Source: Methanohalophilus mahii DSM 5219 | GTDB taxonomy: Archaea > Halobacteriota > Methanosarcinia > Methanosarcinales > Methanosarcinaceae | Reading direction: 5' to 3' | Length of the DNA: 64,000 nt | NCBI RefSeq assembly: GCF_000025865.1 | Contig: NC_014002.1 | Span: 1,922,001-1,986,000, forward strand | Program-made: the position numbers and the translations under genes | Notes under the pieces: model-generated | The model's database searches: none | What the model saw: the letters and a program-made list of their open reading frames with translations, nothing else | Told to the model about the DNA's origin: nothing | Shown here: piece by piece, positions 1 to 64,000 of the stretch | Layout of the letters: the number at the start of each line of letters is the position of its first letter | Numbering within the stretch: position 1 is the stretch's first letter

Positions 1-1113
1 TATATGGCCATATATCATAATCGGAATTCCTACTTCATCGGATATCCTGTGTACATTCTTGATCATTTCGGGTATCTCTTTTATCGGTACACCTATATCT
101 TCCCCTACGTACACCCGATTGCGCAGGGGGTCCAGCCGACTGATTGCCGCTCCCACGATACGCCGGGCAGCCCAAATGCGGTCACTCTCTTCCTCGTCCC
201 GTGCCGCACGTATGTCATCTGCAATCCCTTCACATACCTTTTTCACCATTTCTGAAGCCTCGGAGACTTCCCCCTGAGAACCGTCCACTTCAACCATAAG
301 AATAGCACCTGCATCAGGGATATCAAGACTCGGATCATAGGATTTCAGGGTACGGATCGTGGTACTGTCCAGTATTTCACAGGCTGATGGAATTGTACCC
401 GAGGAAAGGATACGCACAACTGCAGCCCCCGCTTTTTCCGCACTATCAAAGGAGAGAAGGATTACCAGTCTGGTGCGGGGCAGGGGATGAATTCTCAAAA
501 CCGCCTCGGTAATTATACCCAAAGTTCCTTCAGAACCTACCATCAGGGATGTCAGGTCATAACCTGAAGCCATTTTTAGTGTTCTTGAACCGGTCCTGAT
601 GATGCTGCCATCCGCCAGAACTACTTCAAGGTCCAGCACATAACGTTTTGTAGTCCCATATTTCACGGAACGCATTCCGCTGCCATTGTTTGCTATAAGG
701 CCCGCCAGAGTACACATAGCAGTACTTCCCGGGTCGGGAGGGAAGAAAAACCCGTGGGGTTTCAGGGTTTCGTTTAGCCTGGAATGCACAACCCCGGGAC
801 CGATGGTTACCTGCAGATTATCAATGTCTATATCGAGAATCTCATCCATACCGCTCATGTCCAGCACAATTCCACCACATACCGGGACTGCGCCACCTGC
901 AAGCCCACTGGCAGCACCCCGGGCCACCACAGGCATTTCTATTTCAGAAGCAAGTTTTACTAGCTTGCTCACCTGTTCTGAATTATGTGGACGTACCACA
1001 TATTCAGGACGACCCTTTACCTGGGATGCATCCGAAGAATAGCAACAGATGTCTGAGGCCGAATTACTTACGTTTTTATCGCCGACTATCTCCTTCAGCC
1101 TGTTAAGAAGCAT
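1..1113 (-). CDS. FAD-binding oxidase, GlcD / D-lactate dehydrogenase type (3' end cut by window)
   Basis: The reverse strand is open from an ATG at 1113 to base 1, giving 371 codons without a stop, so the C terminus lies outside the window. The translation has the FAD-binding PCMH fold of glycolate oxidase subunit GlcD and D-lactate dehydrogenases: an N-terminal RPEYVVRP segment, the flavin loop ARGAASGLAGGAVP, the PPDPGS motif, and GSEGTLGIITEAVLRIHPLP. The family oxidises 2-hydroxy acids such as D-lactate or glycolate and passes electrons to an acceptor; the substrate cannot be read from sequence. It is divergent from arcS, with only about 80 bases between the two starts. The family is firm, the substrate is not. 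Confidence 0.88.
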   Translation of the reverse strand, partial: MLLNRLKEIVGDKNVSNSASDICCYSSDASQVKGRPEYVVRPHNSEQVSKLVKLASEIEMPVVARGAASGLAGGAVPVCGGIVLDMSGMDEILDIDIDNLQVTIGPGVVHSRLNETLKPHGFFFPPDPGSTAMCTLAGLIANNGSGMRSVKYGTTKRYVLDLEVVLADGSIIRTGSRTLKMASGYDLTSLMVGSEGTLGIITEAVLRIHPLPRTRLVILLSFDSAEKAGAAVVRILSSGTIPSACEILDSTTIRTLKSYDPSLDIPDAGAILMVEVDGSQGEVSEASEMVKKVCEGIADDIRAARDEEESDRIWAARRIVGAAISRLDPLRNRVYVGEDIGVPIKEIPEMIKNVHRISDEVGIPIMIYGHI

Positions 1114-1163
1114 ATACGTTCAACCTGTAATGTATTGATCAATATTATGTGATTGAGTAGAAA

Positions 1164-1184
1164 ACGTTTACATCTATATAGTTC
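1164..1184 (+). promoter_or_regulatory. Probable archaeal promoter of arcS with very short leader
   Basis: An AT-rich box containing CATCTATATAG lies 15-30 bases before the ATG at 1196. At that distance transcription would start close to or at the initiator codon. No Shine-Dalgarno motif precedes this ATG, which fits a leaderless mRNA. An earlier ATG at 1191 is followed directly by a stop (ATG CCA TGA) and cannot be the start. Confidence 0.45.
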
Positions 1185-1195
1185 TATTCTATGCC

Positions 1196-3028
1196 ATGAC
1201 CAGATACTTTGAAGTCCACCAGCGAGACGGGGCTGCAAGAAAGGGAAGCCTCTATCTCAACAAAACGATCCCTACACCAACGGTAATTGACACTTCTTCC
1301 CTCAAACCAGAGGCTGAAGGAGATATAATATATCCAGGCAATCAGTGGCATTTCGGGAATGGAAAAACGGCAACACAAGCCACCCTGGGATTAAGGGATC
1401 GTGTGGGGAAAGATAAACTCATAATTATGCCTTCCTGCACATATTCACCCATGATAACAGGGGAAGTAACCTGTGAAAAGATAGATGTGCCAGCTGAGGA
1501 GGGACCCACTGGAATAGCTTATTCTGAAAGAGACCCGGAAACTACACGGGACCTCTATGTGGCAGACGGCATCGGCTGTCATGAAGGCAACCCTCGCAGG
1601 CTGCTGACAGCCCTCATCGATATAAGGAAGAACATTGCACCGGACTCGGCCCTGTATGCACCGAATATCGCCTTGCCTGAAAATGTTGCCATGCTGATTT
1701 ACCTGGGAGTGGACATCCTGGATACGACAAGGGCAACTATCGCGGCCTTTGAAGATAAATATATGACACCGGTCGGTTTCATCCATCTGGACAGACTAAC
1801 AGAATTGCCCTGCTGCTGTGCCCATTGCAGCGGCATGAGTGCAAAAGAAGTAAAGGATATGGATAAAAAGCAACGCGCCCGCCTAATTGAAAAACATAAT
1901 ATCGCCACCCTTGAGACAGAAGTAGCCCTTGTCAGGCAACGGATACGCAGTGCCTCTCTCAGGGAATACGTGGAAGGAAGATGCCGTCATGACCCCGCCC
2001 TTGTGGCAATGCTGCGTTTGAGTGATGCAGAATACGATTTCCTCGAAGAGAGAACAGCCCTATTCAAACCCGCAGCCCTGCTTGCAACAACCTCTGAATC
2101 CCTGACAAGGCCGGAAGTTGTACGCTTTGCCCGACGAGTACAGCAGCGATACACACCACCAGAAAAAGATGTCCTGCTACTTTTACCCTGTTCGGCCCGC
2201 AAACCTTACTCTATTTCCATGACCCATTCCAGATTCCGCAAGGCACTTGGCAAAAACCTCAAACTTGTGCAGGAAGTCATAATTACCTCACCTCTGGGAA
2301 TAGTACCCCGGGAACTGGAAGTCACATACCCTGCCGCACATTATGACACCACAGTAACCGGTTATTGGGATGCAGAGGAACACAGATGGGTAGAGGAATG
2401 TCTGGAGGACTTCCTTCTAAAACATCCTTACAAACATATTGTAGCACATGTGGAAGACGAATATCGCAGTATATGTGAGAACGTATCCAATAAACTCGGA
2501 TTGGACATAACTTACACATCCGACGGAAATGTGACCTCCTCAACCTCCCTGCACAAACTGGAAGATACGATGAAAGAATTGTGTGACGGGCTCAGCTACA
2601 GAGGAGATTACAGACGGGACATGCTAAAAGCCATTGCAGATTACCAGTTTGGTGCAGGTTCCGGTGAGACCCTGCTACCCTCTGATTCAAAAATTAAAGC
2701 CCCTTTCCCTCGCTACCAGGCATTCCTGAATAAGGAACAACTAATAACCCTCATTCCCGAAAATGGTACAATAGCCCTGACAATTGAAGGAGCTAAAAGA
2801 ATCATTGAAACAGGAAATTATGTTGTAAATATCGATAATTTCGTGCCACGGGGTTCAATACTGGCTCCGGGGGTCATAGATGCAGATGAGCGGATTCGCC
2901 CCAATGACGAAGTATTCATATGCGGAGATAAAGCATTCTGTGTCGGACGTGCTGCAATGAGCGGCCCCGAGATGATACATTCAAACCGGGGCATTGCCGT
3001 GGATGTGAGGCACGTCAAAAAATTGTAA
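1196..3028 (+). CDS. arcS: Archaeosine synthase ArcS (TGT-like domains plus PUA)
   Basis: This 610-residue protein matches the tRNA-guanine transglycosylase paralogue ArcS (TgtA2), which acts on preQ0 at position 15 of archaeal tRNA in making archaeosine. The N-terminal half is TGT-like, with a Cys-rich zinc motif around residues 204-210 (CCCAHC). The middle part carries the family signature PCSARKPYSISMTHSRF near residues 332-348. The last 80 residues form a PUA RNA-binding domain (GSILAPGVIDADERIRPNDEVFI). Length fits full-size ArcS. It is followed after 18 bases by rimI on the same strand. Some archaeal ArcS proteins work with a radical SAM partner (RaSEA); none in this window is clearly that protein. 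Confidence 0.9.
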   Translation: MTRYFEVHQRDGAARKGSLYLNKTIPTPTVIDTSSLKPEAEGDIIYPGNQWHFGNGKTATQATLGLRDRVGKDKLIIMPSCTYSPMITGEVTCEKIDVPAEEGPTGIAYSERDPETTRDLYVADGIGCHEGNPRRLLTALIDIRKNIAPDSALYAPNIALPENVAMLIYLGVDILDTTRATIAAFEDKYMTPVGFIHLDRLTELPCCCAHCSGMSAKEVKDMDKKQRARLIEKHNIATLETEVALVRQRIRSASLREYVEGRCRHDPALVAMLRLSDAEYDFLEERTALFKPAALLATTSESLTRPEVVRFARRVQQRYTPPEKDVLLLLPCSARKPYSISMTHSRFRKALGKNLKLVQEVIITSPLGIVPRELEVTYPAAHYDTTVTGYWDAEEHRWVEECLEDFLLKHPYKHIVAHVEDEYRSICENVSNKLGLDITYTSDGNVTSSTSLHKLEDTMKELCDGLSYRGDYRRDMLKAIADYQFGAGSGETLLPSDSKIKAPFPRYQAFLNKEQLITLIPENGTIALTIEGAKRIIETGNYVVNIDNFVPRGSILAPGVIDADERIRPNDEVFICGDKAFCVGRAAMSGPEMIHSNRGIAVDVRHVKKL

Positions 3029-3046
3029 AGGCCCGGGAGGGGAACA

Positions 3047-3532
3047 TTGCTGTTTAGAAGATTCGAAGGAAGGGACTTTGCCGAGGTGCTACAGATTGAA
3101 ATGGAGGCATTCGAAGACCATGATCCCTACACCTACATGAATTTCTATGAAATGAATCCGGAAGGTTTTATTGTTGCTGAAAGCGGAAAAACCATTACAG
3201 GTTTTGTAATGGGATACCGCAGCAGTGAACAGGAAGGGAGGATATTTTCCCTTGCTGTTAAAAAAGAATTCCAGAGAAAGGGAATCGGTCAGGCATTATT
3301 AAAGGTAATACAGAGACATTTCCGCAACCGGAATGTAAAATATGTGCGCCTAGAAGTACGTGCCAGCAATAAAAGCGCCCAGCGTCTTTATAATCGCATG
3401 GGATTTATTGACTGCTGGTATGAACCTGGTTATTACATAGATGGAGAATCCGGAATAATTATGAAGAAATATCTATATCCCGCAGGTTTGCATGAAGATT
3501 TAATGGCAGATGATTGGTCTGCCATATCTTAA
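3047..3532 (+). CDS. rimI: GNAT N-acetyltransferase, RimI-like
   Basis: This is a GNAT-fold acetyltransferase of 161 residues, close to ribosomal-protein alanine acetyltransferase RimI, the archaeal N-terminal acetyltransferase type. The acetyl-CoA binding motif RKGIGQALL is at about residues 78-87, followed by the typical VRLEVRASNKSAQRLYNRMGF segment. The start is a TTG at 3047, chosen because a strong GGGAGGGG ribosome-binding site ends five bases before it and no ATG fits. It lies 18 bases after arcS and is probably cotranscribed. The actual protein target is unknown. Confidence 0.85.
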   Translation: MLFRRFEGRDFAEVLQIEMEAFEDHDPYTYMNFYEMNPEGFIVAESGKTITGFVMGYRSSEQEGRIFSLAVKKEFQRKGIGQALLKVIQRHFRNRNVKYVRLEVRASNKSAQRLYNRMGFIDCWYEPGYYIDGESGIIMKKYLYPAGLHEDLMADDWSAIS

Positions 3533-3539
3533 TTTTCAT

Positions 3540-3824
3540 TCAGTTACTATGTGAAACCCCATTTCCTGATCTCTCGGCAAACTCCTGCATCCTGATAGAG
3601 GTCCTGCTTACACTGGAGATCTCATCTTCTGAAATGATGGATGCCAGGTGATTACCGAGGATAAAGATTGCATGCTTATGTTCTGCTTTGCTTCGATGGA
3701 TGTGAACCGGACTTATGGAGAGGGAATTATAATCCTCAAAATCATGTTCTACACCCTGGTCTTCCAGATACCTTTTGATTTGGGCCATCAAAGTATGCAA
3801 CTGGATCAGTTCATCTTTGTGCAT
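3540..3824 (-). CDS. UPF0058 family protein
   Basis: This 94-residue protein belongs to the small archaeal family UPF0058, recognised by its opening MHKDELIQLHTLMAQIKRYLE and the central HIHRSKAEHKHAIFILGNHLA. It looks largely helical and soluble. The family's role is unknown to me. It converges with rimI, whose stop lies seven bases away, and its own promoter would lie in the 218-base gap to the left of the lipid-kinase-like gene. Confidence in the family is good, and no function is claimed. Confidence 0.8.
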   Translation of the reverse strand: MHKDELIQLHTLMAQIKRYLEDQGVEHDFEDYNSLSISPVHIHRSKAEHKHAIFILGNHLASIISEDEISSVSRTSIRMQEFAERSGNGVSHSN

Positions 3825-4042
3825 TGTAACAACCTGTATTATATCAATTTAAAGCAGCATAGACTCAGAAATAGAATCTAAATGAGTTAGATAAAACCAT
3901 TCCCTACGGAAAAGGACTGCTTTGTTATATTATATATTATTTTCTATTTAATTACAACTAATAATGATTAACAATACCGGATCCAAAGATATTGTATCCG
4001 GCTTCGTAAAGGAAAGCGTCTAAAAATATTACTTAAATGGTT

Positions 4043-4633
4043 TTAAAAGAATGCTTTTCCTAAAAGCATTGCCACAAGTGCAGTAAATGGTATAAAAAGG
4101 TTGTCATGGCGGGAAATAGAACATTCCGTGATCATACCGGCCACACTACCAACAACAGCCAGCATTCCAACAAAATAAAATCCTACTATAGAAGATAGGA
4201 TTATTCCGCCGGTAGTGCCCTCCACTGTCTTGCATGAGCCAGGCAGCTTCAATCTCCCCAGATGACCAATCAGCGGAGCTACTCCATCACCCAGAGCCAG
4301 AACTACCATGGAAGCATAACATATGCCTTCGTCTACAAAATAACTCAGACCCAGAAGTATAAAGAAAGAGAGGATGTAAAACAGAGGGTCCAGTGCGAAC
4401 ACTTCCTTCTCCCTGCTCCTCCATAAAAGACCATACACATACCTTTTATTTTCAGCCGGTTTGATAGCTTCCATAATGAGAAAAATAAGTGTTGCACTCG
4501 CAAGTGCCAGTGCAGCATATTCCCTTCCATAAATATCCGCAACAAAAGGAACCGCCACTCCCGACATATGCACTATTTTACGTAAAGGAAGCGCCTTATT
4601 GCCACACAATGAATGATTGTTGAAAGCTGCCAT
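4043..4633 (-). CDS. CTP-dependent diacylglycerol/polyprenol kinase family membrane protein
   Basis: This 196-residue protein has about six hydrophobic segments. The motif ALGDGVAPLIGHLGRLKLPGS followed by KTVEGTTGG (about residues 115-147) is the CTP-binding signature of dolichol/phytol/polyprenol kinases and related cytidylyltransferases. In an archaeon it may phosphorylate a polyprenol carrier or salvage prenyl alcohols. CDP-archaeol synthase is a related possibility, but the LRKIVHMSG opening points to the kinase branch. The nearby lipid genes are not in an operon with it. Substrate is unproven. Confidence 0.75.
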   Translation of the reverse strand: MAAFNNHSLCGNKALPLRKIVHMSGVAVPFVADIYGREYAALALASATLIFLIMEAIKPAENKRYVYGLLWRSREKEVFALDPLFYILSFFILLGLSYFVDEGICYASMVVLALGDGVAPLIGHLGRLKLPGSCKTVEGTTGGIILSSIVGFYFVGMLAVVGSVAGMITECSISRHDNLFIPFTALVAMLLGKAFF

Positions 4634-4840
4634 AGTCGGGAATCGGCAGGTAAGTGGATATATTTTGCTATTGGAAATGCGATATAACCATAAAGGATGT
4701 TACAAATTGTTATTTCAGATGAAATATGGGACAAATATACCGTTCAAGGATGAGATTATTATATGATTATCTAGTATTATTAGCACAATTCTGGATACAA
4801 GATGCCATCTCATCCAGTGATTTGATTTGCCGGTGATAGA

Positions 4841-5323
4841 ATGGAAGGAAAAGTATGGAAATTCGGAGATGACGTGGATACTGACGCGGTTATCCCGGGA
4901 AGATTTCTGGTCCTAAACACCCCTGAAGAGCTTGCAGCGCATGCATTCGAAGGAGTAAGACCGGATTTTGCAGAAAGTGTAAAGGAAAATGACATAATCG
5001 TTGCTGGAAGCAATTTTGGCTGCGGATCATCCAGAGAACATGCACCCCTGGCATTAAAAGGGACAAAGATTGGATGCGTTATTGCAAAATCCTTTGCAAG
5101 AATCTTTTTCAGGAACGCAATCAACATCGGTGTACCATTACTGGAATGTGCTGATACCGACAGCATAGATGAGAATGATAAACTTAAAGTGGATATTTCC
5201 ACCGGTGTAATCGAGAACCTGTCCAAAGGAGAAAAATATCAGGCAACCCCTCTCCCTGATTTTGTAAGGGAGATTGTAAACGCCGGTGGACTGATAGAAT
5301 ACACACGAAAGATAATCGATTAA
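4841..5323 (+). CDS. Isopropylmalate / homoaconitate isomerase small subunit (LeuD/HacB type)
   Basis: This 160-residue protein is the small (swivel) subunit of the aconitase-like isomerases. It shows [14 protein letters not shown] near residues 9-22 and the [19 protein letters not shown] loop near residues 56-74. The enzyme isomerises 2-isopropylmalate (leucine) or homoaconitate-type acids (2-oxosuberate for coenzyme B). The substrate-specificity loop reads FLVLNT where leucine-pathway proteins usually have YLRT. The large subunit is not in the window. The next gene, 25 bases downstream, encodes the matching decarboxylating dehydrogenase, so the two likely act in one pathway. LeuD and HacB cannot be separated with certainty here. 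Confidence 0.85.
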
Positions 5324-5348
5324 CCTGATAATACGGAGATAATTAACA

Positions 5349-6476
5349 ATGACCCAATATAAAGTACCTGTAATTCCCGGAGATGGTATCGGCCCGGAAA
5401 TCGTAGCAGAGGGAATGAAAGTTATAGATGCCGCAGGAGAGAAATTCGGATTCGATGTGGACTGGATTGAGTATCCGCACGGTGCTGACCATTACCTTGA
5501 AACCGGGGAGCTGATAAGCGAGGACACACTCAAGGAACTCTCCAACTATTCAGCCATATACCTGGGTTCTATAGGAGACCCCAGGGTTGCCCCGGGTGTA
5601 CTCGAGAAAGGCATCCTGCTTGCTGCACGTTTTTATTTTGACCAGTACGTTAACCTGCGTCCAATAAAACTTCTCGAGGGAGTATGGACTCCTTTAAAGG
5701 ATAAAACCCCGAAAGATATTGATTTTACAGTGGTAAGGGAAAACACTGAAGATTTCTATATAGGAATCGGTGGAAGATCCAAGAAGGGTACCAGCAAGGA
5801 AATGCTTGAGGTCTCACGTTCCCTGTACTCCGCAAAATTTGACCTTGACATCGAAACCGACAGTGAGGAGATTGCCTACCAGATAGGAATGATCTCCAAG
5901 GAGGGTACCAGAAGGGTTATCGAGTATGCCTTTGATCTTGCAGAAAAGCGTGACAAGCATGTGGCTTCAGTGGATAAGGCAAATGTGCTCTCCGATATAT
6001 ATGGATTCTGGAGAGAAGAATTCGAAGACGTGGCTGCCACCCACCCCGATGTAGAAACAGATTTCAACTATGTTGATGCTATTACCATGTGGTTTGTCAA
6101 AAATCCAGACTGGTTTGATGTAGTTGTAACCCCCAACATGTTCGGGGACATAATCACCGATCTGGGCGCAATGATACAGGGAGGACTGGGACTTGCACCC
6201 GGCGGAAACATCAATCCCGAAGGAACCAGTATGTTCGAACCAATCCACGGTTCTGCACCCAAGTACAAGGGACAGAACAAGGTCAACCCTATCGCCACAA
6301 TATGGGCCGGTTCCATGCTGATAGACCAGCTCGGAGAAACCGAAGCTGGTGCAAGTATTGTTTCTGCCATTGAACAGAACATAATAGAAAACAATGTCAA
6401 AACCTATGATATGGGAGGCAGCTCTAAAACCTCCGATGTGGGAGATGATATTGCCAGAATAATACTTGAAGAATAA
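5349..6476 (+). CDS. 3-isopropylmalate / isocitrate-type dehydrogenase (LeuB/AksF family)
   Basis: This 375-residue NAD-dependent beta-decarboxylating dehydrogenase opens with [14 protein letters not shown]. It has the substrate segment VNLRPIKLL, the NTEDFYIG motif, the metal-binding [15 protein letters not shown] stretch and the NAD-binding [12 protein letters not shown] loop. It follows the isomerase small subunit with a 25-base gap, so the pair performs the isomerisation and oxidation steps of leucine synthesis or of 2-oxoacid elongation for coenzyme B. It is a little longer than bacterial LeuB and keeps the GDPRVAPG variant of the LGxVGxP loop. The family is certain; the choice between LeuB and AksF is not. 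Confidence 0.87.
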
Positions 6477-6485
6477 GTGAAATTA

Positions 6486-6548
6486 AAGGGAGGTTTGCTA
6501 ATGGGGTAATGCATACCTCCCTTATTCAGGCACCTGACCAACAGGTGC
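6486..6548. terminator. Two tandem inverted repeats after the dehydrogenase gene
   Basis: Arms 6486-6494 (AAGGGAGGT) and 6515-6523 (ACCTCCCTT) form a perfect 9-bp stem. It is followed by a second hairpin with arms 6530-6536 (GCACCTG) and 6542-6548 (CAGGTGC) and a five-base loop. They lie between the stop at 6476 and the next gene at 6583. They could end transcription of the upstream pair or structure the leader of the radical SAM mRNA. No long T-run follows, so terminator function is an inference. Confidence 0.45.
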
Positions 6549-6582
6549 AGAACGTAAGTTCACAAATGAGAAGGGTACACAT

Positions 6583-8061
6583 ATGCATAACACTAAATCT
6601 GTTTGTCCGGAATGCAAGAAAATCATTGAAGCTACCGTATTTGAAAATAATGGCAGAGTATTGATGGGAAAAGAATGTCCAGAGCATGGGAAATTCGAAG
6701 AAGTCTACTGGTCGGATGCCAACCTGTATCGAAAATTCCAGAAATACCAACATGAAGGAACCGGAGTTTCAAACCCGCTGACTTCAGGTGATGCGGGTTG
6801 CCCATTGAGTTGCGGACTTTGCCCGTCCCATAAAACAACAACCCTTCTTGCAAACATCGATGTTACAAACCGCTGTAACCTCAATTGTCCCATCTGTTTT
6901 GCCAATGCAAAAACCCGGGGCTTCATTTATGAACCCAGTTTCCAGCAGATAGAAGATATGCTAAAGATCCTGAGAGAAGAAAAACCAACCCCCTGTGCGG
7001 CAATACAATTCTCAGGAGGAGAACCAACTGTCCGAGATGACCTGCCCGCCATGATCCAGAAGGCAAAAGAACTGGGGTTTGTCCAGATCCAGATTGCTAC
7101 AAACGGTGTCAGAATTGCAAAAGATATTGCATTTGCCCGAAAACTGAAAAATGCGGGATTGCATACAATATATCTCTCCTTTGATGGGGTCAAGGAAGAA
7201 ACTTACCAAAAGATACGTAATTTCAATGCCCTGCCCATAAAAAAAAAGGCAATCGATAATTGCCGTGAAGCAGGTATTCAAAGTATCGTTCTCGTACCCA
7301 CCCTCGTCAAAGGGGAAAACGACGATCAACTTGCCGAAATCATTCGGTTTGCCACCGATAAGCTGGACGTGGTGAAAGGAATCAACTTCCAGCCTGTGGC
7401 GTTCACCGGCAGAATTGACAGGCAAAGCAGGGAAAAACAGAGATTTACCATCCCTGACCTGATAAAAGGACTTGCAGATCAAACTTACGGGGAAGTGCCC
7501 GAAAAGGCCTGGTACCCAATACCCTTTGTGGTGCCCATCTCGCGTTTTATAGAAGGGATACAGGGAAAATACCTCCCCGAATTCACAGTCCATCCGCACT
7601 GTGGAGCCGCAACATACCTTTTTGTGGAGAAAGACAGAATCATACCGATTACGGATTTCCTTGATGTTGAAGGATTCATCGAATTGCTTGATAATGCCAC
7701 AAAAGACCTCAACGGTACAAAAACCAGGAATCTGATCAACCTCGCCAGGGTAGTTCGGGAAATTCCAAAACTGGTAGATCAGGAAAAGGCCCCTAAATCA
7801 ATCAATGTTACAAAAATGCTGATTAACATAATAAAAGAAGGTGAAAAGGAAGTTGCCAGCCAATTTCACCGGAAATCGCTTTTTGTTGGAGCAATGCATT
7901 TCCAGGATCTCTATAATTTTGACCTGGAAAGAGTTTGCCGCTGTGGCATCCATTATGCCACACCAGATGGAAGGATAATTCCTTTCTGTAGTTACAATAC
8001 ATTCCACAGGGATGAGGTGGAAGGACAATTCCTGAAACCCTACAATTTAAATGCAAAATGA
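6583..8061 (+). CDS. tes: Radical SAM protein of the tetraether lipid synthase (Tes / MJ0619) family
   Basis: This 492-residue radical SAM enzyme is rich in cysteine clusters. CPECKK (residues 9-14) with CPEH (residues 32-35) and GCPLSCGLCPSH (about 75-86) precede the core CNLNCPICF motif (about 98-106). CRCGIH and a later FCSYN sit near the C terminus. That layout matches archaeal MJ0619-type proteins, which join two phytanyl chains of archaeal lipids to give macrocyclic archaeol or GDGT; earlier work called the family a pterin methyltransferase. The gene stands alone between two tandem hairpins and convergent nrpR. Start ATG 6583 follows GAGAAGGG. Family recognition is good; whether this host makes tetraethers is not shown. 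Confidence 0.78.
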   Translation: MHNTKSVCPECKKIIEATVFENNGRVLMGKECPEHGKFEEVYWSDANLYRKFQKYQHEGTGVSNPLTSGDAGCPLSCGLCPSHKTTTLLANIDVTNRCNLNCPICFANAKTRGFIYEPSFQQIEDMLKILREEKPTPCAAIQFSGGEPTVRDDLPAMIQKAKELGFVQIQIATNGVRIAKDIAFARKLKNAGLHTIYLSFDGVKEETYQKIRNFNALPIKKKAIDNCREAGIQSIVLVPTLVKGENDDQLAEIIRFATDKLDVVKGINFQPVAFTGRIDRQSREKQRFTIPDLIKGLADQTYGEVPEKAWYPIPFVVPISRFIEGIQGKYLPEFTVHPHCGAATYLFVEKDRIIPITDFLDVEGFIELLDNATKDLNGTKTRNLINLARVVREIPKLVDQEKAPKSINVTKMLINIIKEGEKEVASQFHRKSLFVGAMHFQDLYNFDLERVCRCGIHYATPDGRIIPFCSYNTFHRDEVEGQFLKPYNLNAK

Positions 8062-8073
8062 AAACAGATTATC

Positions 8074-9039
8074 TCACAGGGTTTTCATTGTTCCATAATC
8101 CATTATCGTTGAAACGGGCCTTGTAGTTACATCAATACCGTATTCTTCAACAACAGCCAGGGCATTTACTCCTGCAGAAACAACAATTCCCGACAGACCA
8201 ACATCTACAGGTGCTCCCAGCACATTACCCGATTCGTTATCCATCGCAAGCAACCCGCCTATATCAGATTCATGCAATTGCTGGAAAAGAAGGCTGGCAT
8301 CTCCAACAGCAGATTGCGGAATACTACGCATATTAGCCAGTATGGTACCGGAACCCGACTGGAGCAAACCTGTTACCGATGTGGATTGGCGCATCAAAAA
8401 AATCTTAATTGGGTCTATAGATGTACCCCTGTACGAAATCAGGTCTTTAAATACCACGGGTTCATTGTTTTCCACAGAAAGAATACCCCCGAAGTTCGGT
8501 TTTACCGGAATTCCATGCCGCAGGAGAATTCCATCAAAAGTAATACTGCAAACTGTCGCAATCCCCACTTTTCCCGCTGGAACAAATATATCCTCCGAAT
8601 CTTCTTCAAAAACTCCCACTCTGGGACTTATTGAGTAATCAACTGCACCTCGCATCAAGCCGGCAGTTTTTTCAAAATCATCCTTGTCCACATAGGATAC
8701 GTTTACAATCACATTCCCTTGCTTTTTTACCGGATCATAATCTGTGCGATAGATCAGGTCCTCAATTCTTGTGATTACAAAATCAAGCCTGTCACCAATG
8801 AGGGCCTCTTCCAGTTCATCCTTACCTTTTAACGTGATGGAGCGACCTGTATAGCCGTGTTTTTCGGTAAAGCCACGCTCGTCCAGTATCCTGAGGTGAT
8901 AGCGTACAGCCCGTTCACCAAGATTGTAACCCCTGTTGCGTAATTCGTCGGCAATGATACGGGCACCTACAGGCCTGTCACTTTCATTGATAATACGCAT
9001 GATTTCGATAAGTTTTCTTTCGATCTGGGGGTCAGTCAT
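8074..9039 (-). CDS. nrpR: NrpR-type global nitrogen repressor (winged helix plus one NrpR domain)
   Basis: This 321-residue protein has an N-terminal winged-helix domain (about residues 5-75; VGARIIADELRNRGYNLGERAVRYHLRIL is characteristic when read in parts) and one NrpR regulatory domain (DUF128). NrpR represses nif and glnA operators and is released by 2-oxoglutarate. In Methanosarcina the repressor is split into NrpRI with the DNA-binding domain and NrpRII without it; this single-domain form with HTH corresponds to NrpRI. Start 9039 follows a clear GGAGGATT site. It is convergent with the tetraether-synthase-like gene, 12 bases apart. The partner subunit and target operators are not visible here. 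Confidence 0.88.
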   Translation of the reverse strand: MTDPQIERKLIEIMRIINESDRPVGARIIADELRNRGYNLGERAVRYHLRILDERGFTEKHGYTGRSITLKGKDELEEALIGDRLDFVITRIEDLIYRTDYDPVKKQGNVIVNVSYVDKDDFEKTAGLMRGAVDYSISPRVGVFEEDSEDIFVPAGKVGIATVCSITFDGILLRHGIPVKPNFGGILSVENNEPVVFKDLISYRGTSIDPIKIFLMRQSTSVTGLLQSGSGTILANMRSIPQSAVGDASLLFQQLHESDIGGLLAMDNESGNVLGAPVDVGLSGIVVSAGVNALAVVEEYGIDVTTRPVSTIMDYGTMKTL

Positions 9040-9100
9040 AGGAATCCTCCGTTTTTATGGACATTCTATTTAGCATATTTGCAACATGTAAATTGTGATG

Positions 9101-10780
9101 TTATAGACTTCCAGTCCTAATAATATATATAATCAGACCCATCCCGAAAATCCCGGCAGCAAGGAAACCAAGCAGACCAAATAACGGAACTCCCCACACC
9201 TGGGGTTCCATACCGGTTTGTATAACCAGGGAAGAACCAACTATAATGGCAGAAATGATAAGACTGAAAGCAAGCCGGTTGGAGGCAACACTTATTTCCG
9301 CAAGGAGACGGTCGGTGCCTTCATGTTCAAATTTAAGATTCAGGTAGCCTTTTTCGGCAACCTCGAGAATGTGTGAAAGCTGCAAGGGGGCACGACTGAG
9401 AAGCCTGCTTACATACCAGAGATTCTTTGAACTGTTTTTGGCCATATTACGCGGAGAAAAGCGTTTTTTCATGAATTTACGTGCATAGGGCTCGGCGACC
9501 TCAGTTACATTGAAATTCGGGACCATTTGCATAGCAAACCCACTTACAGTCATTACTCCTTTAAAGAGCAGGGCAACATTCGGAGGTACCTGTATCTGAT
9601 GCTTACGCAAAAGGGACAGCATTTCAGAGGAGACTTCTGTGGCATCCACCTGATCTAACGTGCGCCCGTAATACTTGAAAAGGAAATGGTCATAATCCGC
9701 TTTGAAGGACCTCACATCCAGTTTTTCGTCCGCCACTCCTAGGTCACGCATAACCTCTATGTATTGGGTACTATCCCCGTTTGTTATGGCTATTAGGGCA
9801 TCTATCAAAAGCCCACGCATATCTTCGGACAGATGACCTGACATCCCGAAATCCAGCAGGGCGATTCTGCCGTCTTCCAGGGCAAATATGTTACCCGAAT
9901 GGAGATCAGCATGGAAAAAACCATGTTCAAAAACCTGTTTCATGAATGCTTCAGAAACATTTGTGGCAAGTTTTTCCCGATCCAGATTCTCATTTGCCAG
10001 CTTTTCAAATTTGTTACATTTTACCCCTTCAATGTATTCCAGGGTCAGGATGCGATCGCTGCTGTAATCATTGTATACCTGGGGAATTACAATAACAGGA
10101 TCATTTTCAAAGTTGGTCAGGAAGTGTTCGATGTTCCTTGCTTCCTGCGTGTAGTCCATTTCGGAATGAATGGACCTTGATAATTCATCTACAACGGCTA
10201 CCGGATTGTAGAGTTTTATTTCCTCGATGTGCTCCTGGGCAAACCCGGCAAGACTGTACATGATATCCAGGTCCGCCTCAATGATGCGGCGAATACCCGG
10301 CCTCTGTATCTTTACAACCACATCTTCCCCGCTATGGAGGCGTGCTTTATGGACCTGCCCTATAGATGCAGCTGCAATCGGTTTTTCATCAAACGCGGAA
10401 AACAGTTCAGGTATATCACTGCCAAGTTCGGTCTTGAGTACTGCTTTTACATCTTCAAAGGGAAAGGGAGGGACATCATTCTGAAGTTTTGTAAATTCCT
10501 GTGCGTACTTAAGGGGTATCAGGTCTTCCCGCATGCTGAGTAACTGGCCGAATTTGACATAGGTGGGGCCCAGTTCTTCAAGAACCTTACGTGCCCTTTC
10601 CGGACGGGTATCAGTTTCCTGCTCCCTTCCAAACCGACCCTTGACACGACTACGAACAGAACCCTTTGACCAGAGGCCCATTTTATCCACAAAATAACCA
10701 AATCCGTTCGATACGAGTACATCTATGATGCGCCCGTATCGCTTGACCATTGAATATCTGTGAGAAATACCCGGTACCAT
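9101..10780 (-). CDS. ABC1/UbiB (AarF) family kinase-like membrane protein
   Basis: This 559-residue atypical kinase of the ABC1/UbiB/AarF family carries the KxGQ motif (GPTYVKFGQLLSMR, about residues 69-82), the alanine-rich loop AAASIGQVHKA and the catalytic HADLHSGN with following LLDFGMSG. Two hydrophobic helices close the protein (about residues 495-555). In bacteria and mitochondria the family supports quinone synthesis and lipid handling; in methanogens the client is unknown, perhaps methanophenazine or another prenyl lipid. It follows the phasin-like gene by 34 bases, a pairing that suggests a shared membrane-associated task. No clear ribosome-binding site decides between the ATG at 10780 and the one ten codons later. 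Confidence 0.85.
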   Translation of the reverse strand: MVPGISHRYSMVKRYGRIIDVLVSNGFGYFVDKMGLWSKGSVRSRVKGRFGREQETDTRPERARKVLEELGPTYVKFGQLLSMREDLIPLKYAQEFTKLQNDVPPFPFEDVKAVLKTELGSDIPELFSAFDEKPIAAASIGQVHKARLHSGEDVVVKIQRPGIRRIIEADLDIMYSLAGFAQEHIEEIKLYNPVAVVDELSRSIHSEMDYTQEARNIEHFLTNFENDPVIVIPQVYNDYSSDRILTLEYIEGVKCNKFEKLANENLDREKLATNVSEAFMKQVFEHGFFHADLHSGNIFALEDGRIALLDFGMSGHLSEDMRGLLIDALIAITNGDSTQYIEVMRDLGVADEKLDVRSFKADYDHFLFKYYGRTLDQVDATEVSSEMLSLLRKHQIQVPPNVALLFKGVMTVSGFAMQMVPNFNVTEVAEPYARKFMKKRFSPRNMAKNSSKNLWYVSRLLSRAPLQLSHILEVAEKGYLNLKFEHEGTDRLLAEISVASNRLAFSLIISAIIVGSSLVIQTGMEPQVWGVPLFGLLGFLAAGIFGMGLIIYIIRTGSL

Positions 10781-10814
10781 GGTATCAAAAAAGAGATATT
10801 AGAGATGAATGGTA

Positions 10815-11183
10815 TCAGGACCACTCATCATTTTTTTCATGCTTGCCTTTTTCTCCAGAGGGTGCATCCTCTCCCAGAGATTTTGCAAGCATTTTTTCAA
10901 GCCGGTCTATTTTTTCTTCCAGGTTCTTTACATGTTCCTGGGTTGCAACATCAGATTTATTGACAGCTTCCTTGACCCGGGAAGACATCTTTTCCTCCAT
11001 CTCTTCCTGCTGCTTCCTCTTGGTTTCAATCAAGTCCGTCACGAACTTTTTACCCTCTTCCCTGTTGATTTCCCCACTCTCAACAAGCTCCTTCACATAT
11101 TCATTGATCTTCTCTTCGGTCAGGGCATACAAACCCACGGTAAAAAGCCCAAATTTTTTCATATAATATACAGGATCGTACAT
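10815..11183 (-). CDS. Phasin-like coiled-coil protein
   Basis: This 122-residue, charged, mostly helical protein has a central coiled coil (about residues 45-100, with repeated KVKNLEEKIDRLEKML-type heptads). The N-terminal VGLYALTEEKINEYVKELVE segment is typical of the phasin / polyhydroxyalkanoate granule-associated family. Archaea with this gene usually lack the polymer, so the name reflects fold only. Start 11183 has a strong GGAGGTTT site. It is the first gene of a probable two-gene operon with the ABC1 kinase downstream. Confidence 0.72.
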   Translation of the reverse strand: MYDPVYYMKKFGLFTVGLYALTEEKINEYVKELVESGEINREEGKKFVTDLIETKRKQQEEMEEKMSSRVKEAVNKSDVATQEHVKNLEEKIDRLEKMLAKSLGEDAPSGEKGKHEKNDEWS

Positions 11184-11296
11184 TTTATTAAACCTCCAGA
11201 AGTATATTGTGTTTCACTATATATAAACGAAATGAAAATAGGCAGAAGAAAGAATTAGCACACAAGTTGAAAACTGTATCAGCATAAAAAATCAGA

Positions 11297-13015
11297 TTAC
11301 TTTGAAAGCAGCCCATCAATGCCCTTTCCAATGTAGGTTACACCGGTCGATTCTATGAAGTTATCACATACATCCCGGGCATTCCCTTCTTCAATCACCG
11401 AACCTCCGGATACCAAAGCTGCCCTGTGGGCCACTTCTTTCACAAAATCCATGTGATGGCTGACAAAAACTATGGTAGTGCCAAACCTGCTATTTATTTC
11501 CTTGAGTGAATTGGTAACATCCCTCAGAGTAATCGGGTCAAGGTCTCCAAAAGGTTCATCCAGCATGAGTATGTCCGGAGATGTGGCAAGAGATACTGCA
11601 ATATAAGATCTCACATGTTCTCCACCACTTATCTGTGCAGGTTTTTTTCCAAGTATTTCAGGAGAAAGATTCAGAGCATTAAATACAGGTTCTGCATATT
11701 TGGCCACATCAAGGTCCGGCCAGGCGGGGAATAATTCAAGGTAGACCTGTGGTGTCAGGCCCATTTTTGAAAGGGATTGTTCTTTTTCTGCCTCTGCCAT
11801 ATCTGGCAACTGATAAATCGTATCCAGCATCTTTTCAGAAATACCCATCTCCTCTGCTTTTTGACGGGCGTGTTCTACCGCACCCTGTCTTTTTAGCCTG
11901 AGTTTAAAGGCGATATGTTGTCCTATTGTAGAATGAGGGGACAACGTAAATTCCTGATGCATTATACTCATTCTGCGGCGCATTTCCATTCTTTGGGGGC
12001 TGAAACGGGAAATATCAACCCAGTTATCCTCAAGGGAATAAAGGACCCTTCCACTTTGGGGTTCAAGCAGGCCGGCAAGCATCCGTAACAGGGTTGTCTT
12101 GCCACTTCCGGAAGGACCTATCAAACCCAGTATCTCACCCCTGTTAACAGAAAGAGAGATATCCTTCAGGTCCAAAACTTCCCCTACCCTCCAGAGAGAA
12201 TAACGCTTGGCAATATTTTCTGCCCTGACACAAACCTCTTCTGAAAAAGTACCCAGAGGTTTTTTTTCAGCCATTCCATGAAGGAACTTATCCAGAACTT
12301 CGCCGCAACTACCCGATGCCACAATTTTTCCTTCATCAATGTAGAGCATATCATCGGCAAGGTAACTCAATATTTCCGGAAGATGGGATACTACCAGAAT
12401 AGGAATGTTGAGTTTTTCTTTCAGAAGGAGAATTATGTCCAGTATTTGCTGTTTGGAATCCGGCCCTGCCATTGTGACAGGCTCATCCAGCAGCAGCACA
12501 GATGGACGGGATGCAAGCTGGCGGGCAAGAATCAGACGTTGTTTTTCTCCTCCACTCAATGCTCCAGAGAAATGCAGGGCTTTTTCCTTCAAACCGACAA
12601 TACCCAGATAGGCCATTGCCTCCTCGTACATTTCGTCATAAAGAGGATGATCGTTTTCCGGGAGGGCTTCGTAACCCTGCCTTGCATAATAAAGCCTGCG
12701 GATTATATTTTCAACTGCTTTACCGGACCAGAGGCTGAAATTGCGCTGAAGGTGAAGGGCACTATTACACATCAAAAAACGCTGACCGGCTTGTCCCATA
12801 TCCGAATCTATAGCCGTACCGTCAATCTCAATAGTTCCACTGTCAAAGGTTTCAATTCCACGTAAAATTTCAAGCACGGTAGATTTACCGCTACCGCTTT
12901 TGCCTGTAATGCCAAGTATTTTGCCATTCTGTACGGTAAAACTGATATCCTTAAGTACCTGTTTTTTCCCGCAGGGAGAATCGTAAATTTTTGAAATACC
13001 TTTTACTTTAAGCAT
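11297..13015 (-). CDS. atwA: Methyl-coenzyme M reductase system component A2 (AtwA), double ABC ATPase
   Basis: This 572-residue cytosolic protein has two ABC ATPase domains and no membrane segment. The first has Walker A GKSGSGKST (about residue 37) and signature LSGGEKQRL; the second has GPSGSGKTT (about 300) and signature ISGGEHVRSY. This layout is component A2, the ATP carrier that takes part in reductive activation of methyl-coenzyme M reductase, and it is a methanogen hallmark. Its start has a GAGGAGGGG site. It lies 29 bases after the GGGP synthase gene and is probably cotranscribed with L40e and that gene. One or two paralogues are common in methanogens, so it may not be the only copy. 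Confidence 0.88.
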   Translation of the reverse strand: MLKVKGISKIYDSPCGKKQVLKDISFTVQNGKILGITGKSGSGKSTVLEILRGIETFDSGTIEIDGTAIDSDMGQAGQRFLMCNSALHLQRNFSLWSGKAVENIIRRLYYARQGYEALPENDHPLYDEMYEEAMAYLGIVGLKEKALHFSGALSGGEKQRLILARQLASRPSVLLLDEPVTMAGPDSKQQILDIILLLKEKLNIPILVVSHLPEILSYLADDMLYIDEGKIVASGSCGEVLDKFLHGMAEKKPLGTFSEEVCVRAENIAKRYSLWRVGEVLDLKDISLSVNRGEILGLIGPSGSGKTTLLRMLAGLLEPQSGRVLYSLEDNWVDISRFSPQRMEMRRRMSIMHQEFTLSPHSTIGQHIAFKLRLKRQGAVEHARQKAEEMGISEKMLDTIYQLPDMAEAEKEQSLSKMGLTPQVYLELFPAWPDLDVAKYAEPVFNALNLSPEILGKKPAQISGGEHVRSYIAVSLATSPDILMLDEPFGDLDPITLRDVTNSLKEINSRFGTTIVFVSHHMDFVKEVAHRAALVSGGSVIEEGNARDVCDNFIESTGVTYIGKGIDGLLSK

Positions 13016-13044
13016 TTCCCCTCCTCTTTAAGGGAAATCCATTT

Positions 13045-13788
13045 TTAATTTTTGATCGCTGAAACGAATTCAGCAATCTTTGCGCGGACATCGCCAGCAT
13101 CTTCCACAGCGGTACCTGTCACGATCATATCCGCTCCTGCCTTTGCACAGGCAGCTGCAGCATTATGATCACGGATACCTCCACCTACTATCAAATGTCC
13201 TTTATCAATAGCATGTTTCACAGCACCCACCATTTCAACTGGAACCGGTTCATCTGCACCCGAACCTGCCTCGAGATAAATATAGCGCATCCCGAAATAT
13301 GTTCCTGCAAGAGCATAGGCTGCAGCAAGCTCCGGTTTTGTGCGGGGCAGCAAACGTGCATCCCCTACCCATCCAACCGTACCGCCTGGTTCCACGATCA
13401 GATAGGCCATTGGGATCGGTTCAATACCGAACTTGCGTACAAGAGGGGCACCCATCGCCTGGTTGGTAACAATATAGTTGATATCCCTGGAATTAAGCAG
13501 GCTCATGAAAAAAATAGCATCGGCGTATGAACTCACGCCTGCAGAATCGCCGGGGAAAAGAATCGTAGGCACATTGATTTGTTCTTTCATCAGCTGAAGG
13601 GTCAGGTCAAGAACCTGGCCCACCGCTCCGGTGGAGCCCCCAATCATTATCGCATCAGTGCCTCCCTCAACGGCAGCTTTTGCAATTTCTACCGCTCTTT
13701 CAGGTTTTTGGGAGGCGGGGTCTATAAGTGTCAGATGGACACAACCGTCCCTCTTCACGATGTCATTGAGGTATTCTTCCACCTGCAT
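13045..13788 (-). CDS. Geranylgeranylglyceryl phosphate synthase
   Basis: This 247-residue TIM-barrel prenyltransferase makes the first ether bond of archaeal membrane lipids from sn-glycerol-1-phosphate and geranylgeranyl diphosphate. Seen motifs are LIDPASQKPE, GGSTGAVG, the EPGGTVGWVGDARLLP segment, YLEAGSGADEPV and GGGIRD near the phosphate site. The reading frame extends 23 codons further upstream, but that part overlaps the L40e gene. The ATG at 13788, opening MQVEEYLNDIV, fits the family and falls eight bases after the L40e stop. It is placed in an operon with L40e and atwA. Confidence 0.9.
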   Translation of the reverse strand: MQVEEYLNDIVKRDGCVHLTLIDPASQKPERAVEIAKAAVEGGTDAIMIGGSTGAVGQVLDLTLQLMKEQINVPTILFPGDSAGVSSYADAIFFMSLLNSRDINYIVTNQAMGAPLVRKFGIEPIPMAYLIVEPGGTVGWVGDARLLPRTKPELAAAYALAGTYFGMRYIYLEAGSGADEPVPVEMVGAVKHAIDKGHLIVGGGIRDHNAAAACAKAGADMIVTGTAVEDAGDVRAKIAEFVSAIKN

Positions 13789-13796
13789 CAGACAGA

Positions 13797-13946
13797 TCAG
13801 CCTCTCTTTACTTCCTTGGATTTTACACGGAGATTTTTGTAACCACACTTTCTGCACTTAACAGCCCTTACAGCGTTACGGGCATTGCAATTCATGCAGA
13901 TCTTCTTGTTAAGTATACGTTCCTCAGCTTCGGGGAATCTTGCCAT
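13797..13946 (-). CDS. rpl40e: 50S ribosomal protein L40e
   Basis: This 49-residue basic zinc protein is read from ATG 13946 to TGA 13797: it begins [15 protein letters not shown] and has two CxxC pairs, CMNC and CRKC, 14 residues apart. That is archaeal ribosomal protein L40e, which binds one zinc ion in the large ribosomal subunit. It is the first gene of a likely operon with GGGP synthase and atwA. An AT-rich promoter-like stretch lies at 13965-13985. Confidence 0.92.
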
Positions 13947-14002
13947 ATTCTCACCTTTGTAATAATTGTAATTAAATTAATAGTATCGGGCTGGCTAGAT
14001 AG

Positions 14003-14029
14003 CCCTCAAAACATATAATTGTTTTGGGG
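14003..14029 (-). terminator. Inverted repeat after gatB
   Basis: CCCTCAAAAC and GTTTTGGGG form an imperfect stem with one bulged base around an AT-rich loop. It starts five bases beyond the gatB stop and lies upstream of the L40e promoter. It may end the gatCAB transcript or simply separate the two operons. No long U-tract is present, so this is a weak call. Confidence 0.35.
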
Positions 14030-14033
14030 CGAA

Positions 14034-15464
14034 TCATCGATAATTCTTATCGATTTCCTCCAGCATCATCTCACGTACTGAGCGGGCATCCGCACGGCCA
14101 CGTGTTTTCTTCATTACCTGGCCCACAAGGAAGTTCAGGGATTTTTCCTTACCTGCGAAATAATCCTCCAGAGCCTCGGGGTTTTCTTTTAAAACTTCCT
14201 CTACGGCCTGGTCGACCACATCTCCTTCTACCTTCAGCAGGCCCTTCTCCTTCACAATGCCCATCGGGCAACCGCCTTCATCAAGGATATTGCGTATGAT
14301 CTCCACAGCTCCCTTTTCGGTAATCTTACCACCGACTACCAGCTCAATGATCTTTACCATATCTTCAACGGTAAAGGAAGCTATGGTGAGGTCACGGTAA
14401 TTAAGCTCTCCCTTAAGGACATCGGAAACCCATACAGCTGCTGCGGCAGGGTCTACCTGTGAGGCAACCTCTTCATAGAAATCCGCCACCCTGATGTCAG
14501 ATGTCAGCGCCTTGGCATGGGTATCCACCATCCTGTAGTCTGAAATGAACCTGCTGCGCCTGGCATCAGGCAGTTCGGGAAGGGTTTCAAGGATACCGTC
14601 GACCCAGCTTCCGACCCTCATAGGTACCAGATCGGGTTCGGGGAAATAACGATAATCGTGCTCTTCTTCTTTGGTCCTCATGGAAATAGTGACCCCACGG
14701 GCCTCGTCAAAGTGACGTGTTTCCATAACAACCTCTTCTCCCCGGCGTTTGATATTCTTCTGGCGCATGATCTCATAGAGCAAAGCCCGTTCGGCACCTT
14801 TGTGGGAAGAGATGTTCTTAACCTCGGTACGGTCACCGCCACCTATGGAAATATTCGCATCCACCCTCATCGAACCTTCCAGGGTACTGTCGAAGACATC
14901 CAGATACTCAAGGATGTTACGCAGTTTGTCCAGGAAACGTCTGGCTTCCCGGGGACTGCGCATATCCGGTTCGGAAACTATCTCAATCAAGGCCATACCC
15001 GAACGGTTGTAATCAATCAGTGTACCCTTTGACCTGTCAATAGAACCCATATGCATAAGTCTGCCTGGATCTTCTTCCATATGGGCACGCCTGATCCGAA
15101 CGACATGTTCACCATCCTCACCTTCAATTACCACCCTGCCGTCACTGACAATCGGATAATCATACTGGGTAGTCTGGAAACCTTTTGGAAGATCGGGATA
15201 GTAGTAATTCTTACGATGGAACTGGGTTTGTTCCACAATCTCACAGTTTAAGGCCAGTCCGATCCTGATAGCATACTCCACAGCCCTTTTGTTCAGCACC
15301 GGTAGACAACCGGGAAGGCCCATACATACCGGACATACATGAGTATTGGGTTCTGAAGTATGATAATCCGTGGAACAACCACATAATAACTTGGTAGCAA
15401 GTTTGTTGAGCTGGACATGTATCTCCAGGCCTACCATGACACCATCGGGGTTTTCGTATACCAT
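14034..15464 (-). CDS. gatB: Aspartyl/glutamyl-tRNA amidotransferase subunit B
   Basis: This 476-residue protein is subunit B of the tRNA-dependent amidotransferase that converts Asp-tRNA(Asn) and, with bacterial-type pathways, Glu-tRNA(Gln). Signatures include GLEIHVQL near the N terminus, the zinc-type CPVCMGLPG, the NYYYPDLPKGFQTTQYD catalytic segment, and a C-terminal helical tail (YqeY-like) that binds tRNA. Its ATG follows the TAA of gatA with no gap, so translation is probably coupled. It is the last gene of gatCAB. Confidence 0.95.
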   Translation of the reverse strand: MVYENPDGVMVGLEIHVQLNKLATKLLCGCSTDYHTSEPNTHVCPVCMGLPGCLPVLNKRAVEYAIRIGLALNCEIVEQTQFHRKNYYYPDLPKGFQTTQYDYPIVSDGRVVIEGEDGEHVVRIRRAHMEEDPGRLMHMGSIDRSKGTLIDYNRSGMALIEIVSEPDMRSPREARRFLDKLRNILEYLDVFDSTLEGSMRVDANISIGGGDRTEVKNISSHKGAERALLYEIMRQKNIKRRGEEVVMETRHFDEARGVTISMRTKEEEHDYRYFPEPDLVPMRVGSWVDGILETLPELPDARRSRFISDYRMVDTHAKALTSDIRVADFYEEVASQVDPAAAAVWVSDVLKGELNYRDLTIASFTVEDMVKIIELVVGGKITEKGAVEIIRNILDEGGCPMGIVKEKGLLKVEGDVVDQAVEEVLKENPEALEDYFAGKEKSLNFLVGQVMKKTRGRADARSVREMMLEEIDKNYR

Positions 15465-16886
15465 TTATACCACCTCTCCGGCCAGTTTGGTATGATGATC
15501 GGTATTTTTCTCAAAGGCGTTGGCTGCTTTGAGAATAGTAGCTTCATCAAAGTATTTCCCGATTACCTGCAGTCCTACAGGCAGACCTTCGGAAAAGCCA
15601 CATGGAACTGATATGGAAGGTACCCCTGCAAGATTGATCGGGACAGTGTTGACATCCGAAAGATACAGGGAAAGGGGATCATCCATTTTTTCCCCTATCT
15701 TAAAGGCAGGAGTGGGCATTGTGGGTGCCATTAATACATCCACATCCTCAAAGGCTCTTTCAAAATCCTGTTTTACAAGGGTGCGTACCTTGAGGGCCTT
15801 TAGATAATATTTGTCGTGATAGCCCGCAGAAAGAGCATAGGTTCCAATCAGGATACGCCTTTTTACCTCTGCACCAAACTTTTCCTGCCGGGTCTTTGAG
15901 GCCATCATATGCCAGTTCTCCCCCTCTGAACGAGTGCCATAGCGAGTACCGTCAAAACGGGCAAGGTTGGAGGAGGCTTCACTCATGGCTATGATATAAT
16001 ATGCTGCCAGTGCATAGGGTGTGTTTGGCATGGAAACTTTTGTGTACTCAGCTCCCATGTCCTCGAACTTACCAATGGCATCCCATACCAGTTTCTGTAC
16101 GTTATCATCGATGCCTTCCCCGAAGTATTCTTCAGGAACTCCGATCTTTAACCCTTCCACATCGTCCTGAAGGGCATCAGTATAGCCGGCATCATGGTTG
16201 ACACAAGTTGAATCCCGGTTATCATATGTACCAATAACGTCCATCAGGGTTGCGATGTCTTCCACACGGTTTGCCAGAGGTCCGATTTGTTCCAGGGAAT
16301 TGGCATAGGATACAAGGCCGTATCTGGAGACTGCCCCGTAAGTAGGTTTCAGGCCCACAGTCCCACAGAATGCTGCCGGGCAGCGTACCGAACCACCTGT
16401 ATCCGAACCCAGTGAAACAGGAACCTGCCCTGCAGCCACAGCAGCGGCACTGCCCCCAGAGGACCCACCGGCCACTCTTTCTGTATCCCAGGGGTTAAGA
16501 GTTGGACCATAGGTACTTGTTTCAGTGGAAGTTCCCATACCAAACTCATCCATGTTGGATTTGCCGATTATCACCGCACCTGCCTTTCGCAATCTTTCGA
16601 TCACATGAGCATCATAGGGTGGCACATAACCATTCAGGATGGCAGAACTGCAGGTTGTGGGTAATCCCCTGGTAGAAATATTATCCTTGATTGCAATGGG
16701 CACACCTGCAAGAGGTCCTTCAATGTTCAGAGAGTCAGCTTTTTTAGCCTGGTCAATAGCGTCTTCTGCAACACAGGTGAAGGCGTTAATGTCACTTTTC
16801 TCTATTCTATCCAGATAGGAGGCAACAACTTCCTCGGCTGATGAGGAACCTATCTTGTTTCTTATAACAGATAAACCATCCAGCAT
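15465..16886 (-). CDS. gatA: Aspartyl/glutamyl-tRNA amidotransferase subunit A
   Basis: This 473-residue amidase-signature enzyme releases ammonia from glutamine for tRNA-bound Asp or Glu. The Ser-cisSer-Lys triad is visible: Lys in [10 protein letters not shown] (about residue 67), cis-Ser and Ser in the [15 protein letters not shown] and [14 protein letters not shown] segments (about 142-175). It sits between gatC (nine-base gap) and gatB (abutting), giving the standard gatCAB operon. Length is normal. Confidence 0.95.
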
Positions 16887-16895
16887 TTTTGGCCC

Positions 16896-17177
16896 TCAGA
16901 TGATCTTTGGAGTTTTAATGTAACCTTCCTGTACCTCTTCAGCATTTGCAAGAACATCATTCTGCTTCAGGGAACCTGTTGGCTTATCTTCCCTGAATAC
17001 ATTAATGACATCGGCAACGTGGTATGTAGGTTTGACATCCGAGGTATCCACCTCATCCAGCTGTCCAAAATAATCCAGCACAGTGCTTAGTTCCGATGCA
17101 AATTCAAAAGCATCCTCCTCATCGATATTGACCCTTGCAAGCCAACCGATGTGTTCTACCTGTTCCTTTGTAATCAT
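16896..17177 (-). CDS. gatC: Aspartyl/glutamyl-tRNA amidotransferase subunit C
   Basis: This 93-residue subunit holds GatA and GatB together. The family pattern is visible as VEHIGWLARVNID, then LSTVLDYFGQLDEVDTSDV, then LREDKP-like FREDKPTGSL and a C-terminal EGYIKTPKII. It is the first gene of the gatCAB operon, with 71 bases to the divergent-facing end of the F420 hydrogenase-like gene. Size and composition are typical. Confidence 0.93.
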   Translation of the reverse strand: MITKEQVEHIGWLARVNIDEEDAFEFASELSTVLDYFGQLDEVDTSDVKPTYHVADVINVFREDKPTGSLKQNDVLANAEEVQEGYIKTPKII

Positions 17178-17248
17178 AATATGGAGCCTCTGTAAGCGTT
17201 ATATAGCGTATGTGTTACACAAAAGGTAATGCTATTAATATGTTCTTA

Positions 17249-18412
17249 TCAGGTCTTTTTACTCCTGCGATTTACACTATACATCTGTACCTTCTTCATC
17301 CTGGCAAGATTGAGCACCCTATCCATCTCATAATCCTCCAGCGGACGGGCTTCCAGGAAACCATTTTCCACAGCTTCATTGAATATCTCATAACCAATAC
17401 TGGATCTGGCAAGAACCGTGGTATAACCATCCGGCGTACCAACACCTCCAAAGCTTATATCGGAATTTTCTGCCGCCATGTCGGTACAGAACTTACATGA
17501 GGAAGACCTGTATTCATCAAATTCGGACAGAGAAAACCTGCTTATCTGACCTGCCTGTTCAAACTCGAACTTACCCTTACGGATCTTCATTGCCTCAATA
17601 TCCGCAAGTCTCATACCATGGTTTTCAACAAATTCCCTGATGCCTTCGTACGAAAATGTATCCATACAGAATAGTCCCAGACGCAACACATTGGCTCTCA
17701 TGAACAGATGCAAAAAACCATAGGGACTGCGCTGCATTTTGTGGACTGCATCTATATTACAACTGGGACCCACAAAAGCTATACTTCGCATACCTTGCTG
17801 AATGGCCTGCATCAATTGTTCCATTGTCATGCTGTGAGAATACATGCTACCAGAGGACTCAAGCACCTGTGCACGGTCCTCAGCAATAATTGCAACTGGT
17901 TTCCATGGTTGGTCCTTTGACTGGGTGGTTACTACCGCACAATCAATCAGACCTTCCTCCAGTCCATAAGCCAGCAATGCCGTAACAACACCTCCATCCT
18001 GCCCCTCATGCCGGTCAAGCAGGCTTTTGGCACTGTATGCAAACCTGAGTTTGCCTACAAGTTCCTCTTCTGTAGTCATAGTACGGGGGCACTGGTTATA
18101 ACACACACCACAGGACGTACATGGGCCTACAATCTTGGGACGTTTATCTTCTATTGCTATGGATTCACAGGATGCAGCACATGCTCCACAAAGGGTACAT
18201 ATACCCGGCTTGATAACATCTTTGTTAAGTTTGCCAAAAGAAACACGTTTTTTTTCGTCAAGACTACGTTTGAGACGTATTACACTTTTCTTCATCTCAT
18301 TAAATGTTTTCAGGCATTCACTTGAACAAAAATAATAAGTCTGACCATCATATTCCTTCTGGAAAGAAGTATCTTCCTCGATCTCTTTTTTACAAATCGG
18401 ATCCTGCTTCAT
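17249..18412 (-). CDS. F420 hydrogenase/dehydrogenase beta-subunit family protein with N-terminal YHS/TRASH zinc domain
   Basis: This protein has about 387 residues. The N terminus is a metal-binding YHS/TRASH domain (DPICKKEI, then YFCSSECLKTF). Two ferredoxin-type 4Fe-4S motifs follow (CTLCGACAASC and CTSCGVCYNQCP), then the FrhB/FpoF fold that binds FAD and oxidises coenzyme F420, with a C-terminal CKFCTDMAAENSDISFGGVG segment. A GTG at 18454 is possible, but ATG 18412 is better placed behind GGTGG and starts directly at the YHS domain. The electron partner is not encoded alongside, so it is not assignable to hydrogenase, Fpo or sulfite reductase. Divergent from a radical SAM gene. Confidence 0.8.
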   Translation of the reverse strand: MKQDPICKKEIEEDTSFQKEYDGQTYYFCSSECLKTFNEMKKSVIRLKRSLDEKKRVSFGKLNKDVIKPGICTLCGACAASCESIAIEDKRPKIVGPCTSCGVCYNQCPRTMTTEEELVGKLRFAYSAKSLLDRHEGQDGGVVTALLAYGLEEGLIDCAVVTTQSKDQPWKPVAIIAEDRAQVLESSGSMYSHSMTMEQLMQAIQQGMRSIAFVGPSCNIDAVHKMQRSPYGFLHLFMRANVLRLGLFCMDTFSYEGIREFVENHGMRLADIEAMKIRKGKFEFEQAGQISRFSLSEFDEYRSSSCKFCTDMAAENSDISFGGVGTPDGYTTVLARSSIGYEIFNEAVENGFLEARPLEDYEMDRVLNLARMKKVQMYSVNRRSKKT

Positions 18413-18510
18413 TATATCCACCGCAAAACTGTCTACAATAGAATTTGTATGCACTATTAATAAACTGATGGCAGAAAACTATAATTAATCTTATCTCCCA
18501 TCATGAATAC

Positions 18511-19488
18511 ATGGATGCCCAGACCAAAGCCGAATTACTGGCAGCAGGAAGAGTGGCAATCGATGAAAAACTACTCGGACAAAACATTGTTTCAAGTGCA
18601 GGACCTGGTGCAGGGAAAGTAGGTTTCTTTTTTAATTCCGGAGGGCTCCGGGTAAAGCTTGGAGCAGATACAAAATCCCCTTTAAAAGCGATTGAAAAGG
18701 ATGGAAAAATCTGTATCTACAAAGATGAGAAACTCCTTGCCTGCGGCCAAATTGAAGAAGAACTGCTCCACTGTCCCGAGCAGGCGTATATCAATATTAC
18801 CGAGACCTGTATCTTTGACTGTAAATTCTGCCCGGTCCCAAAACTCAATGGCAGGGTCAAATCAGTGGAAAAAGTGCTGGACATGATAGAAAAAGCACAT
18901 GATACAGGAAAGATGAAAGCCATATCCATCACTGCCGGGGTTGATGAGACAGTTGAAAAGGAAGTTGAAAGAGCTGTTGAGGTTGTCAGGAAGTGCAAAA
19001 GGTACCATGTACCCATAGGCGTTTCGGTATATCCCACAATCAATTCCAACAAACTGCTAAAAGAGGCCGGCGCAGATGAGATAAAATATAATGTCGAGAC
19101 CATGGATCGCCGGCTTTACAGCGAGCTGTGTGGCGAACAGGACCTTGATTTTATACTGGACTCCCTTTCCGAAGCTGTCCGGATGTTTGGCAAGAACAGG
19201 GTTTGTTCCAATTTCATAATAGGCCTGGGAGAAAATGATGAGACTGTAATGCAGGGAATACAGGAACTTGTACAAAGAGGTGTGGTTCCTATCCTTAGAC
19301 CTGCGGCAAGCCATCCCCTGAGAAAGGGAGAGGTTAATATCGAGAGACCTTCAAAGGAACGTATCCTCCAACTCACCCGTTTCCTGAGAGAAGAACTGGA
19401 TCAGGCCGGACTTGATACAAGGCTTTTCAGAACAATGTGCCTGCCGTGCACAGGTTGTGACCTGGGTCCCCATAGGGACCTGGGATGA
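18511..19488 (+). CDS. Radical SAM protein, biotin-synthase-like, function unknown
   Basis: This 325-residue protein has the radical SAM cluster motif CIFDCKFC (CxxxCxxC) near residues 100-107, in the context INITETCIFDCKFCP. It is followed by a SAM-binding TIM-barrel half with ISITAGVDE and a lengthy C-terminal region ending with CLPCTGCD (about residues 311-318), which could bind a second metal site. About 90 residues precede the cluster, more than in most small radical SAM enzymes. It is not the RaSEA, HmdB or marker-10 type by motif layout. It is divergent from the F420-dehydrogenase-like gene. I do not recognise its reaction. Confidence 0.75.
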   Translation: MDAQTKAELLAAGRVAIDEKLLGQNIVSSAGPGAGKVGFFFNSGGLRVKLGADTKSPLKAIEKDGKICIYKDEKLLACGQIEEELLHCPEQAYINITETCIFDCKFCPVPKLNGRVKSVEKVLDMIEKAHDTGKMKAISITAGVDETVEKEVERAVEVVRKCKRYHVPIGVSVYPTINSNKLLKEAGADEIKYNVETMDRRLYSELCGEQDLDFILDSLSEAVRMFGKNRVCSNFIIGLGENDETVMQGIQELVQRGVVPILRPAASHPLRKGEVNIERPSKERILQLTRFLREELDQAGLDTRLFRTMCLPCTGCDLGPHRDLG

Positions 19489-19584
19489 AGCCCCAGTTGA
19501 CAAAAATTCGTGCATTTTGATAAAAGATGCCGCTGTGTCAAAATAAAGGAAAGTATTTATTGCAAAAGGATTCCAAGGGTGACT

Positions 19585-19797
19585 ATGAGTCTGTTAGAAA
19601 AACTCTATAACATCAATGTGGGCTATATCATAATAGCAGGGATTGTCCTGACTGCTCTGCTCTTTAGATTCCTCCTCCAGTATGCCGAAGAAGGGAATCT
19701 GGTACTTGTTATATTGCTTGGTCTTGCTATTGCTTTTGTGGCCACATTGATTACAAGGGTCATCAAGAACCAGCGCTATTTGAAGCAACTTGAATAA
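19585..19797 (+). CDS. Small membrane protein, two transmembrane helices
   Basis: This 70-residue protein starts at ATG 19585, which follows the AAGGGTGA ribosome-binding site; the frame runs 25 codons further upstream but that extension lacks a site and is Cys/Lys-rich. Two hydrophobic stretches, about residues 11-33 and 39-58, are separated by a short charged loop (QYAEEGN). The C terminus is basic (RVIKNQRYLKQLE). It is convergent with the Mrr-like gene, three bases apart. I do not recognise a family. Confidence 0.65.
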   Translation: MSLLEKLYNINVGYIIIAGIVLTALLFRFLLQYAEEGNLVLVILLGLAIAFVATLITRVIKNQRYLKQLE

Positions 19798-19800
19798 CAT

Positions 19801-20793
19801 TCATTTTTTACCCAGGCCTTTCAGGATTGCCTCTTTCCAGTCTGAGGCGTTTTCCACATCATATATGTGCCTGATAATACTTTCCTTTGATTCAAGGATT
19901 GCAAGTTTATCCCTGTGTAAAATGCCCTGTTTCTCGATCTCTGCCCCTGCAATATCCTTCAACCTGATAGTTTCAATGTTGCCTTTATCCATCATGAGGA
20001 ATCTGCGGTTGGTAAGTACCAAAAAACCCTTTTTTTCCTTTTCAAATTTCAGGAGGGTTTCACCCCTCAGAAAAGAAGGACGAAACAATTCAAGATTCTC
20101 TGCAAAACTTTTCGGCTCCCTGATCGAAAGGGCCAGTACCTCAGGATGTTTCTCATCGATTACTATATAAAGCGAGTTTGTAGCCTGTTTCAAACCTATA
20201 ATAGAACTTGCATCTATTCTCCTGATAAGTTCTTTTTTCTTTGAGAAAAGGGTGGCAGTTATTTTTTCAAAATAGATATGTTTCTTTGTGAGTACCAGCC
20301 ATATCCTGTCCCCTTCAATTGTTGCGCTATGTCTTCCAAACACTTCCTCCCCGGTTTCAAGCACGTCAACACCCCACCTCTTCCGGTGGAAACTCTCTCC
20401 TTCATCGGGACAATAATGATTAAGCATCTCAGTAAGCAGTGGGCCTTCTATCAGTTTGAGGTTGTGTTTTGCCCCTTCCTTTCTTCCTTCACCGGTAAAA
20501 CTGGAAGTGGTAACAATAATTACTCCATCCACATCTTCCCTGTAGGACAGGCTGCCATATTCACGTACCTCCTTGACTCCGACAGGGCCTGAATAACGTT
20601 TGGCCTGGACAAGCCATCGGTGGGAAAGACCAAAATTGTCAATAGATATTTCGATATCTACGCCCCCGTCCCTGCTCTGTTGTGTAGAGCGGGTATTATA
20701 GCCCATTTTCTCAAAAAGATGAGCTGCCAGCCTTTCGAAATCATAAGGGTCAAGACTGAGCAGTTGATTAATTTCCCACATCAAATCATTCAT
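19801..20793 (-). CDS. Mrr-like restriction endonuclease domain protein with C-terminal PH-like domain
   Basis: The first 130 of 330 residues form a restriction-endonuclease-like nuclease of the Mrr_cat type: FERLAAHLFEKMGY, then QSRDGGVDIEI (catalytic Asp), then WLVQAKRYSGPVG (QxK) and GVIIVTTSSFT. The remainder contains two stretches that look like bacterial PH/GRAM domains (about 150-230 and 245-325; FLVLTNRRFLMMDKG). Such proteins cut modified or foreign DNA or act in stress responses; the target is unknown. Its ATG overlaps the end of a small zinc-ribbon gene by eight bases, so the two are probably translationally coupled. Confidence 0.78.
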   Translation of the reverse strand: MNDLMWEINQLLSLDPYDFERLAAHLFEKMGYNTRSTQQSRDGGVDIEISIDNFGLSHRWLVQAKRYSGPVGVKEVREYGSLSYREDVDGVIIVTTSSFTGEGRKEGAKHNLKLIEGPLLTEMLNHYCPDEGESFHRKRWGVDVLETGEEVFGRHSATIEGDRIWLVLTKKHIYFEKITATLFSKKKELIRRIDASSIIGLKQATNSLYIVIDEKHPEVLALSIREPKSFAENLELFRPSFLRGETLLKFEKEKKGFLVLTNRRFLMMDKGNIETIRLKDIAGAEIEKQGILHRDKLAILESKESIIRHIYDVENASDWKEAILKGLGKK

Positions 20794-20953
20794 CCACGGT
20801 ATAGGACAGGCCGCATTCCGGACAGGAATACGTTACTGTTGTGGCAGCGTTTTTATTTTTATTCTCTATTCTATCCATCCAAGTGCCACAGGTTACACAT
20901 TTCTGATCGAATATTGTGCGGTTGCTTGATTTTTCACCATCTGCTTTTGTAAT
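20786..20953 (-). CDS. Small zinc-ribbon protein, possible ATT start
   Basis: A 55-residue frame ends at TGA 20786 and contains two CxxC pairs, CVTC (residues 19-22) and CPEC (residues 44-47), typical of a zinc ribbon. No ATG, GTG or TTG precedes the first pair in this frame before an upstream stop. However, an ATT at 20953 lies five bases after a perfect GGAGGGG site (reverse strand), so a rare ATT start is the best explanation. The Mrr-like endonuclease ATG overlaps its last codons, suggesting one transcript. The alternative is a start at the internal ATG of WMDRIEN, which would lose the first metal pair. Confidence 0.55.
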   Translation of the reverse strand: MTKADGEKSSNRTIFDQKCVTCGTWMDRIENKNKNAATTVTYSCPECGLSYTVDE

Positions 20954-21103
20954 GTAGACCCCTCCAGGACAGGCAATTGTTGGTTGTGCACTATTTGTGA
21001 ATAACCATACAAACCTTTAAATGTATGCAATACATAGCTAATTGGTAATTGATCAGAATCACAGATATAGCTTATGAAATATCTAAATAATGCGAGGGGA
21101 AGC

Positions 21104-21496
21104 ATGGACGAACTCGAAGAAATAAGGAAGAGGAGAATGGAAGAGATAAGGACAGATCTCGAAAAGGCCAACTGGCCTGCAGAAGCCATGATAATATCAG
21201 ATGCCGATTTTGAAGACTTTGTAAGCCGCTATCCACTTGTTGTAGTGGATTGCTGGGCAGAATGGTGTGGCCCGTGCAAAAGGGTCGGACCAATAATAGA
21301 TTCCCTTGCCGGGCAGATGCAAGGAGACGTTGTTTTTGGCAAACTTGATACGGACCAGAACCAGCTTACTGCGAGAAAATTCCAGATCACCGCAATCCCA
21401 ACCCTTCTTGTGTTCAAAAATGGGCAACTTGCAGACCGAATGGTGGGCGCATTGCCAAAAGCAAACATACAGGAAAAACTTAAAGCATTCCTCTAA
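21104..21496 (+). CDS. trxA: Thioredoxin with N-terminal charged extension
   Basis: This 130-residue protein has a thioredoxin fold and the active site WAEWCGPCKR near residues 46-55, with the cis-proline loop ITAIPTLLVFKNG later. Start ATG 21104 is chosen because GAGGGGA precedes it; the frame opens ten codons earlier without a site. About 35 charged, helical residues precede the fold. It is 13 bases upstream of the marker protein 14 gene and is likely cotranscribed with it. It is a general cytosolic disulfide reductase. Confidence 0.9.
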   Translation: MDELEEIRKRRMEEIRTDLEKANWPAEAMIISDADFEDFVSRYPLVVVDCWAEWCGPCKRVGPIIDSLAGQMQGDVVFGKLDTDQNQLTARKFQITAIPTLLVFKNGQLADRMVGALPKANIQEKLKAFL

Positions 21497-21509
21497 GGGG
21501 ACGGATTTT

Positions 21510-22946
21510 ATGTCACACAAACCCAGAATGGCCGAAACCCCTTCCGTTAGACTGATAGACCTGAAATCAAAATCAAAATCCTATTTCATAGTGGCCTCTG
21601 TAGAAGTGGGCAATACGACCACCAAATGCATCCTGACGGCCACAGATCTTGAAAAGGGTACAACATACCATGTGGTGAAAACCGTAAGGATGACCAGGGA
21701 TGTAAGACAACCCAAACCTGGAGAAGAAGTATTCGGCAAGACGCTTACAGGAGTGGAATTAAGCCGCGAATCCGTGGCAGAACTTGTCAAGAACACGCTC
21801 CTGGAGGCTGTCAAGAAAGCCAACCTCGATATAGAAAAAGATATCCACTTCGTTGTCCGGTCCACCGGCGTGGTGGCCGGATTCGATGCACCGGAAGAAG
21901 TGGGCGAATTTATCAAAGCTCTTGCAGACGGCTGCCTTATGGCGGGTGTACCTCCCAGGAATATGACACCTCCGATGTCCCAGGAAAACATAAATCCCAG
22001 ATTCCAGAAGTTCAGCAAACTCAACAAAGTTATTTTTGATGGTGCAGTTGCCAGTGTCCTTCCTCCAACCGGGGCCACAGGTGTGGAAATAGTGGCCAAT
22101 GAAATGGAAGGGGAACTTGCAACCGCCGGTATTAAAGAAGGAGCGAAATGGTTGGATGTGGATTTCCGTAATCCCTGTTTATCGATGGATTTTGGAACCA
22201 CCCTTGATGGACGTGTCATCAGCCCGGAAGAACCATATGCAAAGACCATTGGCAACTTCTGTGGCTATGCCGGAGCCATTCCCGATGCTATAATCCGTGG
22301 AACCCAGCTTGTGGACCTGGAACTGGGAACCGCTCTTGATATCTTTGACGAAAAGCCTCCGGGCATGATTACCATGTTCCTGAAGGGTAAGAAAATAAAG
22401 GAATATGCAGCACACTTGCTGGAAAAGATATCTATCGAAAAGGTACCTGAAAATGTCACACGTTATGGAAGTGTCCCTGTGAATCCTGCCGCAGCAGCCG
22501 AAATTGGAGTCGTGCTCATTGGATGTGATGTGGGTACCAATGGTTCAAAAATGGATGAACTAACAGAGCTGGGTGCGCAGATTTACAAAGAAGAGGGACT
22601 CAAGGTTTTGTTCGCAGTAATCGATGAGGTAATGGCAGGTATAATCTACCGCCTTGTGGAAGTGGCACAGAAAGAAGGAATTGTATTTCCTGAAACTTCC
22701 ATTGGAATCACCGGCAGGGCTGGCATTTCAGGAGACAAGCCCAAACTTGTCCTTGAAAAACTGGAAACACTGGGATTGGGAGATAAAATCGAAGAAAAGG
22801 TCGTATTTGTTGATGACGGGCTTGCCAGAGGCGCAGCGGTTATGGCAAGATGTATGAACTCACTTGGAACTCCCCATAATCCCCTGGGCGGCCATACAGG
22901 CGGAAAATGCATCCTCAAGGACAGAATCAAATTGCAAAGCCAGTAA
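21510..22946 (+). CDS. Methanogenesis marker protein 14
   Basis: This 478-residue protein belongs to a family found almost only in methanogens (marker 14), with an acetate/sugar kinase-hsp70-like ATPase fold: VEVGNTTTKCIL near the N terminus, the phosphate-loop-like SMDFGTTLDGRV in the middle, and GITGRAGISGDKPKLVL and FVDDGLARGAAVMARCMNS near the end. Its biochemical role is unproven. Start ATG 21510 is taken because the longer frame runs back through the thioredoxin gene. It follows trxA by 13 bases. Presence supports a methanogen host. Confidence 0.87.
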   Translation: MSHKPRMAETPSVRLIDLKSKSKSYFIVASVEVGNTTTKCILTATDLEKGTTYHVVKTVRMTRDVRQPKPGEEVFGKTLTGVELSRESVAELVKNTLLEAVKKANLDIEKDIHFVVRSTGVVAGFDAPEEVGEFIKALADGCLMAGVPPRNMTPPMSQENINPRFQKFSKLNKVIFDGAVASVLPPTGATGVEIVANEMEGELATAGIKEGAKWLDVDFRNPCLSMDFGTTLDGRVISPEEPYAKTIGNFCGYAGAIPDAIIRGTQLVDLELGTALDIFDEKPPGMITMFLKGKKIKEYAAHLLEKISIEKVPENVTRYGSVPVNPAAAAEIGVVLIGCDVGTNGSKMDELTELGAQIYKEEGLKVLFAVIDEVMAGIIYRLVEVAQKEGIVFPETSIGITGRAGISGDKPKLVLEKLETLGLGDKIEEKVVFVDDGLARGAAVMARCMNSLGTPHNPLGGHTGGKCILKDRIKLQSQ

Positions 22947-22948
22947 TT

Positions 22949-23617
22949 TTATTCTTCTGAGAGGGATTTTAGAGCCTTCTCCATTGCTTTTTTATGTAAC
23001 TCCGCCGAATCGTGTATTCCCCCCAGCTGCCCTCTGACAGCCCTGCAGGGATACTGCTGGATTAACAAACCTGCCTTTGCAGGGGCATCTTCTATCCTTG
23101 TACCGATCAGTTTTTCCGCCATTTTCCATGTGCTGCCACATGGTGCACCTTTCAGGACCCTGACATCAGATATATATCCGTTTTTGGTAGAGACTTCAAT
23201 TTCCGGAAGACCGAATATGCTGGAATATGGTGCTGTTTCCTCCTTTTCCGGAAGAGTACAGCATATCTCATCCACCTCGATATAAATACCATATTCCGAA
23301 GATATTTTATCCATCTCTACAGGTGAGGCCCTGGACGGGCCTCCAGGTACGATCAAGGAAGACACACCAGCCTTCCCGGCCATGCGGGCAATCACAGGGG
23401 TAATATCAGGATGCAGAGAGTAAGTTATTATGGTGTCTGCATTGAATACATCCGGATTGATATCCAGCCTTTTTACAAATTCCTCCGGCTCATCCAGAAA
23501 ATCGGGTAACCTGGCAGGTAGAGAGGCGGTTTTGACGGTGAAATCCGAATGTTGACGGAGCGTTTCTATCAATCGGTTGCCATATTTACCCCTGGTAATA
23601 ACTCCTATAATCGTCAT
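22949..23617 (-). CDS. DUF166 family protein
   Basis: This 222-residue soluble protein opens MTIIGVITRGKYGNRLIETL and has the block IITYSLHPDITPVIA, then SLIVPGGPSRASPVE, and near the end GAPCGSTWKMAEKLIG and QQYPCRAVRGQLGG with conserved cysteines. It matches the archaeal DUF166 family, whose function is unknown to me; older annotation links it loosely to thymidylate synthase. It converges with the marker 14 gene, two bases from its stop. The nearby tmk gene is on the other strand. Confidence 0.78.
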   Translation of the reverse strand: MTIIGVITRGKYGNRLIETLRQHSDFTVKTASLPARLPDFLDEPEEFVKRLDINPDVFNADTIITYSLHPDITPVIARMAGKAGVSSLIVPGGPSRASPVEMDKISSEYGIYIEVDEICCTLPEKEETAPYSSIFGLPEIEVSTKNGYISDVRVLKGAPCGSTWKMAEKLIGTRIEDAPAKAGLLIQQYPCRAVRGQLGGIHDSAELHKKAMEKALKSLSEE

Positions 23618-23677
23618 ACACAGGAAATGGAGAATATAGTTATATTATTTACCGTTTAATATTATACAGGTGAAAAT

Positions 23678-23806
23678 ATGGATGATATAGACCAATCAAA
23701 GGTATTTTTTGTATGCAATATATGCAGCTTCGTATTTCAGGCAGACCCCAACTTCATGCCTATAAAATGTCCCCAGTGTGGCAGTGAAGACACCGTCCGT
23801 ACCTGA
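23678..23806 (+). CDS. Rubredoxin-like zinc-ribbon microprotein
   Basis: This 42-residue protein runs from ATG 23678 (behind AGGTGA) to TGA 23806. It contains two CxxC pairs, CNIC (13-16) and CPQC (31-34), which form a zinc ribbon or rubredoxin-like iron site. It sits nine bases before tmk, so the two are in one transcript. It resembles short hydrogenase-maturation or rubredoxin-like proteins, but it is too short to assign. It is easily missed by gene callers. Confidence 0.72.
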   Translation: MDDIDQSKVFFVCNICSFVFQADPNFMPIKCPQCGSEDTVRT

Positions 23807-23815
23807 GAGATATAG

Positions 23816-24415
23816 ATGAAAGGAAAACTTGTCACCCTTGAAGGCATCGATGGCTCGGGCAAAACCACAATAATGGAATATCTGGAACAAAACCCCATTT
23901 ATTCGGATATTATTTTTACACGCGAACCTACAAAGGACTGGATCGGCCAGGCTGTGATACGGGCAATCCATTCGGACGTTGATCCCCTTGCAGAGCTCTT
24001 ACTGTTCACAGCCGATCATGCAGAACACATCCGAAATACAATCATTCCTGCAGTGCAAGCCGGCAGAGTGATAATTTCAGACAGGTACTCAGACAGCAGA
24101 ATTGCCTATCAGTCATCTACCCTTAAGGACAGGTTCGATGATCCGGTGGAGTGGATCAAGCAGCTGCACAGGGGATGGAGCGTTGTGCCGGACCTTACTT
24201 TACTGCTTGATATCGATCCTGAAATCGCCGTTTCAAGATGTAACAGCCGTGATGCACAGACCAAGTTTGAAAAGGTGGATTTCCTTTCGCAGGTTCGCAA
24301 CGTATTCCTGCAACTTGCAGAAGAAAATCCTCAACGATTTGTAATCATCGACGCATCACAGGGTCTGGAAAAAGTGAAAAAGGAAGTAGATAAGGCCATC
24401 AACGGACTTGGATGA
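23816..24415 (+). CDS. tmk: Thymidylate kinase
   Basis: This 199-residue P-loop kinase phosphorylates dTMP to dTDP. It has Walker A GIDGSGKTT (about residues 10-18), REPT (about 37-40), the DRYSDSRIAYQ motif with catalytic Arg and the LID segment (SRDAQTKFEKVDFL). Size fits the family. It follows the zinc-ribbon microgene by nine bases and abuts the convergent 79-residue gene without a gap. Confidence 0.93.
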   Translation: MKGKLVTLEGIDGSGKTTIMEYLEQNPIYSDIIFTREPTKDWIGQAVIRAIHSDVDPLAELLLFTADHAEHIRNTIIPAVQAGRVIISDRYSDSRIAYQSSTLKDRFDDPVEWIKQLHRGWSVVPDLTLLLDIDPEIAVSRCNSRDAQTKFEKVDFLSQVRNVFLQLAEENPQRFVIIDASQGLEKVKKEVDKAINGLG

Positions 24416-24655
24416 TCAAAGCTCATTGGAGTCGGCAAATTCAATAAGGGCCTCTCCCAGCTGTCTTGCATATTTGGGATTGAGATTAAAACGCCCTTTT
24501 TTCTGGCCTCCTCTTTCCTTTGCGATTTCCACATATTCTTTTTCATACTTTTCACTGGTTTCCAGTGAGATGGTAAGGTACCATCCCCCACCCATTTTTA
24601 TTTCATGATACGCTGCTTCAACATCCTCAAATGTATCTTCATCCATAGTTATCAC
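24416..24655 (-). CDS. Conserved hypothetical small acidic protein
   Basis: This 79-residue acidic protein contains WYLTISLETSEKYEKEYVEIAKERGG and RFNLNPKYARQLGEALIEFA, which suggests a beta hairpin and two helices. The actual start may be ATG 24646 (MDEDTFED), three codons inside. It lies nine bases after the HisA-like gene on the same strand and meets tmk tail to tail. I do not recognise a family or function. Confidence 0.6.
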   Translation of the reverse strand: MITMDEDTFEDVEAAYHEIKMGGGWYLTISLETSEKYEKEYVEIAKERGGQKKGRFNLNPKYARQLGEALIEFADSNEL

Positions 24656-24663
24656 CTGATTTT

Positions 24664-25371
24664 TTATCGTAGTTGTTCTACTGGTATAACTTGCTTGTGC
24701 ACTGCCGTTGCGACAAGTGCACCTGAAATCCCGGCCTTTTCAAGTTCTGCAATATCCGCCATATCCCGCACACCTCCCCCCAGCAGAAGAGGATGGTATG
24801 ATATTTTTGCAATACGGGAAAGCATTTCAATATCCATCCCTGAAGAAGTGCCGACCCGGTCCAGGTCAAGATAAATTATATCTTTCAGGGGCAGTTCATT
24901 GAATATTTCTATTGCTTGATCAGGGTTTTCAGGAATATCCGATGATTTTGACAACAATTTACCATTTTTGCGATCTATGCTCACACTTATGCGGCCCGGG
25001 TATCTGGCTGCCAGATTCCTGATCACATCCATTGAAGCCGTTTCAGTGCCCAGAACCAGAGTGTTGGCAATTCGCAGCCATTTATCCGCATCCTCCTGCC
25101 TGCCTACACCAGCGTCCAACATGACATCAGATCTTGATGAAAGGGATTCCAATTCACCAATATTCTCTTTATCTTCCCCTTCCCCCTGCAGGATATTGAG
25201 GTCAGCAATATAGACTTCCCGCGGATTGAGAGTTTCAATTATACCACAGGGACTGGAGGTTTCACATACCTGACTGGACAGATGGACCGCCTGATATTTT
25301 TTCCGGTCACCTCCCCGGGCGTGGACTGCAATACCATTATATATATCTAACACAAAGACAATTCGAAACAT
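24664..25371 (-). CDS. HisA/HisF-related TIM-barrel protein
   Basis: This 235-residue protein has a histidine-pathway (HisA-like) beta-alpha barrel: VLDIYNGIAVHARGGDR at the start, DLNILQGEGE, ISVSIDRKNGKLL, LDLDRVGTSSG and the phosphate loop LLGGGVRD with GALVATAVHK. It keeps the phosphate-binding parts but has diverged from HisA in the active loops, so it may act on another phosphosugar. It is the first gene of a pair with the 79-residue gene and is divergent from mfnB with only 46 bases between starts. It is not clearly the histidine enzyme. Confidence 0.75.
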   Translation of the reverse strand: MFRIVFVLDIYNGIAVHARGGDRKKYQAVHLSSQVCETSSPCGIIETLNPREVYIADLNILQGEGEDKENIGELESLSSRSDVMLDAGVGRQEDADKWLRIANTLVLGTETASMDVIRNLAARYPGRISVSIDRKNGKLLSKSSDIPENPDQAIEIFNELPLKDIIYLDLDRVGTSSGMDIEMLSRIAKISYHPLLLGGGVRDMADIAELEKAGISGALVATAVHKQVIPVEQLR

Positions 25372-25417
25372 ATTTAATATGACACTTTATTCCATCCTAT
25401 AAAAAAGAGGCCATTAC

Positions 25418-26119
25418 ATGAAACTGCTGGTTAGTCCTATTAATAACGAAGAAGCAATTTCCGCCCTAAAAGGCGGTGCAGATATAATCGATGTCAAAAA
25501 TCCAAAGGAAGGATCGCTTGGTGCCAATTTTCCGGGAGTGATCAAGGCAGTAAAGGACGCTGTGGGGGGCCAGAAGCCCATAAGTGCAGCTCTTGGGGAT
25601 TTTAACTACAAACCCGGTACCGCTGCCCTTGCTGCCTATGGTGCAGCAGCTGCAGGTGCGGATTATGTCAAAATCGGCCTGTATGATATCCAGACAGAGG
25701 AACAGGCCTATGAGATGCTTGCCGGAATCACCGAAGCTGTCAGGACAATGGACAATGTCCCGAAAGTAGTCGCATGTGCGTATTCCGATTATGCGAGGAT
25801 CAATTCAATCGACCCGGCCCTCTTACCGGCAATTGGTGCAAAAGCAGGAGTTGACCTGGTCATGGTTGATACCGGGGTAAAGGACGGACGTTCCACATTC
25901 GAGTTCCTCAATGAAGCACATCTTAAGGATTTCGTTGAAAAAGCACATGCAAACGGCCTGGAAACTGCTCTGGCAGGCAGTATCAAATTCGATGATATCG
26001 AAGCAATAAAGGACATCAAGCCGGATATCCTGGGTGTCAGGGGTATCGTCTGTGGCGGGGATCGCAGTACATCCATCAAACAGGAACTTGTAGAACAGCT
26101 CCGCGCCCGCCTTAGCTAA
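25418..26119 (+). CDS. mfnB: (5-formylfuran-3-yl)methyl phosphate synthase MfnB
   Basis: This 233-residue TIM-barrel enzyme makes the furan precursor of methanofuran from two glyceraldehyde-3-phosphate molecules. Motifs of the family (DUF556) are LLVSPINNEEA, the catalytic Lys stretch ADIIDVKNPKEGSLGANFP, ADYVKIGLY, LVMVDTGVKDGRSTFEF and GIVCGGDRS. Methanofuran is the first C1 carrier of methanogenesis. It is divergent from the HisA-like gene across a short shared promoter region. The family is clear. Confidence 0.9.
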   Translation: MKLLVSPINNEEAISALKGGADIIDVKNPKEGSLGANFPGVIKAVKDAVGGQKPISAALGDFNYKPGTAALAAYGAAAAGADYVKIGLYDIQTEEQAYEMLAGITEAVRTMDNVPKVVACAYSDYARINSIDPALLPAIGAKAGVDLVMVDTGVKDGRSTFEFLNEAHLKDFVEKAHANGLETALAGSIKFDDIEAIKDIKPDILGVRGIVCGGDRSTSIKQELVEQLRARLS

Positions 26120-26140
26120 TATTTATATTGTGGTTGTTAG

Positions 26141-26182
26141 TCCCTGCTTGACATGTAGACAAACTTTTTTAAACAGCAGGGA
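26141..26182. terminator. Inverted repeat between mfnB and HARP
   Basis: TCCCTGCT (26141-26148) and AGCAGGGA (26175-26182) are a perfect 8-bp inverted repeat. Between them lies a T-run (CTTTTTT) and AT-rich sequence. It starts 21 bases after the mfnB stop and ends before the HARP ribosome-binding site. It may end the mfnB transcript or act as an operator for the downstream gene. Confidence 0.4.
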
Positions 26183-26217
26183 TGTTTTTATATTATACTT
26201 TTTCGCGGGGAGGTAAC

Positions 26218-26895
26218 ATGTTGAGACAGAGGTTTATAATGGATACCACCGGGCTTACCGATATTCAGGCCCGCCAGTCACTGGGACAGGACACCATCTG
26301 CGCAGGTATGAAAGAAATTCTGGGCCTGATAGCCGATGCCCGGCTGCATCTGCAGATCAGCTGCTATGTCCCCTTCCCTTCTGTGTACAATGAACTTCAG
26401 GAATTTGCAAATAACAATAACTGTGACCCTGAAGTAGTGGCAAAGATCGATACCTGGCTTGTCAAGAAAACCCCTGACAGGTATGAGGTACAGATCCCCT
26501 CCCGTATCTTCCATGAATATGTATCCTACATGAGGGAGAGGATCAACAAAGGCATGAATGTGGCAGAAGAAGCAATACGTGAGGCTTCCCGCGAATGTCT
26601 TATCCAGAATTCACAGGCAGAAACCAAACAAATGGTGGAAAGGGATATCGATCGCGAAGTAGTGGGTTCCGTTGTGAACAAATTCCGCAACAAATACCGT
26701 TCAGCCCTGCGTTACGGAATACTGGATAGTGCACCTGATATCGATGTGCTACTGCTGGCAAAAGAACTTGATGCAGCCGTGGTTGCCAAGGACTACGGGA
26801 TTCAGAAATGGGCCGAACAACTGGGTGTGAGGTTTGTCCCTGCCGAAACATTTCCCCGGATGTTGCAGGAATATCTCAGACATACATCCCGTTAA
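26218..26895 (+). CDS. RNA-free ribonuclease P, HARP type (RNA ligase partner family)
   Basis: This 225-residue PIN-domain protein starts at ATG 26218 behind GGGGAGGT. It has [10 protein letters not shown] (first catalytic Asp), [10 protein letters not shown], and the C-terminal acidic cluster [30 protein letters not shown], with a helical insertion between. This is the family called RNA ligase partner protein, now known as Homologs of Aquifex RNase P (HARP), which trims pre-tRNA 5' ends without RNA. Archaea that have HARP normally also keep RNA-based RNase P. Its stop overlaps the stop of the convergent DGGGP synthase gene by four bases. Confidence 0.9.
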
Positions 26896-27731
26896 GCACC
26901 TGCCACAAAGGCAAACAATGCCATGAACATAGCCAGTTTGAAGCGTTTGGAGGAAAGGGCCGGGTCATTTTTCAGCACTGCATAGACACCCGCTATAAAA
27001 AGAAGGTCAGCAATACCCACCAGAGGAAGGTAATATTCTCCCAGCATGGAATTCATGTAAGGGTAAGGACTGACAGCAATACCTATCAGGGCAAGAGCCG
27101 AAGCTACAAAACCTGCCTGTTTTTTCCCGATGAGAATAGGGAGAGTGGTTGCTCCTGCTTTCCTATCTCCCTCCATATCCTCGATATCCTTCACAATTTC
27201 ACGTGCAATTGTCGCCAGGGTTGCAAGCAGGAATAATACCGAAAGGGCATACAATCCTTCCATCCCAAATACAGCGGCACCGAAAAGAAAAGTAGAACCT
27301 GTCAGATAACCCACGGCAGCATTGCCAAAAAAAGGGGTAGCCTTAAGATTACGGGCATACAGGACAAGCAGGAGAGAATTGAAAAGAGCTATTAAGGCAC
27401 AGACCAGATTAATAAACCCGGCAATGGCTATTCCGGCAATGAAGAGGAATGCAGCAAAGAAAAGTGCCTGTTGTTTACTTACCTTTCCAGAGGGAATCGG
27501 CCTGTCTGGCCTGTTTATCGTATCAATGCCCACATCAAAATAATCATTGATTGTATTGCCGGCTCCCGTTACAAGCATTACTGCAATTCCCACAGACCCT
27601 GCCTCAAAGAATGGAAATGCCTGAAGGGGTTGCTCAAAAATGATTCTAAAGGCGATTAACACGCCGATCAAGGCGGCAAAGGCTGCCATTGCACAATTGG
27701 CAATACGCATTAATTGGAGATAAGCGTGCAT
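26892..27731 (-). CDS. Digeranylgeranylglyceryl phosphate synthase (UbiA family)
   Basis: This 279-residue membrane prenyltransferase has about eight or nine helices and adds the second geranylgeranyl chain in archaeal lipid synthesis. The Asp-rich motifs are [20 protein letters not shown] (about residues 59-78) and [18 protein letters not shown] (about 173-190). It follows nadA by 14 bases on the same strand, so it may be the end of the nadX-nadA transcript. It overlaps the convergent HARP gene by four bases. With GGGP synthase upstream in the window, two successive lipid steps are present. Confidence 0.9.
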
Positions 27732-27745
27732 TAAACCGCCAGCCT

Positions 27746-28663
27746 TTATGATCTTCCTGCTTCAAGCATGCGATCGAGGGCTTTTTTGGCTTGCGTCCTG
27801 ACCTTCTCCCCTACCGTGACCTCGTATTCTTCCTTTTCCAGGCAGTCCAGAACAGATTCAAGATCGATGGTTTTCATATCCGGACATATAGCATATTCGG
27901 AGCAGGGGTAAAAGTGCTTATCCGGATTCTCCTTGCGCAGACGATGTAGAAGTCCGTTTTCCGTAGCGATAATGAATTCTTTTGAATCCGAGGAGGAGCA
28001 ATGTCCTGTCATTCCTGTGGTACTGAATATATGATCTGCTTTTTCAAGCACTTCACGCCTGCATTCCGGATGAGCCAGAATCTCGGCGCCAGCATGGGCT
28101 TCTTTAGATGAGGCCACATCTGATTCAAGCATGTGGTTGTGGGTCGGACAGTAGCCATCCCAGAAAATTATTTCTTTACCAGTGTTTCTGGCCACATAAT
28201 CCCCCAGGTTTTTGTCAGGAATGAACAGTACTTTCGAGCAATCCAGTGAGTTGACAACTTCCACCGCATTGGCGGATGTGCAGCATACATCACTTTTTGC
28301 TTTAACCTCTGCACTGCTGTTTACATAGGACACAACCATCGCATCAGGATGTTGTTTTTTGGCTTTTCTTACCTCATCTGCAGTAGCCATTGCCGCCATT
28401 GGGCAGCGTGCAAACATGTCGGGAATGAGAACTTTCTTTTCCGGACTCAGGATAGCAGCGCTTTGAGCCATGAAATCCACACCACAAAAAACAATGATGT
28501 CCGCAGGCTGCTCAACTGCCTGACGACTCAGGCCAAGTGAATCACCTACAAAATCAGCTATATCCTGTACATCGCCACGGCAGTAATTGTGGGCAAGGAC
28601 CACCACATTTTTTTCCTTTTTCAGGACATTAATCCTGTCTATTATAGCCTGCTTATCCTGCAT
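27746..28663 (-). CDS. nadA: Quinolinate synthase
   Basis: This 305-residue 4Fe-4S enzyme makes quinolinate from iminoaspartate and dihydroxyacetone phosphate. It has [26 protein letters not shown] near the N terminus, and the three cluster cysteines are in [10 protein letters not shown]-type, CCTSANAV and GMTGHCSSS contexts. The segment [19 protein letters not shown] is typical. It lies 74 bases after nadX on the same strand and divergent nadC completes the pathway to nicotinate mononucleotide. Confidence 0.93.
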
Positions 28664-28737
28664 ATTACCACTGCAATCCCGGGATAATGAATTCCGGGCG
28701 AATACATAGATTATATAACATATAAGTTTATGCGATT

Positions 28738-29553
28738 TCAGGTGCCCACATTGAATGATTGAGTCAGTTTCTTCAAGGTAGAAATTACGGAAAGAGGAGC
28801 CAGATAACTTGTTTTTGGATTTGTGGGAGAAGGCACATTTTCCACCCTTGAGGTGAATCTTCCAAACTCACCTTCAACTGCGATTTCATGGATATTTCTT
28901 GTCAGGGCAGGATTAACCACTATCCTGACCCTGGTATTATCAAATCCAATTCCTGCAAGACTGAGAGTAGCAGCCACATTCACATTTGCAGGGAATGCCT
29001 GTACCGCCTCGGTTGCAGAGCCTTCAAAAAGAACAGTTCTGCCGGTTATGGAATCAATATCAATATTATTTTCAAGAACAAAAGGGGCACCCCTCAATCC
29101 ACCGGGTGGTTTTTCGGTTGTCAGGGTGACTGAATGCAGACCGGCTGCAGAAGCGGATATCAAACCATCTATTCCACAGATGGCACCAGAGGGAACGTAA
29201 ATCCGACAATTTTTTTCACGTGCTATATTTTCGGTCATTTCAAGGAGTTGTGTGTCAGCAAAAGCCCCGACACTTACCACCATGACATCACATTTTGCAT
29301 GCAACGCTGTGGGAACCACTTCATAAACCGCCTGCTGGGAAGCACATTCTACCACCAGGTCTACCTCCCTGACCATTTCAACAATTTCCATGATCTGAGG
29401 GTCAAAATTTTCCAGTGAACTTTTCACCCTGTTCAGGGATTCATCATGGCGGTCATATATAGCATAGAGTTCTGCTTCAATCTGGCCATTATCAATAGCC
29501 CTACATATCTCGCCACCAATGGCACCACAACCGAAAACTCCTATTTTAAGCAT
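28738..29553 (-). CDS. nadX: L-aspartate dehydrogenase
   Basis: This 271-residue NAD(P)-dependent enzyme provides iminoaspartate for quinolinate synthase, replacing oxygen-dependent L-aspartate oxidase. The Rossmann motif GCGAIGGEI is at residues 8-16. Further signatures are LVVECASQQAV, the VPSGAICGIDGL loop and EKPPGGLRGAPF. It is the first gene of a nadX-nadA pair and is divergent from nadC. Confidence 0.92.
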   Translation of the reverse strand: MLKIGVFGCGAIGGEICRAIDNGQIEAELYAIYDRHDESLNRVKSSLENFDPQIMEIVEMVREVDLVVECASQQAVYEVVPTALHAKCDVMVVSVGAFADTQLLEMTENIAREKNCRIYVPSGAICGIDGLISASAAGLHSVTLTTEKPPGGLRGAPFVLENNIDIDSITGRTVLFEGSATEAVQAFPANVNVAATLSLAGIGFDNTRVRIVVNPALTRNIHEIAVEGEFGRFTSRVENVPSPTNPKTSYLAPLSVISTLKKLTQSFNVGT

Positions 29554-29654
29554 TAATGAGACTCCTTTATGTTCTAGAGGGGCGGCACATAAAAGTATTA
29601 TCGTTACAAAGCATATTAAAAGTCCCCGAACATAAAGTAAAACTGGTGAAAAGG

Positions 29655-30491
29655 ATGCTGAGAGGACAGATAGAGAGTTTCATCCGGGAAGACCTGGGTT
29701 ATCATGATATCTCATGCCAGATGGTGCCGGACACAATTGCAGAAGCAGTGATTTTTGCAAAGCAGGATTGTGTGGTTGCCGGTGTGGAAGTTGCAGAGGC
29801 CATATTTGATTATTTTGATATCGAATATACAAGAAAGATTGCAGAAGGAGAAAAGATTCAGAATAACGGTGTGGTCTTTGAACTTAAAGGGAGAACGGTA
29901 TCCCTCTTACGTGCTGAAAGGCTGGCCTTGAATTTCCTGGGACACCTGAGTGGTATCGCGACCCTTACAAGAGATTGTGTGGAAGCTGTGCATGAGTGTT
30001 CTGAAGCGGTTGTGGCTGCAACCCGTAAAACAACCCCGGGAATCCGGGAGTTCGAGAAACTGGCTGTAATTGCAGGTGGAGGTGACCCACACAGGTTCAA
30101 TCTATCCGATTCCATCATGATAAAGGACAACCACAGGCATATAATGGGTCTGGAAAATGCAATCCTCAAAGCAAAGGAAATGGCAAGCTTTACCCAGAAA
30201 ATAGAAGCTGAAGTTGAATCCGCAAACGATGCCCTTCTGGCTGCAAGAATGGGAGTGGACATCGTTATGCTGGACAATATGTCCCCTTCAGAAATTATAT
30301 CAACCGTGGAGAAATTACGTCACGAAGGATTAAGGAATAAGGTAATCGTGGAGGTATCGGGAGGGATAAACACCGAAAACCTTGCAGAATATGCAAAAAC
30401 GGGAATTGACGTAATCTCTATGGGCTCCCTGATCCATAAAGCACAATGGGCCGATCTGAGTATGGAGATGAAAGAGTCTTTTATGTCATGA
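29655..30491 (+). CDS. nadC: Nicotinate-nucleotide pyrophosphorylase (quinolinate phosphoribosyltransferase)
   Basis: This 278-residue enzyme converts quinolinate and PRPP to nicotinate mononucleotide. It has the ATRKTTPGIREFEKLAV motif, GGGDPHRFNLSDSIMIKDNH, EVEVES-type EAEVESAN and the C-terminal VEVSGGINTENLAEYAKTGIDVISMG. The frame runs 33 codons further upstream, but ATG 29655 is preceded by GGTGA and matches the family N terminus (RGQIESFIREDLGYHD). The nadX start is about 100 bases away on the other strand. It is the last conserved gene before the AT-rich island. Confidence 0.93.
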   Translation: MLRGQIESFIREDLGYHDISCQMVPDTIAEAVIFAKQDCVVAGVEVAEAIFDYFDIEYTRKIAEGEKIQNNGVVFELKGRTVSLLRAERLALNFLGHLSGIATLTRDCVEAVHECSEAVVAATRKTTPGIREFEKLAVIAGGGDPHRFNLSDSIMIKDNHRHIMGLENAILKAKEMASFTQKIEAEVESANDALLAARMGVDIVMLDNMSPSEIISTVEKLRHEGLRNKVIVEVSGGINTENLAEYAKTGIDVISMGSLIHKAQWADLSMEMKESFMS

Positions 30492-30802
30492 ATTCTGTAG
30501 CCGAGTTGAGGTTTCTTCTGTTAGTTTCACCCTGCATAGGACTTCCTTCAAATATTTCGGCCTTAGGGGTGTGTAGAGTTTGGGGAAATGTGGTCAGAAG
30601 GGAGAGAGCAAAGAACCTTTCTCCAATTCGTGGCTCTAAACCTTCCAATTCCGATCCTATTGTAGTTGATACGGACCGGGAAATGAGGAAAGTTAAGAAG
30701 GATATGGATGCTCTCGGGGCCTCCAGACCTGTCTATGTCAGGTCCAATCCACAGAATATGAAGTGGAACAGAGTGATCTGATTAGCCGAGGCTATGAAGT
30801 TT
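30492..30802. other. Non-coding or decayed stretch after nadC
   Basis: No gene is supported between nadC and the left inverted repeat. The forward frame ending at 30781 contains a plausible basic tail (REMRKVKKDMDALGASRPVY) from an internal ATG at 30683, but has no good ribosome-binding site and no family I know. The composition here is nearer the conserved block than the island, so it may be a remnant of the original locus into which the island was placed. Confidence 0.35.
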
Positions 30803-30819
30803 TGGCACACACTCCTTAA
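30803..30819 (+). repeat. Left arm of a 17-bp inverted repeat bracketing a two-gene module
   Basis: TGGCACACACTCCTTAA at 30803-30819 recurs as its exact reverse complement at 32619-32635. The repeats continue imperfectly inside (GTACC appears after each, at similar spacing), and GAAG precedes both outside. The two arms enclose about 1.8 kb with exactly two genes. No transposase is present between them. Confidence 0.7.
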
Positions 30820-30896
30820 GTAAGTACCAAATGGAAATAAAAGGAACAATCATTTCTTGTTGTAAGAAATATCCATAACGCAAATGATTAATATAT

Positions 30897-31442
30897 TTAT
30901 TCTTGTTGATGATTAGGTATTCCATGCAGAATAAAATAAAAATTAGTTATGTTCCGAACATTTAGTAACAATACTTGTGAAATAAGATATATATTTATTG
31001 CAATTATTAAATTAATGTTATTAGTTACAAGCGGAACTCCATAAGATGCTAATAACAAAATAACCATGTTAAACACAAGAGCAATAATTTCAGAAAATAA
31101 GGTGATAATAAACCATATATTCATTAATTGATATAAGTTAATCTTCACTTCTTCTATTATTCTATCTGTTTCCACTTTAAGTTCATCACGACTGTTTGCT
31201 AATATAGTTACAGTTGAAATTGTAAAGCCTATTAATATAGATAATAAAATTATTACGCTAGGAAATAATTGATCAATATTTTTAGTCGGGATAGTAAAAT
31301 CAAAATAAATAATCAAAAAGTAACCGATAGCCCCAAATATTAAAGGTAAAACTATATCCCATATTTTTTCTTCTCGGGTAGCTACAGTAAAATAATGCTC
31401 TATAGGATATGTGAATTCTAGATAGATCTTATCATACCTCAT
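30897..31442 (-). CDS. Four-helix membrane protein of a possible abortive-infection pair
   Basis: This 181-residue protein has four hydrophobic helices (about residues 28-50, 62-84, 110-140, 146-173), a short N-terminal cytosolic segment and little else. Its start codon overlaps the last 11 bases of the upstream 289-residue gene, so translation is coupled. The gene is very AT-rich compared with neighbours before 30500. The layout of soluble protein plus small four-helix membrane protein resembles lambda RexA/RexB and the Kiwa pair in architecture only; no sequence homology is claimed. It may be an ion channel-like effector or a membrane anchor. Confidence 0.65.
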   Translation of the reverse strand: MRYDKIYLEFTYPIEHYFTVATREEKIWDIVLPLIFGAIGYFLIIYFDFTIPTKNIDQLFPSVIILLSILIGFTISTVTILANSRDELKVETDRIIEEVKINLYQLMNIWFIITLFSEIIALVFNMVILLLASYGVPLVTNNINLIIAINIYLISQVLLLNVRNITNFYFILHGIPNHQQE

Positions 31443-32301
31443 CTATAACATTAGATAAAATTTTGAACAAATGTGTTGAATTAACAAGTCCTGTATCTTC
31501 TATCAAATCTACATCAACTTTTCTGATAAAAGCATCACTATTTGTATCAATATGAATTGCCGCATCATTAAAAGATTTGCCTTCAACTCTTATCCTTGAA
31601 ATTACTCCTTTTTTTCGGAGTTTGTCGAATTTCCTAACAAGGGTTTTTGAAATGCTTTCTCCACGATGGCTTTTGTATGTCATTTCTAAATCTTCTCTTG
31701 TTGAGTCTAAATCAAGTCCAGCATAACCCATTTGTTCAGAACTAATTATTTTTTTATCAACAAATATGCTTCCAGTCGTGATTCGTTTAAAATCATTTAA
31801 TCTTTCTAAAAACGATTCTAGAACAAGCACATCCCATTCTAAAAAATATTGGTCTTTTTCTGGGTAAGATCTGATAAAGCTATTTAGATAACTTTGTATT
31901 TGATTTATAGTAACCCCTACCGCTCTTTTTTCAAGAGCCATAATAATTTCTTTATTGTCAGTTCTAGTTATTAGATGTGTAAGTTCTGCTTCACCTTCGT
32001 GTATATTTTTGGGATTTTCTCGTTTTAATCCAGTAGTTTCATCTACAAGGAAAGGTCTATGTCCTGTTTTAGCAGATTCAAATATAATTTCTTTTTTTTC
32101 GGAGCCGTTGCTATCTGCTAAATAATAAAATTTATTCGAAGTAGCCAGTTCCATTCTTTTATCACTGAATGATTTATTTGATATGTTAAAAAGAAGAGAA
32201 TTATAATATTCAATAAGTTTTTTTCCACTTAATATATCATTATCTTTTTCGTGCCTAAATCTAACAATGTACAATCCAATACTTCTGGTACTTACACTCA
32301 T
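31432..32301 (-). CDS. Cytosolic partner protein of the membrane module, family unknown
   Basis: This 289-residue protein without membrane segments opens MSVSTRSIGLYIVRFRH. Around residues 100-145 it has a block with EGEAELTHLITRTDNKEIIMALEKRAVGV that reads like a common beta-sheet domain of phage-associated proteins. The C-terminal third (about 190-260) is basic and charged (SISKTLVRKFDKLRKKGVISRIRVEGK), suitable for nucleic acid binding. It is the first gene of the pair. By position it could be the sensor partner, as RexA is for RexB, but this is inference from size, order and location. Confidence 0.6.
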   Translation of the reverse strand: MSVSTRSIGLYIVRFRHEKDNDILSGKKLIEYYNSLLFNISNKSFSDKRMELATSNKFYYLADSNGSEKKEIIFESAKTGHRPFLVDETTGLKRENPKNIHEGEAELTHLITRTDNKEIIMALEKRAVGVTINQIQSYLNSFIRSYPEKDQYFLEWDVLVLESFLERLNDFKRITTGSIFVDKKIISSEQMGYAGLDLDSTREDLEMTYKSHRGESISKTLVRKFDKLRKKGVISRIRVEGKSFNDAAIHIDTNSDAFIRKVDVDLIEDTGLVNSTHLFKILSNVIDEV

Positions 32302-32800
32302 GTATTAATCCCTCAACGGATAGTAAATTATATTTGCAAACTCATCTTACTAAAAATTTATTCGCCAAAACACATTTTATCAATAGTATAATTTCCATAT
32401 GTTTTGTGATGTGACATTGAATTTAAGAAAACCCTGCACTATTTCCACTCGAACACAAAAATGTCCGGTGTGGCAAAAATAATCCCTCTATTTTTACTCC
32501 ACAAATCGTCTGATAGTGATTTCTAAACCAATCCTTTTCCAAAATACCCAGATACCCAGCATTTGCGCTGCTGCGCAGCGCCTCTGGTTTTGATTCCGCA
32601 GTACCCTTAGGTACACGATTAAGGAGTGTGTGCCACTTCTGGCAGACACAAAAAATAACCGTTCTAGAATTAAAATAAAAATTCCAGTCGAAAAAAGGGA
32701 TAAGGAAAACTTCTAGAAACTGAAAAGTTAGTAAAAATACTCACTCTTGTATAATGCTCATTCTTTAGATTCAAAATTTCAAATTGTTACAAGCACAAAA
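32302..32800. other. Intergenic region with repeat structures
   Basis: No gene is seen in these 499 bases. They hold a GC-rich hairpin at 32565-32581 (GCGCTGC / GCAGCGC around TGC), a second at 32601-32614 (GTACC / GGTAC), and the right inverted repeat arm at 32619-32635. A GC-rich hairpin in such AT-rich sequence looks like part of a mobile-element end. Promoter-like AT-rich sequence precedes the 289-residue gene. Confidence 0.5.
32619..32635 (-). repeat. Right arm of the 17-bp inverted repeat
   Basis: This is the exact reverse complement of 30803-30819. Just inside lies the GTACC / GGTAC stem. With the left arm it defines the ends of a cassette of about 1.83 kb. No target duplication could be confirmed outside the arms, where only a short GAAG is shared. 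Confidence 0.7.
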
Positions 32801-34531
32801 TCATTCATGAAAGTCATGTTCTTCTAATTTTTTATTTATACATTGGACAAATCCATTGGCTTTAGCTATATTTATTATGTTTTTATCAGGATTTTCATTG
32901 ATATAATCTTCAAGTATACTCTCAAATAATTCAAAGGCTTCTTTAATTGTATTGCAATCTACATTTTCAACATTCAGATCCTTTATATCTTCAGAATCAT
33001 ATTCGTTTTTGCAAGTCAAGATCGACGCTAAGATTCTGGAACAATGGAGTGTGAAGTTTTTGATTCTGTTTCTTTCATCAGCAGACTCTATTCTTTTTAT
33101 ACAATCTTTTACCTTTTGATGTATCAAGCAGCAATTTAAAAATGATTGTATGTTATCTTTATCAAATATTTTATTGTAAGAGGTGTCTTCTTTTATCAAA
33201 GTTGTTGGTTTAGACCTTGCTCTTGCTGGCCCAAAATTTAAAATTGCTTCTATTGCTTGGGCAGTATCTTGTATATTAAAAATCTTACTTGCTGGTTTGC
33301 CTTGATTCTTGTAATAATTTTTTCTTCTATCGTAATAATAGCCTTTATTTCCGAACAATATTTCTATATTTCGGTGTATTTCTCCTGTAGCTCTTAATAA
33401 AGTTGGAGATACAGGGTTTTGACTGTTGGTAGCAAAAATAATATTATCTATTGTCTCTTTTTGCGTACTACGAATTACTTTGACCAAAATTGACCTATGG
33501 TCATCATTTACTGCTAAATCATCAAATTTACTTATAGTATATGATGTTTGCAATCCATTCACAATTTTGACATCATCTATAAATAAAGTCTTGTGCATTA
33601 AGTTACAATCCGAACCTATTATAGTTATTCCATTATTTAACCACCAAAAATCTTGAGATGAATTATGCTCTAAGGTCTCTGCAATTTTTTGATTTACATC
33701 AGCAGTATCGCCTTGATAATGCCGTATATTACTTTCAAACAAATATTCTCTTATTTTATTCTCTTTAATGTCAACGATAAATTTATAGTAATCAGCAAGA
33801 GTAACTACCCCTAGATAACCATCTTCTTCTTGGTTTCTTCCTTGAATAGTAATCGGTGTTTCATTAAATACTAATTCTAGTTTAGTGTGTTGGGGTTTGC
33901 TGTATAATTCAATTAATTCCTTTGCACTGTATAAATTAAAATTTATATTGCCGGTATTTACCCTTTCTTTTGTTAATGCAACTATTTGATCAACTTTTAG
34001 TCGGAAACTACCATTTACATTGGTGTCTTCAGCTTTGCAAGAATAAGTAAAATTGATTGTAAATTTTGATTTTTTTCTAACCGAACGTTTCCATATATTT
34101 CTAAACAGCAGTATCTTTTCAACCAACATAGGATTAAATCTCTTTGATAATAGATTTTCTTCCAATTCTAAATCTAATATCTTTTCTAAAGAAATATACA
34201 ACTTATCCAATGCATTTTCCTTAAAACTATTCTCAGTTTTTGCTTGAGAAATATAGATAATTATTTCTGTACTCTCATTAAACGTAATTTCTTCTATGTC
34301 TTCTTCGGTAAAAACACTCGTATCATTTACTAAAATAATAAATGAGTCAATACCACCATCTCCCCCACCGTCAACAATGGAATCTTCAATTTCAGAATAT
34401 GATGTATCTAATTCTCTAGTTATGTATAATGACGAAAATATTTCCATTATTTCATCATATGATAGATCTAACCAGTTTTTTTCTTTAAACTCTTGAATGC
34501 ATTCATTTAAAATAATTTTATTATTCATCAA
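32801..34531 (-). CDS. AIPR-type abortive infection protein with nuclease-like N terminus
   Basis: This 576-residue protein belongs to the AIPR (abortive infection phage resistance) family. Signatures are NIRHYQG (about 268-274), FWWLNNGITII (about 295-305) and IVNGLQTSY (about 323-331), typical of the AIPR core. The N-terminal 100 residues carry GDGGID (57-62) and ISQAK (94-98), spaced like a PD-(D/E)xK nuclease catalytic pair (D...QxK). Such proteins stop growth of phage-infected cells. It is very AT-rich, on the same strand as the two-gene module, and lies between that module and an insertion sequence, so it is part of a transferred defence island. Confidence 0.82.
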   Translation of the reverse strand: MMNNKIILNECIQEFKEKNWLDLSYDEIMEIFSSLYITRELDTSYSEIEDSIVDGGGDGGIDSFIILVNDTSVFTEEDIEEITFNESTEIIIYISQAKTENSFKENALDKLYISLEKILDLELEENLLSKRFNPMLVEKILLFRNIWKRSVRKKSKFTINFTYSCKAEDTNVNGSFRLKVDQIVALTKERVNTGNINFNLYSAKELIELYSKPQHTKLELVFNETPITIQGRNQEEDGYLGVVTLADYYKFIVDIKENKIREYLFESNIRHYQGDTADVNQKIAETLEHNSSQDFWWLNNGITIIGSDCNLMHKTLFIDDVKIVNGLQTSYTISKFDDLAVNDDHRSILVKVIRSTQKETIDNIIFATNSQNPVSPTLLRATGEIHRNIEILFGNKGYYYDRRKNYYKNQGKPASKIFNIQDTAQAIEAILNFGPARARSKPTTLIKEDTSYNKIFDKDNIQSFLNCCLIHQKVKDCIKRIESADERNRIKNFTLHCSRILASILTCKNEYDSEDIKDLNVENVDCNTIKEAFELFESILEDYINENPDKNIINIAKANGFVQCINKKLEEHDFHE

Positions 34532-34701
34532 TATCCCTTTTAGTTTTTGTATTTCCTAATTATCATTCTTTTATAAATATTATAAACTCATCGATTATAC
34601 TAAATGAAATAATATTTCCGGCTAATTGTTGATATTATTGTCACTTTTAATTGATCGAGTGAATGTAATCCTTAAAATATAAGCAATGCTTATAAAATTA
34701 T

Positions 34702-34709
34702 TTAATTTT
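34702..34709 (+). repeat. Target-site duplication, left copy
   Basis: TTAATTTT lies directly outside the left inverted repeat of the insertion sequence, and the same eight bases follow the right end at 35713-35720. An 8-bp direct duplication is what transposition by some IS5 subgroups leaves behind. It shows the element's ends are 34710 and 35712. Confidence 0.85.
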
Positions 34710-35601
34710 GGCTCTGTAGAAATCCTTATTTGAATAATTACTGAAACAGAGATTGCCCTGTCTATATTATGAATTAACAATTTGAACTTAACTTCTTTCA
34801 CCTGATTTCTGTATTTTGTTGCCCTCAATTCTTCTCTATACTTCCTTTTCAAAACAGAAAACATCGTCTCTACCAGATTTCTATAATAATAGATGTTTGC
34901 ATCAAATTCATCTCTCATTTTTCGACGGTATTTTCCTTTGATCTTCTTCCTTTTCTACATCTTACAGGTATGATGGCTTCTGCTTTCAATTCTTCATTGA
35001 TTAGAGCATGTATCTTCTCAGAATCATATCCTTTATCCATCAGATAACAATCAGCTTTTCTCCTTTTGTGACATTGTCTAAGCAATGCCTTTGCATGTTT
35101 TGCATCATGTACAGGTTTACCTGAAATCTTAAAACCAATTACAATGAACTTCTCAACATTAACAGCTAGACTTGTTTTCAGATACGACCGTCTTTTTTTT
35201 CCTGTTCTCACAGAATAATAGTAACTACAATGTCCTCCTGTAAATCCACTTGAATCAATAGCAACCAGAGGTATTTTTTCACCATGTGAATAGAAGAGTT
35301 TCAGAGTTTGGTGAAGTAAGCTATTGAAATAAAATGAATATATTCTATTGGTAAATTTATGTAATGTTGTGAAGTGAGGTGCGTGATTTATACCAATTTT
35401 GGATTGGACTCCTTCCATTAAATCAATAAGTTGGACATACTTTCTATAATCTTCATTTATGTACTCTTTGAACAATACCAATGCCAGTAACTGGTGTTGA
35501 GTATATTTTCGTTTGGAATACTTACAACTGTAGATTGGAAGATGAGATCTTCCAGCTACAGACATAGCTGTATCGATAAAGTTAAAGTAATCGCTTGACA
35601 A
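34710..35601 (-). pseudogene. IS5-like transposase split by a frame change
   Basis: Part one starts at TTG 35601 and carries Asp116 (AIDSSGF) and Asp189 (LMDKGYDS). It leaves the transposase frame near 34944-34950 and stops at 34915. Part two continues in the -1 frame as KIKGKYRRKMRDEF and holds the catalytic Glu in RNLVETMFSVLKRKYREEL. The joined translation is a complete DDE transposase. The break is in a purine run (GGAAGAAGA), consistent with a one-base deletion; no classic slippery heptamer is evident, but programmed shifting cannot be excluded. Part two has no stop inside the element: it reads through the terminal repeat to 34622 in host DNA. Confidence 0.75.
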
Positions 35602-35712
35602 AACACATTCATCCCCTTTGTGTTTTTTATGGTCAAAATCACATTGGGGACTTCTTCTTATAAAAATAATAATGTATTAGTGGAAGTTAGAGGAAAGGGT
35701 TTCTACAGAGCC
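34710..35712 (-). mobile_element. IS5-like insertion sequence, 1003 bp, with 16-bp terminal repeats and 8-bp duplication
   Basis: The ends are GGCTCTGTAGAAATCC (34710-34725) and its complement at 35697-35712, matching at 15 of 16 positions. TTAATTTT flanks both ends as a target duplication. Inside is a DDE transposase read on the reverse strand but split over two frames. Length about 1 kb, terminal GG, an 8-bp duplication and a DDE motif with Asp, Asp, Glu fit the IS5 family in a broad sense. The intact duplication argues the insertion is fairly recent. Confidence 0.85.
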
Positions 35713-36437
35713 TTAATTTTCAGTATTTTTTAGTTTTTCTTAATGATTGTTTTGCATAAGGAGGCTTAAGTTTGTTGAAAAATATTTAAAAAAACCAAAT
35801 AATTCATATAGGCCATTCAATGAATAAACAGCCCCATTCTCATCGTATAAAGCCCGTTGGTCACCCCATGATGCAATCTTTTTGTTTGAATCATGTGATT
35901 TTTGATGAGTAAAACGAGCCAAAAATTACAATGATTCATGTACGACTTGCCGAGTAATACATTATTAGTTACGACTCTGCAAGATGAGTCGGGCGATCTA
36001 TGAGAATCAATAAGTCACTAATTCCATGTTCCAGGAAAAGTACGCCGTTACCTGCCCTGCAGGCTACGGCCAAGCGTAATAAATGTGTCTGAAAGGCATA
36101 TTTCACATCCAGTCATCAACAAAAGTATCCATTTTTTATACAACAAGTGTAGTAACAATTACATAAAATTTGTAATTTTTAGATGTGTCTCTATTATTCA
36201 CAAAAAGGTGATTGTTCTACACTTTTTTCTACCTTATTTAGTGTATGTAGTATCGTAAGAATAAATACTCATGACAGACCTCTATTATACGTGTACTTTT
36301 TTAACCCAACCTTAGCAAGGTGAAAGTGATTTTAACTCGGGCTACAGTTTTATGTCATAAACTTTATATTGGTTTCCAGTAGTGTATTTAGGCAGTATTT
36401 AGATAACAAATTATGAAAAAATCGTGGCGAGGGGAAC
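35713..36437. other. Long non-coding stretch between the IS and the secreted-protein gene
   Basis: About 725 AT-rich bases show no supported gene. The first eight bases are the right target duplication. Bases about 35941-36100 are less AT-rich and give a short open frame from ATG 36000 of 30 codons (with PLPALQATAKRNKCV), looking like a decayed gene or element end. From about 36300 onward lies the promoter and leader of the secreted-protein gene, with GAGGGGAAC before its ATG at 36438. Confidence 0.4.
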
Positions 36438-37685
36438 ATGGAATTCAAAAAAATGATAGTATGCCTGCTCTTGATAGCAGCCTTGTCCTCAGTGGTATTT
36501 GCGGGCCCTGCCTCTGCAAAAAGTGTTCTTTATGAAGGAGATATACAAGCCGGTGACGGGTACCAGATAAACAATCATGTAATAGATGTAGCCGATGTGT
36601 TCCCTGAAAACGAATATGCATCGTTTTATGTGTATGAGAAGGACACTGAATTGATGGACAAAGGGCTGGATATTAACGACACTTTTACCTTTGAAATCGA
36701 TAATGAAGAAGTTGAAGTGAAACTTCTTGATACAAAGACAGGTACTTTACCCCGTGCCGAAATAGCCATTACAATTACCGATGATGACATTGTTAATACA
36801 AAGGGAGTTGTCGATGGAGGCCATGAAAAGGCAGAATTTTCCGGCACCCCCGTTATAGAAATTACCAAAAGTGTAAGCTCAACTACCATACAAGCAGGTG
36901 ATTCAGTAACAGTTACTGTCAGGGCAGAAAACAAAGGGGATGACGATGCAACTGATCTCAGGTTTTCCAACAACCTGCCTGAAAAATTCATCCTGGAGGA
37001 AACTTTCGTAAGCCAGTCCGGCGAGATGACCTTGGACGTCGGGGAGTCACAGCAAATCTTTGTCTATCGCATCAAATCAACAGAACCTGGCACATTTACA
37101 CTCAAACCTGCTACTGCAACCTTTTCCAACAATGCGGGAGTTGATTTCCCGCAGACAAGTTCCAACACTCCTACGATCACAGTGGAAGGCGAACCCGCAG
37201 CCATGGCAGATGTGGAAGTCCTGGCAGAGCTTCAGGAACCTGTTATACCCCGGGGGGAGAGTACTGAAGTAACATTACTCATAAAAAATAACGGCGAGGG
37301 GGATGCTGAAGATGTTTCGGTGAAAATCCAGCTCCCCGATGGACTTGAATATGAAAGCGGGGACAGTGATATCGAGATAATAGGTGGTACACCCACAATA
37401 TACCTGCAAACCCTCGGAGTGCAGCAGGAAAAGGAATTCACATTCAACGTCAAAGCAGAGGAAATGGGAAATTATCCGGTAACAACCTCTTATTCCTACA
37501 CAAGTGCTGAAGACCCTGAGTCAGAAAAAATAAACAGTGAAACAACAACAGATGCACTTGAAGTTACAGAAGGAAAATTTGATTTCCTTTTCGAGCAGCC
37601 GCTATATGTATATATCGTGCCTTTAGTCATCATTCTTGGAGCGGCAGCGTGGATATACTATCGCCGCCAACAATACCGCTTTTAA
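36438..37685 (+). CDS. Secreted, membrane-anchored protein with CARDB/S-layer-like repeat domains
   Basis: This 415-residue exported protein has a signal peptide (about residues 1-28, MIVCLLLIAALSSVVFAGPASA region). It has an N-terminal domain of about 110 residues, two immunoglobulin-like CARDB/DUF11-type domains (about 135-250 and 260-380, with SVTVTVRAENKGDDDATDL and STEVTLLIKNNGEGDAEDV), and one C-terminal transmembrane helix (about 390-407) followed by RRQQYRF. It belongs to the COG1361-like S-layer-related group. It is followed after 20 bases by a tubulin-like gene. A role in envelope structure or in supporting an ABC export system is inferred. Confidence 0.78.
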   Translation: MEFKKMIVCLLLIAALSSVVFAGPASAKSVLYEGDIQAGDGYQINNHVIDVADVFPENEYASFYVYEKDTELMDKGLDINDTFTFEIDNEEVEVKLLDTKTGTLPRAEIAITITDDDIVNTKGVVDGGHEKAEFSGTPVIEITKSVSSTTIQAGDSVTVTVRAENKGDDDATDLRFSNNLPEKFILEETFVSQSGEMTLDVGESQQIFVYRIKSTEPGTFTLKPATATFSNNAGVDFPQTSSNTPTITVEGEPAAMADVEVLAELQEPVIPRGESTEVTLLIKNNGEGDAEDVSVKIQLPDGLEYESGDSDIEIIGGTPTIYLQTLGVQQEKEFTFNVKAEEMGNYPVTTSYSYTSAEDPESEKINSETTTDALEVTEGKFDFLFEQPLYVYIVPLVIILGAAAWIYYRRQQYRF

Positions 37686-37705
37686 ATATCATCTGGAGGA
37701 ATTAA

Positions 37706-38812
37706 TTGCTCAATATACTTATGGTCGGGAACGGACAATGTGGCAACCGTATCCTGGACTCTATAAACAAGCAGGCATTCGGCTCCAAAAGTCGCTTTGC
37801 CAAGTTCTACTCAAAACAACAGTATAAAAGTAACGTGCAAACCCTTGCCATAAATACTGCCGTAAATGACCTCAAAGAAATGAAATATACAAAGGCAAAG
37901 GACCGAATTCATATACCTCATCTGCATGGAGTTGGTGCAAACAGAAACGTGGGAAGGAAAGTTTTTGATGAAAATAAATCCCAGATTATGCGCAACCTCG
38001 ATGAGAGGGGCAGTTTCGATATTGCTTTTGTTATAACTTCTGCCTCCGGGGGTACAGGGTCATCTTTTACTCCGCCCCTGATTCGGGAATTGAAGGAACA
38101 AAATGATTATCCGGTATATGCAGTAGTTGTCCTTCCCTTCAGGGAAGAAGGGACATTGTATCTGCAAAATACCGCATTTGCCCTCAAGGATATAAGGGAA
38201 AGCGGAGTTGACGGGATAATCCTTGCAGATAACCAGTACCTCAAGCAGATGGGTGGAGATATGGAATCTGCCTATGATTCCATAAATGAGATGATCGCAA
38301 AAAGGCTGATCTTCCTGCTGGATTCCCTGGACAGCGAGATGATGATGGTCACTGATCTGGGTGATTTCAAGACGGTCATGAGCGGAGGAGCAGGGATTGC
38401 AACCATTGGTTACTACGAAGCAGACGGGGAAGTGCCTATCAGAACAGCCATACAAAAGGCTGTATCCCCCAGTGGATTACTGTTCAATACTAATGTTTAC
38501 GAGGAAGCAAGCAGGTCCATGATGATCATCAAGGGTGACAAGAGTTACCTGAGTATCGATGAAATCTCTACGGAAGTTGAGAAACTTTCTGATTCAGTGG
38601 GCCATGTTTTCAAAGGAATAATCGTCCGCAAAGGTGAATATCCCCGCGTACTGTCTGTCCTTACCCTTGAATCCGCTTCCGAGCTGGAAGAACTCTATCA
38701 TCTTGCAGTCGATGCTATCAATACCGAAAAAGAGAAAAAGGAACGAGTCCAGGAAGACAAGGAAGTTGATAAGGCATTCTCCCAGATCGAAGGTCTGGAA
38801 CCGCATTACTGA
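37706..38812 (+). CDS. Tubulin/FtsZ superfamily GTPase (CetZ/FtsZ-like)
   Basis: This 368-residue GTPase starts at a TTG at 37706 directly behind GGAGGA. It opens ILMVGNGQCGNRI, in which QCGN resembles the tubulin glycine motif. The GTP-binding signature SASGGTGSSF is at about residues 113-122. The T7-like loop VTDLGDFKTVMSGG is kept with both Asp but lacks the usual Asn. The C terminus is charged and helical (about 335-360). It is more divergent than cell-division FtsZ and belongs to the CetZ/FtsZ3-like archaeal group. It lies between the secreted protein and an ABC ATPase gene on one strand, suggesting a cell-envelope or shape role. Confidence 0.8.
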   Translation: MLNILMVGNGQCGNRILDSINKQAFGSKSRFAKFYSKQQYKSNVQTLAINTAVNDLKEMKYTKAKDRIHIPHLHGVGANRNVGRKVFDENKSQIMRNLDERGSFDIAFVITSASGGTGSSFTPPLIRELKEQNDYPVYAVVVLPFREEGTLYLQNTAFALKDIRESGVDGIILADNQYLKQMGGDMESAYDSINEMIAKRLIFLLDSLDSEMMMVTDLGDFKTVMSGGAGIATIGYYEADGEVPIRTAIQKAVSPSGLLFNTNVYEEASRSMMIIKGDKSYLSIDEISTEVEKLSDSVGHVFKGIIVRKGEYPRVLSVLTLESASELEELYHLAVDAINTEKEKKERVQEDKEVDKAFSQIEGLEPHY

Positions 38813-38841
38813 TATGATGTGCAATGTTTCCAGGGAGAGAC

Positions 38842-39522
38842 ATGCCAAAAACAGACAATATAATCGAAATCCGTGGATTGGAAAAAGTCTATGGAGATGG
38901 TGTCGAGGTAAAGGCGCTTGACGGACTGGACCTTGATGTGAAAAAAGGGGAATTCCTTTCCATAGTTGGCCCTTCAGGGTCCGGAAAAAGCACCTTACTC
39001 CACATGATAGGTATTCTGGACACGCCCACAAAAGGCACTATCCTGATTGACGGCCAGGATGTCACCAGCATGGATGACCAGCAGCGATCCAGTGCACGAA
39101 ACACATTGCTTGGTTTTATATTCCAGTACCATCACCTTTTACCCGACTTCACCGCACTGGAAAACGTTATGATGCCTCTTTTGATAGCCGGCAAAAAAAA
39201 GGATGAAGCCACCAGAGAAGCTGAAAAATTGCTCAATGAAGTTGGACTTAAAGACCGTCTGCACCATTTCCCGGGCCAGCTTTCCGGAGGACAAAACCAG
39301 CGTGTAGCTGTGGCAAGGGCACTTGTAAACCGGCCAAAGATCGTCATCGGAGACGAACCTACCGGGAATCTGGACAGCCGTTCCAGTGACAGGGTCTACG
39401 AACTTTTAAGAAAACTGAACCGGGAATTTGACCAGACATTCATCCTGGTGACCCATGATGAAAACATGGCCCGCAAAACCGACAGAATCGTCAGGATCGT
39501 AGATGGAAAAATTACTGAATAA
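38842..39522 (+). CDS. ABC transporter ATPase, LolD/MacB type
   Basis: This ATPase of about 226 residues starts at ATG 38842 behind CAGGGAGAG. It has Walker A GPSGSGKST, signature LSGGQNQRVAVARAL, Walker B with IVIGDEPTGNLDSRSS, and the His-loop LVTHDENMAR. The LDSRS and EPTGNLD pattern matches ATPases that pair with MacB/FtsX-type permeases. A permease of that type is encoded at 41791 on the same strand but not next to it. It follows the tubulin-like gene by 29 bases and precedes the PPC gene by nine. Confidence 0.88.
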   Translation: MPKTDNIIEIRGLEKVYGDGVEVKALDGLDLDVKKGEFLSIVGPSGSGKSTLLHMIGILDTPTKGTILIDGQDVTSMDDQQRSSARNTLLGFIFQYHHLLPDFTALENVMMPLLIAGKKKDEATREAEKLLNEVGLKDRLHHFPGQLSGGQNQRVAVARALVNRPKIVIGDEPTGNLDSRSSDRVYELLRKLNREFDQTFILVTHDENMARKTDRIVRIVDGKITE

Positions 39523-39531
39523 GGGAATAAC

Positions 39532-39981
39532 ATGGAATACAGAGAAGGTAAGATAGGAAGAGTATTTGTCCTCAGGGTAGATGATGGTGAAGACATACTA
39601 GAAAGTATAACGGCCCTGGCAGAAGAAAAAGAGATAGAAAAAGCATTCCTTTTCATGCTGGGAGCATGCAGGACTGCAAACCTGGTCACCGGCCCACTCA
39701 AAGATATGATCCCTCCAGAGCCCCTATGGAATTCATTTGTGGACCCGCACGAAATAATCGGTATTGGCAACATAATGCTTGAGAACAAAAAACCCGTAGT
39801 CCATCTCCATACCGGTCTGGGTAGGGATGGAAAAGCCAGTATTGGATGCATGCGAAAGTACAATGAAGCCTTCATGGTAACGGAGATTCTTCTTCTTGAA
39901 ATTGACGGAATGGATGCTGTGCGCAAATTTGACAGTAAAAGAGGATTTGCCCCTATCAATTTCGGGGAAAAAGAGAATTAA
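39532..39981 (+). CDS. PPC (DUF296) domain protein
   Basis: This 149-residue protein is a single PPC/DUF296 domain. It starts with REGKIGRVFVLRVDDGEDI, then contains FMLGACRTANLV, GIGNIMLENKKPVVHLHTGLG and MVTEILLLEIDGM. The family is a trimeric fold present in AT-hook plant proteins and stand-alone in archaea and bacteria, of uncertain function. The metal-site histidines HLH are kept. It is nine bases after the ABC ATPase gene and its stop overlaps the convergent regulator gene by four bases. Confidence 0.85.
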   Translation: MEYREGKIGRVFVLRVDDGEDILESITALAEEKEIEKAFLFMLGACRTANLVTGPLKDMIPPEPLWNSFVDPHEIIGIGNIMLENKKPVVHLHTGLGRDGKASIGCMRKYNEAFMVTEILLLEIDGMDAVRKFDSKRGFAPINFGEKEN

Positions 39982-40355
39982 TTACATATCTGTTTAAGCC
40001 TATTGAGAGCGTGAGATTTACATTCTATTTCAGCCGATATATCATTTTCCAGATTTCTCATGAATCTGTCAAAGGGTAATTTTAATTTATAGTAACGGCG
40101 AGGCCTGCCCCTATCTTTTGATAACTTCTGATCCCAGGACTCCACTATACCTTTTTTGCATAAGGGTTTCATGGCAACACTTACTTCTGGCTGCCTCAGG
40201 CCAGTGAGATTTTCAATCTGGCTTGATGTTAGTGAATCACCATCAATAAGGCAGGTCATAGCTAGAGCTTCTATGCGGGAGAGGTAGAGGTTTTGGAGTA
40301 GGTCTGCAATCTCCCTTTTGCTGGAATCAAGCTTTATGAAAGCAGCATCATTCAT
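39978..40355 (-). CDS. Winged-helix transcriptional regulator
   Basis: This 125-residue protein has a winged-helix domain: LYLSRIEALAMTCLIDGDSLTSSQIENLTGLRQPEVSVAMKPLCKKGIVE, then the basic wing KDRGRPRRYYKL, then a helical tail. It resembles archaeal TrmB/MarR-like one-domain regulators. It is divergent from enolase, so it may control eno or itself. The target and effector are unknown. Confidence 0.75.
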   Translation of the reverse strand: MNDAAFIKLDSSKREIADLLQNLYLSRIEALAMTCLIDGDSLTSSQIENLTGLRQPEVSVAMKPLCKKGIVESWDQKLSKDRGRPRRYYKLKLPFDRFMRNLENDISAEIECKSHALNRLKQICN

Positions 40356-40450
40356 AAGGGAAGAAGGATGGCTCCATTAATATATATTTTATGAATACGT
40401 TATAGGTAGATACGTACAAAGCATTAACAACAAAGATTTCAGGGACAAGA

Positions 40451-40466
40451 ATATTATATATACAGT
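40451..40466 (+). promoter_or_regulatory. Likely TATA box of the enolase gene
   Basis: The sequence AATATTATATATACAG lies about 40-55 bases before the enolase ATG at 40507. It is the only strong TATA-like element in the 151-base gap between the divergent regulator gene and eno. Its overlap with the regulator's own promoter region makes joint control plausible. Confidence 0.45.
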
Positions 40467-40506
40467 AATTTCCTATTCAGTAAACAAAGTCCAAGGCGGA
40501 ATTATC

Positions 40507-41784
40507 ATGAGTTACAGGGCAGAAGAAGCAGGATACCGGATAGAAAAGATTCATGCAAGAGAGATATTGGACTCCAGGGGTAATCCCACAGTGGAGGTTG
40601 ATGTGTTCACGCCAAAGGGTTTTGGCAGGGCCAGTGTCCCTTCAGGAGCTTCCACAGGAACAAACGAAGCCATTGAAATGCGGGATAAGGAGGATGAACG
40701 CTACAATGGTAAAGGTGTCCTCGATGCCGTGGACAATGTCAATACAACAATCGCCGGGGAACTGACGGGTTATGACGTGCGCAGCCAGAGGGAGATTGAT
40801 GGGTTGATGATAGCCCTTGATGGAACCGACAACAAGATAACTTTCGGTGCAAATGCCATCCTGGGTGTTTCAATGGCTGTTGCCAATGCAGCTGCAGATT
40901 CCCTCAATATGCCCCTGTACAGGTACCTTGGAGGATCTAATTCCTTTGCACTCCCCGTTCCAACAATGAACGTTCTCAACGGCGGCAAGCATGCAGGCAA
41001 TGGTCTTGCAATCCAGGAATTCATGATCCAGCCCAAAGGAACTGATACTTATTCAAATGCCCTGAGAATGGGAAGCGAAACCTATCATGCGCTGGGAAAT
41101 GTCCTTGAGGACAAATATGGTGCTTCTGCAACCAATGTGGGATATGAGGGGGGGTATGCTCCACCCATCGACCAGACGGTCGACGCCCTGGATGCTCTGG
41201 TAAGTGGCATCGAAGAAGCGGGATATACCGAGTCCGAGGTGACCATCGGGATGGACGCAGCTGCCTCTGAGTTTTTCGATGGGCAGAACTACAATATCGA
41301 CGGGACCAGCATGACCGGAGCAGAACTTACCGATTTCTACGTCGACCTGATTGACACATACCCTATAGTAATGATTGAAGACCCCTTCCATGAGGAAGCC
41401 TTTGAGGATTTCGCAAACCTCACCAATGAAGCCTGGGAGACCATCATTGTGGGGGATGACCTGTTTGTCACAAATGTTTCAAGGCTTGCCAAAGGCATCG
41501 AGATGGAAGCTGCAAATGCTCTATTACTCAAGGTAAACCAGATCGGTACTCTCTCTGAGGCTTTCGATGCTGCAAGCATGGCATTCCGCAGCGGCTATAA
41601 TGTGGTGGTAAGCCACAGGTCTGCAGAAACCGAGGATGTGATGATTGCAGATATTTCAGTGGCAATCGGAGCGGACCTCATCAAGACCGGAGCTCCGGCC
41701 AGAGGGGAAAGAACTGCCAAGTACAACCAGCTTCTGCGTATTGAAGAAAACCTGGGAGATGCTGCACGTTATGTGCAGCTCTAA
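40507..41784 (+). CDS. eno: Enolase
   Basis: This 425-residue glycolytic/gluconeogenic enzyme interconverts 2-phosphoglycerate and phosphoenolpyruvate. Motifs include AREILDSRGNPTVEV, VPSGASTGTNEA, LPVPTMNVLNGGKHAGN, the metal ligands in GMDAAASEF, MIEDPFHEE and VGDDLFVTN, and LLKVNQIGTLSE with catalytic Lys and VVSHRSAETED. Length is normal. It is six bases ahead of the permease gene and probably cotranscribed with it. Confidence 0.96.
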   Translation: MSYRAEEAGYRIEKIHAREILDSRGNPTVEVDVFTPKGFGRASVPSGASTGTNEAIEMRDKEDERYNGKGVLDAVDNVNTTIAGELTGYDVRSQREIDGLMIALDGTDNKITFGANAILGVSMAVANAAADSLNMPLYRYLGGSNSFALPVPTMNVLNGGKHAGNGLAIQEFMIQPKGTDTYSNALRMGSETYHALGNVLEDKYGASATNVGYEGGYAPPIDQTVDALDALVSGIEEAGYTESEVTIGMDAAASEFFDGQNYNIDGTSMTGAELTDFYVDLIDTYPIVMIEDPFHEEAFEDFANLTNEAWETIIVGDDLFVTNVSRLAKGIEMEAANALLLKVNQIGTLSEAFDAASMAFRSGYNVVVSHRSAETEDVMIADISVAIGADLIKTGAPARGERTAKYNQLLRIEENLGDAARYVQL

Positions 41785-41790
41785 ACCTTT

Positions 41791-42960
41791 ATGTTCGAAT
41801 TCAGGATTGCACGCAGACATATCGCTTCAAAACAGCGCAATACATTCTTTTCCGTTCTTGCTGTAGCGCTTGCCGTAGTGGTCATTGTGGTCCTGATGTC
41901 CCTAATGACCGGATTTACCGATGAACTGATAGAAAAAACAGTGGAAAACTCTCCTCATATAGTGGTGTATCCTGCAGAGGAAAAGGATGCAGGTATACAT
42001 CTCTATGATTACTATAAATCTGTAATTGAAAACACACCGAAGGTTACCGCTTCCTCTGCATACCTTGAAAAACAGGCCGTGATTACATACCGGGATAATT
42101 CCGCAGGGATCAACATATTCGGGGTGGTTCCTCCGGATGAAGACAATGTGATGCACCTTAAACCCGATATTGTGAAGGGGAATTATGAAGACCTTGCCAG
42201 AAGTGGCAAAGGTATCCTTATCGGGGATGAGCTGGCCGATGACCTGGAAACAAGACCTGGGGAATGGATACAGATCAATTCCCCTCAAGCCGGCGACCTT
42301 TCGCTGAAAGTTATCGGGATTTTTGACAGTGGCACCGGCCGGGACAAAAGTGTTGCCTATGCAAGACTGGAAACCCTGCAGGATTTTTATGATGAGAAGG
42401 GAACAATTACCGCAATATCCATGCGTGTCACAGATCCCTACGATGCAGAGAAAACCGCTTTGGAAATTGAAAAAGCAACAGGTCTAAAGGCTGATAGCTG
42501 GATTGAGATCAACAGTCAACTCCTGGAGTTACTCAATACCCAGAAGGTGCTTGTGTGGATTTACTATATCCTGATCTATATTACCGCAGGGTTTGGTATT
42601 GCCAACACACTGATCAATATTGTCATGGACAAGAAAAGTGAAATAGGAATGCTCATGGCAATGGGCACTTCCAGAAAAAGCATCACAAAAATATTCCTTA
42701 TAGAATCCACGATCCTGGGAGCTTTCGGCCTGATGCTGGGTCTTGTAGTGGGATATTTTACAGCTGTGGCAATCGGGTCCTACGAAATAGAATTGCCTGC
42801 CGAAATGTATCTGGGACTTACACGTATGCCCATGAAGATCGAGACAATGAATTTCCTTTATGCAGCAATTTTTGCTTTTATAATAAATATGATCGCGGGA
42901 GTGTATCCGGCAAGAAAGGCATCAAAGCTGGATCCCGTGGAAGCCATAGAAAGTATATGA
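41791..42960 (+). CDS. ABC transporter permease, MacB/FtsX (LolE) type
   Basis: This 389-residue membrane protein has one N-terminal helix (about residues 20-45), an extracytoplasmic MacB_PCD-like domain of about 200 residues and three C-terminal helices (about 250-385). The FtsX core is seen in NTLINIVMDKKSEIGMLMAMGTSRKSI and the C-terminal GVYPARKASKLDPVEAIE. The ATPase at 38842 is the natural partner by type. Together they may move lipids or lipoproteins or transduce force, as other LolCDE/FtsEX systems do. It converges with polB two bases from its stop. Confidence 0.87.
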   Translation: MFEFRIARRHIASKQRNTFFSVLAVALAVVVIVVLMSLMTGFTDELIEKTVENSPHIVVYPAEEKDAGIHLYDYYKSVIENTPKVTASSAYLEKQAVITYRDNSAGINIFGVVPPDEDNVMHLKPDIVKGNYEDLARSGKGILIGDELADDLETRPGEWIQINSPQAGDLSLKVIGIFDSGTGRDKSVAYARLETLQDFYDEKGTITAISMRVTDPYDAEKTALEIEKATGLKADSWIEINSQLLELLNTQKVLVWIYYILIYITAGFGIANTLINIVMDKKSEIGMLMAMGTSRKSITKIFLIESTILGAFGLMLGLVVGYFTAVAIGSYEIELPAEMYLGLTRMPMKIETMNFLYAAIFAFIINMIAGVYPARKASKLDPVEAIESI

Positions 42961-42961
42961 T

Positions 42962-45727
42962 TCAGAAATCAAGAAGGGAACTCTGGTTGCCGCTTTCTGG
43001 AAGTTTTTCCTTTTCAGGCTCCCTTATTTCGGCATTCATCTGACATCCGTTGTCAGAAGGTTTGGATTTTGAAAAATCAAAAAGCCCTTTTTGCCTGGAG
43101 TCATGATCCAGGGTTGCCATATTCACACCAAATACCGAAAGGATACGTTCCACCGGAGGAAGGAGCTGCTTCTGGATATAATAATCAACATCCAGGGCTA
43201 TATTGTGCTGCCTGACATAGTCAGGATCTTCCGCACGGTTTACAAAAAGATCCTTGCCCGCAACTATCACAAAGGGAATTCTCTCTCCAATGGAAGGACG
43301 CATTCCTGTACGCTGTTCTATCTTCTCCACAACGGTGAGATGGGGTTGTTTGTTTTTGTAACTTGAAGGGCTCTTGGAAAAGGTCTTTGTCAGTACCAGA
43401 TCATCAATAATATCAGAATCCCGGGTGACGTCCAGATTGCGCACCCTGTCCACAGTGGTTTTCACATGTTCCACTGCCTTTTCGACATTACCTTCTTTCA
43501 GTACATATTCCAGTACCCGGTTTAACATATTGGATGTCAGCTCACACCAGTCACGCCTGACGGTTTCCAATCCCTTGACCTTGATCTTATCCTTCCAGCC
43601 GCCTTCTGCAGGTTCAAACAGCCATTGTGCATAGCGTTTCTTTGCTACGAGCAGGACACGCCTGGCGGTGGCTTCGAACTCCAGTTCCATGGGATCCGGC
43701 AGGGAGGCTGTTACCAGGGAAGCAACTTTACTGCCCACCCGTGCAGATTCTTCCAAAGTCAGGTCATCAGGAGATAGTTCCCTGTTATCCCTGTCCATAC
43801 AATGCACAAAAACACTGTCCGTATCCCCGTAAACAATGGAAAGGTTAACTTTTTTGTCATCAGATCCAATCTCGCCTGCTTCATCCCTGAAATAGACCTC
43901 GTCATTTCTGAGCACCACACTGCCTATCTGGCTGCATACAATCTCCTCGGTGCGGGCGATATTTTCCCTGCCAATACTTGTTACTGAGCCGGCCATTCCC
44001 AGACTGTACAGACGGGCCCGTGCATAACCGGAATAGCCATAAAAACTGTTGAGCAGGATTTTCAGGGCAAGCTGGGTGGCATCAAGGACACGGTGTTGAT
44101 TTTCATCCCGGGTCTTTTTCATTATTTGCTTGGTCTCACTGCGCCTTCTCAAAAGGTCCTCGAGTACCGAGGGTACGATGCCTTTATACAGATGGGGTTT
44201 GACAAATTTATCTCCGGTTGGAGAGATTATAAGGTCATCTGTTTTTAGATTGGTATCTTCCACAACGGTAGTATAGCAGAGATTGTGGGCCATTATAATA
44301 GTGGGATAAAGTGACTTATAATCCAGCACAAGCACGTTTTCATGTAACCCCTTGTGAGGTTCAAGGACTGCCCCTCCTTTGAGGTTCTCATTCAGCTTCC
44401 TTCTTTGCTGGGAAGTGTGTTCATCGGGTTTGGATGACATGACCCTGTTCTGCTTGCCATATTCACTCAGGAGCAATTGTTCGACCATATTGGTCTGGCC
44501 ACCGCTTATCACATCCTGAAGCAGGGTACCGCTGACCTGGGATACAGCTATATGCTTATCGAGCAATTTTAGTTGCATAAGCAGTTCAAGAGCAAGCTCG
44601 GAGTCGCGTCTGGCATAATTAATAAACTCGTAGAGTTTGGCACCGTCGTCCTCCCAATATTCTTCCATGTCCTGAGGAGAAACATCCAGTTTTTCCTTGC
44701 CGAGCAATTCATGGGAGACATTCCTGAGTGTATAGCGTTTCAGGCTGAATTCCTGCCTTATAAGGGGCAAAACATCTACAACGGCCCTGCCGGTGATATC
44801 AACCATTGTGCGAGTGCCTATTTTCCTGTAAGCCAGACTCCTGCCATCCCTGCCGACATCTGATATTATTCTGTGCCCATTTTTGTTGAGAATGGATACA
44901 CGATCTGTTACATAGGGAATATCAAAATCATTGCTGTTGTAGCCAGTCACTACGTCGGGATCGTATTCCCTGAAGATCTCAAAAAATCTGGACAACATGG
45001 AAGCTTCATCCTGACAGGTTTCCACATCAGTGTCCACGCCATCAGCAGGCTTGGCTATCAGGACTATGGTTTCTTTGCCCTGATAGGCCGGTGCAAAGGA
45101 GATACTTATCATTATGACTGGAGAAGTTTCAGGGGTGGGCATATTGCCATCCACTGGTAAACACTCGATGTCAAAAGCCAGGTGTCTCAGAGGGGCAGGT
45201 TCCTTTCTTTCAAATTCTTCCACGTCCTCACTGCTGCAGGTTATATTACATAGAGGAAGATTCTGCAAGGGCTCCTGAGGGGTTAACCGCATCCAACCCA
45301 TCCCATGCAGGTTCCTATCAATTAGAAAGCGGTTCCTGAATAGGATATCTGCCTCGTAGATCTCTTTTACAGCAGGCATGGTGGCTATATCATCCCTTAT
45401 CTCAGGTACGTTACCCGGATCATGGGTAATTATCTTTAACATGCGGATGGGTGTGGTCTGGTAGCCTACCGGTTCAAACCTCTCAACCTCTTCAATGGCC
45501 TTTACCTGTTCGAACTTTTGTTTGATATCAGATGCAACCTGTTCCAGATCTGCATTACAGTTGACATAAAAGTAGGGTTCAAAGCCGGGTACCTGACAGC
45601 ATATACTTTTACCTTCTGAGGAACGCCCAAACAGGCGGATTACAGGAGAATTATCCTGTCTGAAGTAGTCGGCATCTATGAGCTGGAATTCTAGCTGATC
45701 AGGTAGGTTTGTGGTCATGGTTTTCAC
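42962..45727 (-). CDS. polB: DNA polymerase B (archaeal family B replicative type)
   Basis: This 921-residue polymerase has an N-terminal uracil-sensing-like domain, a 3'-5' exonuclease domain with Exo I LAFDIECLP, Exo II YNSNDFDIPY and Exo III YARRDSELA, and a polymerase domain with motif A DYKSLYPTII, motif B KILLNSFYGY and motif C YGDTDSVFVH. All catalytic acidic residues are visible. Length is above the usual ~780 residues of PolB because of internal insertions and a long C-terminal tail. A start three codons later (MTTNLPD) is also possible. It lies alone on its strand. Confidence 0.93.
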   Translation of the reverse strand: MKTMTTNLPDQLEFQLIDADYFRQDNSPVIRLFGRSSEGKSICCQVPGFEPYFYVNCNADLEQVASDIKQKFEQVKAIEEVERFEPVGYQTTPIRMLKIITHDPGNVPEIRDDIATMPAVKEIYEADILFRNRFLIDRNLHGMGWMRLTPQEPLQNLPLCNITCSSEDVEEFERKEPAPLRHLAFDIECLPVDGNMPTPETSPVIMISISFAPAYQGKETIVLIAKPADGVDTDVETCQDEASMLSRFFEIFREYDPDVVTGYNSNDFDIPYVTDRVSILNKNGHRIISDVGRDGRSLAYRKIGTRTMVDITGRAVVDVLPLIRQEFSLKRYTLRNVSHELLGKEKLDVSPQDMEEYWEDDGAKLYEFINYARRDSELALELLMQLKLLDKHIAVSQVSGTLLQDVISGGQTNMVEQLLLSEYGKQNRVMSSKPDEHTSQQRRKLNENLKGGAVLEPHKGLHENVLVLDYKSLYPTIIMAHNLCYTTVVEDTNLKTDDLIISPTGDKFVKPHLYKGIVPSVLEDLLRRRSETKQIMKKTRDENQHRVLDATQLALKILLNSFYGYSGYARARLYSLGMAGSVTSIGRENIARTEEIVCSQIGSVVLRNDEVYFRDEAGEIGSDDKKVNLSIVYGDTDSVFVHCMDRDNRELSPDDLTLEESARVGSKVASLVTASLPDPMELEFEATARRVLLVAKKRYAQWLFEPAEGGWKDKIKVKGLETVRRDWCELTSNMLNRVLEYVLKEGNVEKAVEHVKTTVDRVRNLDVTRDSDIIDDLVLTKTFSKSPSSYKNKQPHLTVVEKIEQRTGMRPSIGERIPFVIVAGKDLFVNRAEDPDYVRQHNIALDVDYYIQKQLLPPVERILSVFGVNMATLDHDSRQKGLFDFSKSKPSDNGCQMNAEIREPEKEKLPESGNQSSLLDF

Positions 45728-45935
45728 TGTGAAAGGATGATTGATTGTGGGTATGCAGTATGAGTTTTCTTATTTATAATTTAAACCCTGTAACAGACCT
45801 GGAATATCCAAAGCCTTTGGAATTCCTATCAAACAATCATTGGTAACAAAAGAGCAAAGAAGATATTTTAAGATTTCATCGCAAAGTCACTTTTTGATCC
45901 TGCGATGGAAAACATCAACAATCGTCGAATATGAT

Positions 45936-46070
45936 TTACTTTTCAGTTGCCTTTACACACTCTGCTTTTGTCATGGATGCAAGTATTTTAACTTCCTTTA
46001 CATCCAATTCCAAGCCTCCAGCTACCCGGCTACCGTAATCGGGATCAGCTTTGAAGAACAGAGCAATCTG
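45936..46070 (-). pseudogene. Catalase (monofunctional) C-terminal remnant
   Basis: The reverse strand reads QIALFFKADPDYGSRVAGGLELD and on to a stop at 45936. FxxADPDYGxRVAxGL is the end of haem catalases of the KatE/clade-3 type. Nothing upstream in this frame resembles the rest of a catalase: within about 15 bases comes the katG terminator. So only the last 45 codons of a catalase survive. The frame's apparent ATG at 46124 lies inside the terminator hairpin and is not real. Confidence 0.7.
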
Positions 46071-46081
46071 TGTCAGGACAT

Positions 46082-46116
46082 AAAAAAGGTGGCGTTTCAG
46101 ATTGCATTGAAACGCC
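46082..46116 (-). terminator. Bacterial-style intrinsic terminator of katG
   Basis: Read on the reverse strand, GGCGTTTCA and TGAAACGCC form a perfect 9-bp stem with an 8-base loop, followed after ACC by six Ts. This is the classical rho-independent form, rare as such in archaeal genes. It lies 78 bases past the katG stop. It supports transfer of katG from a bacterium together with its terminator. Confidence 0.8.
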
Positions 46117-46193
46117 GCGCTCATACACTACTAATAGTCCCCCGTGAGCTTTTAAAATATACTTTAAAACCCCTCGAAGCGTTGATGCTGCGA

Positions 46194-48816
<2,623 letters not shown>

Positions 48817-50715
48817 ATGAATCCGCTGCCTAATTGTGAAAATATTGATAACTTCAATATATGGTCAGAAATCGTAAAACAATCAGTTGACAGTATAGTG
48901 GTTACTGATACCAATTCTGCAATTATCTACATGAATAAAGCGGCTGAACATCTTTTTGGATGGAGTTTTGAAGAACTGAAAGGTAGAAAAACAGATGTAT
49001 TCAATGCTGAACAAATGTCAGAAGAGATTCAAAAAGAAATATATGATACTGTGGCTTCTGGTAAGATTTACAATGGGGAACTATTGAACAAAAAGAAAGA
49101 TGGTACTTATTTTTACGTACAAATCAGAATATCCCCTATTTACGATAAAAAAGGAAATATAATTGCCTACATGGGTTCGCAAAGGGACATTACAAATCTA
49201 AAACAAACTGAAAAAAGATTACAACAAGAAAGGGAATTTCTGGAAAAATTAATTCAAACTTCTCCTGTAGCAATACATGGTACTGACACTAACAGTAACG
49301 TAATCATATGGAATGAATCCTCAGAAAAAATATTTGGATGGAGCCGCGAGGAGGTAATTGGCGAATTTTTGCCAACCGTTCCTGAAGAAAATATTGATGA
49401 ACATCTCTCACTGCGCAATAGGGTATTGGCTGGAGAAACCATAACAGGTTATGAAGTTTGTCGATTGAGAAAGGATGGTTCATATCTTTATGGCAGTTTG
49501 TCTGTTGCTCCCATGTATGACCAGAAAGGAAATATCTTTGGCATTATGGCTAATATGGAAGATATTACTGAAAAAAAACAATATGAATATAAACTTAAGG
49601 AAGCCTTCAATCAACTGGAATCAATTCATTTTAATTTGCCAATTAGTGTATGGAGTGCCACCGTAGATGAAACTGGTGACTTTGTTGATACCTATATATC
49701 AGAAGGTGTCAATGAACTATTAGCCCTTCCTCCAAATACAATAGGAAATGATTTCAAAGCATTCTTAAATTATGTCAAACCCCACTATTTGCCAGAAATA
49801 AAGGATAAGTTTGAAGAGGGCATAAAAAATCCTGGCAAAGTTGTGTCTTTTGAGTATGAAGTCATTAATGGAAGTGGTGTGACAAGATGGTTCTTATCAA
49901 GTGGGAGAGCACAGGAAGAAAACGGTACAGTCAAGGTATATGGGTCTACGATTGACATTACCAAAAACAAGAATGCAGAAAAATCTCTCATCAACGCTAA
50001 GTTACTTGCTGAAAATGCAAATCGGGCCAAAACTGAATTTCTGGCCAATGTAAGCCATGAATTACGTACTCCACTTAATGCCATAATTGGTTTCTCTCAA
50101 ATATTATCTACAAACAAATCCGGGAATTTGAATGATAAAGAGCTGAAATATGTATCAAACATCTTGAAAAGTGGCAACCATTTGCTTGAACTGATAAACA
50201 AAATTCTTGATATTTCAAAATTACAAGCAGGTAAACAAGATTTGGAAATCGAATATGTAGATTTTGCTGAAATTTGTGAGGATATAAAACCATTTATTGA
50301 CCCACTTATAGCCAAGAAGAATCTTTCATTTGAATGTATTTTGGATTGTACGGATACAAACATTAAGGCCGATAAAACCAAGATGCTTCAAATAATGCAT
50401 AATCTTCTGGGTAATGCAATAAAATTTACTCCTGAAAATGGGAGCATTGCTATCAATGCAAGATGTATTGGTGATAACTTCCAGGTGTCTGTAAAGGATA
50501 CAGGTATCGGGATACCGGAGGCATCCCATAAAGATATTTTTCATAGTTTCAAGCAAGTAGATTCATCTGCTACAAGGAAATATGAAGGTACCGGTTTAGG
50601 GCTTGCGTTGGTGAAAGAATATATAGAGATGCATGGTGGCGATATATGGGTTGAGAGTGAAGTTGGGAAGGGTAGCACTTTCACATTCGTTATTCCTCAA
50701 AATCAATCATCATAA
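48817..50715 (+). CDS. PAS-domain sensor histidine kinase
   Basis: This 632-residue cytosolic kinase has three PAS domains (about residues 14-125, 140-255, 270-385), then HisKA with the phospho-acceptor His414 in LANVSHELRTPLNAI, and a HATPase with N box NLLGNAIKF, G1 DTGIGIPEA and G2 GTGLGLALVKEY. No transmembrane segment is present, so it senses an internal cue, often redox or a small ligand. No response regulator is next to it. The start ATG 48817 follows GAGGGG at the usual distance; a GTG two codons earlier is less likely. Confidence 0.9.
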   Translation: MNPLPNCENIDNFNIWSEIVKQSVDSIVVTDTNSAIIYMNKAAEHLFGWSFEELKGRKTDVFNAEQMSEEIQKEIYDTVASGKIYNGELLNKKKDGTYFYVQIRISPIYDKKGNIIAYMGSQRDITNLKQTEKRLQQEREFLEKLIQTSPVAIHGTDTNSNVIIWNESSEKIFGWSREEVIGEFLPTVPEENIDEHLSLRNRVLAGETITGYEVCRLRKDGSYLYGSLSVAPMYDQKGNIFGIMANMEDITEKKQYEYKLKEAFNQLESIHFNLPISVWSATVDETGDFVDTYISEGVNELLALPPNTIGNDFKAFLNYVKPHYLPEIKDKFEEGIKNPGKVVSFEYEVINGSGVTRWFLSSGRAQEENGTVKVYGSTIDITKNKNAEKSLINAKLLAENANRAKTEFLANVSHELRTPLNAIIGFSQILSTNKSGNLNDKELKYVSNILKSGNHLLELINKILDISKLQAGKQDLEIEYVDFAEICEDIKPFIDPLIAKKNLSFECILDCTDTNIKADKTKMLQIMHNLLGNAIKFTPENGSIAINARCIGDNFQVSVKDTGIGIPEASHKDIFHSFKQVDSSATRKYEGTGLGLALVKEYIEMHGGDIWVESEVGKGSTFTFVIPQNQSS

Positions 50716-50994
50716 TTGAATGGCTTCATTAGTCCAAATCACCACTAATCCTAAATTCCACATCTGAATGAAAACTACTTGAATCGGGCATAAAATGCAC
50801 TACTTGAAAAGCCGTTGTTTTATTTCCGTTATCAAATCAGTCCGATTCCATAAACCAGATATACAATGCAGACATTACATTACTGGGTACAATCGACAAA
50901 TTGTGATTTCAATAACAGTGTATGCGGAATACTTCTATTTAATTATCCATAGTACTAAATGGACACACAATAATCATTTTGCAGGATAACTGAC

Positions 50995-52428
50995 ATGCGC
51001 AGGCGGAAAGCGACATTCCACTCATTGGAATTGATTCATCCACGTTCTCTTAAACATCTGAACAATCAACTTCAGTCACTTGTCAAAGGCCGAGTGTGGC
51101 TTAAGATATTGTTGGGAATGTTTTTGGGAATTGTTGTAGGATTGGTTTTAGGCCCATCTACCGGATTCGTCGACCCTTCGGTTGCAATGATTATTGGTGA
51201 ATGGGTTGCTATTCCTGGTTATATCTTTCTTGGTTTGTTACAGATGATTGTCGTACCTCTGGTTTTTGCTTCTATTATAAGAGGATTAGCTGCTGGAGAA
51301 GATATTGAGCAATTGAAAAAAATGGGATCGAGAACGGTTGTTTTCTTTCTCGGTACAACTTCCCTGGCCATTATAATTGGTTTGGGATTAGCCCTTTTTA
51401 TAAAACCAGGCCTGTTCATCGATAATAGGATTATCCAGAATACGATGGATGACAGCACAACTTCACTTTCACCGGATAATGTTTCTGGTCCGGCTTTTTC
51501 TGATATTCCCGGTCTGGTCAGTACTGTTCTCCCCACGAATCCCCTGGGAGCAATTGTAACCGGCCAGATGTTACAGGTAGTTATATTTTCAATTATTGTA
51601 GGTATTGCTTTGGTTTCTATGAAACCGGAAAGTTCCAAGCCTCTTCTGGAATTGCTTGGCTCAATTCAGGAAGTTACAATGACAGTTGTCAAATGGAGCA
51701 TGTTGTTGGCTCCTTTTGCTGTTTTTGGATTGCTTACAAAATTTACCATCAATCTGGGCATAGATACATTACTGGGAATGACCGTCTACGTGGGTACGGT
51801 CCTTGCCGGACTGCTGATTATGATGGTAATTTATCTTATCATTATTTTCCTTTTATCAAAAAAGAATCCGATAAAGTTTTTGCAGTCTATCCGCGATGTT
51901 CTCCTGCTGGCCTTTTCGACTTCCAGCTCTGCTGCTGTAATGCCTCTTTCAATAAAAACAGTGGAAGAGAAACTTAATGTACGACCCTCCGTTTCCCAAT
52001 TTGTTATACCTCTGGGAGCCACCATTAATATGAATGGAACCGCCCTTTATCAGAGTATTGCTGCTGTATTCCTGTCCCAGGTATTTGGCGTGGAACTTGG
52101 TATAGGGCAACTTGCAATAATCATGGTTACTGTGGTTGGAGCATCTATCGGTACCCCTGCCACCCCGGGTGTTGGTATAGTCATCCTTGCAATGGTATTG
52201 AACAGCGTAGGTATTCCTGCAAGTGGAATTGCCCTTATACTGGGTGTGGACCGTATCCTTGATATGAGCCGTACATCGGTTAATGTGACCGGTGATATTG
52301 TAGCCTGTGCAGTTGTTGATCGCTGGATAGGGAAGGAAAAGTCGGTAGAGAAGGAATTCCAGGAAGCCAGAATCTGGGATAGGCAGAGACGTATAGAAGG
52401 GGAAGATGTAATTGTGAATTCACATTGA
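50995..52428 (+). CDS. Dicarboxylate/amino acid:cation symporter (DAACS family)
   Basis: This 477-residue membrane transporter is of the GltP/DctA type. Helical segments surround the re-entrant loop STSSSAAVMPLSI (about residues 302-315) and the substrate motif GATINMNGTALYQ (about 339-352), and near the end GVDRILDMSRTSVNVTGD binds substrate and sodium or protons. Typical substrates are glutamate, aspartate or dicarboxylates. The N terminus is about 30 residues longer than usual and basic. It has 279 bases of AT-rich sequence upstream. Confidence 0.9.
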   Translation: MRRRKATFHSLELIHPRSLKHLNNQLQSLVKGRVWLKILLGMFLGIVVGLVLGPSTGFVDPSVAMIIGEWVAIPGYIFLGLLQMIVVPLVFASIIRGLAAGEDIEQLKKMGSRTVVFFLGTTSLAIIIGLGLALFIKPGLFIDNRIIQNTMDDSTTSLSPDNVSGPAFSDIPGLVSTVLPTNPLGAIVTGQMLQVVIFSIIVGIALVSMKPESSKPLLELLGSIQEVTMTVVKWSMLLAPFAVFGLLTKFTINLGIDTLLGMTVYVGTVLAGLLIMMVIYLIIIFLLSKKNPIKFLQSIRDVLLLAFSTSSSAAVMPLSIKTVEEKLNVRPSVSQFVIPLGATINMNGTALYQSIAAVFLSQVFGVELGIGQLAIIMVTVVGASIGTPATPGVGIVILAMVLNSVGIPASGIALILGVDRILDMSRTSVNVTGDIVACAVVDRWIGKEKSVEKEFQEARIWDRQRRIEGEDVIVNSH

Positions 52429-52676
52429 AGCATTGCACACTATCATTTGGTAGTTGGCACTGTTGCAGTTAAAACATCGTTCTCATTTATCGAACACCTT
52501 AATTCTCCTTTTAAGGATCTGAACCATCACTCGATATAATTTCTGATATCAACAGATATTACAACTCTCTTACTCCCAAGTATCTCCATAACAGTGTACC
52601 ATGGCCCGCCAACCAAAGCAATAATATAAAAAGACCCCCAAAAAATGTGTATCAGAGATCTCATAAGGGAATTAAT

Positions 52677-52976
52677 ATGATCAAAAGGGATATTGTTCTG
52701 GGAAGACTGGATGAGCTGCTTCCGGAATTGAAAAAAAACTACAAAGTAAAGGAAATAGGCCTTTTTGGGTCGGTGGCGAGGAATGAATACAAAACCGGCA
52801 GCGATATTGACTTCCTTGTTGAGTTTGAAAAAGGTGCGGATCTTTTTGATCTCGCAGCTCTTGGAATTTTTCTTGAAGACGAGTTCGAGTCAAAGGTAGA
52901 TATCATTTCGAAACGTGCCGTAAGGGATGAATTGAAGAGCAGGATTTTTTCAGAAGTGGTTTATGCGCATGCATGA
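52677..52976 (+). CDS. mntA: MntA-type nucleotidyltransferase antitoxin
   Basis: This 99-residue protein starts at ATG 52677, with AAGGGA upstream. It has the minimal nucleotidyltransferase motif GLFGSVARNEYKTGSDIDFLVEF and a third acidic residue in ESKVDIIS. In MNT/HEPN systems MntA neutralises the HEPN toxin by adding AMP to its active site. The HEPN gene follows after 10 bases. The pair is a type VII toxin-antitoxin system. Confidence 0.9.
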   Translation: MIKRDIVLGRLDELLPELKKNYKVKEIGLFGSVARNEYKTGSDIDFLVEFEKGADLFDLAALGIFLEDEFESKVDIISKRAVRDELKSRIFSEVVYAHA

Positions 52977-52986
52977 GGTGGTTTTC

Positions 52987-53325
52987 ATGCGTGAGTACAG
53001 ATTGTTTTTAGCTGACATTGTTGAAGCGATTGATGAGATAGAAGATTTCACTTCAGGAATGGACTTCACTGAATTTCTCAACGATAGGAAAACCCAGAAG
53101 GCAGTTGTGAAGAATATCGAAATCATTGGTGAAGCCGCTAAGAATGTGCCGGATGAGATAAAGGCAAGTTATCCTGACATTCCGTGGCGGGTGATTGTCG
53201 GTATGCGGGACCGCTTAGCTCATGGTTATTTCGGCATTGATTATGTGATTGTGTGGGATGTTGTTGGCAATCGTCTGATTGGTTTAAGGGATTCTATCCG
53301 GGCAATTCTGGTTGAGATAGATTGA
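52987..53325 (+). CDS. hepT: HepT-type HEPN RNase toxin (DUF86)
   Basis: This 112-residue all-helical protein starts at ATG 52987, behind GAGGTGG; an upstream ATG at 52963 overlaps mntA. The HEPN catalytic motif RX4HXY is present as RDRLAHGYF (about residues 76-84), with the earlier NIEIIGEAAKNVP helix conserved. It is an RNase toxin (often tRNA-directed) held inactive by MntA AMPylation of the motif Tyr. It forms one operon with mntA. Confidence 0.9.
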   Translation: MREYRLFLADIVEAIDEIEDFTSGMDFTEFLNDRKTQKAVVKNIEIIGEAAKNVPDEIKASYPDIPWRVIVGMRDRLAHGYFGIDYVIVWDVVGNRLIGLRDSIRAILVEID

Positions 53326-53383
53326 ACGGGAAATACTTAACCCGTCCTATCGGGAATCAGGTGTTAAATTCAAAACTTTATCG

Positions 53384-54025
53384 CTATGCTCTACCATAAT
53401 TCATTGGGATTGCACGGCTGCGATTACCCACATTGACCCATAAGTTAGCATTTGGATTATCTCTATCAAGATGGATAGCCAACAAGGAAGCCTGATCGGG
53501 TGGACTGAAAATCAATCTAACTCTACTCATCCCCGTATTTCCATTAACAACTGCAACAGCGCCATATTTATTAAAAATTATATGCTTAATTTGGTCCACC
53601 GAATTTATCATTTTCTTAACATCATCTTCAGTAAACAGCTCTTCTGGGAGTTTCGAGGGATTTTTCACTTTTGGTTTAATCCACTTTGTTATGTATGGAT
53701 ATTCGCCGCCGTTCAGCCATCTATAAAATCTCTTAACTGCTATCAGATAACCATATTTTGTTCAATCTGCCAAATCAGATCTCGCAACAATCCCCACAAT
53801 ATATTCAATATCTTCTTTTGTTGCACTATCCAATTCAAAATCGGCCCATTCAGCAACAGCATTCATTTGACTCAGGTACTTTAGGACTCTGGCCTTTGAC
53901 AGACCTTCAACAAAAAGGAATTTCTCAAAACGCAGGATAAGTTTCTTGCTGTTTTCACTATATGCAGCATTTTCTATCTTTATTTCTGCCGCAGTAAGCT
54001 TTCTGTCATAGTTGTAAAGTGCCAT
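53384..54025 (-). pseudogene. Tyrosine recombinase (integrase) pseudogene beside tRNA-Met
   Basis: From ATG 54025 (after AAGGTG) the frame reads an N-terminal core-binding domain (YDRKLTAAEI, SKKLILRFEKFLFVEGLSKARVLKYL). A TGA at 53762-53764 stands where a Trp codon is expected (DLAD stop TKYGYLIAVKRFYRWLNGG). The same frame continues into KNPSKLPEELFTEDDVKKMINSVD, then joins FNKYGAVAVVNGNTGMSRVRLIFS after an apparent in-frame deletion, and ends at 53384 before the HxxR...Y catalytic part. So it is dead by nonsense mutation, internal deletion and truncation. It starts 79 bases from the 3' end of a tRNA gene, the normal position of integrated archaeal elements. Confidence 0.85.
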
Positions 54026-54103
54026 GTATACACCTTCCACTTCTTACTAAAAAAATGTCATTTGAGCAAAGTGAAAGTGTTAGGCACTAAACTATGAAAT
54101 TTA

Positions 54104-54213
54104 TGCCCGGAGCGTGACTCGAACACGCGGCCTCCAGATGTCTCAGGAGACATGGGAGCACCCAATCGTTTACCCTATGAGTCTGGCGCCCCAACCAACT
54201 AGGCTATCCGGGC
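54104..54213 (-). tRNA. tRNA-Met(CAT), elongator type, with 36-base intron
   Basis: Exon 1 (54213-54176) ends ...CCAGACTCATA; the intron spans 54175-54140; exon 2 (54139-54104) begins ATCTGG. After removal the anticodon arm is CCAGA-CTCATAA-TCTGG, the acceptor stem is GCCCGGA/TCCGGGC with discriminator A, and the T arm is GCGTG-TTCGAGT-CACGC. The intron sits after position 37, the canonical archaeal site. CAT anticodon means Met or, if modified, Ile; the structure fits elongator Met. A TTTTAATA box A lies about 30 bases upstream. Confidence 0.92.
54140..54175 (-). other. Archaeal tRNA intron
   Basis: These 36 bases split the anticodon loop between positions 37 and 38 of tRNA-Met and would be removed by the tRNA splicing endonuclease at a bulge-helix-bulge motif. 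The boundaries are deduced from restoring the five-pair anticodon stem. Confidence 0.8.
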
Positions 54214-54533
54214 CTGGTAGCACATACAGAAGGTAAAAGTGGTATTAAAAAGTATCGATTAAAATAACGTTGCACTGCAAGAAATGTGTCTATCGACCAT
54301 AAGTGTGATCAGTACTAAGGAAAGCTTACATCCCGATGCTTCATCTAAAAAATGATACTCTTACAAAATCGAATTAGATGACTAAACTTTTTCTCTGCCC
54401 GTCCAATTTGATATTACATAGTCCTCCTTTGTAATGCAAGTATTTCCCAAAATGTATATTAAGTTTTAAGTGTTATACCCAGAACAAAGCAGTAAAATTA
54501 ATATATTGATATCCTATCCTTTCACGTGGTACT
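54214..54533. other. Intergenic region upstream of tRNA-Met and the 349-residue gene
   Basis: These 320 AT-rich bases contain the tRNA promoter at left (reverse strand, around 54242-54252) and the promoter of the rightward gene. I see no further gene. No copy of the tRNA 3' end that could mark an attachment site was found here. Confidence 0.4.
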
Positions 54534-55583
54534 ATGGGAACTCCAAAACATAAAGGTGAAATTTCTCTATCTATAGATGGAGAAAAGAAGATTCCTGCAC
54601 TAGATGTGGCTAATGCAATCCAGAATCTTCAAAATATCATCTACAATCTTGGTGATTATTATTTTGAAAATCCTTACCGTGAAGGCGGAGATTTCCCCCA
54701 GGACGTGAAAAAATACTGCACATTACTTTTTACTGATATTGAGATGGGTAGCGTTCATGCCGACCTCCAGATAAGTAATGAGCAGACAGCTCTTGGAGAA
54801 TGCGCAACAATCGGTGAAAGGTCTATAGTCGCTACCAGTGATCTTCTTGAAGCTCTTTCTAGAAAAGATATTTCAAAAGAAGAGTTGTACGATATTGTTA
54901 ATGACCCTCATCGAGTTAACAAGCTACTCAGAGAATTTTATGCAATGTGGCCAGATGAAAATTCCAAACGTATATTATCGATAGGATTTCAGGGCAAGTC
55001 GCAAATACAACTAAATGGCTCACGAAAGAAGATTATAAAGAAACTTTTACACAAGCCTGTTGGAGAGTATGAGAAGGAAATTTTTGGATGGATATCCGGG
55101 ATAAGTATTGGCCAGAGTAAGAAGATAACAGTTGAAAGTAACCAAGGGAAAATAAATTGCTACTTTGATCCTGAAATTAAAGATTGGGTGCAAGAGCACC
55201 TTGGGAAATTTGTAGTATTGCGTGGGACAATGAAACCAATTCATAAAGGAAATTTTGGATTGTTCATTGATAGTGAAGATTCGATAGAACAAACCTGTTA
55301 CTACACTCTTGATAATATGTCTTCTCCGGATAGAATTATGAAATTAAAGGAACAAATTCCCATTGAATTTATGTTGGAAGATGAGCTTTTCATTGGTTCC
55401 AACGATGAACTGGGTCTTTTTGCTATGAATGCAAGAATGAAAGATGTCTTTAAAGAATTAGAAGAACAATTCTTCATTTTATATCAAGAATATGTCCTCA
55501 CCGATGATGAATTATCCAAAACTGGCCAGCTGTTGAGGGGGAGACTGATTTCAATTGTGGGGGACTCTCGTGGCTTCATATAA
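54534..55583 (+). CDS. Hypothetical protein in a possible HicA-like operon
   Basis: This 349-residue soluble protein is of unknown family. An N-terminal domain contains DVANAIQNLQNIIYNLGDYYFENP and LFTDIEMGSVHADLQIS. A middle region with many beta-strand-like stretches (about residues 185-260, GKFVVLRGTMKPIHKGNFGLFIDSED) looks OB- or SH3-like, and the C terminus is helical (about 305-340). It overlaps the following HicA-like gene by 14 bases or more, so expression is coupled. Its possible role as partner or antitoxin is inferred from that overlap. Its AT content is higher than the core blocks. Confidence 0.55.
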   Translation: MGTPKHKGEISLSIDGEKKIPALDVANAIQNLQNIIYNLGDYYFENPYREGGDFPQDVKKYCTLLFTDIEMGSVHADLQISNEQTALGECATIGERSIVATSDLLEALSRKDISKEELYDIVNDPHRVNKLLREFYAMWPDENSKRILSIGFQGKSQIQLNGSRKKIIKKLLHKPVGEYEKEIFGWISGISIGQSKKITVESNQGKINCYFDPEIKDWVQEHLGKFVVLRGTMKPIHKGNFGLFIDSEDSIEQTCYYTLDNMSSPDRIMKLKEQIPIEFMLEDELFIGSNDELGLFAMNARMKDVFKELEEQFFILYQEYVLTDDELSKTGQLLRGRLISIVGDSRGFI

Positions 55584-55791
55584 AGCAAAAAAGATACAAA
55601 AAGCCTTGGCCAAAAAGGGTTTTGAAGAAAGACGTGAGGGCCATCACATAATTTATGTTTATTATCTGGATGGTAAAAAGACCGGTAATCGAACATTCAT
55701 AAGCCACGGGAGCAAAATGGAATATAATAGCAATCTTTTGAGTAAATTGAGTAAACAAGTCAACTACCCCTCCCTGCCGGAAGGGGCTTGA
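55570..55791 (+). CDS. HicA-like mRNA interferase candidate, C-terminal end altered by an insertion
   Basis: This 73-residue protein starts at GTG 55570 behind GGGGGA; a TTG at 55555 is less likely. KKIQKALAKKGFEERREGHHIIYVYYLDG and ISHGSKMEY with a following helix match the small double-stranded RNA-binding fold of HicA toxins, with the catalytic-type His in GHHIIY. The last residues (NYPSLPEGA) are encoded by the end hairpin of the neighbouring TnpB element, so its original tail is lost. It overlaps the 349-residue gene. Toxin activity is plausible, not proven. Confidence 0.6.
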   Translation: MASYKAKKIQKALAKKGFEERREGHHIIYVYYLDGKKTGNRTFISHGSKMEYNSNLLSKLSKQVNYPSLPEGA

Positions 55792-57030
55792 ATGTCAATT
55801 AAGCATTCGTCTGGGTGGCTGACAAGCACCCCTGAGATTTCAGGATATACCTGTAATCCCGTGTTTTGTGTTCAATATTCATTGCACCGATTAGGTCTGC
55901 ATTATTCGCATAATCACATTTTTCACATCTAAAAGACAATCTGTTACGGTTATTCTTAGAGATATGATTGCATCGAATACAAGTTTGAGAAGTATAGGAT
56001 GGGTCAACATAATGAGTGATTATGCCTACTTCTTTTGCTTTGTATTCAATGAATGTCTGCAATTGCCGGAAAGCCCAACTACTGTGGTTATGTCTTCTCT
56101 TTTTGGAAACTTTGGAAAGAGTGGAATCACGTATTCCTGTTAAATCTTCCAGACCTATTACCGATATACCTTTTTCAATTGCGAATTTCACAATTTCTTT
56201 TGAGATTGTATGGTTTACATCTCGCATAAGACGTTTCTCTTTACCTGAAATGTATTTCAACATTCGTTTTGCAGATAAAGTTCCCTTCGATTGTAAACGC
56301 TTTCGCATTGATTTATATTGGTTGCGAAGATTCTTAATTTCACCTCCAGCAAAAAAACTACATTTCCTATCGGTAGTGGAAGCAACAGCAAGATAGTTCA
56401 TACCTACATCTATACCCATAAATGTAGAAGCATCTGTCAATTCTTTATCAGGAATTTCTTTCCCCACACAAAGATGAAAATAATAATTTCCATCCCTTTG
56501 TTTCACAACTTTGGATGCTTGGTATTTCCATGAGCCATCAAAATACTGTTTAGCGTAGTCATAATTCAAAATGGAATATGCTTTTCTTCCGTTGATAGTA
56601 GTTATTTTGACCGTGTCTTCATCAATCACAAAATCCCTTTTGTAAGAAAAGGTCATTGAGGATGGCGAAAATTCTACTTTTTGCCATTTTACCTTTTTCT
56701 GTTTTTTTAATGTTTTGTAACACCCTGCCACCTGTCTTGGAATGTTACAACTCATCTGGGATTTCAATTTTAATGTTTCACGAAGATATGGGTAAACTTC
56801 CTGCTGTAATTTCATCGCTGATATCGGTTTACCTTTATCAAAAACGATTTCAGAAGCATAGTTCATTCCATCAGAATATTTCTTCATAGTTTCCACTAAA
56901 TCATTATCAGGATTTGCTATTTTCAAGATAACTGTTTTAGTGAGAAACATACAATAGTATGTTCACTTACTTATTATAAAAAATTACTTTTGTGAAATAT
57001 CAGGCACATTCCTCCCCTACCTCACGGAAG
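55755..57030 (-). mobile_element. IS1341-like element (TnpB only) with end hairpins
   Basis: A single tnpB gene is flanked by hairpins typical of IS200/IS605 ends. The right end (reverse strand) carries AAGCCCCTTCC and GGAGGGGTAGTTGAC around 55757-55790. The left end carries GTCCCCTTCCGTGAGGTAGGGG at 57012-57034. There is no tnpA, so the element depends on a transposase in trans. No terminal repeats or target duplication are expected for this class. The right end lies inside the HicA-like gene. Exact ends are estimates. Confidence 0.75.
55799..56950 (-). CDS. tnpB: TnpB RNA-guided nuclease, IS1341 type
   Basis: This 383-residue protein is a TnpB. RuvC residues are Asp181 (MGIDVGMN), Glu268 (VIGLEDLTGI) and Asp352 (NNADLIGAMN). 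The zinc finger is CIRC (324-327) and CEKC (342-345). All catalytic residues are kept, so the nuclease may be active. Such proteins use an RNA from the right end of the element (omega RNA) to cut DNA near a target-adjacent motif and favour element retention. The right-end hairpin lies just downstream of its stop. Confidence 0.92.
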   Translation of the reverse strand: MFLTKTVILKIANPDNDLVETMKKYSDGMNYASEIVFDKGKPISAMKLQQEVYPYLRETLKLKSQMSCNIPRQVAGCYKTLKKQKKVKWQKVEFSPSSMTFSYKRDFVIDEDTVKITTINGRKAYSILNYDYAKQYFDGSWKYQASKVVKQRDGNYYFHLCVGKEIPDKELTDASTFMGIDVGMNYLAVASTTDRKCSFFAGGEIKNLRNQYKSMRKRLQSKGTLSAKRMLKYISGKEKRLMRDVNHTISKEIVKFAIEKGISVIGLEDLTGIRDSTLSKVSKKRRHNHSSWAFRQLQTFIEYKAKEVGIITHYVDPSYTSQTCIRCNHISKNNRNRLSFRCEKCDYANNADLIGAMNIEHKTRDYRYILKSQGCLSATQTNA

Positions 57031-57095
57031 GGGACTCCTGCTTTATGAGTTGAATATTATTCAAATAAAAAAAGAAGACGGGAAAACCTTCCCCA

Positions 57096-57650
57096 TCAGT
57101 AACCTGTGGCCTGTGCAAAGGCAAACAGCAGGTTGGGATCGGAAGTGGTGCCCCTGACCTGGATTACCATGTTATCCGTATTCCAGACATAGGCATAGCG
57201 TGGTACGTCCTCCCCGCCTTCGGTCACATGCCAGATGATGCGTGTGGCGAAGTGGTCATTGAAGGAGTGCTCGGTGAACCTCTCTCCCTGTGCCATTGGA
57301 TTGAATTCGTTTTTGTAGTCGTTGACCAGGGTCCGGGCGGCATCGGTGTCAGCACATTCGATGGCACTGATCTGCACTTCCACATCATCCCCGTTTTTGT
57401 AGATACCCTGACTGGCTGCATTGATCGTATCCTCACTGCCAACACCGTCCAGCACACTTCCAGAGTCCAGTTCACGTACTCCAATCATCTCAAACCCTGC
57501 CGGCACTTCGTCAAGTGACACTGCATCTGAAACAGACCCGATTTCAGGATTATCGATTTCTTCACCTGTACCGCCTGTGTCAGTACATCCCGACACTGCA
57601 AGCATGATCATTGAAATTGCCAGAAGCAATGCTACTATTCTCATTTTCAT
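57096..57650 (-). CDS. Secreted lipoprotein, function unknown
   Basis: This 184-residue protein starts at ATG 57650, behind GGGATC; the open frame runs 31 codons further but without export signal logic. A signal peptide of about 20 residues ends in the lipobox LAVSGC (Cys near residue 20), then a Thr/Gly/Asp-rich linker leads into a domain of about 150 residues with EVQISAIECADTDAARTLVNDY and RIIWHVTEGGEDVPRYAYVWN. The acidic composition suits a salt-adapted host. It is downstream of the S-layer gene on the same strand, separated by a strong terminator. Confidence 0.75.
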   Translation of the reverse strand: MKMRIVALLLAISMIMLAVSGCTDTGGTGEEIDNPEIGSVSDAVSLDEVPAGFEMIGVRELDSGSVLDGVGSEDTINAASQGIYKNGDDVEVQISAIECADTDAARTLVNDYKNEFNPMAQGERFTEHSFNDHFATRIIWHVTEGGEDVPRYAYVWNTDNMVIQVRGTTSDPNLLFAFAQATGY

Positions 57651-57766
57651 AAAAGATCCCTTTTCCAAAGCGGATGGATTGTAATCAAGATTAATATATT
57701 TAAAAGTAATCCGCAGCAAGCAGATCAAAAAAGAATAAAACACAAACCAAAAAAAGAAAAGAGAAG

Positions 57767-57788
57767 TAGAAGGGATTAATCCCTTCTA
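57767..57788 (-). terminator. Palindromic terminator after the S-layer gene
   Basis: Positions 57767-57788 are a perfect 22-bp palindrome (TAGAAGGGATT and its complement). On the reverse strand it is followed by CTTCTCTTTTCTTTTTTTGG, a U-rich tract. It begins 15 bases after the S-layer stop at 57803. This is a convincing transcription end for a highly expressed gene. Confidence 0.8.
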
Positions 57789-57802
57789 TCATTCAAGTCT
57801 GC

Positions 57803-59773
57803 TTAGTTTCTCCTTACGAGGTAGGCAACTGCCAGAAGTCCGGCGATTGCGAAGACTGCTTCAAAGCCAGGTACTCCAGGTTCTTCGGGCTCTTCAGGCT
57901 CGACTGGTTCTTCAGGCTCAACAGGTTCTTCGGGCTCGACTGGTTCTTCAGGCTCGACTGGTTCCTCAGGCTCGGTTGGCTCAGTCTCGTTGTCCGTAGG
58001 TTCTTCGGGCTCGACTGGTTCTTCAGGCTCGACTGGTTCTTCGGCTTCGATGGTTCTCTCAGTGAAGAGATACCAGAGTGTTGCACCATCGTTTCCTTTG
58101 ACCTTCAGTTCATCTGTGATATCAAGAACCTCGTCATCTGGGACATCGAGATCGTCTGCATTCTCCATACGAATTGTGTTGTCAGTAAGACTGATGACTT
58201 CAAGTTCACCGAATTCATCTTCTTCTTCGATTACCATTGCAGTATCGGAAATCTGGAAGACACCTTCGAGGATACAGAGACTGTCAACCTGTCCCTGGAA
58301 CACTTCATCGATGTGAACCATTAAGGTAACAACATCTTCCTGGTCTTCAACATCTTGCTCATAGTACCAAGTCTTTTGTGACTGGTTTGAGGAATCGGTG
58401 TTGATAACCTTGTCATCTACAAATTCACCGTCTTTGGTGAGTTCAAGCCAGACCTTGTTACCATCAACATCGATCTGCTGTGGTGTGATTGCGTAACCTT
58501 CCTCAAGTTCGAGGGTTTCACCAGTTCTCATGGTGTAACTGCTGTCGTCATCCATGAGAATCTTGGAAAGTGTGCCAATATCATCATTTACTACGAAATA
58601 TTCCTCGGCAAAAAATCCGAGTTTCATGTATTCATAGTCAGCAGAAGTTGTTGCGTTTGCTGTGAAGCCAAACTCAGTGGTCTGTTCCGGCACTGCTGTT
58701 GCATTGTAGATAAGATTGCCTTCATTAATTGTTGTTTCACCGGTCTCATTCATGATTGTCAGATTCTCAGATGCATCATTTGCATCAAGATCATACCAGA
58801 ATCCGGCAAAGGACTGGGCATCCCATGTATTATTGTCATCTACGACTTCCCCACGAATTTCATATGTACCAGGCTCTGTGTATTCTACAAACAGATACCA
58901 GAGTGTTGCACCATCGTTTCCTTTGACCTTCAGTTCATCTGTGATATCAAGAACCTCGTCATCTGGGACATCGAGATCGTCTGCATTCTCCATACGAATT
59001 GTGTTGTCAGTAAGACTGATGACTTCAAGTTCACCGAATTCATCTTCTTTTTCGATTACCATTGCAGTATCGGAAATCTGGAAGACACCTTCGAGGATAC
59101 AGAGACTGTCAACCTGTCCCTGGAACACTTCATCGATGTGAACCATTAAGGTAACAACATCTTCCTGGTCTTCAACATCTTGCTCGTAGTACCAAGTCTT
59201 TTGTGACTGGTTTGAGGAATCGGTGTTGATAACCTTGTCTTCTACAAATTCACCGTCTTTGGTGAGTTCAAGCCAGACCTTGTTACCGTCAACATCAATC
59301 TGCTGTGGTGTGATTGCGTAACCTTCCTCAAGTTCGAGGGTTTCACCAGTTCTCATGGTGTAACTGCTGTCGTCATCCATGAGAATCTTGGAAAGTGTGC
59401 CAATATCATCATTTACTACGAAATATTCCTCGGCAAAAAGTCCGAGTTTCATGTATTCATAGTCAGCAGAAGTTGTTGCGTTTGCTGTGAAGCCAAACTC
59501 AGTGGTCTGTTCCGGCACTGCTGTTGCATTGTAGATAAGATTGCCTTCATTAATTGTTGTTTCACCGGTCTCATTCATGATTGTCAGATTCTCAGATGAA
59601 TCACCTTCATCAAGATCATACCAGAATCCGGCAAAGGATTGGGCATCCCATGTATTATTGTCACCTACGACTTCACCCCTGACCTCAACAGTATGACCTG
59701 CTGCGCTTGCCACGCCAGCAAATACTGTCAAGACCATAAGGGCAGCCATTAAAGTTGCTAATAGTCTTTTCAT
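57803..59773 (-). CDS. Major S-layer protein, tandem DUF1608 repeats, PGF-CTERM anchor
   Basis: This 656-residue exported protein has a signal peptide (residues 1-24, ending GVASA). Two DUF1608 S-layer domains follow, about residues 32-294 and 307-569, offset by 275 codons and nearly identical (EVVxDNNTWDAQSFAGFWYDL in each). Then comes a Pro/Glu-rich linker of EEPVEP units (about 573-630) and the PGF-CTERM tail (PGFEAVF... AYLVRRN), a target for archaeosortase processing and lipid attachment. It is strongly acidic, as in halophiles. Methanosarcinales S-layers have this tandem fold. N-glycosylation sites (NLT, NET, NAT, NQS) are frequent. A strong terminator follows. Confidence 0.92.
   Translation of the reverse strand: MKRLLATLMAALMVLTVFAGVASAAGHTVEVRGEVVGDNNTWDAQSFAGFWYDLDEGDSSENLTIMNETGETTINEGNLIYNATAVPEQTTEFGFTANATTSADYEYMKLGLFAEEYFVVNDDIGTLSKILMDDDSSYTMRTGETLELEEGYAITPQQIDVDGNKVWLELTKDGEFVEDKVINTDSSNQSQKTWYYEQDVEDQEDVVTLMVHIDEVFQGQVDSLCILEGVFQISDTAMVIEKEDEFGELEVISLTDNTIRMENADDLDVPDDEVLDITDELKVKGNDGATLWYLFVEYTEPGTYEIRGEVVDDNNTWDAQSFAGFWYDLDANDASENLTIMNETGETTINEGNLIYNATAVPEQTTEFGFTANATTSADYEYMKLGFFAEEYFVVNDDIGTLSKILMDDDSSYTMRTGETLELEEGYAITPQQIDVDGNKVWLELTKDGEFVDDKVINTDSSNQSQKTWYYEQDVEDQEDVVTLMVHIDEVFQGQVDSLCILEGVFQISDTAMVIEEEDEFGELEVISLTDNTIRMENADDLDVPDDEVLDITDELKVKGNDGATLWYLFTERTIEAEEPVEPEEPVEPEEPTDNETEPTEPEEPVEPEEPVEPEEPVEPEEPVEPEEPEEPGVPGFEAVFAIAGLLAVAYLVRRN
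57870..58060 (-). repeat. Short tandem repeats coding the Pro/Glu linker
   Basis: Units of about 9-12 bases coding EEP and VEP repeat about sixteen times on the reverse strand, interrupted by TDNETEPTEP. The repeats are within the S-layer reading frame and form the extended stalk between the S-layer domains and the membrane anchor. Copy number may vary by slippage. Confidence 0.8.
58069..58855 (-). repeat. S-layer domain repeat, C-terminal copy
   Basis: This 787-base segment recurs at 58894-59680 with an offset of exactly 825 bases and only scattered single-base differences, several of them silent. It codes the second DUF1608 domain. Such near-identity at the DNA level points to a recent duplication or gene conversion between the two halves. 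Confidence 0.85.
58894..59680 (-). repeat. S-layer domain repeat, N-terminal copy
   Basis: This is the counterpart of 58069-58855 and codes the first DUF1608 domain. Differences include EGDSSENL against ANDASENL and a few others. The junction between copies codes VEYTEPGTYEIRGE in a less conserved linker. Confidence 0.85.
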
Positions 59774-60390
59774 TAATTTTCCTCCGTTAGTTAATTTGTA
59801 GATATATGGTCAAGGTAAAGAGTGATTGGTAAACAATAAAACGTACATATGTACGTTAAATCAGCCTTTCATCGGTGGGCATTACGTCCATTGACGAAAG
59901 GTAACTCATCACCCTCTTAATCCCGTCATATTGGTTTGCAACCCTCTAATAAGAAAATTGCTTATTAAATCTTTTGTGGTCTCGGGGATCAAAAAACGCC
60001 TTTTTTACTGGTAAATATCGATGTATTTAACGGCATATGCCGAACAAATCTTGTCCGAATTAATAAAGGGACCGTTGAAAATACAACTGGTACTTGGCAT
60101 ATTGTCGACTTCAAACTTTATTGGTCGCAGTTCAACCGGGAATTGCCCTGAAAGGATCTCACCAAAATGGTCGATTTATTCGACAAAATGTATATGTGAT
60201 TTCCTTGTTTATAGCGGTTTGTAACGGCAGTTCTAATTATACGGCACGTACATATAAATAAAACTACATTAATACATTTGGTATATGGAGCATTAATTTC
60301 ACAACGGCTCAAATTCCAGTAGAATGAAAAATTAATATACATAAATTTATGAGGGGTACTACCCGACCTACATTAAGAAGGCGATGCTAA
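59774..60390. other. Long divergent intergenic region, S-layer leader and KaiC-like promoter
   Basis: These 617 bases separate two divergent genes. They include a perfect 18-bp palindrome at 59840-59857, a 12-bp palindrome at 60031-60042 (CGGCATATGCCG), an imperfect hairpin at 59865-59902 (CCTTTCATC / GACGAAAGG) and AT-rich promoter-like stretches near 59955 and 60240. S-layer mRNAs often have long leaders, and part of this is probably one. No protein gene is supported; a 67-codon forward frame at 60021 has no start site. Confidence 0.5.
59840..59857. promoter_or_regulatory. 18-bp palindrome upstream of the S-layer gene
   Basis: AACGTACATATGTACGTT is a perfect palindrome 67 bases before the S-layer start. 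Part of it (CGTACATA) recurs at about 60246-60253, nearer the KaiC-like gene. It may be an operator for a dimeric regulator or a hairpin in the S-layer leader. The binding protein is unknown. Confidence 0.5.
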
Positions 60391-61164
60391 ATGTTTGATG
60401 GCGCAGAGAATATTTCCACTGAAGACGAAGGAAACAGGGTCAAGACCGGCATTCCCGGCTTTGACGAATTGTGCGGGGGAGGCCTTGTACGTGACAGGAG
60501 TTATCTGGTATCCGGTACCTCAGGTGCCGGCAAATCCATATTCTCAACCCAGTACATCTACAACGGGATCACCCAGTACGGGGAAAACGGCATCATCGTG
60601 GCCACAGAGGAGCGCCCCGAACAGATCCGTGAGAACATGATGCGTTTTGGCTGGGACCTGCAGGCCCTGGAGGAAGAGAACAAACTCGCAATAATCGATG
60701 CCTGTTCGACAAAGATCGGAATTCCTTCCCAGGAAAAATACGTGGACGTGCGCCCCTTCGACATTCGTTCAATGATGGACCAGATCATCTCCACACAGGA
60801 AGAGATCGATGCAAAGAGAGCCCTGATAGACTCCACAACATCCATCAGTTTCTACCTGAACGAAGCCGCCCGGATACGTATCGAATTGCTCAAACTCAGC
60901 ACCACCCTTGAAATAATCGGCCTGACCTCCCTGATGACCTGTGAGATCATCGATGAGAACCAGCCCTCAAGGTTTGGTGTGGAAAACTTCGTCACCGATG
61001 GTACATTCTCCCTCTACTACGACATGCACGACAACGTCCGCAGCCGCAGTATCGAGATCTACAAGATGCGGGGCTCAGACCACAGTAAAAAGGTCCACCC
61101 CTACGAAGTCACAAAAGAAGGTTTTGTGATCCATCCTCACGAAGAAGTCTACACCCACTTCTAA
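60391..61164 (+). CDS. KaiC-like RecA-superfamily ATPase
   Basis: This 257-residue single-domain KaiC-type ATPase has Walker A VSGTSGAGKS (about residues 43-52), the catalytic Glu pair in VATEERPEQIR (about 70-80), and Walker B-like KRALIDSTTSIS (about 147-158). Archaeal single-domain KaiC proteins act in signal transduction, often with kinases, rather than in a circadian clock. No KaiB-like gene is nearby. It is divergent from the S-layer gene across a long gap. Confidence 0.85.
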   Translation: MFDGAENISTEDEGNRVKTGIPGFDELCGGGLVRDRSYLVSGTSGAGKSIFSTQYIYNGITQYGENGIIVATEERPEQIRENMMRFGWDLQALEEENKLAIIDACSTKIGIPSQEKYVDVRPFDIRSMMDQIISTQEEIDAKRALIDSTTSISFYLNEAARIRIELLKLSTTLEIIGLTSLMTCEIIDENQPSRFGVENFVTDGTFSLYYDMHDNVRSRSIEIYKMRGSDHSKKVHPYEVTKEGFVIHPHEEVYTHF

Positions 61165-61190
61165 ACCCCCTTTCTTCCTTTTATGCAAAT

Positions 61191-63860
61191 TCAGTAACTC
61201 TTCCTGAAACCCTTCCTGAACAGCAAAGCCTTGACAATCTCCACAAAGACCATTGTCACACCTGCAAAACCCAGGGGCAACAGCCAGTCCTGCAAAGCAA
61301 GCGGCACAAGGTCAAATATAGCAGCAAGGAAAGGCACATACATAACCACAAGTGTCAGGAGCAGGGTGCTCAATATCCCCGCAAAGATCAGCCTGTTATT
61401 GAAAAAACCCGTCTCCAGCACCGACAGGTCCAGGGAGCGAAAAGCAAAGGGTATGAACAGTATCATGCTGACCACCGTGGCAAACGCGATCGTGCGGGCC
61501 CGCTCCAGGTCAGCCAGCGGATCTGCAACCAGAAAGGAAGCAAAACATGCAAGCCCCATAACACCGGCCACCAGGCCCACCAGCACAAGCTTTTTGCCTG
61601 CCAGGATTCCTTCACCCACAGGCCTGGGTTTGCGTTTCATCACTTCCTCCCGGGCAGGATCCAGCCCCAGGGCAATCGAGGGCATGATCTCCCCGAACAT
61701 ATTGATAAACAGGATCTGCAGGGCAAGCAGGGGTACCAGTTCATAACCCAGCAGGGAAATACCCAGCATGATCAAAATAATCTCATTGAAGTTGCGTGAG
61801 ACCAGGTAACTTGTAAACTTCTCGATATTATCATATATCGTCCTGCCCCTTTTCACAGCTTCCACAATTGTCGCAAAATTATCATCCTGCAGCACCATGT
61901 CACTGGACTGGCGGGCCACATCCGTACCCTTAAGCCCCATAGCAATACCAATATCAGCCTTTTTAAGAGCAGGCGCATCATTAACGCCGTCTCCCGTCAT
62001 GGCAACCACATGCCCCTCTGCCTGCAGGGCTTTAACGATCCTCAATTTCTGCTGAGGCATCACCCTGGCATACACATGGACATGTTCTGCAATCTCTGCA
62101 AAAGCAGCGTCATCCAGCTCCTCCAGTTCTTCTCCTGTGATCGCCCCGTCAGCCAGGATCCCATCCGGATCCTCAACACCATCAGGCTGCCTGGAAGGAA
62201 TCCCCAGCTGCCTTGAGATCGCCAGGGCAGTCTTTACATTGTCCCCGGTGATCATTACAACCTTGATACCTGCCTCATGACACAGACCGATCGCCTCGGT
62301 CACACCTTCCCTTACAGGGTCTGCCATTGCCATAAGCCCCAGGAAAGTCAGGTTCTTTTCCAGAGATTCCTCATTCCAGTCCTCACCGACATCCTTGCAG
62401 GCAATCGCGATAACCCGGTAGGCCTGGGAAGCAAGCCCTGTATTTTCCTTCAGGATTGCACTTTTCGCATCCGCGTCAAGTTCTGTCTTTCTGCCATTTT
62501 TGAAGACATGGTCGCAGCGATCCAGCACGACCTCCACAGCCCCCTTTGTAAAGGAACGTAAATTCTCCCCCCTCCTGTAGAGCGTGGTCATCATCTTCCT
62601 GTCAGAATTGAACATGATCTCATGTATTCTCTCATAATCCCCTGAGAGGGACTCTTTACTCATACCGGCCTTTGAAGCCGCCGCCAGCAGGGCAAGTTCG
62701 GTGGGATCTCCCACAATATCCTCTTTACTCCCAGGATCCAGGGAAGCATTATTACACAGGGCAGCCCCCCTCAAAAGGACTTGCAGGGTTGAATCCTGCA
62801 GGTCGAATTCTTCCCGGGCATGCAGAAAAACACCCTCAGCTGTGTAACCCGAACCCGTCACTTCAAATGAGCTGTCAGCGGTCCATATCTTTTCAACCGT
62901 CATTTCGTTTTTGGTCAGGGTACCGGTCTTATCCGTACAGATAACCGAAGTCGAGCCCAGCGTCTCAACTGCCAGCATCTTCCTTATAATGGCATTCTTG
63001 GCCGCCATGCGCCGCATACCATAAGCCAGGGTAATCGTCAGGGTCAGGGGTAATCCTTCAGGCACCGCTGCCACGGCCAGGGCCAGGGCAATGATCAGCA
63101 TCTCCTCAATGGGCGCCCCGGCGGATATACCAAGGGCAAGAGCCAGCCCCGATGCAAATAAAGCAACAATTGCCAGTTTCCTGGAAAATGCAGATATCTC
63201 CCTTTGCAGCGGTGTGTCCTGTGCCTGCGGCTGTATAAGGGAAGCGATACCTCCTAATTCCGTATCCATACCGGTAGCTGTCACCCGTGCCCTGCATTTA
63301 CCCCGGACAATCTGGGTACCGGCATAGAGGGGTTCATTCTTATTCTTACTTACAGGAACACTTTCCCCGGTAAGGGCGGATTCATCCACCTTGAGTTGTT
63401 GTGTCTCAAAAATACAGGCATCCGCAGCCACCCTGTCCCCGGCTTCCAGAACCAGGATATCTCCGACAACCACCTCTCTTGTGGGGATCTGGCGCAAGGT
63501 GCCACTGCGCAGAACCGTAGTCTTTGGCCGAACAATCCCCTTGAGAGATTCCATGGCTTTTTCTGCCCGGTATTCCTGCACAAATCCCAGCAGGATAACA
63601 AACATGATCAGACCTAAAATTACCCAGAAATTCACCACTTCATCAATATACAGGGAGATCAGGGCTGCTGCTGCAAGTACCCAGATAATCACATTCTTCA
63701 GCTGGGAGAGCAATACCTTCAGGGGAGTGAACTTCTCTTTCTCTTCCAGCTCATTATACCCCTCTGTCCGAAGTTTTTCAGAAGCCTCTGAATCATCAAG
63801 TCCTGCAGAATCAGTTTGGTCTTCAGGCAATTGCCGACATCTTTCCTCTGAGATTTTCAT
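61191..63860 (-). CDS. Cation-transporting P-type ATPase, calcium (PMCA/SERCA-like) type
   Basis: This 889-residue P2-type ATPase has the cation ATPase N-terminal domain, ten predicted helices, the phosphorylation motif ICTDKTGTLTKNE, nucleotide-domain KGAVEVVLDRC, and hinge TGDGVNDAPALKKADIGIAMG. The helix-4 motif VPEGLPLTL is that of calcium pumps. It would expel calcium (or possibly manganese) at the cost of ATP. It converges with the KaiC-like gene. In halophiles such pumps help keep low internal calcium. Confidence 0.92.
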   Translation of the reverse strand: MKISEERCRQLPEDQTDSAGLDDSEASEKLRTEGYNELEEKEKFTPLKVLLSQLKNVIIWVLAAAALISLYIDEVVNFWVILGLIMFVILLGFVQEYRAEKAMESLKGIVRPKTTVLRSGTLRQIPTREVVVGDILVLEAGDRVAADACIFETQQLKVDESALTGESVPVSKNKNEPLYAGTQIVRGKCRARVTATGMDTELGGIASLIQPQAQDTPLQREISAFSRKLAIVALFASGLALALGISAGAPIEEMLIIALALAVAAVPEGLPLTLTITLAYGMRRMAAKNAIIRKMLAVETLGSTSVICTDKTGTLTKNEMTVEKIWTADSSFEVTGSGYTAEGVFLHAREEFDLQDSTLQVLLRGAALCNNASLDPGSKEDIVGDPTELALLAAASKAGMSKESLSGDYERIHEIMFNSDRKMMTTLYRRGENLRSFTKGAVEVVLDRCDHVFKNGRKTELDADAKSAILKENTGLASQAYRVIAIACKDVGEDWNEESLEKNLTFLGLMAMADPVREGVTEAIGLCHEAGIKVVMITGDNVKTALAISRQLGIPSRQPDGVEDPDGILADGAITGEELEELDDAAFAEIAEHVHVYARVMPQQKLRIVKALQAEGHVVAMTGDGVNDAPALKKADIGIAMGLKGTDVARQSSDMVLQDDNFATIVEAVKRGRTIYDNIEKFTSYLVSRNFNEIILIMLGISLLGYELVPLLALQILFINMFGEIMPSIALGLDPAREEVMKRKPRPVGEGILAGKKLVLVGLVAGVMGLACFASFLVADPLADLERARTIAFATVVSMILFIPFAFRSLDLSVLETGFFNNRLIFAGILSTLLLTLVVMYVPFLAAIFDLVPLALQDWLLPLGFAGVTMVFVEIVKALLFRKGFRKSY

Positions 63861-64000
63861 GACACCCGTTCCCCGATTTGTTTTTAGGACATGCTGCTAA
63901 ATATTTATTGCAGTCACAAACTTCCAGGCAAAGCTCAGCCTGAAGCAGAATTCTTATGCTCCTTATCCTTCTGTATGGCAAATTTAAGCACAATGGGCGA
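63861..64000. other. Window end, upstream of the P-ATPase gene
   Basis: These 140 bases hold the promoter region of the P-ATPase gene. A possible coding start of a further gene (ATG 63975, followed by GCAAATTTAAGC) is too short to judge before the window ends. Confidence 0.3.

Follow-up and report, generated by a model that had tools for sequence, protein, structure and literature searches.

What do two small, overlapping genes do in a stretch of AT-rich DNA of Methanohalophilus mahii, a salt-loving, methane-making archaeon, and how did they come to lie there? An original prediction, made from the sequence alone, had read them as an archaeal-type abortive-infection pair resembling RexA/RexB or Kiwa and moved as a unit by the inverted repeats around it. 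Here we examine the two proteins, their relatives and the DNA that carries them. We use "window" for the whole stretch of 64,000 nucleotides that was analysed, and positions are those of the window. The following features concern the pair and its immediate neighbours.

30803..30819, plus strand: left arm of the 17-bp inverted repeat, part of a partial copy of a conserved element (30800-30836, minus strand)
30897..31442, minus strand: RexB-like four-helix membrane protein, 181 aa (AlphaFold model; a homologue lies 3' of the soluble gene in every relative)
31432..32301, minus strand: RexA-like soluble protein, 289 aa (AlphaFold, Foldseek, and a 41% identical relative in genome G177)
32430..32654, plus strand: conserved non-coding element with its core at 32546-32644, also found in varied contexts in other Methanosarcinaceae
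32619..32635, minus strand: right arm of the inverted repeat, within the conserved element
32801..34531, minus strand: AIPR/AbiU abortive-infection gene (Pfam 5e-54, PADLOC 4e-165)

A RexA-like fold and its four-helix partner

The layout is as first described: two genes, for 289 and 181 aa, lie between perfect 17-bp inverted repeats, the start of the 181-aa gene overlapping the end of the upstream 289-aa gene by 11 nt. The GC content is 0.29-0.31 over the pair versus about 0.45 in its surroundings, and the adjoining gene is indeed an AIPR gene by Pfam and AbiU by PADLOC. Searches of Pfam, PADLOC and NCBIfam gave weak chance matches, and no meaningful one, for either protein of the pair. Structure prediction, one of the checks proposed with the original prediction, gave a match for the soluble protein. 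The AlphaFold model of the 289-aa protein, built with 23 sequences, has moderate confidence (mean pLDDT 71.6), and its sole significant Foldseek match among 350,542 PDB chains is lambda RexA (8TWQ). Chains B and A of that structure rank first and second (E 2.7e-6 and 2.4e-4, probability 1.00), with an alignment of 294 columns that covers nearly the full length of the protein; the next match is unrelated (E 0.074). Superposition of the model on 8TWQ is poor (TM 0.32, rmsd 18 Å), so the fold match rests on 3Di and sequence scoring. A differing domain orientation is a possible cause. In the published structure of RexA, hinge and swivel loops connect a split globular domain to a dimerisation domain built from four strands and four helices, and a large domain movement has been proposed for the protein (PMC11077077). 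The order of elements in our model fits this layout, with a sheet in the N-terminal half, then four strands and four helices that form a middle domain, and a C-terminal part that returns. As modelled, the 289-aa protein has the two-domain fold of RexA. At the level of sequence, the family profile aligns colinearly with four RexA sequences over 141 columns, a weak result (E 0.0092 for one comparison), and neither the window protein nor any of its 15 relatives matched the RexA model PF15969 at E values of up to 1.

The 181-aa protein was modelled with a mean pLDDT of 80.9. The model has four long helices (residues 23-47, 53-83, 103-133 and 143-173), preceded by a short N-terminal helix, which agrees with the four membrane helices first proposed. 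The fold search returned no significant solved-structure match for this model, the RexB model PF15968 did not match the protein, and comparison of its profile with the RexB profile fell short of significance (E 0.094). As in RexAB, however, a small four-helix membrane protein is encoded directly downstream of the soluble one.

How close, then, is the pair to the known systems? Lambda RexA/RexB (PF15969/PF15968; 8TWQ) shares the fold of the first protein and the small four-helix membrane protein encoded directly downstream. The two differ in that lambda RexB has 144 aa, whereas the window protein has 181 and an extra N-terminal helix, and in that the rex genes lie beside the cI repressor in a bacterial host, whereas the window pair is not beside cI and its host is an archaeon. 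No repressor gene was recognised among the open reading frames of the island that carries the pair, as would mark a prophage immunity region; location beside the CI repressor is itself not universal among RexAB-type pairs (PMC11077077). Other described pairs also join a soluble, RexA-like DNA-binding protein to a four-helix protein and act in abortive infection, namely Sbash gp30/gp31, CarolAnn gp44/gp43 and Pseudomonas putida PP_5643/PP_5644 (PMC6426596, PMC6426606, PMC11077077, PMC12894663), and the membrane proteins of Sbash and CarolAnn have 165 and 178 aa. The CarolAnn proteins belong to other PHROG families (36224 and 38328) and have no significant profile match to the family of the window pair. 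Because fold, pairing and topology agree while the tests against PF15969 and PF15968 failed, we file the pair as one that works like RexAB, not as a member of the RexA and RexB sequence families.

Relatives in Clostridia, phages and one other archaeon

The pair is rare among archaea. We found it in one of 393 other genomes of the phylum (394 sampled, the window genome included), a member of the same family (G177), where the two genes are adjacent and encode 289 and 183 aa; the soluble relative is 41% identical to the window protein. Most relatives that we found are clostridial or phage-borne, so the "archaeal type" of the original prediction does not hold. In G177, a gene adjoining the pair (L073:8423-9535) encodes a protein whose N-terminal 100-140 residues match PADLOC models of defence endonucleases or effectors (best PDC-M68A, 5e-27); the same gene has a weak peptidoglycan-binding match.

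By tblastn, the soluble protein was weakly connected to a gene of Roseburia phage Jekyll that is annotated as RexA-like, with a gene for 188 aa behind it. When viral contigs and plasmids were scanned with the window protein as a single query, nothing convincing came up. One scan of bacterial and archaeal genomes gave 21 loci, all in clostridial or closely similar gut bacteria, judging by their record titles. Each of the 21 has, at -3 to +4 nt from the soluble gene, a second gene whose 176-182-aa product is predicted to have four membrane segments. The same two-gene order, with an offset of 9 nt, is seen in four loci of phages or other viruses, and a Monoglobus plasmid carries two adjoining genes of matching sizes. 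Wherever a phage, plasmid or archaeal copy was read over its full extent, the membrane gene stands directly after the soluble gene. The two genes thus occur together, and their separation in other genomes, which was to count against the original prediction, was seen in none of the 21 bacterial, the phage, the plasmid or the archaeal copies. The trees of the two proteins also mirror each other (r 0.975, with none of 5000 permutations as high).

Profile models tie these copies into one family. The Jekyll pair matches both PHROG 4672 and PHROG 4613, the archaeal relative (L006) matches the same two models (8e-17 and 4e-9), and an Anaerostipes-type soluble protein (L016) matches PHROG 4672. These families of unknown function, represented in Roseburia phage Jekyll and Anaerostipes phage AC844P2, are of the same family as our pair, although the window proteins are too diverged to match the two models directly. 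Of 16 soluble relatives, six have a weak to moderate match to the PADLOC defence-candidate model PDC-M53A (best 1.5e-5); the window proteins match no PADLOC model, this one included.

The setting of the bacterial copies is consistent. Directly upstream of the pair in 19 of the 21 loci lies a res-like gene (712-745 aa), usually with a mod-like gene before it, and in the remaining two the contig ends upstream of the pair. The 19 of 21 should not be read as 19 independent events, since the loci are akin to one another and were picked out by sequence patterns; when aligned, the res proteins share 72-94% identity with the first of them. PADLOC identified the sampled upstream gene pairs as type III methyltransferase and type III restriction enzyme. 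In these gut Clostridia (L037-L057, e.g., L040:899-6418) the pair forms the tail of a mod-res-A-B operon, in which the homologous genes have the same order and overlap. We found no description of this four-gene association in the open-licence literature. A sequence deposited as a fecal bacteriophage clone (L008, MT838221.1, 830-5530) carries mod and res, together with the beginning of the soluble gene, and is 99% identical to L051; for these reasons it is probably a fragment of such a bacterial operon. The copies in the window, the archaeal relative and the phages, unlike the clostridial operon, lack restriction-modification genes. A non-defence setting elsewhere was likewise to speak against the prediction, and the relatives lie in type III restriction-modification operons of Clostridia and in phages.

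It is tempting to see in these copies a distinct branch of the RexA fold, which would serve as the built-in abortive-infection arm of clostridial mod-res-A-B operons, firing on failed restriction or on a restriction-modification signal, and would also travel alone on phages and archaeal islands. We offer this tentatively and put it slightly short of an even bet.

How the pair may act

We consider it probable that the pair is an abortive-infection system of the RexAB type, in which a RexA-fold sensor activates a four-helix membrane effector. The 289-aa protein would be the sensor, probably dimeric and, by analogy with the studied pairs, DNA-binding. Viral infection would trigger it, and it would in turn activate its 181-aa partner, perhaps directly. 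The partner is expected to open or damage the cytoplasmic membrane, whereupon the ion gradient would collapse and growth would stop before virus is released. There is precedent for such a mechanism in lambda, Sbash, CarolAnn and P. putida (PMC6426596, PMC6426606, PMC12894663, PMC11077077). In lambda, DNA binding and exclusion do not go hand in hand (PMC11077077), which makes the sensing step uncertain.

The grounds that we count as established are the RexA-like fold, the obligate coupled pair, the four-helix topology, the co-evolution of the two proteins and the defence settings of the relatives. Against them we count the archaeal host, the poor superposition, the moderate confidence of the model and the lack of family-model matches. 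The central idea of the original prediction has therefore gained a RexA fold, obligate pairing with a four-helix protein and defence settings, but not a match to the RexA or RexB sequence models.

The main rival uses the same parts with control of the opposite sign. The membrane protein would be a constitutive pore toxin restrained by the RexA-like protein, and infection would free it. Overlapping, coupled genes, with the soluble gene first and a small membrane protein second, are what such a toxin-antitoxin pair might look like. In P. putida RexAB, however, the closest studied system, overproducing the soluble protein sets off its membrane partner and does not silence it (PMC12894663), and we regard the toxin-antitoxin reading as unlikely. 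A sensor that activates its membrane partner stays our preferred reading.

The island that carries the pair and its wider meaning

How did the pair reach this locus? Alignments with four sister genomes (G001, G003, G005 and G007) show a clean empty site that joins window position 30492 straight to 36348. The relevant features are as follows.

30479..30489, plus strand: left direct repeat TTTTATGTCAT, 11 bp, in the 3' end of nadC
30490..36347, no strand assigned: whole inserted island, 5.87 kb, absent from G001, G003, G005 and G007 and reduced in G004
30495..30507, plus strand: left terminal inverted repeat, CTGTAGCCGAGTT, at the island end
30647..30778, plus strand: C-terminal remnant of a DUF7845 protein (16/41 identical, E 6e-10 for one comparison)
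34622..35601, minus strand: IS5-family transposase, split in two frames (34915-35601 and 34622-34918)
36334..36347, minus strand: right terminal inverted repeat, AACTCGGGCTACAG on the plus strand, at the island end
36348..36358, plus strand: right direct repeat TTTTATGTCAT, 11 bp, at the island flank

Each of the four empty sites has one copy of TTTTATGTCAT. Direct repeats thus flank the island and a single intact target is present in relatives, as in an integrative element, and an inverted pair of CTGTAGCC(C)GAGTT sits at the island ends. A fifth relative, G004, has a reduced island whose ends are the same; it holds the conserved element and other cargo, but neither the pair nor AIPR. No integrase was found among the island's own open reading frames. 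The DUF7845 remnant has its counterpart in a protein encoded in an integrase-bearing element of G011, with which it shares the DUF7845 end. There, two copies of the conserved element lie in the same orientation 16.9 kb apart (L074-L075; C1:2378296 and 2395228), with two tyrosine integrases, a DUF7845 gene and a DUF2326 gene between them; this 16.9-kb stretch is possibly an integrated element. From the empty sites, the direct repeats, G004, and the G011 element with the DUF7845 remnant, it follows that the pair most likely came in as cargo of an integrative element, now decayed, at the 3' end of nadC.

AIPR was considered as part of the same unit as the pair and was ruled out. It looks separately acquired because it is absent from G004 and lies with the IS5 remnant between ACAAAAA repeats, which at 32648 and 36200 enclose AIPR/AbiU and the split IS5 (window 32648-36206). 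Together these look like a second, nested insertion.

The 17-bp inverted repeats likewise do not bound a mobile unit. In the inverted repeat TGGCACACACTCCTTAA, 17 nt match perfectly, and a longer match of 32 nt holds at 81%. No further copy occurs at up to two mismatches in the 2,012,424-base genome (one contig), and no dinucleotide shuffle of the window gave two repeat matches, so chance would not be expected to produce it. The original prediction had the repeats moving the pair as a unit, but the empty sites lack the whole of 30490-36347, no site lacking exactly the inter-repeat segment was found, and G004 has the right-arm element without the pair. The repeats are therefore ruled out as ends of a mobile cassette. 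The arms are also not equivalent: the right one lies in the conserved element of about 100 bp, and the left is part of a partial copy of only 37 nt. This partial, inverted copy (window 30803-30834) sits beyond the far side of the pair. In the archaeal relative, a repeat search (L073) found only imperfect AT-rich pairs, none of which bounds the pair likewise.

The conserved element has a wider distribution of its own. It is about 100-220 bp long and occurs in Methanosarcinaceae mostly in single copy and in changing surroundings (the window; L018, L022-L036); at up to one mismatch it matches 15 of 112 family genomes, the window genome included. Its core (32546-32644) comprises a GC-rich hairpin, a T-rich stretch and a palindromic GGTACACG...TGTGTGCC. 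Three pairs of the hairpin have compensatory changes, with a covariation term of almost nil. It may be an RNA gene, a terminator or a recombination site; the reading as a known RNA family was rejected, as Rfam has no match at the element.

If the island is decayed, is the pair itself dead? On this reading the pair would be left over from a dead integrative element and inactive in this strain, in keeping with the remnants around it (the DUF7845 end, the frame-split IS5 and the lack of an integrase) and with its presence in only one of the other genomes sampled from the phylum. Both reading frames are intact, however, and align along their length to relatives of roughly 16-43% identity, so that we think a dead passenger improbable. 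A housekeeping or transport pair apart from defence, for which we found nothing beyond weak chance matches, is scarcely credible given the patchy distribution (1/393), the low-GC island with its empty sites, and the restriction-modification and phage contexts. The comparison with Kiwa (KwaA membrane protein plus KwaB), drawn in the original prediction for its similar plan of a soluble and a four-helix membrane protein, falls away as highly improbable, with no Kwa model among the PADLOC matches of the window proteins or their relatives and no Kwa protein among the fold-search matches listed for either protein.

An abortive-infection pair of the RexAB type remains the reading we favour. A DefenseFinder survey recorded RexAB in Proteobacteria only and named limited models as a possible reason (PMC9090908). 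The known range of this classic but little understood system would grow with a RexA-fold pair, overlooked by current sequence models, that occurs in an archaeon and in a type III restriction-modification operon of gut Clostridia. In the mod-res-A-B operon, restriction and cell suicide would be naturally paired and, if these copies do form a distinct RexA-fold branch, the archaeal ones would extend RexAB-type immunity to archaea.

What the first reader, a model, noticed from the sequence alone, without database searches (positions are those of the whole stretch)
55570..55800. TnpB element inserted into the tail of a HicA-like gene, supplying new C-terminal codons
The last codons of the HicA-like gene (NYPSLPEGA) are made from the hairpin of the element's right end. 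The element thus rewrote the toxin's tail and stop codon without frameshifting it. A guide RNA from that end would share bases with the toxin mRNA's complement.
Basis: partly seen in the sequence, partly recalled or inferred. Interest (0 to 1): 0.6.

Follow-up and report, generated by a model that had tools for sequence, protein, structure and literature searches.

The report
TnpB element truncating a HicA-like gene
A common jumping element (tnpB type) landed inside a small HicA-like toxin gene of a salt-loving methane-producing archaeon, cutting off its last 30 amino acids and putting 10 chance ones in their place; this is a clean, well-documented case of an ordinary process.

Summary
A tnpB-only IS200/IS605-type element occupies 55759-57049 (tnpB on the minus strand). 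The HicA-like gene (55570-55791, +) takes its last 10 codons (VNYPSLPEGA) and its stop from the element's right end. Element ends and target were fixed from other copies: every right end stops at GTTGAC, and other insertions trace to TTCAA| sites still empty in relatives. 'Rewrote the tail without frameshifting' overstates it: the gene was truncated at the end of its core fold, and any of the three frames would have given a short tail (10, 14 or 21 residues). Nor is it a clean insertion: 1.2-1.5 kb present in relatives between hicA and the next gene is missing on the element's left side. A TnpB guide RNA would be antisense to the last kept hicA codons; that follows from any insertion in this orientation. 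Published precedent exists for IS605 ends forming 3' coding sequence. Whether the 73-residue protein is active is unknown.

The parts
55570..55791 (+). HicA-like gene, GTG start, 73 codons plus TGA; residues 1-63 are native, 64-73 element-encoded
   Evidence: ORF; Pfam HicA_toxin E 2.7e-07 over residues 6-63; orthologues 86-91% identical over residues 1-65 in three congeners
55759..55791 (+). Element-derived codons VNYPSLPEGA and stop
   Evidence: Lie inside the element's right end, which ends GTTGAC in all copies; absent from relatives
55759..57049 (-). tnpB-only IS200/IS605 (IS1341-type) element, 1,291 bp
   Evidence: Second copy at G000:C1:121076-122376, 96% identical; ends fixed by alignment of copies and by empty sites
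55799..56950 (-). tnpB, 383 aa, RuvC motifs and zinc-finger cysteines present by eye
   Evidence: NCBIfam guided_TnpB 205.7 bits (cut-off 100), Pfam Cas12f1-like_TNB E 1.1e-21
55759..55900 (-). Right end / presumed guide-RNA (reRNA) scaffold with terminal hairpin
   Evidence: 95% mean identity in 10 copies, consensus fold with terminal hairpin; z-score -2.8 for this copy; no Rfam hit above threshold
55743..55758 (-). Presumed 16-nt guide, TTGTTTACTCAATTTA, antisense to the last kept hicA codons
   Evidence: Flank of the right end; inferred from ISDra2 reRNA (PMC8612924)
57050..57054 (-). TTCAA target motif beside the left end
   Evidence: Conserved in nearly all left ends; is the target motif in empty sites of other insertions
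54534..55583 (+). Upstream partner gene, 349 aa, overlaps the hicA start by 14 bases; probable antitoxin-like partner, unnamed family
   Evidence: ORF; homologues or a shared C-terminal module precede the HicA-like gene in the relatives; no Pfam hit
57055..57098 (.). Junction region where 1.2-1.5 kb found in relatives is missing

Best explanation
An IS1341-type (tnpB-only, IS200/IS605) element inserted 3' of a TTCAA site on the minus strand of a hicA-like gene, right after codon 63. Shown: its right end replaced the conserved 30-residue tail by 10 residues and a stop; the cut falls at the end of the predicted core fold (alpha-beta-beta-beta-alpha), removing two extra C-terminal helices. Shown: sequence beside the left end, including the rest of hicA and neighbouring genes of relatives, is missing. 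Inferred: the loss was a later deletion at the left end. Inferred: TnpB with a right-end guide RNA recognises TTCAA plus the hicA sequence, i.e. hicA alleles still lacking the element, and so helps keep the element there; the occupied site is spared because TTGAC replaces TTCAA. The new tail is a by-product of where the stop codons lie. The 73-residue protein keeps the whole HicA domain and may still be made.
For: Orthologues without the element and with the 30-residue tail; tail motif (Q-L-x-L-S...D-L-x-x-C-P...) in all 18 relatives aligned. Ends and target: all right ends GTTGAC; empty sites TTCAA|flank for four other copies, two of them exact clean insertions with both flanks adjacent in several species; the orthologous hicA site in relatives is TTTAA or TTTAG, one or two changes from TTCAA. 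Missing 1,165 / 1,433 / 1,516 bp against G007 / G005 / G003. Fold: helix 54-63, then helices 68-76 and 81-92 in the full-length relative, mean pLDDT 86. Core under constraint between species: dN/dS 0.08-0.18, as in the partner gene, 0.12. reRNA, TAM and donor-joint cleavage in ISDra2: PMC8612924.
Against: No strain of the same species without the element was available, so TTCAA at this exact site before insertion is inferred. The low dN/dS is between species and cannot tell whether constraint continued after truncation. No transcript data. The genome holds only a fragment of a Y1 transposase by Pfam search, so the element is probably not mobile on its own today.
Confidence: 0.9

Rival explanations
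1. Two element copies inserted separately, one in hicA and one near the 3' end of the lipoprotein-like gene, and recombination between them deleted the 1.2-1.5 kb between, leaving one hybrid copy.
For: Gives the missing segment in one step; the left flank reads ATAATATTCAA next to the element, so TTCAA could be a second target there. Copy L057 in a sister species likewise joins a left flank and a right flank that lie about 930 bp apart in three relatives, both at TTCAA.
Against: Two relatives have ATAATATCTAATC at the left junction, not TTCAA; needs two insertions plus recombination.
Confidence: 0.25
2. The truncated HicA is a selected, functional variant: losing the C-terminal helices changes its control by the upstream partner.
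For: Cut lies exactly at the end of the core; the HicA domain is intact; ORF open with no other lesion; the tail and the partner's C-terminal module co-occur in relatives.
Against: No test of expression or toxicity; the tail is near-universal in relatives, which speaks for loss of function or of partner contact; no other genome is known to keep the truncation.
Confidence: 0.15
3. hicA is now a dead or impaired gene: the tail is needed for folding, activity or partner binding and the gene is decaying after a tolerated insertion.
For: Conserved tail lost, including a near-invariant Leu and Cys; downstream region deleted too.
Against: No frameshift or premature stop in codons 1-63, and low dN/dS, though a recent event would look the same.
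Confidence: 0.4
4. The right-end RNA acts as an antisense regulator of hicA mRNA.
For: Guide and hairpin are exactly complementary to the 3' end of the hicA message; convergent genes with stops 7 bases apart.
Against: Complementarity follows from geometry; no transcript data; the arrangement is not conserved in relatives.
Confidence: 0.05

Closest known systems
IS200/IS605 family, tnpB-only (IS1341-type) elements; ISDra2 as model
   Same: tnpB with left and right terminal hairpins, insertion 3' of a short fixed motif without target duplication, right end abutting the guide-providing flank (PMC8612924)
   Different: Target motif here is TTCAA rather than TTGAT; no tnpA in the element and only a fragment in the genome
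IS605B stem-loop ends forming the last coding bases of Borrelia lipoprotein genes (PMC2775950)
   Same: An IS605-type end supplies the 3' end of a host coding sequence (8 nt there)
   Different: Here the right end of a complete tnpB element supplies 33 nt; there a left-end remnant without transposase
HicA toxins (PF07927; 14 context classes reviewed in PMC10865869)
   Same: dsRBD-like alpha-beta-beta-beta-alpha core, GHH motif, antitoxin-like gene next to it
   Different: C-terminal two-helix extension in this clade and an upstream partner that no Pfam model recognises

Membership tests
IS200/IS605 tnpB-only (IS1341-type) element | TnpB protein with RuvC and zinc-finger parts | tested here: met
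   NCBIfam guided_TnpB 205.7 bits; Pfam OrfB_IS605 and Cas12f1-like_TNB
IS200/IS605 tnpB-only (IS1341-type) element | Fixed target motif at the left end, no target duplication, empty sites show motif plus flank | tested here: met
   TTCAA|flank in relatives for four other copies of the family; for the window's own copy the orthologous site reads TTTAA or TTTAG
IS200/IS605 tnpB-only (IS1341-type) element | Subterminal hairpins at both ends | tested here: met
   Right-end hairpin folded; left-end hairpin CCCCTTCCGTGAGGTAGGGG by eye
IS200/IS605 tnpB-only (IS1341-type) element | Y1 transposase TnpA available in trans (needed for mobility, not part of the definition of tnpB-only members) | tested here: inconclusive
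   Only a 62-residue fragment in this genome; intact copies in five congeners
TnpB-associated reRNA/omegaRNA | RNA from the right end carrying flank sequence as guide | not testable with these tools
   Needs RNA sequencing; conserved right-end sequence and fold only, no covariation, no Rfam match
HicA toxin family | HicA_toxin domain above Pfam cut-off | tested here: met
   31 bits against cut-off 27
HicA toxin family | RNase/toxic activity | not testable with these tools
   Needs an expression assay
hicBA toxin-antitoxin operon | Neighbouring HicB antitoxin | tested here: inconclusive
   Upstream overlapping gene conserved with this HicA clade but no Pfam HicB hit and no PDB fold match at E<=0.001

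The most novel reading that the evidence does not exclude
TnpB elements of this genus repeatedly end up in the 3' ends of toxin-antitoxin genes and hand them new C-termini that persist (hicA here; an antitoxin-like gene in three sister species), and in hicA the truncation makes a toxin with altered control while its guide RNA polices intact hicA alleles.
Probability: 0.07. Interest if true: 0.5.

Novelty: new member of a known kind. Interest (0 to 1): 0.22.

Why it matters
It is a well-resolved natural example of how a TnpB element can truncate and re-tail a gene, with the target motif and presumed guide readable at base level. If the short HicA is active it would separate the toxin core from its conserved tail in a natural experiment. 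Otherwise it is routine insertion-sequence damage to a toxin-antitoxin locus.

Tried and rejected
Rfam search of 55300-57300: only a sub-threshold HEARO hit on the strand opposite to the presumed guide RNA, rejected as chance. Foldseek of the HicA relative and of the partner model against PDB: no match at E<=0.001. Profile search of PDB sequences with the HicA alignment: only chance-level hits. Covariation in the right end: none, copies too similar. Another site for the hicA guide in the window: none besides the insertion itself. I compared each flank with relatives separately and did not build a rejoined hicA sequence.

Full report
WHAT WAS CLAIMED.

THE GENE AND THE ELEMENT. The window lies at 1,922,001-1,986,000 of a single 2,012,424-bp contig. 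The HicA-like ORF runs 55570-55791 on the plus strand and scores above the Pfam cut-off for HicA_toxin over residues 6-63. It meets tnpB (55799-56950, minus) head-on, with 7 bases between the two stops. The tnpB product is a guided-TnpB-family protein. A second copy of the element, 96% identical, lies at 121,076-122,376.

EXACT ENDS. I collected left and right ends of the element's copies in the genomes of the genus. All listed right ends finish ...GTTGAC and then diverge; nearly all left ends begin after TTCAA. Empty sites settle which bases belong to the host: copies L052 and L053 are clean insertions whose two flanks are adjacent in several species, reading TTCAA|flank; copies L057 and L051 have right flanks that in relatives are also preceded by TTCAA (in one relative of L051 shifted by a base, in another not). 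So in the window the right end finishes with the C opposite base 55759, and the element is 55759-57049. The host codon before it is CAA (Q63). The codons GTC AAC TAC CCC TCC CTG CCG GAA GGG GCT and the stop TGA are element sequence: ten codons, not nine.

THE ORIGINAL TAIL. Three congeners (G003, G005, G007) carry the uninterrupted gene in the same position; after ...SKQ or ...GKQ they read LNLSKEQLCDLIDCP(L/M)TKEQLQQIY(I/S)QKE(G/R). Eighteen relatives from the order share this C-terminal module, with a near-invariant Leu and Cys, and only the window protein lacks it. Thus 93 residues became 73: 30 lost, 10 gained. AlphaFold on a full-length relative (mean pLDDT 86) puts the last helix of the core at 54-63 and two further helices at 68-76 and 81-92. 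The break falls at the core's end. Read in the three possible frames, the right end gives tails of 10, 14 or 21 residues, so a short in-frame tail is what any insertion in this orientation would give.

NOT A CLEAN INSERTION. [quoted passage not shown] Between these points G007, G005 and G003 have 1,165, 1,433 and 1,516 bp that the window lacks, holding the hicA tail and, by eye, small toxin-antitoxin genes. The junction at the left end (ATAATAT|TCAA) shares two bases with the expected hicA sequence next to TTCAA, compatible with a small-homology deletion after insertion; recombination between two element copies is the main rival. Copy L057 in G005 shows the same pattern, a 930-bp loss on the left side ending at TTCAA, whereas L052 and L053 do not.

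HOW IT PROBABLY WORKS. By analogy with ISDra2 (PMC8612924), TnpB would carry a right-end RNA whose last 16 or so bases come from the flank, here TTGTTTACTCAATTTA, antisense to the last kept hicA codons. With TTCAA as recognition motif the complex would cut hicA alleles lacking the element and leave the occupied site alone, since TTGAC precedes the guide match there. The right-end sequence is conserved among copies with a stable terminal hairpin, but no covariation could be seen. TnpA is represented in this genome only by a fragment, while five congeners have intact copies. All of this paragraph's mechanism is inferred, not shown.

IS THE SHORT HICA ACTIVE? The core is intact, and between-species dN/dS over codons 1-63 is 0.08-0.18, like the partner gene. 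This cannot tell whether constraint continued after the truncation. I give a dead or impaired gene about 40% and a selected variant about 15%, the rest being undecided neutral persistence.

SECOND CASE. In G001, G003 and G005 another right end lies in the tail of an antitoxin-like gene (Pfam DUF7557, just under cut-off), so that it now reads ...DEM-STTPP... where the target motif would have given ...DEI-stop (inferred). TTCAA read from the other strand is T-TGA-A, so this motif can sit on a stop codon. With the Borrelia precedent of an IS605 end forming the last bases of a lipoprotein gene (PMC2775950), tail supply by such ends is a known, recurrent by-product.

VERDICT.

Noticed in passing
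54534-55583 and loci L011-L030: The HicA-like clade with the two-helix C-terminal extension is preceded by a gene whose length varies (about 120-390 aa) but whose last 70 or so residues form a shared module; no Pfam hit for the window's family. It looks like an unnamed antitoxin family.
   Followed up: partly
L055, L068, L074 (G003, G001, G005): The right end of a related element lies at the presumed stop codon of an antitoxin-like gene (DUF7557-like) in three species and replaces its stop with codons STTPP...; the target motif TTCAA is T-TGA-A on the gene's strand.
   Followed up: partly
L057 (G005:C2:1066755-1068057): A copy whose left and right flanks lie about 930 bp apart in three relatives; like the window's copy it has lost DNA on the left side, here ending at TTCAA.
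   Followed up: partly
G000:C1:1769073-1770636: Another tnpB-family gene sits between sequences that are adjacent in relatives, next to the site used by copy L052 in G004: two different elements near the same spot.
   Followed up: no
L031, L032, L033 (G003, G007, G005) between hicA and the lipoprotein-like gene: The segment missing in the window holds different small toxin-antitoxin genes in different species (MazEF-like by eye in G003 and G005, RelE-like by eye in G007): a variable toxin-antitoxin spot.
   Followed up: no
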